NCBI GenBank assembly: GCA_927911745.1
Contig: CAKMQF010000082.1
Location: 1 to 22,266, forward strand
Direction: 5' to 3'
Length of the DNA: 22,266 nt
From: an uncultured Gemella sp.
Lineage (GTDB): Bacteria; Bacillota; Bacilli; Staphylococcales; Gemellaceae
Below, in pieces: positions 1-22,266 of the stretch (positions are counted from its first letter, which is position 1; every line of letters starts with the position of its first letter). Below the pieces are notes generated by a model, which was given only the letters and a program-made list of their open reading frames with translations, had not been told where the DNA came from and searched no databases. Position numbers and translations under genes: made by a program.

Positions 1-27
1 TGAAAAAAGCAGATTTTAACTAAAAAT

Positions 28-459
28 ATGACTGTAGTAAATCCAAACTCACGTACGATTTCTGTAGATTCAAAAACATATAAATTTGAAGCTGAAGAAG
101 CTCAAACATCAAATGGACAAGATGCTCCAGTTTTAGTTAAAGAAGAATTAGTAGTAACACGTCATATTGATGCAACAGGAAATGAGCTTGAACCAGTAGA
201 ACTTGGAGAAAAAGGATCTAAGGATGTTAAAGGATATAACATAATTGAAACATCTAAAAAAGATGGAATTACAACTCATGTGTACGGAGTAGAAAAAGCT
301 GGTGTTAAATCAGGTGAAAAAGTTGCTGGAAAAGCTAATGCTGCTAACAATGAGAGAAAATTACCTAATACAGGTATGAATTCATCTAGTACAACTGCGC
401 TAGGATTAAGTTTAATTGCGCTTGTTGGAATTGCCGTTAGACGTAAACTTTCTAAATAA
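28..459 (+). CDS. C-terminal fragment of an LPXTG-anchored surface protein
   Basis: This is the end of a wall-anchored surface protein. Its last ~35 residues are a complete sortase signal: LPNTG, a hydrophobic stretch (LGLSLIALVGIAV) and a basic tail (RRKLSK). The preceding ~50 residues (VTRHIDATGNELEP ... GYNIIET ... THVYGVEK) resemble the repeat units found near the wall-spanning end of streptococcal-type adhesins (MucBP-like), by eye only. An in-frame TGA sits at bases 1-3, and the first ATG (28) has no ribosome binding site and no signal peptide. The reading frame therefore probably continues from a larger upstream gene through a frameshift near base 20, or is a true broken remnant. The full protein's function cannot be told from this piece. 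A strong terminator follows 26 bases after the stop. Confidence 0.75.
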   Translation: MTVVNPNSRTISVDSKTYKFEAEEAQTSNGQDAPVLVKEELVVTRHIDATGNELEPVELGEKGSKDVKGYNIIETSKKDGITTHVYGVEKAGVKSGEKVAGKANAANNERKLPNTGMNSSSTTALGLSLIALVGIAVRRKLSK

Positions 460-484
460 TAAAGTTAATTTGCTAATAAAATAA

Positions 485-521
485 ATTAAGAGTATGGATA
501 ATTCTATACTCTTAATTTTTT
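485..521 (+). terminator. Rho-independent terminator of the surface-protein gene
   Basis: A perfect 11-bp stem (485-495 with 506-516, ATTAAGAGTAT / ATACTCTTAAT) encloses a 10-base loop and is followed by a T run. It ends the wall-protein transcript. The 155 bases from 522 to 676 are AT-rich and show nothing I can name. Confidence 0.85.
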
Positions 522-676
522 GGAGTTTTATTATAAATATTCCCATAGTACTGATATAGTAAAGTATTAGTAAAAACTAATTTTTTCTGTAGTGTCGTAA
601 TTAATAGTGTAATGTAATTTATTCTTTATAATTTACTTTCTGTAATAATTTTACTATATCGTTTCTAAAAAAAATA

Positions 677-705
677 TTGACAAGGGTTTCTTATCTTGAT
701 ATACT
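677..705 (+). promoter_or_regulatory. Consensus sigma-A promoter for the T-box leader
   Basis: TTGACA at 677-682 and TATACT at 700-705 are separated by exactly 17 bases, predicting a start near 712, about 20 bases before the first helix of the T-box leader. A strong promoter fits control by attenuation instead of by initiation. Confidence 0.8.
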
Positions 706-731
706 TAAATCACAATAAAAAATTACACTTT

Positions 732-992
732 GAAAAGAAGAGTAGTAGTTGATATTTGCTTAGAGAGTCTCGGTGGGTGAAATGAGATCAAAGATGATAC
801 TATGAAGATGGTCTTTTCGTGTTAGTAGTTGAATAGTTAAACTGCTACGGGATAGCCCGATACAGCTAGGAGTATTAAATGGTATTTTAGTACTTTTTGA
901 GATGGTATTTGTGAAAATACTATAAATCAAGGTGGTAACACGTCTATAGATACGTCCTTGTGGAAGTTAATAGCTTCTACAAGGGCTTTTTT
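732..992 (+). promoter_or_regulatory. T-box riboswitch, probably methionine-specific
   Basis: This tRNA-sensing leader controls the downstream peptide-binding protein gene. Stem I is visible: GAAAAGA (732-738) pairs with TCTTTTC (812-818), and AGAGAG followed by the GGTGGGTG apical part lies at 762-778. In the specifier loop, GAA (804-806) plus one base precedes ATG (808-810), which is the position the specifier holds in the glyQS and tyrS leaders. The T-box itself is AAGGTGGTAACACG (929-942). Its UGGU (933-936) would pair with ACCA, that is a tRNA with discriminator A, which fits tRNA-Met and argues against Asp (discriminator G). CAAGG (928-932) can pair with CCTTG (956-960) as antiterminator. 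The competing terminator pairs 956-966 with 974-984 and runs into six Ts (987-992). The T-box class is certain; the Met assignment is an inference. Confidence 0.93.
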
Positions 993-1021
993 CTTTGTGT
1001 AGGAAAAGTGAGGTAAATTTT

Positions 1022-2836
1022 ATGAAAAAAATAATAAAAAATAACAAAAGTTGTTAGTTCTAGTTTAGCTTTAACATTGTTATTAGCAGGTTGTGCTACT
1101 AATCAAAATAAGAAAACAGGGGATATTACAAAACCATCGGTTGAATTTAAAACTTTGGTTCAAAATGATGGAAATGCGGTATCAGATAGTCATTTAAAAG
1201 TAGGAATCTTATCAGCAGATCCACTTACAGGAATGTTTAATCCAATATTCTTCTTACAAGCAACGGATTATTATGTTATGAGAGATACAATGCTTTATAC
1301 TTTTGCATTGGATAAAGACTACAGATTAAAACAAGATGATAATGAAGCTCCTGCGAAATTCCATTTAGATAAAGAGAAAAAAGAAGCAACGATTACTCTA
1401 AGGAAAGATCTGAAATGGAACAATGGTGAAGATGTTACTGCTGATGACGTAATTGCTACATATAATTTAATGGGGAATCCTAAGTATGTAGAAAACATCA
1501 GATATTCTTCTGATTATGAAGTAATTGAAGGAATGAAAGAATATCACGAAGGTAAAGCTTCATCGATAAAAGGTATAGAGAAAAAAGATGATAAAACAGT
1601 AGTAATTAAATACACAGACGTTAGACCATCATTACTTTGGGGTAACGGCTTTATCACTACATTCTTAAATAAAGCACAGGTCGAAGAAGCGTCTAAAGAT
1701 TTTGCTAAGTTTCTGGTGCTAATCTAAATACAAAACCATTATCATATGGTCCATATTACTTAGACAAACAGGTTAATGGAGAAAGTGTTCTAGCCAAACA
1801 AAATCCACATTTCTTTAATAAAGATAAAGTGAAAGTAAAAGAAATAGAATTTAAAGCTGTGTCACCATCACAAGCAGCATCAGTTATTAAGAATGGAGAC
1901 GTAGACTACATTCGTTCACTTAGTCCAAATATTTGGGAAGGAATAAAAGACTCTAAAAATGGAGATGTTTTAGGTCAAACAGATCTATATGTGTCATATG
2001 TAGGATTTAAATTAGGTAAATTTGATAAAAAAGAAGGAAAAGTTCTAACTGATACAAGTGGAAAATTAGGAGATGCTAAACTAAGACAAGCTTTTGGATA
2101 CGCAGTGGATTGGGATCAAATTAATGATAAACTATTTAAAGGATTAAGATATACACCAACTGGTTCAGGATTCTTCCCACCTAGAATAGAATTAGCGGTT
2201 AACCCTAATGGTAAGAAATTCAAAAAAAGATGTAGAAAAAAGCTAAAAAAATTATTAGATGAAGCAGGATATAAAGATACTGATGGAGATGGATTACGTG
2301 AAAACAAAAATGGTGAGAAATTAGTATTTAATTATGCTGCAAGAAATACTGGTAGTGATTTAGATCAAGCGTTAGCAGATAATTTTATTAAATCATGGAA
2401 AGAAGTAGGTCTTGATGTTAAATTGGTAGATGGTAAATTATTATCACCGAAAGATTGGTCAACAAGAGTACAAGCAGATGATCCTTCTATTGATATTTTC
2501 CAAGGAGCATGGGGATTCTTTAATAATCCAAACCCTAACTATATAGCTGGTGGAACTTCTAAATTAAATTTACCTAGATATATAGATGAAACTCTAACGA
2601 AAGATTTAGAAGCGATTGATTCAAAAGATTCATTAGATGATATAAAATAAAAAGAAGCATTTAATAAATTTGATAATGATTTTGCTGAGGTTGCACCATG
2701 GATACCTTTAAGCTGGAGTACAGATATAGTATGGGTTAATAAACGAGTGAAAAATATAGATCTTAAAAAATACAATACTTTTGAACAACAATTCTATGAA
2801 CTAGAATTAACTTCAGATAAAGGTATTAAAAGCTAA
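1022..2836 (+). pseudogene. Oligopeptide ABC transporter substrate-binding lipoprotein (OppA-like), broken
   Basis: This encodes an extracellular solute-binding protein of the peptide/nickel family (SBP_bac_5), ~600 residues, which would be lipid-anchored outside the membrane and feed an Opp-type importer. Corrected for a one-base insertion in the A run 1036-1041, the start reads MKKIIKITKVV followed by a lipobox LLLAGC. Family features include the N-terminal FNPIFF region, LRKDLKWNNGEDVTADDV, and LRQAFGYAVD near the middle. As written it is broken by that insertion, by a one-base loss in the T run near 1711-1713, and by an in-frame TAA at 2648-2650, after which the same frame continues with KEAFNKF and APWIPLSW to the true stop at 2834-2836. 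Three extra As within 2223-2251 cancel each other. The nonsense codon is not a run-length error, so the gene may be truly dead. No permease or ATPase genes follow. Expression would depend on the T-box. Confidence 0.85.
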
Positions 2837-2951
2837 ATATAAATAAAAACATACGTTACTTGATAAGACTTATGAATAAAGTTTAAATGCTGATAGTTAG
2901 GTAAAGTGATTCAGAGAAGACTAAAATTTATAATCTAATAAAAAATATGTT

Positions 2952-3007
2952 GAGCGGCTTAATAAAATTAATTCCTAAGGGATTGTAATTTTTTAGTCGC
3001 TCTCTTT
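2952..3007 (+). terminator. Likely terminator after the oppA-like gene
   Basis: GAGCG (2952-2956) pairs with CGCTC (2998-3002). The AT-rich inner arms also pair around ATTCC/GGGAT, and a short T-rich tail follows. This long hairpin lies in the 380-base gap between the oppA-like gene and korA; the rest of that gap is AT-rich with only a weak promoter near its end. Confidence 0.6.
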
Positions 3008-3153
3008 AAAGGATTATTCCCCCTAAATATTATACAAATTTTTTAAAAAATGAAATAAAGGTCTTTATCAAAATAAATTGTGAAATAATAATATCTTATA
3101 AGAATTATTGTACTGATAATTAATATTATTGGATGGAAAAATTTTCTTAAATA

Positions 3154-3162
3154 TGGTAAAAT
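3154..3162 (+). promoter_or_regulatory. Extended -10 promoter for the kor operon
   Basis: TGG directly before TAAAAT (3157-3162) forms an extended -10 element 57 bases before the chosen korA start. No good -35 hexamer lies at the expected distance (TGGAAA at 3134-3139 is the best). Confidence 0.4.
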
Positions 3163-3218
3163 AAAGTATTGAGAAATCAACGATTAAATTTCTAATGAAA
3201 GAGATTAAAGGAGATTAT

Positions 3219-4962
3219 ATGATTAATAAATTAGGATGGAAAATTGGTGGAGAACAAGGTGAAGGGCTAGAAAGTACAGCCGAAATCTTCTCTACGGTAA
3301 TAAATACACTAGGTTATCACATGTATTCTACAAGAGACTTCGCAAGTAGAATTAAAGGTGGACACAGTAATAGTAAAATTTGTATTTCAGAAGAAAGAAT
3401 TAATGTTATTGACTATAAGACAGATATTCTTATAGCCTTTGACCAAGCTACATTAGATAGTTATATTCCAGAATTGGATGAAAACAGTATTATTATTGCG
3501 GACGCTAAAATTAAACCAGAAATTTCAGAAGAAATTAAAGGATTAGTTGCGGTATTCCCAATTACTGATTTAGCAAAAGAGATTGCAAATCCAATTATTA
3601 AAAACATTATTACACTTGGGATTTGTTCAGCATTATTGGATATTGATTCAAAAATATTCTACGATATGATTGAAGCAAAATTCTCTAGTAAAGGTGAAGA
3701 AATCGTAAATATTAACATTCAAGCCTTCGATAAAGGTCGTGAAATCATGAATGAGTTCATGGCTGAAAATAATATTAATGATAGGTATTATCTAAAAAAA
3801 ATTAAATCCAACTCACAAAAATATGTGGTTAGTTGGTAACCATGCAGCGGGTCTTGGTGCACTAGCAGCAGGATGTAGAATGTATGCAGGATATCCAATT
3901 ACACCGGCTACGGAAATTATGGAATATTTATTCGATAAACTTCCACTAGTAAATGGTGCATATATCCAAACAGAAGATGAGATTGCAGCGTTAGGTGTAG
4001 CTATTGGAGCGAACTTCGCAGGTGTTCGTGCTATGACAGCCACTTCAGGACCTGGTATTTCATTAATGACTGAGTTCTTAGGTATGGCAGCGATGGCAGA
4101 GCAACCAGTTGTTATAGTCGACGTTCAAAGGGGTGGACCTTCTTCAGGGCTTCCGACAAAAACTGAACAATCAGATATTTTCCACGCAGTTTATGGTGGA
4201 ACAGGAGATGCTTCTCGTATTGTATTAGCACCAACATCTGTAGAAGATTGTTTCTATACTATGATTGATGCATTCAATATGGCAGAAAAATATCAAACAC
4301 CCGTTATTGTCTTAATGGACTTACAATTAGGTATGAACAAATCTACAGTACCTAACTTTGATTTTAGTAAGGTTCAAATCGATCGTGGAAATCTATTAAA
4401 ACAAGAAGAAATCACAGAAGAAGATATTATTTACTTCAAACGTTATGCGACAGATGTATTAGTTTCAAATAGAACTATCCCAGGTCAAAAAGGTGGAATC
4501 CACAACGCGAACAGTTATGAACACTCTGTTGTAGGATTACCTTCTGAGGTTAAACGTAACACAGTACGTCAAAAAGAAAAACGTTCTAATAAGATTGAAT
4601 CTGCATTAGTAGAAAAACCATTTATCTTAAACGAATATAACGATGAAAAAGATATTCTATTAGTAGGTGTAAATTCAACATATGGAGTTCTAAATAAAGC
4701 CGCTAAGCAATTACAAGAACAAGGTATGAAGATTGATACTATGCACATTCGTCAAATTTATCCAGTTGCTCAACCTATTCGTGATGCATTTGATAAATAT
4801 AGAAAAATCTATATTGTCGAGCACAACCACAATAAACAGTTACGTACAGTAATAGCAAGTAAATATCACAATTCAGAAAAAATTGGTAGTTTACTGAAAT
4901 ATAATGGAGACATTTATTATACTCACGAACTTGTTGAACAATTACTAGAGGAGGAGAAATAG
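3219..4962 (+). CDS. korA: 2-oxoacid:acceptor (ferredoxin) oxidoreductase, fused gamma-alpha subunit, one frameshift
   Basis: This is the large subunit of a CoA-dependent 2-oxoacid:ferredoxin oxidoreductase (2-oxoglutarate or pyruvate type), which decarboxylates a 2-oxoacid to acyl-CoA and passes electrons to ferredoxin. The first ~190 residues are the gamma domain (KIGGEQGEG, then FASRIKGGHSNSK). The rest is the alpha domain (YPITPATEIMEY, TATSGPGISLM, the conserved QRGGPSSGLPTK stretch). Total ~580 residues, the length usual for the fused staphylococcal-type subunit. The frame breaks once, in the A8 run 3794-3801; removing one A joins the parts as LKKLNPTHKNMWLVGNHAAG. I chose ATG 3219 because AAAGGAG ends five bases before it; the ATG at 3195 has none. 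It sits one base upstream of korB. Substrate (2-oxoglutarate versus pyruvate) cannot be fixed from sequence alone. Confidence 0.88.
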
Positions 4963-4963
4963 T

Positions 4964-5836
4964 TTGAAAGTAACATTAAAAGATTATAAAAACGATGTTA
5001 AGCCCGATTGGTGTGCCGGTTGTGGAGACTTCTCGGTACTTGCGGGTATAAATAGAGCTGTTGTAAATCTAGGGATTAAACCTGAAAATGTTGTAATCTC
5101 AGCAGGGATTGGATGTTCTGGGAAAATTAGTGGATATACAAAAGCATATGGAGTTCAAGGATTACACGGACGTTCACTACCAATTGCTCAAGGGATAAAA
5201 CTAGCTAACCAAGATCTAACAGTTTTCGCTATGGGTGGAGATGGTGATGGATATGCTATCGGAATTGGACATGCTGTTCACGCTATGAAACGTAACGTAA
5301 ACATGACATACGTAGTAATGGATAACCAACTTTATGCCTTAACAAAAGGTCAAATGTCTCCTAAATCTGATGAAGGTTTAGTAACGACAACAACTCTAGA
5401 GGGTGTAATGGAAAAACCATTATCAGCTATGAAAATTGCCTTATCTTGTGAAGTTACATTCTTAGCGCAAGCATTCACAGGTGATATGAAAGAAATGATG
5501 CAAATCTTCGAAGAAGCTGTTAATCATGATGGATTCTCACTAGTTAACGTGTTTAGCCCATGTAAAACATATAACTACAAAAATACGCCAGCTTGGTATA
5601 AAGAACACTTAACAAAACTTTCTGATATCGAAGGTTATGATAATACTAATAAATTAGAAGCGTATAGAGTCCTAGAAGAATACAACGACCTTGTAACTGG
5701 GATAATCTACAAAAATGAGAAAAAACCTCATTATGAAGATACTTTACGTAATTATAAACGAGATGAACCTATTGCTCATCAAAACCTAGAACTTAGTGAG
5801 GAATTATTTAACTCGTTATGTGATGAATTCAGATAA
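4964..5836 (+). CDS. korB: 2-oxoacid:acceptor (ferredoxin) oxidoreductase beta subunit
   Basis: This is the thiamine-diphosphate-binding beta subunit, partner of the fused subunit encoded just upstream (one-base gap, surely one operon). WCAGCGDF near residue 16 is the conserved cysteine region of the family. The ThDP/Mg2+ motif is GGDGDGYAIGIGH (residues ~86-98), completed by the Asn of MDNQLYALTKGQ about 25 residues on. Length 290 residues is normal and the frame is intact. The start is TTG at 4964, chosen because GAGGAGGAG ends six bases before it and the family N-terminus (KDYKND..PDWCAGCGD) begins there; no ATG fits. A TTG start directly after the upstream stop suggests translational coupling. 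Together the two subunits make a complete alpha-gamma/beta enzyme without an own ferredoxin-like delta subunit. Confidence 0.93.
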   Translation: MKVTLKDYKNDVKPDWCAGCGDFSVLAGINRAVVNLGIKPENVVISAGIGCSGKISGYTKAYGVQGLHGRSLPIAQGIKLANQDLTVFAMGGDGDGYAIGIGHAVHAMKRNVNMTYVVMDNQLYALTKGQMSPKSDEGLVTTTTLEGVMEKPLSAMKIALSCEVTFLAQAFTGDMKEMMQIFEEAVNHDGFSLVNVFSPCKTYNYKNTPAWYKEHLTKLSDIEGYDNTNKLEAYRVLEEYNDLVTGIIYKNEKKPHYEDTLRNYKRDEPIAHQNLELSEELFNSLCDEFR

Positions 5837-5846
5837 GAGGTAAAAT

Positions 5847-6116
5847 ATGAAATTAAAAAGAATATTATTGCCATTAGCTGCAGCTTATGTAGGATATAGA
5901 GTTTATCAAAAAACAGAAGAACAAGAATTAAATAATGACCACATAGATAGGTGTAGAAACAAATTAATCGCATTAGGTTACGATGTTATAGATAGCTATA
6001 CGCTAAACTTAAAAGAAAACTCATATTTAATGTTCTATTTTGACAATAACAATATCGAATATGAAGTACGTTATGATAAAGAAAGTGAAACAATAGAGTA
6101 CATAAAAGAGGTATAA
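5847..6116 (+). CDS. Small membrane-anchored protein of unknown function
   Basis: An 89-residue protein that I do not recognise. The N-terminus is MKLKR plus a short hydrophobic segment (ILLPLAAAYVGYRVY), which looks like an uncleaved membrane anchor. The remainder is charged and predicted to form a small alpha/beta cytoplasmic or extracytoplasmic domain (LIALGYDVIDSYTLNLKENSYLMFYFDNNNIEYEVRYD). It starts 10 bases after korB, with AGAGG six bases ahead of the ATG, and ends four bases before the aminopeptidase gene, so it is almost certainly co-transcribed and translated. The spacing is the best evidence that it is real. No catalytic residues or cysteines stand out. Confidence 0.75.
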   Translation: MKLKRILLPLAAAYVGYRVYQKTEEQELNNDHIDRCRNKLIALGYDVIDSYTLNLKENSYLMFYFDNNNIEYEVRYDKESETIEYIKEV

Positions 6117-6120
6117 GAAA

Positions 6121-7181
6121 ATGAGTAAATCAATAGAAAGATTCAGAGAATTAACAATGTTAGACGGAACATCAGGATTTGAAAGTGAAATTTCAAAATA
6201 TTTAGAAGAAAATTTATCTAAATATGCTGATGAGATTAAGTTCGATAATCTTGGTGGAATCTATGCTATTAAAAAGTCGAAAAAAGAAAATGCTAAAACA
6301 GTTATGATTTCAGCTCATATGGATGAAGTTGGATTTATCGTAACTAAAGTATTACCAATGGTATGCTTAAATTTGAAACACTTGGTGGTTTTAGGGAAGA
6401 TGTTCTCTTAGCTCAAACTTACACAGTAACTTCATATGAAGGGAAAAAATTCACTGGAGTAATAGGTTCAATTCCTAAACACTTCACTGCAGGAGTAGCG
6501 CAAAATGTAAAAATTAGCGATATGACTATAGATGTAGGTGCGTCTTCAAGAGAAGAAGCTTTAGAAATGGGAATTCGCGAAGGTGCATTTGTTACACCAA
6601 AAACAACATTCGAACAACTTACTGAAAACAGATTTATGAGTAAAGCTGTTGATAACCGTTACGGATGTGTAATTATTACAGAAATCTTAGAAGAATTTGC
6701 TGATAAAGAATTAGATTTCAACCTAGTAGTTTGTGCTACTGTTCAAGAAGAAGTAGGTCTTCGTGGAGCAACAGTGGCAGCTAATATGATTAAACCTGAT
6801 GTATGTTTCGTTGTAGACTGTAGTCCAGCAAACGATATGGACGGAAAAGAAACTAGTAACGGACGCTTAGGAGAAGGATTCTTAGTAAGATTAGTTGATA
6901 GAACTATGGTACTTCGTGCTAATATGAGAGAAAAAATCGTTGCGCTTGCTGAAGAAAATGGAATTAAATACCAATACTTCACTTCACCAGGAGGAACAGA
7001 TGCTGGTAATATTCACCAAGCATTAAATGGTATTCCAACAACTGTAATCGGTATTTGTGCACGTTATATTCACACTCACAATGCAGTATTCGATATCCGT
7101 GATTACTACGCAGCTAAATCAATTTTAGGAAAATTATTAGAAACTATCGATGATAAATTCATTGAAGATGTAAGAAAATAA
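6121..7181 (+). CDS. M42 family metallo-aminopeptidase (glutamyl aminopeptidase/FrvX type), one frameshift
   Basis: A cytosolic co-catalytic metal (Zn/Co) aminopeptidase of the PepA/FrvX/M42 family that trims peptides and normally assembles as a dodecamer. The corrected length, 353 residues, is typical. Visible active-site elements in order: SAHMDEVGF (metal-binding His and adjacent Asp, residue ~65), VDNRYGC (bridging Asp), TVQEEVGLRGA (catalytic Glu pair), VDCSPAND (metal ligand), SPGGTDAGNIH (with the C-terminal metal His region HTHNAVFD). The frame breaks once near 6357-6358: CCAATGG should read CCAAATGG (one A lost), restoring VLPNGMLKFETLGG. It is the last gene of the four-gene run from 3219, and a two-way terminator follows five bases after the stop. 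Substrate could be acidic N-termini (PepA-like) or general peptides. Confidence 0.88.
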
Positions 7182-7185
7182 AACG

Positions 7186-7222
7186 AAAAATGAGGATAGA
7201 AAAAATTTCTATCCTCATTTTT
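7186..7222. terminator. Bidirectional terminator between converging genes
   Basis: A perfect 17-bp stem (7186-7202 with 7206-7222) and a 3-base loop, with A and T runs on either side, so it works for both strands. It separates the aminopeptidase gene (plus) from the SEDS gene (minus), whose stop lies next to it. Confidence 0.93.
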
Positions 7223-8499
7223 TTATCTTTTTCTTTTACTTCTTCTATATTGTTGAGGTTCCTCCTCATAATAGTTATTCTCGTATACAGGATCTAAAGG
7301 ATGAGAACCATCAATATATTGATCTTCATCATATTCTTCTTCGTAGTTTTCGTAATATTCATCTTCCAAATATTCTTCATGAATCGTAGCATTTATTTTA
7401 ACGATTATTCCGAAGAGAATACTATTGGCTATTAATGAACTTCCACCATAACTTATAAATGGCATACTTATACCAATTACAGGAATAATACTAAGTGTTG
7501 AGAAAATATTAATGAAGAATGAGAAACAAAAACTACAAATAGCTAATAAAATAAAGTAGTAACTGTAGTTACCTTGTTCGCATTTTTTCATTATATTGAA
7601 TAATCTTAGTATGAATATAAAGAAGATAGTTAAGAATATTGCAGCACCGATAAATCCAAAGTTTTTAGCAACTATAGAAAAGATAAAATCATTAAATTGT
7701 TCATCTATATAGTTTTTATTTTTAGCGAATGTACCAGTAAGTCCACCTAATTTAATCTCACTAAGAACTTGAGTAATTTGGTAAGAATAATCTAGCTTGT
7801 ATGCTTCAGGATTTAACCATGAAAGAATACGATTAAGCTGATAAGATTTTAATCCAACTAGACTTAGAAGCTTTGGGAAATATAAGGCAGCAAGAATAAT
7901 AATTGCTAGCCCAGCTATTACCACAGAGTAGATTCTGAATAATGTCTTCCCTTTATTGCAGACTAAAAATAACTAAACCTAAGAATAAAAAAGATGAAAA
8001 ATAAGCCATTACCTAAGTCATTTTCTTTAGCGACCAATACGAAAGGTATTGAAATTATTAATGCTATTTTTAAAAGTTTTACAGTATCTGTATTATCTTT
8101 AAAACTCTTTTCTTTTATCAACATACTAATCATCGCTACTGTGGCTATTTTACCAAATTCTGAAGGTTGTAAAGTGAATAGTCTAAGATTGTACCAGCTA
8201 CGTGCACCATTTACGATAGGAGCAAAATTATTTGGTACTAAGAATATTCCAACCAAAAGAACTAGTGCGAATAAATAGAATGCTATAGAAAATTTTTCTA
8301 TATAATCTATTGGTATTTTTGAAGTAAATATATTATTCCAAGACCAATTAAATAGAAAATAAATTGCTTAAGGAATAATGTAGGTGTTTTATTGTTATTA
8401 TATTCAGCTAGTAATATAAATAATAAACTAGAAAAACTAAATATAAAATAAAAAATTAATATCGATAAATTTGTTTTTATTTTTTATGAAATTTAACAT
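7223..8499 (-). pseudogene. SEDS-family peptidoglycan glycosyltransferase (RodA/FtsW type), several frame breaks
   Basis: A polytopic membrane glycosyltransferase that polymerises lipid II during elongation or division, normally with a class B PBP. After frame correction it is ~425 residues. Conserved SEDS motifs: NGARSWY and LQPSEFGKIA, DLGNGLFFIFF (the catalytic Asp region), and PVIGISMPFISYGGSS. The SWYNLR..LQPSEF pattern leans towards RodA but does not decide it. The C-terminus carries an unusual acidic, tyrosine-rich tail of ~50 residues ending in RRSKRKR. Start: ATG at 8499 with AAAGGAG seven bases before. Frame breaks lie near 8440-8455 (extra base), 8326-8328 (lost base) and at one or two places in 7955-8005, all in A/T runs. 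An essential-type gene with so many breaks suggests sequence error, so the label describes the sequence as written. Confidence 0.82.
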
Positions 8500-8519
8500 A
8501 AGTCAACTCCTTTGTTGTA

Positions 8520-8548
8520 ATTATACAATATTGAAAGAATATACGCAA
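8520..8548 (-). promoter_or_regulatory. Sigma-A promoter of the SEDS gene
   Basis: On the minus strand, TTGCGT (8548-8543) and TATAAT (8525-8520) are 17 bases apart, with the start codon at 8499. This promoter points away from the surface-protein promoter at 8591-8691. Confidence 0.7.
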
Positions 8549-8590
8549 CTTATGAGACAATTTAAGTCAGTTTATGAGGTAAAGAAATAG

Positions 8591-8691
8591 GTTACAGATT
8601 TGTAACTTTCACAAAGAAAAATACTAAAAAAATGAAAGAAACATCCATTTTTGTAATATTTTATAACTTATCTAAGTATTTATAGTAAAAT
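8591..8691 (+). promoter_or_regulatory. Two-box operator and promoter of surface protein A
   Basis: Box 1 is the palindrome GTTACAGATTTGTAAC (8591-8606). Box 2 is TTTGTAATATTTTATAA, with TTTGTAA at 8650-8656, 59 bases after box 1. GTAAAAT (8685-8691) follows 35 bases later and holds the likely -10 (TAAAAT). The expected -35 position reads ATAACT, far from consensus, so an activator binding at box 2 is plausible. The same layout recurs at 11872, 13728 and 17063. Confidence 0.7.
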
Positions 8692-8748
8692 ATACTTGTC
8701 TTATTATATTAATATTTATGATAAATTAGATAGAAGGAGAAATTATCA

Positions 8749-10344
8749 ATGAGGAAAAATACAAAAACAACACTTAAAGTGTTATCAGGAATAGCTTTAG
8801 CAGGGACTGTAGCTGTATTAACAGATAGTAATGCTGATGCTAAAACTTATAAACCAGAAGTAAGATATCAAGATGGGAAATACTTTGTAAAAACTTCTGA
8901 TCCAGCAACAAAAGGTAAATTAATGGCTTTTTCGATTAAAAAACCAAATTCAGATGAATTTTTACGTGTCTCAGACGAAGTAAATTATAATAATCAAGAA
9001 GTTGTAATTAAAAAAGGATTTGATGAACAGTTTGAAGGAGAAATCTCAGACAATACGCTTGTTGCTATTCAGGACGAAGAGAAAAGACCTAATGGATCTG
9101 AAGATGCTATAGATAATCCAACAGAACTTGCGAAATATAAACAAGAAGAAAAAGAATTTTTTGCTGAAGCAAAAGCTGGTGGAGTAACATTTAAGGACGC
9201 AATGAAGAAGGAAGAAAAACCTAAAGAAGAAGCAAAACCGACAACTACTTCAACAATAGCAGAACGTTTCATTGATTCTTTAACAGGTGAAGTAACATCA
9301 GATGGGAAACTTGTTTATACGATTAAAAGCAAAGAGCCTTTAAGTGGTGATGTTGTTTTGCGAATATATAATGATAGAAATGGTAAAACTGATAATCATT
9401 TACATTTTAATAAAACAGATGATAACACATATGTTGGGGATTATAGTATTAGTTCTCTGCAAAAAGGAGTTTATAAACCATATGAGCTAAGTTTTATAGA
9501 TTCTACCAATAAGGCCCATACTCTACATAGTTTTGATTTAATACCATTTCAGGATAAATCGAAGGTAGCTGTTGGAGAAACAATTGAAGAACCAATTAAT
9601 AGTCCGCAATTGCAAGGAAAGAAAATTGGAGTGTTTGCAAATTATAAAAAAGTAAAAAATGGAACAGTAGTAAAATACACTTTAAAAATAGCTAACGATA
9701 AATTAAAAGATAACGATTATCTTCTTTTACATAAGGAAGGGCAATTTGATCATGTTAATGCATCTGGAAATCATTTATATGATATTAATGGTAACAGGAT
9801 AGTATATATAGAAACAGATCGCTTAGATCCTGGTATCTATAATGTATTTGGCTTTGAGGGTAACAGCGATTATAAATTAGAAGATATTTATAATGAAGAT
9901 GGTTGGTTTGAAGTAGGAAATGAAGATGTTCGTCGTGAGGGACCAGCTGTTAGTGATACAGTTCCAACTACTAAACCAGATGAGACACCAAAACCGACTC
10001 CGGAGCCACAACCAAAGAAAGATGAAACGCCAAAACCAGGTAAAGAAGAAACATTAAAACCAAGTGAAACACCAAAGCCAAGTGAGACACCGAAACCAGG
10101 TAAAGGAGAAATGCCAAAATCAGAAAAAGATAGCAACTGGAATCCATTTGCTCAAGGACAAAAAGCAAAAGAAGGTTCAACTGAAGTTAAATCTGAAGCT
10201 GGAGAAGTAGCTACAAAACCTGTAAGTAACAGAAAAGAAGGAAAAGCATTACCTAACACAGGATTACAAACAACTTCTTATGGATTCTTAGCAGCAATCG
10301 TAGGATTATTCGGAGCAGTGGCTTTAAGAAGAAAAAATAGATAA
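8749..10344 (+). CDS. LPXTG-anchored surface protein A, unknown ectodomain
   Basis: A 531-residue secreted, wall-anchored protein. An N-terminal signal peptide (MRKNTKTTLKVLSG.., likely cleaved after NADA) is followed by ~120 mostly acidic residues. A beta-rich domain comes next (residues ~170-275, DGKLVYTIKS ... YSISSLQKGVYKP), then a second beta-rich domain (~290-390, with LDPGIYNVFGFEG). A proline/lysine wall-spanning segment (~403-460, KPxETP units) leads to NPFAQGQK and the LPNTG sorting signal with RRKNR tail. I recognise no named adhesin or NEAT domain. Start: ATG 8749 with GAAGGAG upstream. Its promoter region, last ~70 residues and terminator nearly match those of surface protein B, while the ectodomain differs. 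It is probably under control of the two-box operator upstream. Confidence 0.9.
   Translation: MRKNTKTTLKVLSGIALAGTVAVLTDSNADAKTYKPEVRYQDGKYFVKTSDPATKGKLMAFSIKKPNSDEFLRVSDEVNYNNQEVVIKKGFDEQFEGEISDNTLVAIQDEEKRPNGSEDAIDNPTELAKYKQEEKEFFAEAKAGGVTFKDAMKKEEKPKEEAKPTTTSTIAERFIDSLTGEVTSDGKLVYTIKSKEPLSGDVVLRIYNDRNGKTDNHLHFNKTDDNTYVGDYSISSLQKGVYKPYELSFIDSTNKAHTLHSFDLIPFQDKSKVAVGETIEEPINSPQLQGKKIGVFANYKKVKNGTVVKYTLKIANDKLKDNDYLLLHKEGQFDHVNASGNHLYDINGNRIVYIETDRLDPGIYNVFGFEGNSDYKLEDIYNEDGWFEVGNEDVRREGPAVSDTVPTTKPDETPKPTPEPQPKKDETPKPGKEETLKPSETPKPSETPKPGKGEMPKSEKDSNWNPFAQGQKAKEGSTEVKSEAGEVATKPVSNRKEGKALPNTGLQTTSYGFLAAIVGLFGAVALRRKNR
9967..10125 (+). repeat. KPxETP-type wall-spanning repeat segment in surface protein A
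   Basis: Degenerate 18-base units encode KPDETP, KPGKEET, KPSETP and KPSETP. Such proline-rich segments extend wall proteins through peptidoglycan. The unit number is a likely site of slippage. Confidence 0.7.
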
Positions 10345-10361
10345 TATTTAATATTCTCTTA

Positions 10362-10401
10362 AATAGACTATAGAGCATTAATTGTTCTATAGCCTATTTT
10401 T
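10362..10401 (+). terminator. Terminator of surface protein A
   Basis: AATAGACTATAGA (10362-10374) pairs with TCTATAGCCTATT (10386-10398), 12 of 13 positions, followed by Ts. The sequence is shared with the terminator of surface protein B at 13648, where the single mismatch is paired. Confidence 0.85.
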
Positions 10402-10575
10402 CCATTAGTTCAACTTTTGATGAATTTAATTCTTATGTTTTTTAATTTTTTAGAAATTTGATAATTGTTAAGAGACTTAAAAGAACAAATTTCAAAATAA
10501 AATTTGTAAAAACTAGTGATTAAATAAATAATAATTATAAAATTTGGAGTTTGCCGAGGTGGATTCAAGGTACCC

Positions 10576-10604
10576 TTGACACTTTTTGAAATTTATATTA
10601 TAAT
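10576..10604 (+). promoter_or_regulatory. Consensus promoter of the abiF RNA
   Basis: TTGACA (10576-10581) and TATAAT (10599-10604) match the consensus perfectly with a 17-base spacer, giving a start near 10611. This is the best promoter in the window and it drives a ~60-base structured RNA and, by read-through, the HEPN gene. The rest of 10402-10575 is AT-rich with no ORF. Confidence 0.9.
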
Positions 10605-10610
10605 TTAATT

Positions 10611-10670
10611 AGATATCAATGTCCCCATTCCTTTTAGGCAGTTACGACTGACATGGGGACTCTTTTTTTT
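10611..10670 (+). ncRNA. abiF-type structured RNA upstream of the HEPN gene (candidate RNA antitoxin)
   Basis: A short RNA of ~60 bases is predicted between the promoter's start point (~10611) and a T run (10663-10670). Outer stem: GTCCCCAT (10621-10628) with ATGGGGAC (10653-10660), eight perfect pairs and the only GC-rich stretch nearby. Inner hairpin: CAGT (10639-10642) with ACTG (10647-10650) and a TACG loop. A lopsided internal loop (TCCTTTTAGG against AC) lies between them. The stem plus T run also forms a terminator, so most transcripts should stop before abiF. A conserved 'abiF RNA' motif upstream of Abi_2 genes has been described by comparative genomics; position and shape match it, but I could not run a covariance search. 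Confidence 0.78.
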
Positions 10671-10682
10671 AGGAGATTTTAC

Positions 10683-11651
10683 ATGAGCGAATTAATACAT
10701 TTAGAATTTAACGAACAAATACAACTTTTTAAAGATAGAAATATGACATTTAAAGATGAATTAAATGCCATTCAGAAATTACAGCATATTAATTACTATA
10801 AAATAAAGGAATTTGCAGAACCTTTTTGTACTAAAAAAGAAGGATTATTAGATTATAGCAATATATCTTTTGAATACGTACTTAAGAGATATTATAATGA
10901 TAAACATCTAAGAATGAATCTATTTGATGCAATTGAAAATATTGAAGTTTCTATTAAAACAAATCTTTCGCATGTTTTAGGTTCTGGGAAAATGGGAGCG
11001 TATGGATATTTAAAATTCTTTAGTTGGTGTAATAGGAATGAATATTGTACATATTACCTAAGAGATAAAGAGAAAGAATTTAAAACAAAATTCACTAAAT
11101 ATTTAACTACAACTACAAATAATGAAATAAAAAGAAAAATAAGAAATTCAAATTTTGAGTTTCCGCCAGTATGGTTAATGGTTAATATCCTTACATTTGG
11201 TGATTTAGTTAAAATTATAGAATTATTATCTACATCTAAATTGAAAAAACTAGCAAATGTATATGGAATAACAGGAGAAGAGTTATTATCATGGTTAAAA
11301 ACTTTAAATTTAGTTCGTAATTTATGTGCACATAATTCTAATATTATAGACTTAAAATTAAAAACTACTCCTAAAATTCATGAAAAATGGAAAGATATAT
11401 TATACGTTACAAAAAGTGATAAATATACAAATAGATTAGCTAGCGTTTTATGCATCATTAATACATTAGTAGGGAAAATAAACCCTAATTATAATTTCAA
11501 AAGTATAAAATTGTCGTTAGATGAGATAACTACTAAAAATGATAGTTATTCAGAAATGTTAGGATTTAAAGATTATGGTTCTTTAGAAAAAATTTATGAA
11601 GATAAAGTCAGAAGTAGAAGAAAGAAAATTAAGAAAAAAAAGAGAAGATAA
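10683..11651 (+). CDS. abiF: AbiF/AbiD family (Abi_2) HEPN-domain abortive-infection protein
   Basis: A 322-residue protein of the Abi_2 family, HEPN RNases related to lactococcal AbiD/AbiF and proposed relatives of Cas13. The N-terminus (LIHLEFNEQIQLFKDRNM, then INYYKIKEF) and FDAIENIEVSIKTNL are typical of the family. The HEPN active-site motif RxxxxH appears as RNLCAH (residues ~218-223). The tail is very basic (RRKKIKKKKRR). Start: ATG 10683, seven bases after AGGAG (10671-10675). An in-frame ATG at 10653 lies inside the terminator stem and lacks a binding site. The gene follows the T run of the structured RNA immediately, so expression requires read-through, as in type III toxin-antitoxin loci. 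Predicted role: RNA cleavage causing growth arrest or phage defence, restrained by the upstream RNA. The frame is intact. Confidence 0.88.
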   Translation: MSELIHLEFNEQIQLFKDRNMTFKDELNAIQKLQHINYYKIKEFAEPFCTKKEGLLDYSNISFEYVLKRYYNDKHLRMNLFDAIENIEVSIKTNLSHVLGSGKMGAYGYLKFFSWCNRNEYCTYYLRDKEKEFKTKFTKYLTTTTNNEIKRKIRNSNFEFPPVWLMVNILTFGDLVKIIELLSTSKLKKLANVYGITGEELLSWLKTLNLVRNLCAHNSNIIDLKLKTTPKIHEKWKDILYVTKSDKYTNRLASVLCIINTLVGKINPNYNFKSIKLSLDEITTKNDSYSEMLGFKDYGSLEKIYEDKVRSRRKKIKKKKRR

Positions 11652-11771
11652 GGGGCTGCCCCAAAAGTCCTAAAATTTAACAAAAATTCATATAAAAACT
11701 CAAAAACGCAGAAGTTTATTGTTATCTAAATTCACTTTATAAAAGTTTTTTAGATATCTAATAAAACTGTA

Positions 11772-11835
11772 AGGGATGATTCAACAAATCGATTTCTTAA
11801 GAAATCGGGATTTTTGAGTCACTCCCTATTTTTTT
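11772..11835 (+). terminator. Long hairpin terminator after abiF
   Basis: An imperfect stem begins at AGGGA (11772-11776) and ends at TCCCT (11823-11827). It is centred on the perfect 18-base palindrome CGATTTCTTAAGAAATCG (11790-11807) and followed by a T run (11829-11835). It stops transcription before surface protein B. Between abiF and this hairpin lies only a small GGGG-CTG-CCCC hairpin without a T tail and AT-rich DNA. Confidence 0.75.
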
Positions 11836-11871
11836 ATGAGACTAAAAGTTTAGCATAGTCAATATCTCTTA

Positions 11872-11972
11872 GTTACAGATTTGTAACTTTCGCAAAGAAA
11901 AATACAATAAATATGATAGAAATATCCAATTTTGTAACGTTTTATAATTTATATAAGTATTTATAGTAAAAT
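11872..11972 (+). promoter_or_regulatory. Two-box operator and promoter of surface protein B
   Basis: Box 1 GTTACAGATTTGTAAC (11872-11887) is identical to that of surface protein A. TTTGTAA of box 2 lies at 11931-11937 (59 bases on), and GTAAAAT is at 11966-11972 (35 bases on). The leader after the -10 (TTGTCTTATTATATT) is also shared with surface protein A. Confidence 0.7.
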
Positions 11973-12028
11973 ATAATTGTCTTATTATATTGACATTTTA
12001 GTTATTATTTTAAAAAGGAGAACAATAG

Positions 12029-13630
12029 ATGAAGAAAAAATTATTAACAAGTGCAGCAATTGCATCGTTTTTAACTGCAGCTGGTGTAGTAATACCTCAA
12101 ACAGATATTTTTGCAGTGGATACACCAAATACACCACACCCAAGTACACTTTCAAATGAACAGCCAAGTGAAAATACAAATTCAACAGAAAATAACGGTC
12201 TAGCTAAAGAATGGAATAAAATATATGATAAAAAAAAGGTTGATAGTTTTGCTGATTATTGGATAGAAAGTATCACAAGAGATAAAAACTATCTTACAAT
12301 AAAAACTAAAGATCATAATAGTGTTGATTATGTACATTATGTTGACGCTGAAAAGATTCCTACGCAATGGGATGCTCCAGGAGCACATATGTTAAACGCT
12401 ACTAAAATTGCCGATGATTTATATCGAGTAGATACAAATGAACTTGTTAAAGGAGAAAACGAAAATAAGAAGTTTATTTTGAATGCAATAAGTTTAGTAC
12501 CAGATTATTCTGATGATAAAAATAATTATACAACTCAAAATAGTAATATACTTAAAAAATATAAGGATAGTAATGGAAATATTAAGGAATCTTTTGCATA
12601 CGCTGCAGTAGAAGAATTAGATTTTAAAGATTTACATAAGTATGCTGATATAACACGAGTTGTAGGACCTAAAGCAACCGTAGAAAATAAACAAAAGTCA
12701 CCAGAAGTAGGAGATAAAGATTATGTAGTTTATACGGATAAATCTCAAGTTGAATTAAATGGTACTATTAAAACTACTATAAAATATAAACCAGGAGTGA
12801 AAAAATACTCTGATGTGTTAATTGAAAAATATGTAGGAAAAACAAGTGATGGAAAGCTAGGATTCGAAAATATTTATGGTTATATTTCTAAAGACTTTGT
12901 AATCAGTTTTGCTAATGATAAAGACGATAAGGATGATAAGGAACTAAATCTTCCAGGTTGGTATTCAATGGATAGTGAAGGAAATGATGTATTTTATACA
13001 TGGTTAAAAGGAATGGATCCTGGTCATTATCATATTACAAAATTATTTGGATTAGATTTAACAAAAGGTAACTTAGATAATTCAGAATTTACTATTGGTG
13101 AAAATGAGAAATTTGTTTATAGAACAGAAAGTGATTCAACTAAACCAAAAGATAGTAACCCAATTATAGAATCTACACCAACATCAAAACCAGGTGAAAC
13201 ACCAAAACCAAGTGAGACACCAAAACCAGGTGAAACACCAAAACCAAGCGAGACACCAAAACCTGATGAAACACCAAAACCGGATGAAACGTCAAAACCA
13301 GGAAAAGAGGAAATATTAAAACCAGGTGAAGCGCCAAAACCAGGAAAAGAAGAGACATTAAAACCAAGTGAAACACCGAAAGGTGATAAAAAAGAAGCGA
13401 CAAAATCTGAGAAAGACAACAGTTGGAACCCATTTGCTCAAGGACAAAAAGTAAAAGAAGGTTCAACTGAAGTGAAATCTGAAGGTGGAGAAGCAGCTGT
13501 TAAATCTGTAAGTAACAGAAAAGAAGGTAAAGCTTTACCTAACACAGGATTACAAACAACTTCTTATGGATTCTTAGCAGCAATCGTAGGATTATTTGGA
13601 GCTGTAGCTTTAAGAAGAAAAAATAGATAA
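12029..13630 (+). CDS. LPXTG-anchored surface protein B, unknown ectodomain
   Basis: A 533-residue wall-anchored protein. The signal peptide (MKKKLLTSAAIASFLTAAG.., likely cleaved after DIFA) is followed by a Ser/Thr/Asn-rich linker. Two beta-rich regions come next (residues ~70-165 and ~235-350). The second contains MDPGHYHITKLFG, comparable to LDPGIYNVFGFEG in surface protein A, hinting at a shared but diverged fold. The wall-spanning segment (~385-455) is a KPGETP/KPSETP repeat, then NPFAQGQK, LPNTG, a hydrophobic stretch and RRKNR. The start ATG 12029 follows AAAAGGAG. Outside the ectodomain, promoter, anchor and terminator nearly copy those of surface protein A. No known adhesin domain is recognised. 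Confidence 0.9.
   Translation: MKKKLLTSAAIASFLTAAGVVIPQTDIFAVDTPNTPHPSTLSNEQPSENTNSTENNGLAKEWNKIYDKKKVDSFADYWIESITRDKNYLTIKTKDHNSVDYVHYVDAEKIPTQWDAPGAHMLNATKIADDLYRVDTNELVKGENENKKFILNAISLVPDYSDDKNNYTTQNSNILKKYKDSNGNIKESFAYAAVEELDFKDLHKYADITRVVGPKATVENKQKSPEVGDKDYVVYTDKSQVELNGTIKTTIKYKPGVKKYSDVLIEKYVGKTSDGKLGFENIYGYISKDFVISFANDKDDKDDKELNLPGWYSMDSEGNDVFYTWLKGMDPGHYHITKLFGLDLTKGNLDNSEFTIGENEKFVYRTESDSTKPKDSNPIIESTPTSKPGETPKPSETPKPGETPKPSETPKPDETPKPDETSKPGKEEILKPGEAPKPGKEETLKPSETPKGDKKEATKSEKDNSWNPFAQGQKVKEGSTEVKSEGGEAAVKSVSNRKEGKALPNTGLQTTSYGFLAAIVGLFGAVALRRKNR
13181..13379 (+). repeat. KPGETP/KPSETP 18-base tandem repeats in surface protein B
   Basis: Units alternate as KPGETP and KPSETP, then KPDETP, KPDETS and longer KPGKEE variants. 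The regular first part (13184-13300) looks recently expanded; similar but fewer units occur in surface protein A. Confidence 0.8.
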
Positions 13631-13647
13631 TATTTAATATTATTTTT

Positions 13648-13688
13648 AATAGACTATAGAGTATTAATTGTTCTGTAGTCTATTTTTT
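13648..13688 (+). terminator. Terminator of surface protein B
   Basis: AATAGACTATAGA (13648-13660) pairs with TCTGTAGTCTATT (13672-13684), all 13 positions with one G-T pair, then Ts. It is homologous to the terminator at 10362. Confidence 0.88.
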
Positions 13689-13727
13689 GTTATTAAGGTT
13701 AATACTTTTTAGAGTTAGTATTTAGAA

Positions 13728-13827
13728 GTTACAAATTTGTAATTTTTCACCTTAATATGATATAAAAATGATGAAAATCATCAAATTTGTAATATTATAT
13801 TAGTTAGTTTAGCAATTAATGTAAAAT
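13728..13827 (+). promoter_or_regulatory. Two-box operator in front of the regulator remnant
   Basis: Box 1 holds the perfect 14-base palindrome TTACAAATTTGTAA (13729-13742). TTTGTAA of box 2 is at 13786-13792 (58 bases from the box 1 start) and GTAAAAT is at 13821-13827 (35 bases on). It is the best-conserved copy of box 1, although the gene it serves is dead. Confidence 0.65.
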
Positions 13828-13876
13828 AAAATATAAAGATCAAGAAAAGAAGAAAGCCTAAGGTCGATGAATATCT

Positions 13877-14322
13877 ATGAATAACAAATCTGAATATGGG
13901 AAAATATTTAAACAGCTGTTTTGAGTGAGAATTAAGGCTAAAAGAAGTGGTAGGAGATATTATTTCTACGCAAACATTAAGATGTTTCGAAGTTGATGAA
14001 ACGAGCATTTTATTAGTTGTTTTTGAGAAGTTGATATTGTAATGAGGCGGAAGAGGTAGGTAGAAAAATGATAGAAATGTTAGATTCAATAGGTATTACT
14101 TTGAGTCATATTAAACCAACATTTGCTGTTCATACTTATATATTACTTGCCCAAAATCAAGTTAAAGTCGTAGAATTGGCAAATAAATGCATTTGTCAAA
14201 TAGATGTATTAATAGATTTATATAATAGTAAAAAAGAAATAAATAATAGAAAAGACTATGTTGAGAGGTTTTATGAACTAAACAAAATGGAGCTTGAATT
14301 TGATTTTTTAAAAGTAGTATAA
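13877..14322 (+). pseudogene. Deleted remnant of an Rgg-like regulator
   Basis: This was a paralogue of the regulator at 17212. The N-terminal helix-turn-helix is readable across frame breaks: YGKIFKQL, then VVGDIISTQTLRCFEVDETS and VVFEKL. The sequence then jumps straight to the C-terminal part (CNEAEEVGRKMIEMLDSIG, LSHIKPTFAVHTYILLAQ, INNRKDYVERFYELNK, EFDF). About 480 bases of the middle are missing compared with the intact gene, with the junction near 14032-14042. A further 15 bases are lost at LLAQ|NQVKVV relative to LLAQIKLAQNKVEG, where the intact gene carries CTTGCTCA twice. A stop interrupts the start region (13922). It still has an operator-promoter upstream. The C-terminal part alone is an open frame from 14068. 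Confidence 0.85.
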
Positions 14323-14574
14323 ATATGTGTAACTCTAAATTTCTACTAAAATCTTTAAAATCTGCTACGAATGGTGTTTTATATCTAATTTGATATTGAT
14401 AGTTACTTTTAAAAATATTTTATGATAAAATATAATTAAATTATGATTTTAGGAAGGTATTGTAATAATCAACTTGGAGATCTAATCCAAATATTATATG
14501 AGTGAAATACTATATTTATAAATATATTGATTGTTTAGCGTTTAATTAATATTTAGTTTAACTAGGAGAAAAGA

Positions 14575-15501
14575 ATGAACGAAAAAAATATGCATGGAAG
14601 AATTTTTAAAAAGCTAAGAGAAGAAAGAGGTTATAAACTAAAAGATGTTGCAGGAGATGTTATATCTACAAGAACATTAACACGTTTTGAGGCAGATGAA
14701 ACGAGTCTACCAATTGCTACATTTGAAAAGTTATTAAAAAATTGTGATTTGGTTTCGCTTGATTATTTAATATATTATGTCAAGAATACTGAAATAGAAA
14801 CTACGGAGTTTGCAAAAAGAATGCAGGGGTATATAGAATCTGGTTCTTCAGTAGAGATAGTAAATGAATGTATGAAAGAATTAAAAAAGAGTGATATTAA
14901 ATTTGCTGTAAGGTTAGATATTTTAAATTTCATGCAACTAATAGAATGGAATGGTAGAAGTGAATTATTTGAAGAAAACAAAAGAATAATTAAGGAGAAG
15001 ATAGAGTCAACGAGTAAATTGGGATGGAGTGAGATACATGGACTCATAAATCTAATAAACTCAGCCTCAAGTGAGGATTATTCATGTGAGTATATTGATA
15101 GAGTTATTGAGGACTGTTTCCAAAATATTTATGATGGAAATTATCCGAATAGTTTATTTAATGGGGCATACTGTATGCTATTAATCTCTTCGTTATCATT
15201 TTTATCAAGAAATGGATACTATGAATTAGTGGAAAAGCAATGTAAAGAAACACTTATTAATTTTAATAAATTATCATCCTTATATGATAGATCGAAATAT
15301 TATATTGATGTTACAGAAATATTGGCTATGGTATATTTAAGTCAAAATAAAGAAGAAGGTATAGAGCTCGCAAATAAAGTATTAAAATATCGTAAAACAA
15401 TTGCAGAAAGTATTAATAATCCCTTGTATAAACAGAAAAGAGATATTAGTTATGAAAAATTTTGTGAAGTAAATAAAACCGGTATTGATTTTGAATTTTA
15501 G
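14575..15501 (+). CDS. Rgg/GadR/MutR-like transcriptional regulator (paralogue 1)
   Basis: A 308-residue cytoplasmic regulator. Residues ~7-60 form an XRE-type helix-turn-helix (GRIFKKLREERGYKLKDVAG, then STRTLTRFEADETSLP). The remaining ~240 residues form a helical repeat domain of the Rgg_C/TPR-like type, which in streptococcal Rgg proteins binds short secreted peptides. It ends in NKTGIDFEF, shared by all copies here. The start ATG follows AGGAG by seven bases. No two-box operator of the 8591 type is found upstream, only AT-rich DNA with possible -10 elements near 14421-14436. The next paralogue starts 81 bases downstream with no terminator between, so they may be co-transcribed. I see no convincing signal-peptide gene beside it. 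Confidence 0.88.
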   Translation: MNEKNMHGRIFKKLREERGYKLKDVAGDVISTRTLTRFEADETSLPIATFEKLLKNCDLVSLDYLIYYVKNTEIETTEFAKRMQGYIESGSSVEIVNECMKELKKSDIKFAVRLDILNFMQLIEWNGRSELFEENKRIIKEKIESTSKLGWSEIHGLINLINSASSEDYSCEYIDRVIEDCFQNIYDGNYPNSLFNGAYCMLLISSLSFLSRNGYYELVEKQCKETLINFNKLSSLYDRSKYYIDVTEILAMVYLSQNKEEGIELANKVLKYRKTIAESINNPLYKQKRDISYEKFCEVNKTGIDFEF

Positions 15502-15582
15502 TGTATAATTAATTAGAATAAACCGTTAAAATATACGAAGAGATATTAAAAAATAAAAGTATTTTAAATATGGAGAAGAAAA

Positions 15583-16510
15583 ATGGAGAAGAAAAATAAA
15601 CATGGAAGTATTTTTAAAAAGTTAAGGGAGGAAAGAGGATATAAGTCAAAGGACGTTGCAGGTGATGTTATATCTACAAGAACATTAACTCGTTTCGAGG
15701 CAGATGAAACAAGCCTACCTATCGCTACATTTGAAAAATTATTAGAAAAATTGTGGTATACTTCCTATAGATTATTTAGCATATTACAATAATTGTATCG
15801 AAGATGAGAATACTGAATTTTCAAGAAGAATGGATAAATATCTGAAATCAGGTTTTACAGCAAAGGTAATAAATGAATGTAAAAGAGAGCTGAAAAAGAA
15901 GGAAATTGATTTTGTACGAAGGATATATATATTATTATTCATGATTATTTTAAATCATAGAGATGATAGTGAGTTTTTTGATGAAAATAAAAGAATAATT
16001 AAAGAAAAAATAGAGTCAACGAATAAATTAGGATGCTATGAATTGGGTTTGCTGGCTATATTAATAGATATATCTTCACGAGAAGATTTTACTGTTGAGT
16101 ATATTGATAGGATAATTGAAGAATGTATACATAATATTTCTACTATAGATTATCTGAGTAATTATATATCTTTTGCGTATTGTGGGTTATTATTAGCCTT
16201 GTTAAAATTTTTATCAAGAAATGGTTACTATAGCATAGGTGAAAAGCGATGCAAAGAAGTGCTTAATTATTTAGAAAAACATCCACTGTTATTTAATTAT
16301 GAACATTTTTATTTTAAAATTATTGGATTATTGGCAATGATATATTTGCATCAAAATAAAATAGAAGGTGTAGAACTTGCGAATAAGATGTTAAAATATA
16401 AGAATGTGGAAGTAGAAATTATAGATGACCCTTCTGTTAAAGTGATGGCTGATATTGATTATAAGGTTTTATGTAAAGCTAATAAAACAGGTATTGATTT
16501 TGAATTTTAA
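15583..16510 (+). CDS. Rgg/GadR/MutR-like transcriptional regulator (paralogue 2), one frameshift
   Basis: A tandem copy of the preceding regulator, 308 residues after correction. The helix-turn-helix (GSIFKKLREERGYKSKDVAG, STRTLTRFEADETSLPIAT) differs from paralogue 1 at only a few positions, while the C-terminal helical domain has diverged (conserved islands: NECKRELKK, FFDENKRIIKEKIEST, FLSRNGYY, NKTGIDFEF). The frame breaks at the A5 run 15746-15750; with four As it reads LLENCGILPIDYLAYY and joins the downstream frame. Start ATG 15583, with GGAGAAG just before; the ATG at 15570 is in a different context. A terminator follows at 16543. Similar DNA-reading heads with different sensor domains suggest two inputs acting on overlapping targets. 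Confidence 0.83.
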
Positions 16511-16542
16511 ACGTTATATGATATAGATATAATGTATCAGGA

Positions 16543-16583
16543 GAGTATTTAAGATGATTAATTTTTCTTAAATACTTTTTTTT
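16543..16583 (+). terminator. Terminator after regulator paralogue 2
   Basis: GTATTTAAGA (16545-16554) pairs with TCTTAAATAC (16566-16575), followed by eight Ts. It closes the paralogue 1-2 unit. Confidence 0.82.
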
Positions 16584-16620
16584 GTTTGTTTTATGATGAA
16601 GTTCGTTTTTAGATAATATT

Positions 16621-16734
16621 AATCGGACAAATTTGTCTGATTATTTTTATTTAACCCTTATTTTCAGCTATATTTATTTCGAATCGGACAATGTTTTCTG
16701 ATTATGAAAAAAGTGCTTTAATCCGTGATAAAAT
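16621..16734 (+). promoter_or_regulatory. Variant two-box operator and promoter before the small unknown ORF
   Basis: Two related imperfect palindromes start at 16621 and 16682. Each begins AATCGGACAA and ends TCTGATT; the first contains the perfect core GACAAATTTGTC (16626-16637). They are 61 bases apart, and TAAAAT (16729-16734) lies 36 bases after the TTTGT-equivalent position of the second box. This is the same geometry as the 8591-type promoters, with CGGACA arms in place of GTTACA. Confidence 0.55.
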
Positions 16735-16769
16735 AAGCATACGATAACTTATAGAAATTGGAGATGCTT

Positions 16770-17056
16770 ATGAAAATAGAAATCAACACTTATTAAATGA
16801 GAGACAATGTGGCTTAAGTATGTATCTATTTGGATTAAGCATACTAGGGGAATTATCTGATAATTTTACAAATGAAAGTAATTTCGTAGAAAATATAGTA
16901 GAAGATCAAGGTGAAAATATGCAACGTGACGCACATGACACTCAAAAGATAACGCTACTAAAATGTAATAAGTGTCATAGTGACAAAAATGACCTTGTTG
17001 ATTACAAGAAAAAAGAGATCTCGACTGTAGTAGGATTATTGTCGGTGTTTAATTAG
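16770..17056 (+). CDS. Small unknown ORF with a CxxC pair, probably frameshifted near its start
   Basis: I do not recognise this protein. The longest open frame (16820-17056, 78 codons) has no ribosome binding site, but it remains open upstream to about 16763. GGAG (16760-16763) precedes an ATG at 16770 in another frame that stops after eight codons. A one-base break near 16787-16790 would give a product of ~95 residues reading MKIEIN.. LLNERQCGLSMYLFGLSILGELSDN. The C-terminal part has KCNKCHSDKND (one CxxC) and ends VVGLLSVFN. It lies between regulator paralogues, right behind the variant operator, so it may be a target of one of them. It could also be a decayed remnant. Confidence 0.4.
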
Positions 17057-17062
17057 TCAAAT

Positions 17063-17163
17063 TTATCAAATTTGTAAGTTTTCGATGTATTCTAGTATAA
17101 AAATGATGAGAAATTATCAATTTTGTAATATTTTATTAGTAAATTTTGTAATTATTGTAAAAT
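17063..17163 (+). promoter_or_regulatory. Two-box operator and promoter of regulator paralogue 3
   Basis: Box 1 is degenerate on its left side, ATCAAATTTGTAA with TTTGTAA at 17071-17077. Box 2 TTTGTAA lies at 17122-17128, 59 bases from the aligned box 1 start; a further TTTGTAA is at 17145-17151. GTAAAAT is at 17157-17163, 35 bases after box 2. This suggests the regulator controls itself. Confidence 0.6.
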
Positions 17164-17211
17164 AGTATTATAGGTAAAGGATTGAAAGAAAATATTGGGT
17201 GGAGGAAATTT

Positions 17212-18141
17212 ATGACAAATAAATCAATTCATGGGAAGGTGTTTAAAGAATTACGACTTGAACGTGGAGTCAAATTAAAGGATGCAGCTGGAGAAGTGAT
17301 TTCTGCACAAACACTAAGAAGATTTGAAGCGGATGAGACGAGTGTTTCGCTTGTAGTGTTTGAAAAACTGCTTGGAAGTCTTGGGATAGGCTATATTGAA
17401 TATTTAACAGAATTACTTCCTAGATTAGAGTCTGATTATAAGGAATTGACAATTGATGTACTAAAATTTGCTAGAGTTGGTAACTATTCTGGAATGATGA
17501 CTCATCTAGTTAGAAAATTAAAGGATGAGAAAATCACCTTATCCGAGAGATTATTTATAGCTGTTATGATTACTGGATATTCAGGGATACTTCCAGAAAA
17601 ATTTAAAGAAAATAACAAGATTCTTTTAAAGTATTTCCAAGGAATTGAGATGCTAAGCTTGAATGAAAAAGCAGCTCTAAATGGGATAATTACTACTAGT
17701 AGTACAAAAGAGATACCTTTAGAATTTGTTAGAAGGACTATAGCGGACAGTCTAAGTTATAATCCAGATGTTGAAGGGATAAATATTATATCAACTATTA
17801 TTTCATTTAGAATTTTACATAGCAGTATTGGATTTCTGCTAAGAAGTGGAAATTGTAATGAAGCTGAAGAAGTATGTAAAAAAGTAATTGAAATATTAGA
17901 TTTAATAGATATTACATTAAGTCATATCAAACCAACATTTGCTGTTCATACATACATACTACTTGCTCAGATAAAACTTGCTCAAAATAAAGTTGAAGGT
18001 GTAGAGTTAGCCAATAAATGTATTAGACAAATCGATGCCTCTATAGACTTATATAATAGCACTAAAGAAATAAATAACAGAAAAGATTATGTTGAGAGAT
18101 TCTATGAATTAAATAAAACAGGAGTCGAATTTGATTTCTAA
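17212..18141 (+). CDS. Rgg/GadR/MutR-like transcriptional regulator (paralogue 3)
   Basis: An intact 309-residue regulator with helix-turn-helix at residues ~5-60 (HGKVFKELRLERGVKLKDAA, SAQTLRRFEADETSVSLVVF) and a long helical C-terminal domain (LSHIKPTFAVHTYILLAQIK, INNRKDYVERFYELNKT, EFDF). Start ATG 17212 is chosen because GGAGG (17201-17205) precedes it by six bases; the upstream TTG frame lacks one. It is the intact relative of the remnant at 13877, and both carry the same two-box promoter, as do the two surface-protein genes. It is therefore the best candidate for the regulator of that set. By family, it probably senses a short peptide, but none is seen nearby. Confidence 0.9.
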   Translation: MTNKSIHGKVFKELRLERGVKLKDAAGEVISAQTLRRFEADETSVSLVVFEKLLGSLGIGYIEYLTELLPRLESDYKELTIDVLKFARVGNYSGMMTHLVRKLKDEKITLSERLFIAVMITGYSGILPEKFKENNKILLKYFQGIEMLSLNEKAALNGIITTSSTKEIPLEFVRRTIADSLSYNPDVEGINIISTIISFRILHSSIGFLLRSGNCNEAEEVCKKVIEILDLIDITLSHIKPTFAVHTYILLAQIKLAQNKVEGVELANKCIRQIDASIDLYNSTKEINNRKDYVERFYELNKTGVEFDF

Positions 18142-18159
18142 ATGAATGTTAAATATTTA

Positions 18160-18206
18160 AAGAGTTACGTTAGTAAGCCGTGATTTACTAGCTAACTCTT
18201 TTTTAT
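18160..18206 (+). terminator. Terminator between regulator paralogue 3 and mutS
   Basis: AAGAGTTA (18160-18167) pairs with TAACTCTT (18193-18200). An inner TAGTAA/TTACTA stem lies beyond a small internal loop, and six or more Ts follow. Confidence 0.85.
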
Positions 18207-18307
18207 ATGTTTTACCACATGTCACACTACTAAAAAAATAACGATTTATGCTAAAATTATATATGTTATAAATACATGGAAGAAATAAAGAGAAAGGAAC
18301 TTTTGAG

Positions 18308-21069
18308 ATGAAATATACTCCAATGATAGAACAATATCTGAAGATAAAAAAAGATTATCAGGACATGTTTTTATTTTACCGTCTTGGTGATTTTTATGAG
18401 ATGTTCTTTGAAGATGCGACTAGAGCGTCAAAAATATTAGAAATAACCTTAACTGCTCGTGATGGAGGAGCTGAAAAAATTCCTATGTGTGGAGTTCCAT
18501 TTCATTCATCAGCAACGTACATTGATACTTTAGTAAATAACGGATATAAAGTAGCTATCTGTGAACAAGTTTCAGAACCTGGTCAAGGGAAAATTGTAGA
18601 GCGTAAAGTAGTTCAAGTAATCACACCAGGAACTTATATGAACTATAAAACTATGATGAGAATAATTACCTTGGTAGTGCATATGTGAAGGATAATAATA
18701 TCTATTTCGCATTTTGTGATATTATGACAGGGGATAGCCGTTGTACTGTCCTAAAAACTATGGCTGATCTACAAGACGAAGTATTAAAAAATAATATTAA
18801 AGAAGTAATTAGCATAAAAGATCAAGAGTTGGATATTAGTGCTTATATTACTGAAGTTGAATTAACTAATGATATTACTAAGGAAAAGACGAGTAATCTT
18901 ACTGACAACAATCTACGTGTAGCATGTGATGTTCTTTTAGACTATATTGAAAAAACTCAAAATAAAGATATTTCAAGCCTTAAAGATTTTGAAGTATATT
19001 TCAAAGATAAGTTTGTTTATATGACAAACTACTCATTAAAAAACTTAGAAGTTACTCAGAACATGGCTAATGGTGGTAAGAAGGGTTCTCTTCTTAGTAT
19101 TGTGGATAAGACTTCAACAGCTGCGGGATCAAGAAAACTTAAAAAATGGTTAGAAAATCCATTACTAGATCTTAAAGAAATTAAAAAAACGTCAGGAAAT
19201 CGTAGAAGATTTTACTAAACATTACTTTGAAAAAGCTGATGTAAAAACTAGTTTGAAAGAAGTGTATGACCTTGAGAGAATTTCTACAAAAGTTTCTTAT
19301 AATATAGTAAGTCCTAAGGAATTATTAAATCTAAAGAAAACATTAGCTCAAATACCAGAAATTAAGAAATTGTTATTAGGATTTGAATCTAACAAATTAA
19401 AAGATATCGCAGAGAATATCGATGAATTAACAGATTTATACGACTATCTTGAAGCGACAATCCATGAAGAAGCTGGTCAAACAGTTAAAGAAGGTAATGT
19501 TATTAAATTAGGTTTTAATGAAGAGTTAGATAGTTATAAGAATGCTAGTAAAATGGTAATAGAATTTTACTAGAAATTGAAGAACGTGAAAAAGAGAGAA
19601 CTGGGGTTAAAAATCTAAAAGTCGGATACAATAAGATTTTCGGTTACTTTATCGAAGTATCTAAAGTAGGGCTTAAGACTATAGATCCAACAGAACTAGG
19701 TTATCATAGGAAACAAACACTTTCTAACTGTGAGAGATTTGTATCTGAAGAACTGAAAAAAGTTGAAGAACATATCGTAAACTCTAAGACAAAAATTGAA
19801 GAGTTAGAATTACAATTATTCCAAGAAGTTAAGACGAAAATTCATAATTATATCGTAAGATTACAAAGAGTTGCTAATACTCTAAGTGATATTGATGTGT
19901 TCGTTTCATTATCTGATGTAGCGGAAGAATATGGTTATGTAAAACCTGAATTCAATGATAATAATATTATTGATATTGTTGATGGCCGTCATCCGATTGT
20001 TGAAAGAAATGTGAGTGCTGATAGTTATATTAGTAATGATTGCAAAGTAGACAAAGATAATAATATCTTGCTTATTACAGGGCCGAATATGTCTGGTAAA
20101 TCTACTTATATGAGACAACTTGCTCTTATAGTGATTCTTGCCCAAATAGGATCATTTGTTCCGGCGACTTCTGCAAATTTACCGATTTTTGATAAAATAT
20201 TTACTAGAATAGGTGCGAGTGATGATCTTGCAGGTGGTAAATCAACGTTTATGGTTGAGATGATTGAGGCGAAGAATGCCTTAGTCGAATCTACAGCAAA
20301 TTCATTATTAATTTTTGATGAAATTGGTCGTGGAACATCGACGTATGACGGTATTGCCTTAGCTCAATCAATATTAGAATATATTAATAATACTATTAAA
20401 TGTAAAACATTATTCTCAACTCACTATCATGAGCTTACAAAGTTAGAAAATATTACCCAGGGAATAAAGAATATTCACGTTTCTGCGAAAGAAGATCACG
20501 GGAAATTAATTTTCTTATATAAAATTAATGAAGGACCTATCGAGAAGAGTTATGGTATTCATGTAGCACAGCTTGCCCATCTACCAGAAGATGTTATTGT
20601 AGGTGCTAATAAAATATTAAGAGAATTAGAAAGTGGAAATAAAGGTAGTGAGGACCTTGTTGATAATGCTAGATATAATAAGGTATTATTAAATGAAACT
20701 TCAACACAAGAATCTGAAGAAAAACTAAGAGAAAAAATACGTAAAGAACTTGAACAAGAATACAGCAGTCGAGTAGTTAAAGAAGAGTCCGAAAAAATAG
20801 ATGAAGAAGCTTTAAGAGAACTACTTCGTTCTGAATTAGAAAAAGAACTTAAAGAAGAGTTGGAGAAAACTATTAGAAAACAATTAAAAGCTGAAGAAAA
20901 ATCGAAGAAAAATTATGCAAAATTACAATTGGATTTTGATGGTGATAATGAGAAATTTGATGAAATCAAAAAGCAATTAGAGAGTGTAAACTTCTTAGAA
21001 ACAACACCAATGCAGGCATTCAATCTTCTTTATGAATTACAGAGAAAAATAAGTGAGGATGTGAAATAA
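18308..21069 (+). pseudogene. mutS: DNA mismatch repair protein MutS, three frame breaks as written
   Basis: A mismatch-recognition ATPase that starts post-replicative repair with MutL. All domains are present: the mismatch-binding N-terminus ([18 protein letters not shown], including the Phe-x-Glu that stacks on the mispair), connector and lever/clamp regions, then Walker A GPNMSGKSTYMRQL, Walker B LLIFDEIGRGTSTYDG, and STHYHEL. The tail (~100 residues) is a highly charged coiled coil. The corrected length ~920 residues is slightly long for the family. Frame breaks: one base lost near 18653, an extra A in the A7 run 19183-19189, and one A lost in 19550-19553; each is repaired by one base. 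Start ATG 18308 follows GAAAGGA. mutL begins five bases after the stop. Whether these breaks are real or sequence error is the key question for this window. Confidence 0.9.
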
Positions 21070-21074
21070 ATTAA

Positions 21075-22266
21075 ATGGGAAAAATAAATATATTATCTGC
21101 AGAATTATCAAATAAAATAGCGGCGGGAGAAGTAGTCGAAAGACCTTCTTCTGTTGTCAAAGAGCTTGTAGAAAACTCTATCGATGCAGGAAGTACTAAT
21201 ATAAAAATTATAATTAAAGAATTTGGTATTCAACAAATTAGAATTATTGACAATGGAAGTGGTATTTCTAATGATGATTTAGCACGTGCATTTTTACGTC
21301 ATGCGACTAGTAAGATAAGTGCTGACTATGATTTATTTCACATAGAAACGTTAGGTTTTAGAGGTGAGGCATTAGCGAGTATTTCATCTGTGAGTAAAGT
21401 AACGATAAAAAGTTGTGCGGGAGAAGCGCAAGGGAAGATATTAGTTCTTGAAGGCGGAAAAGTAGTTTCTGAGGAATATTACGCACCTATTAAAGGAACT
21501 GATTTAAGTGTAGAAAATTTATTTTACAATACACCGGCAAGGCTGAAATATCTGCGTAATCCACATACAGAACAAGCTAATATTACTAATATTATTCATA
21601 AGTTTGCCCTATCTTATCCTAATGTAGCTTTCGAACTTCATGTAGATGGTAAGATCACCTTTAAAACATACGGTGATGGTGATGTCCATAAGATTTTATC
21701 TAAGATCTATAATATGGGCGTTGCTAGAAAAATGATTGAATTTGGTGGTGCAAACGATGATTACAAAATATTTGGTTATATTTCTGTTCCTGAAGAGACG
21801 AGAGCTAGTAAGAACTATATAAATATTTTTATCAATGGTCGTTATATTAAAAACTATGGAATTCAAAATGCTATAATCGATGCATACGGAACACTATTAA
21901 TGATAAATAGGTATCCATTATGTGTTATTAATATAGAGATGGATCCGATTTTATTAGATGTTAACGTTCATCCAACTAAGCAAGAAGTGAGATTATCGAA
22001 AGAAGCGGAGTTAATACGTCTAATAAAAGAAGTTATCGCAGAAAGATTAAGTAATTATACATATATTCCACAAGGAATGAATAATGTTCTTACTAAAAAA
22101 GAAAAAGCGAAAATCGAAAAAATTAATTTCTTAGATGAACTAGATAATAAATTTGGAGATGTAGAAGACAAGAATGTTTTTTCAGAAGAGAAAAAAAGAA
22201 CCTGAGGTTGTTTCTAAGAAGTTTTAACACTCTCTAATTGTCTTTTTGATTTCAATCAAATTTCTC
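21075..22266 (+). CDS. mutL: DNA mismatch repair protein MutL, N-terminal part (cut by window end, one frame break)
   Basis: MutL links MutS to downstream repair steps. The GHKL ATPase domain is complete: NKIAAGEVVERPSSVVKELV, ENSIDAG, DNGSGI, RHATSKI, TLGFRGEALASI and YNTPARLKYL. The second domain carries the conserved DVNVHPTKQEVR. The open frame stops at 22203-22205 after an A7 run (22191-22197); with six As it would read on as EEKKEPEVVSKKF, into the poorly conserved linker. A full MutL has ~600 or more residues, so the C-terminal dimerisation domain should lie beyond the window. The gene starts five bases after mutS with only a weak binding site inside the mutS end, so translation is probably coupled. 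Confidence 0.92.

Follow-up and report, generated by a model that had tools for sequence, protein, structure and literature searches.

Two related types of two-box promoter beside surface-protein genes and putative RRNPP regulator genes in Gemella

The window, a whole stretch of 22,266 nucleotides from an uncultured Gemella sp., carries five two-box promoters of two related types among LPXTG surface-protein genes and genes for regulators of predicted RRNPP fold. The promoters probably belong to two related surface-protein control systems, in which self-activating RRNPP regulators act as two dimers per promoter and each regulator steers itself and a few surface proteins. Gemella is a mouth bacterium. 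RRNPP regulators are known from Gram-positive bacteria as controllers of competence, conjugation and virulence. A first-pass annotation of the window had described one local regulon in which paralogous regulators control surface proteins and themselves. This interpretation is mostly right and needs splitting into two box types. Regulators do lie beside LPXTG genes, a design with a poor -35 region is shared and also stands before regulators, and the design recurs at an unlinked second locus. The window holds two box types, however, so one regulon for all regulators does not hold.

The ftsW-mutS block and its promoters

The promoters lie in a block between ftsW and mutS. The features are:

8558..18198 (no strand): block between ftsW and mutS; boundaries are the ends of the alignment to relatives G001 and G005
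8592..8691 (+): P1, T-type two-box promoter of LPXTG gene 1; box A 8592-8605, box B 8643-8656, -10 8686-8691
8749..10344 (+): LPXTG surface protein 1, 531 aa; LPNTG, hydrophobic stretch, RRKNR tail
11873..11972 (+): P2, T-type two-box promoter of LPXTG gene 2; box A 11873-11886, box B 11924-11937, -10 11967-11972
12029..13630 (+): LPXTG surface protein 2, 533 aa; LPNTG and charged tail, 39% identity to protein 1 over 394 columns
13729..13827 (+): P3, T-type two-box promoter upstream of the broken A-type regulator; box A 13729-13742, box B 13779-13792, -10 13822-13827
13877..14322 (+): broken A-type regulator; pieces in differing frames that match the 17212 protein at residues 1-14, 20-54 and 210-309, middle missing
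14575..15501 (+): B-type regulator, 308 aa; helix 3 STRTLTRF
15583..16510 (+): second B-type regulator, split over two frames (1 and 2); against the 14575 protein, residues 1-55 89% and residues 55-308 50%
16625..16734 (+): P5, G-type two-box promoter; box A 16625-16638, box B 16686-16699, -10 16729-16734
16750..17056 (+): YSIRK surface-protein gene, likely a remnant, downstream of P5; weak, 22.6% over 106 columns
17064..17163 (+): P4, T-type two-box promoter of the intact A-type regulator; box A 17064-17077, box B 17115-17128, -10 17158-17163
17212..18141 (+): A-type regulator, 309 aa; helix 3 SAQTLRRF, RRNPP fold predicted

The ftsW-mutS gap measures 94-492 bases in all seven relatives with both flanks on one contig, compared with 9,641 bases in the window; for two further relatives the mutS side alone was usable for this comparison. 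The flanking genes of the window are 88-96% identical to those of four regulator-carrying genomes. The gap of G004 contains a 29-residue remnant with 62% identity to LPXTG protein 1 (E 3.6e-4), which indicates that a related block was formerly present in that genome. The ftsW-mutS block is gained and lost. No integrase was recognised on inspection by eye among the ORFs of the window. Compared with relatives, the window has single-base indels at several places in its conserved genes (mutS is spread over four ORFs). These look like sequencing errors, and the frame split of the second B-type regulator may be one too. The 13877 copy, described earlier as a dead regulator, is indeed in pieces. The 17212 protein is identical to a protein of Gemella sp. 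27098_8_149. LPXTG protein 1 scored 15.7 bits against TIGR01167, slightly below the cut-off of 15.9. The remnant downstream of P5 matched the start of the LPXTG protein at purA in G005 (E 0.001, a weak match from a small uncorrected comparison). Small ORFs filtered by ribosome site and hydrophobicity included no peptide gene adjoining the window regulators.

The four promoter copies reported at first (P1-P4) were found again: a strict spaced pattern, itself picked post hoc from data already inspected, returned exactly those four places in the window and none in 100 dinucleotide shuffles. The reported spacing was reproduced as well (59, 59, 58 and 59 bases, then 35 in four of four). Some details had to be corrected. 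The gap between half-sites is 4 bases (TTACA-GATT-TGTAA) rather than six, the left half at 17064 reads TATCA rather than TTACA, and the count of four was one short, the fifth copy being P5 at 16625-16734. P5 has the letters GGACAAATTTGTCT at 16625, GGACAATGTTTTCT at 16686 and TAAAAT at 16729; its boxes are 61 bases apart and the second lies 43 bases upstream of TAAAAT. A looser design scan with thresholds chosen post hoc found P1-P5 and no others in the window (mean 0.22 and maximum 2 in 100 shuffles). The -35 region is poor, as had been noticed, with 2 or 3 of 6 matches to TTGACA at P1-P5 and spacers of 16-18. The Abi gene neighbouring these promoters has a 12/12 promoter-like match at 10576. 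Nothing convincing as a two-box promoter was found upstream of the 14575 gene, and Rfam at gathering thresholds gave no match in 93,269 bases.

P1-P4 count as two duplicated pairs rather than as four separate instances. Outside the boxes, the LPXTG promoters P1 and P2 are identical at 66 of 83 positions (80%) and the regulator promoters P3 and P4 at 56 of 82 (68%). The four cross pairs show 55-59% identity outside the boxes and 80-86% inside. The earlier statement that sequence is conserved only around the boxes is therefore valid just for the cross pairs and fails within P1/P2 and P3/P4. P5 agrees with P1-P4 in 66-69% of box columns and in 28-33% elsewhere, so it is not a recent duplicate. 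Box A of P5 and its flanks form a 24-base palindrome followed by T residues. Because this upper box is scored as a terminator too, it may play two roles.

The purA locus and promoter geometry

Genome-wide statements rest on the genomes of relatives, among which the four that carry regulators are of the G. haemolysans group. A regulator profile found two relatives each in G001, G004, G005 and G006 (one G004 copy is stop-interrupted), none in the other five genomes of the genus (E<=1) and none in six further genomes of the family (E 1e-10). At the purA locus the order is B-type regulator, LPXTG gene(s), A-type regulator; the right half of the window block has the same order (B-type, B-type copy, P5 with the remnant, A-type). 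In G001, G005 and G006, a GACA-type two-box promoter stands at purA before the B-type regulator gene and likewise before the first of the LPXTG genes. At purA in G004 a two-box promoter was found at the regulator only, with TAGAAT as its -10. None was convincing before the purA A-type genes. Searched as suggested at first, related genomes yielded further copies before LPXTG genes, in GACA-type form: across the four relatives, purA is a second site where the layout stands before regulators as well as LPXTG genes.

Random scatter over the genome, named at the outset as evidence against the regulon, was not seen: the strict four-copy pattern had no match in nine Gemella genomes, and the strongest hits of a profile, R1, all lay at purA. 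R1 gave seven hits over 15 family genomes (E 2.5e-8 or better), all in the four regulator-holding genomes; it was trained on 11 promoters, six of these training rows are six of the seven hits, and among the seven the G004 hit alone is therefore independent. Scoring covered about 150 of the 1,403-3,033 first-look candidates in each genome. The best E in the 11 genomes without regulators was 0.004, and some hit at E<=1 occurred in 13 of the 15 genomes. Below the seven R1 hits came two opposite-strand matches at the same palindromes (E 6e-5 and 4e-4) and then the T-type two-box promoter of a lone YSIRK gene in G005 (E 6e-4), which is also an independent hit. A profile made from P1-P4 alone gave nothing convincing over nine genomes (best E 0.027) and missed both the G005 T-type promoter and P5. 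With the G005 promoter added, the profile recovered that promoter and otherwise nothing below E 0.006. A one-box T-type pattern with one mismatch allowed had 21 matches in nine genomes vs 28 for the reversed control, so a single T-type box carries no signal. Among GTDB contigs, a single query found none and an alignment found two G. haemolysans contigs with no new material. No relative was found in viral contigs and phage records.

Thirteen promoters were tabulated: five in the window, seven at the purA locus and one elsewhere in G005. Many are orthologues or duplicates, which leaves about five independent cases. From the start of box B to the -10 there are 43 bases in all 13, a spacing that was imposed in the table and measured freely for P1-P4, the G005 and G006 regulator promoters, P5 and the G005 YSIRK promoter. 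The box-to-box distance falls into two classes, 50-52 (n=5) and 60-62 (n=8), which differ by about one helical turn; it is 61 or 62 in the G001 LPXTG promoter. The best -35 match is at most 3 of 6 in 11 of the 13 promoters and 4 of 6 in the other two. G-type boxes have the form of a GACA-N4-TGTC inverted repeat, several as GACG. T-type boxes are without the GACA core, and their left halves are TTACA, TATCA and ATCCA. The second base of the left half-site is G in all 16 G-type boxes and in none of the 10 T-type boxes.

The regulators and helix-3 position 33

All nine aligned regulators contain HTH_3 (PF01381), an N-terminal XRE-type helix-turn-helix. The AlphaFold model of the 17212 protein (pLDDT 85.2) matches Rgg2, Rgg3, PrgX, ComR and ElrR over the full length, and its predicted C-terminal TPR domain has the Rgg/PrgX/ComR arrangement. 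The whole-chain rmsd of 7-9 against known structures indicates that domain angles differ. Sequence profiles add weak support (Listeria Lmo0325, E 1.3e-6; Rgg2, E 0.0036). Judged by the modelled fold, the window and purA regulators are RRNPP regulators. The Rgg/GadR/MutR assignment of the first-pass annotation agrees with this predicted RRNPP/Rgg fold beside LPXTG genes; on the other side, the Rgg C-terminal model is absent from the 12 NCBIfam families matched by the nine regulators (E<=1), a library that may not contain the model.

The ComR structure paper gives the ComR-box core as GACA-N4-TGTC and describes crystal contacts of R35 with G6, the G of GACA, and of R39 with A5 and G4 (PMC5131891). 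The PDB sequence of ComR (TVRQLIRIE) aligns R35 and R39 with positions 33 and 37 of the regulators here. Position 37 is Arg in all nine intact aligned members. Position 33, the place of ComR R35, is Gln in the 17212 protein and Arg in the eight others; the broken A-type copy also has Gln-33 (helix 3 STQTLRCF). Gln-33 is present in all 120 close homologues of 17212 listed (of 783), and among the 120 B-type relatives listed (of 599) position 33 is Arg in 115, Lys in two and unreadable in three. The data fit a matched change of residue (Arg/Gln 33) and box base, a contrast that on the protein side comes from one lineage (17212 and its broken copy). Going by its sequence, the 17212 protein is not classed as ComR, with Gln at the R35 place and Arg at the R39 place. 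G005 has a T-type promoter, yet its regulators are all Arg-33; the promoter may have outlived its regulator. The A-type regulator of G005 has Ala-32 as in 17212 (the other three have Val), which makes position 32 an alternative determinant.

Proposed action, alternatives and known systems

Box B is a 14-bp palindrome with its centre 36 bases upstream of the -10, and in the reading preferred here a dimer bound there would aid polymerase at a promoter with a poor -35. Box A, farther upstream by about 5 or 6 helical turns and on the same face, would take up another dimer that steadies the first, perhaps via a short loop, in the way that a pair of PrgX dimers does across 91 bp (PMC5552905). The TTACA-type boxes (P1-P4) would be read by the 17212 regulator, and P5 and the purA promoters, with their GACA-type boxes, by the B-type regulators of the window and of the purA locus in relatives. 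The difference in box preference may stem from residue 33 in helix 3, which is Gln in 17212 where the B-type regulators have Arg. A promoter upstream of a regulator gene would provide feedback. Control of the regulators by a peptide signal is likely from the modelled fold. Several observations run against the preferred reading: the G005 T-type promoter occurs without a Gln-33 regulator, the P1-P4 profile misses that promoter and P5, a two-box promoter is not clear at the purA A-type genes or at 14575, and no adjoining peptide gene was found. A broader picture is possible and put forward tentatively, that Gemella surface-protein modules contain duplicated RRNPP activators insulated by G-C/T-A base changes and Arg/Gln-33 residue changes, with two dimers whole turns apart, and are gained and lost at several sites, so that strains would differ in surface proteins and in their switch.

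The same regulators might use the same boxes for repression, two dimers looping the DNA over the promoter in the manner of PrgX until a peptide releases them. PrgX has the same fold and represses through two dimers at sites 91 bp apart on one helix face (PMC5552905). Helical phasing of the two box distances is the sole feature of PrgX-type looping seen here. One site of PrgX in pCF10 is no more than a half palindrome (PMC5552905), whereas the Gemella boxes are 50-62 bp apart and upstream of the core promoter. The poor -35 in the 13 promoters and the location of box B upstream of the -35 position, without overlap with the -10, favour activation, and we regard repression as unlikely. It is also quite improbable that some other Gemella regulator reads the boxes and the RRNPP-like neighbours are fellow travellers. 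The G005 T-type promoter, which stands alone in a genome without a Gln-33 regulator, would suit such an arrangement, but strong promoters occur in four of four regulator-holding genomes vs 0 of 11 others (a count to which the training overlap applies), promoters precede the regulator genes themselves, and the operator core is that of a same-fold protein.

If the likeness were merely inherited from duplicated upstream DNA and had no function, the similarity of P1/P2 (80%) and P3/P4 (68%) outside the boxes would be expected. This is very hard to reconcile with P5, whose agreement with P1-P4 is concentrated in the box columns, and with the purA promoters, which retain the geometry. Copper-type (TACA-N2-TGTA), zinc, iron and redox operators were set aside for a different spacing or core.

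Among known systems, ComR and ScuR/SarF of streptococci share with the Gemella system the RRNPP fold, the GACA-N4-TGTC sequence of the G-type boxes and a similar helix 3 (SVRTLIRFE here, TVRQLIRIE in ComR). In a study on ComR, ScuR and SarF, the palindrome-to--10 distance is fixed and paralogues are distinguished by single bases (PMC6703854). Unlike in those systems, there are two boxes per promoter here, LPXTG targets, T-type boxes without the G, and Gln at the R35 place. ElrR of Enterococcus faecalis, an Rgg-like positive regulator of the elr operon, which encodes WxL and LPXTG proteins, has a low identity of 11%. Rgg2/Rgg3 (SHP receptors) and Rgg144 differ from the window regulators, next to which no gene for a short hydrophobic peptide was found. 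RRNPP regulators and ComR-like boxes are already known; the tandem boxes, the surface-protein targets and the proposed Gln-type reading are new. The literature search found no description of a Gemella or two-site Rgg surface-protein system; little appears to be in print on RRNPP regulators in Gemella, the two being named together, and then just in passing, by one paper among those searched.

If the preferred reading is true, the window contains a natural paralogous regulator/operator pair whose difference lies in a single contact of understood structure, and natural proteins alone would be enough to test operator specificity and how it evolves. The switch would also be tied to a small part of the surface proteome: in the four relatives there are 17-34 LPXTG anchor matches per genome, and by profile search 0-2 of them have a two-box promoter.

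Hairpin at the purA locus

Four relatives carry a second locus at purA, in which a hairpin is found with an LPXTG gene on one side and the A-type regulator gene on the other (4/4 genomes). The hairpin regions in the relatives' sequences are as follows.

L009, 10256-10785, purA hairpin region
L010, 7830-8359, purA hairpin region
L011, 6489-7018, purA hairpin region
L012, 8924-9453, purA hairpin region

The loop is almost invariant among the four genomes compared (CACTTTTGGTTGTTTTTTCG), and the differences between the stems are pairing-preserving changes in all four. Comparison with Rfam at gathering thresholds gave no match to this hairpin. In some genomes it overlaps a 14-codon hydrophobic ORF. 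The second LPXTG gene of the G001 purA locus (L011 7144-9645) encodes HEIGH, a zinc-protease-like motif.

P5 upper box and Abi_2-type gene

The upper box of the two-box promoter P5 is a perfect 24-base palindrome (window 16620-16643) followed by T residues. By score, it is predicted to be a combined operator and terminator. Within the block between ftsW and mutS, an Abi_2-type gene (window 10576-11651, E 5e-38) is flanked by two LPXTG genes and preceded by a sigma-70 promoter match of 12/12.

Indels and repeats in the window

Single-base indels relative to the relatives were found at window 3798, 6357, 7970, 7987, 18651, 19189 and 19552-19555, many of them within A or T runs and conserved genes; mutS is broken into four ORFs. 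These indels look like sequencing error, and pseudogene calls in the window are therefore uncertain.

A repeat of about 180 bases (window 11641-11830) has copies with 78-85% identity in the sequences L028, L030, L115, L012 and L010/L014. Close to the mutS and mutL ends, two stretches (window 20950-21005 and 22207-22266) form an inverted repeat roughly 60 bases long with 93% identity.
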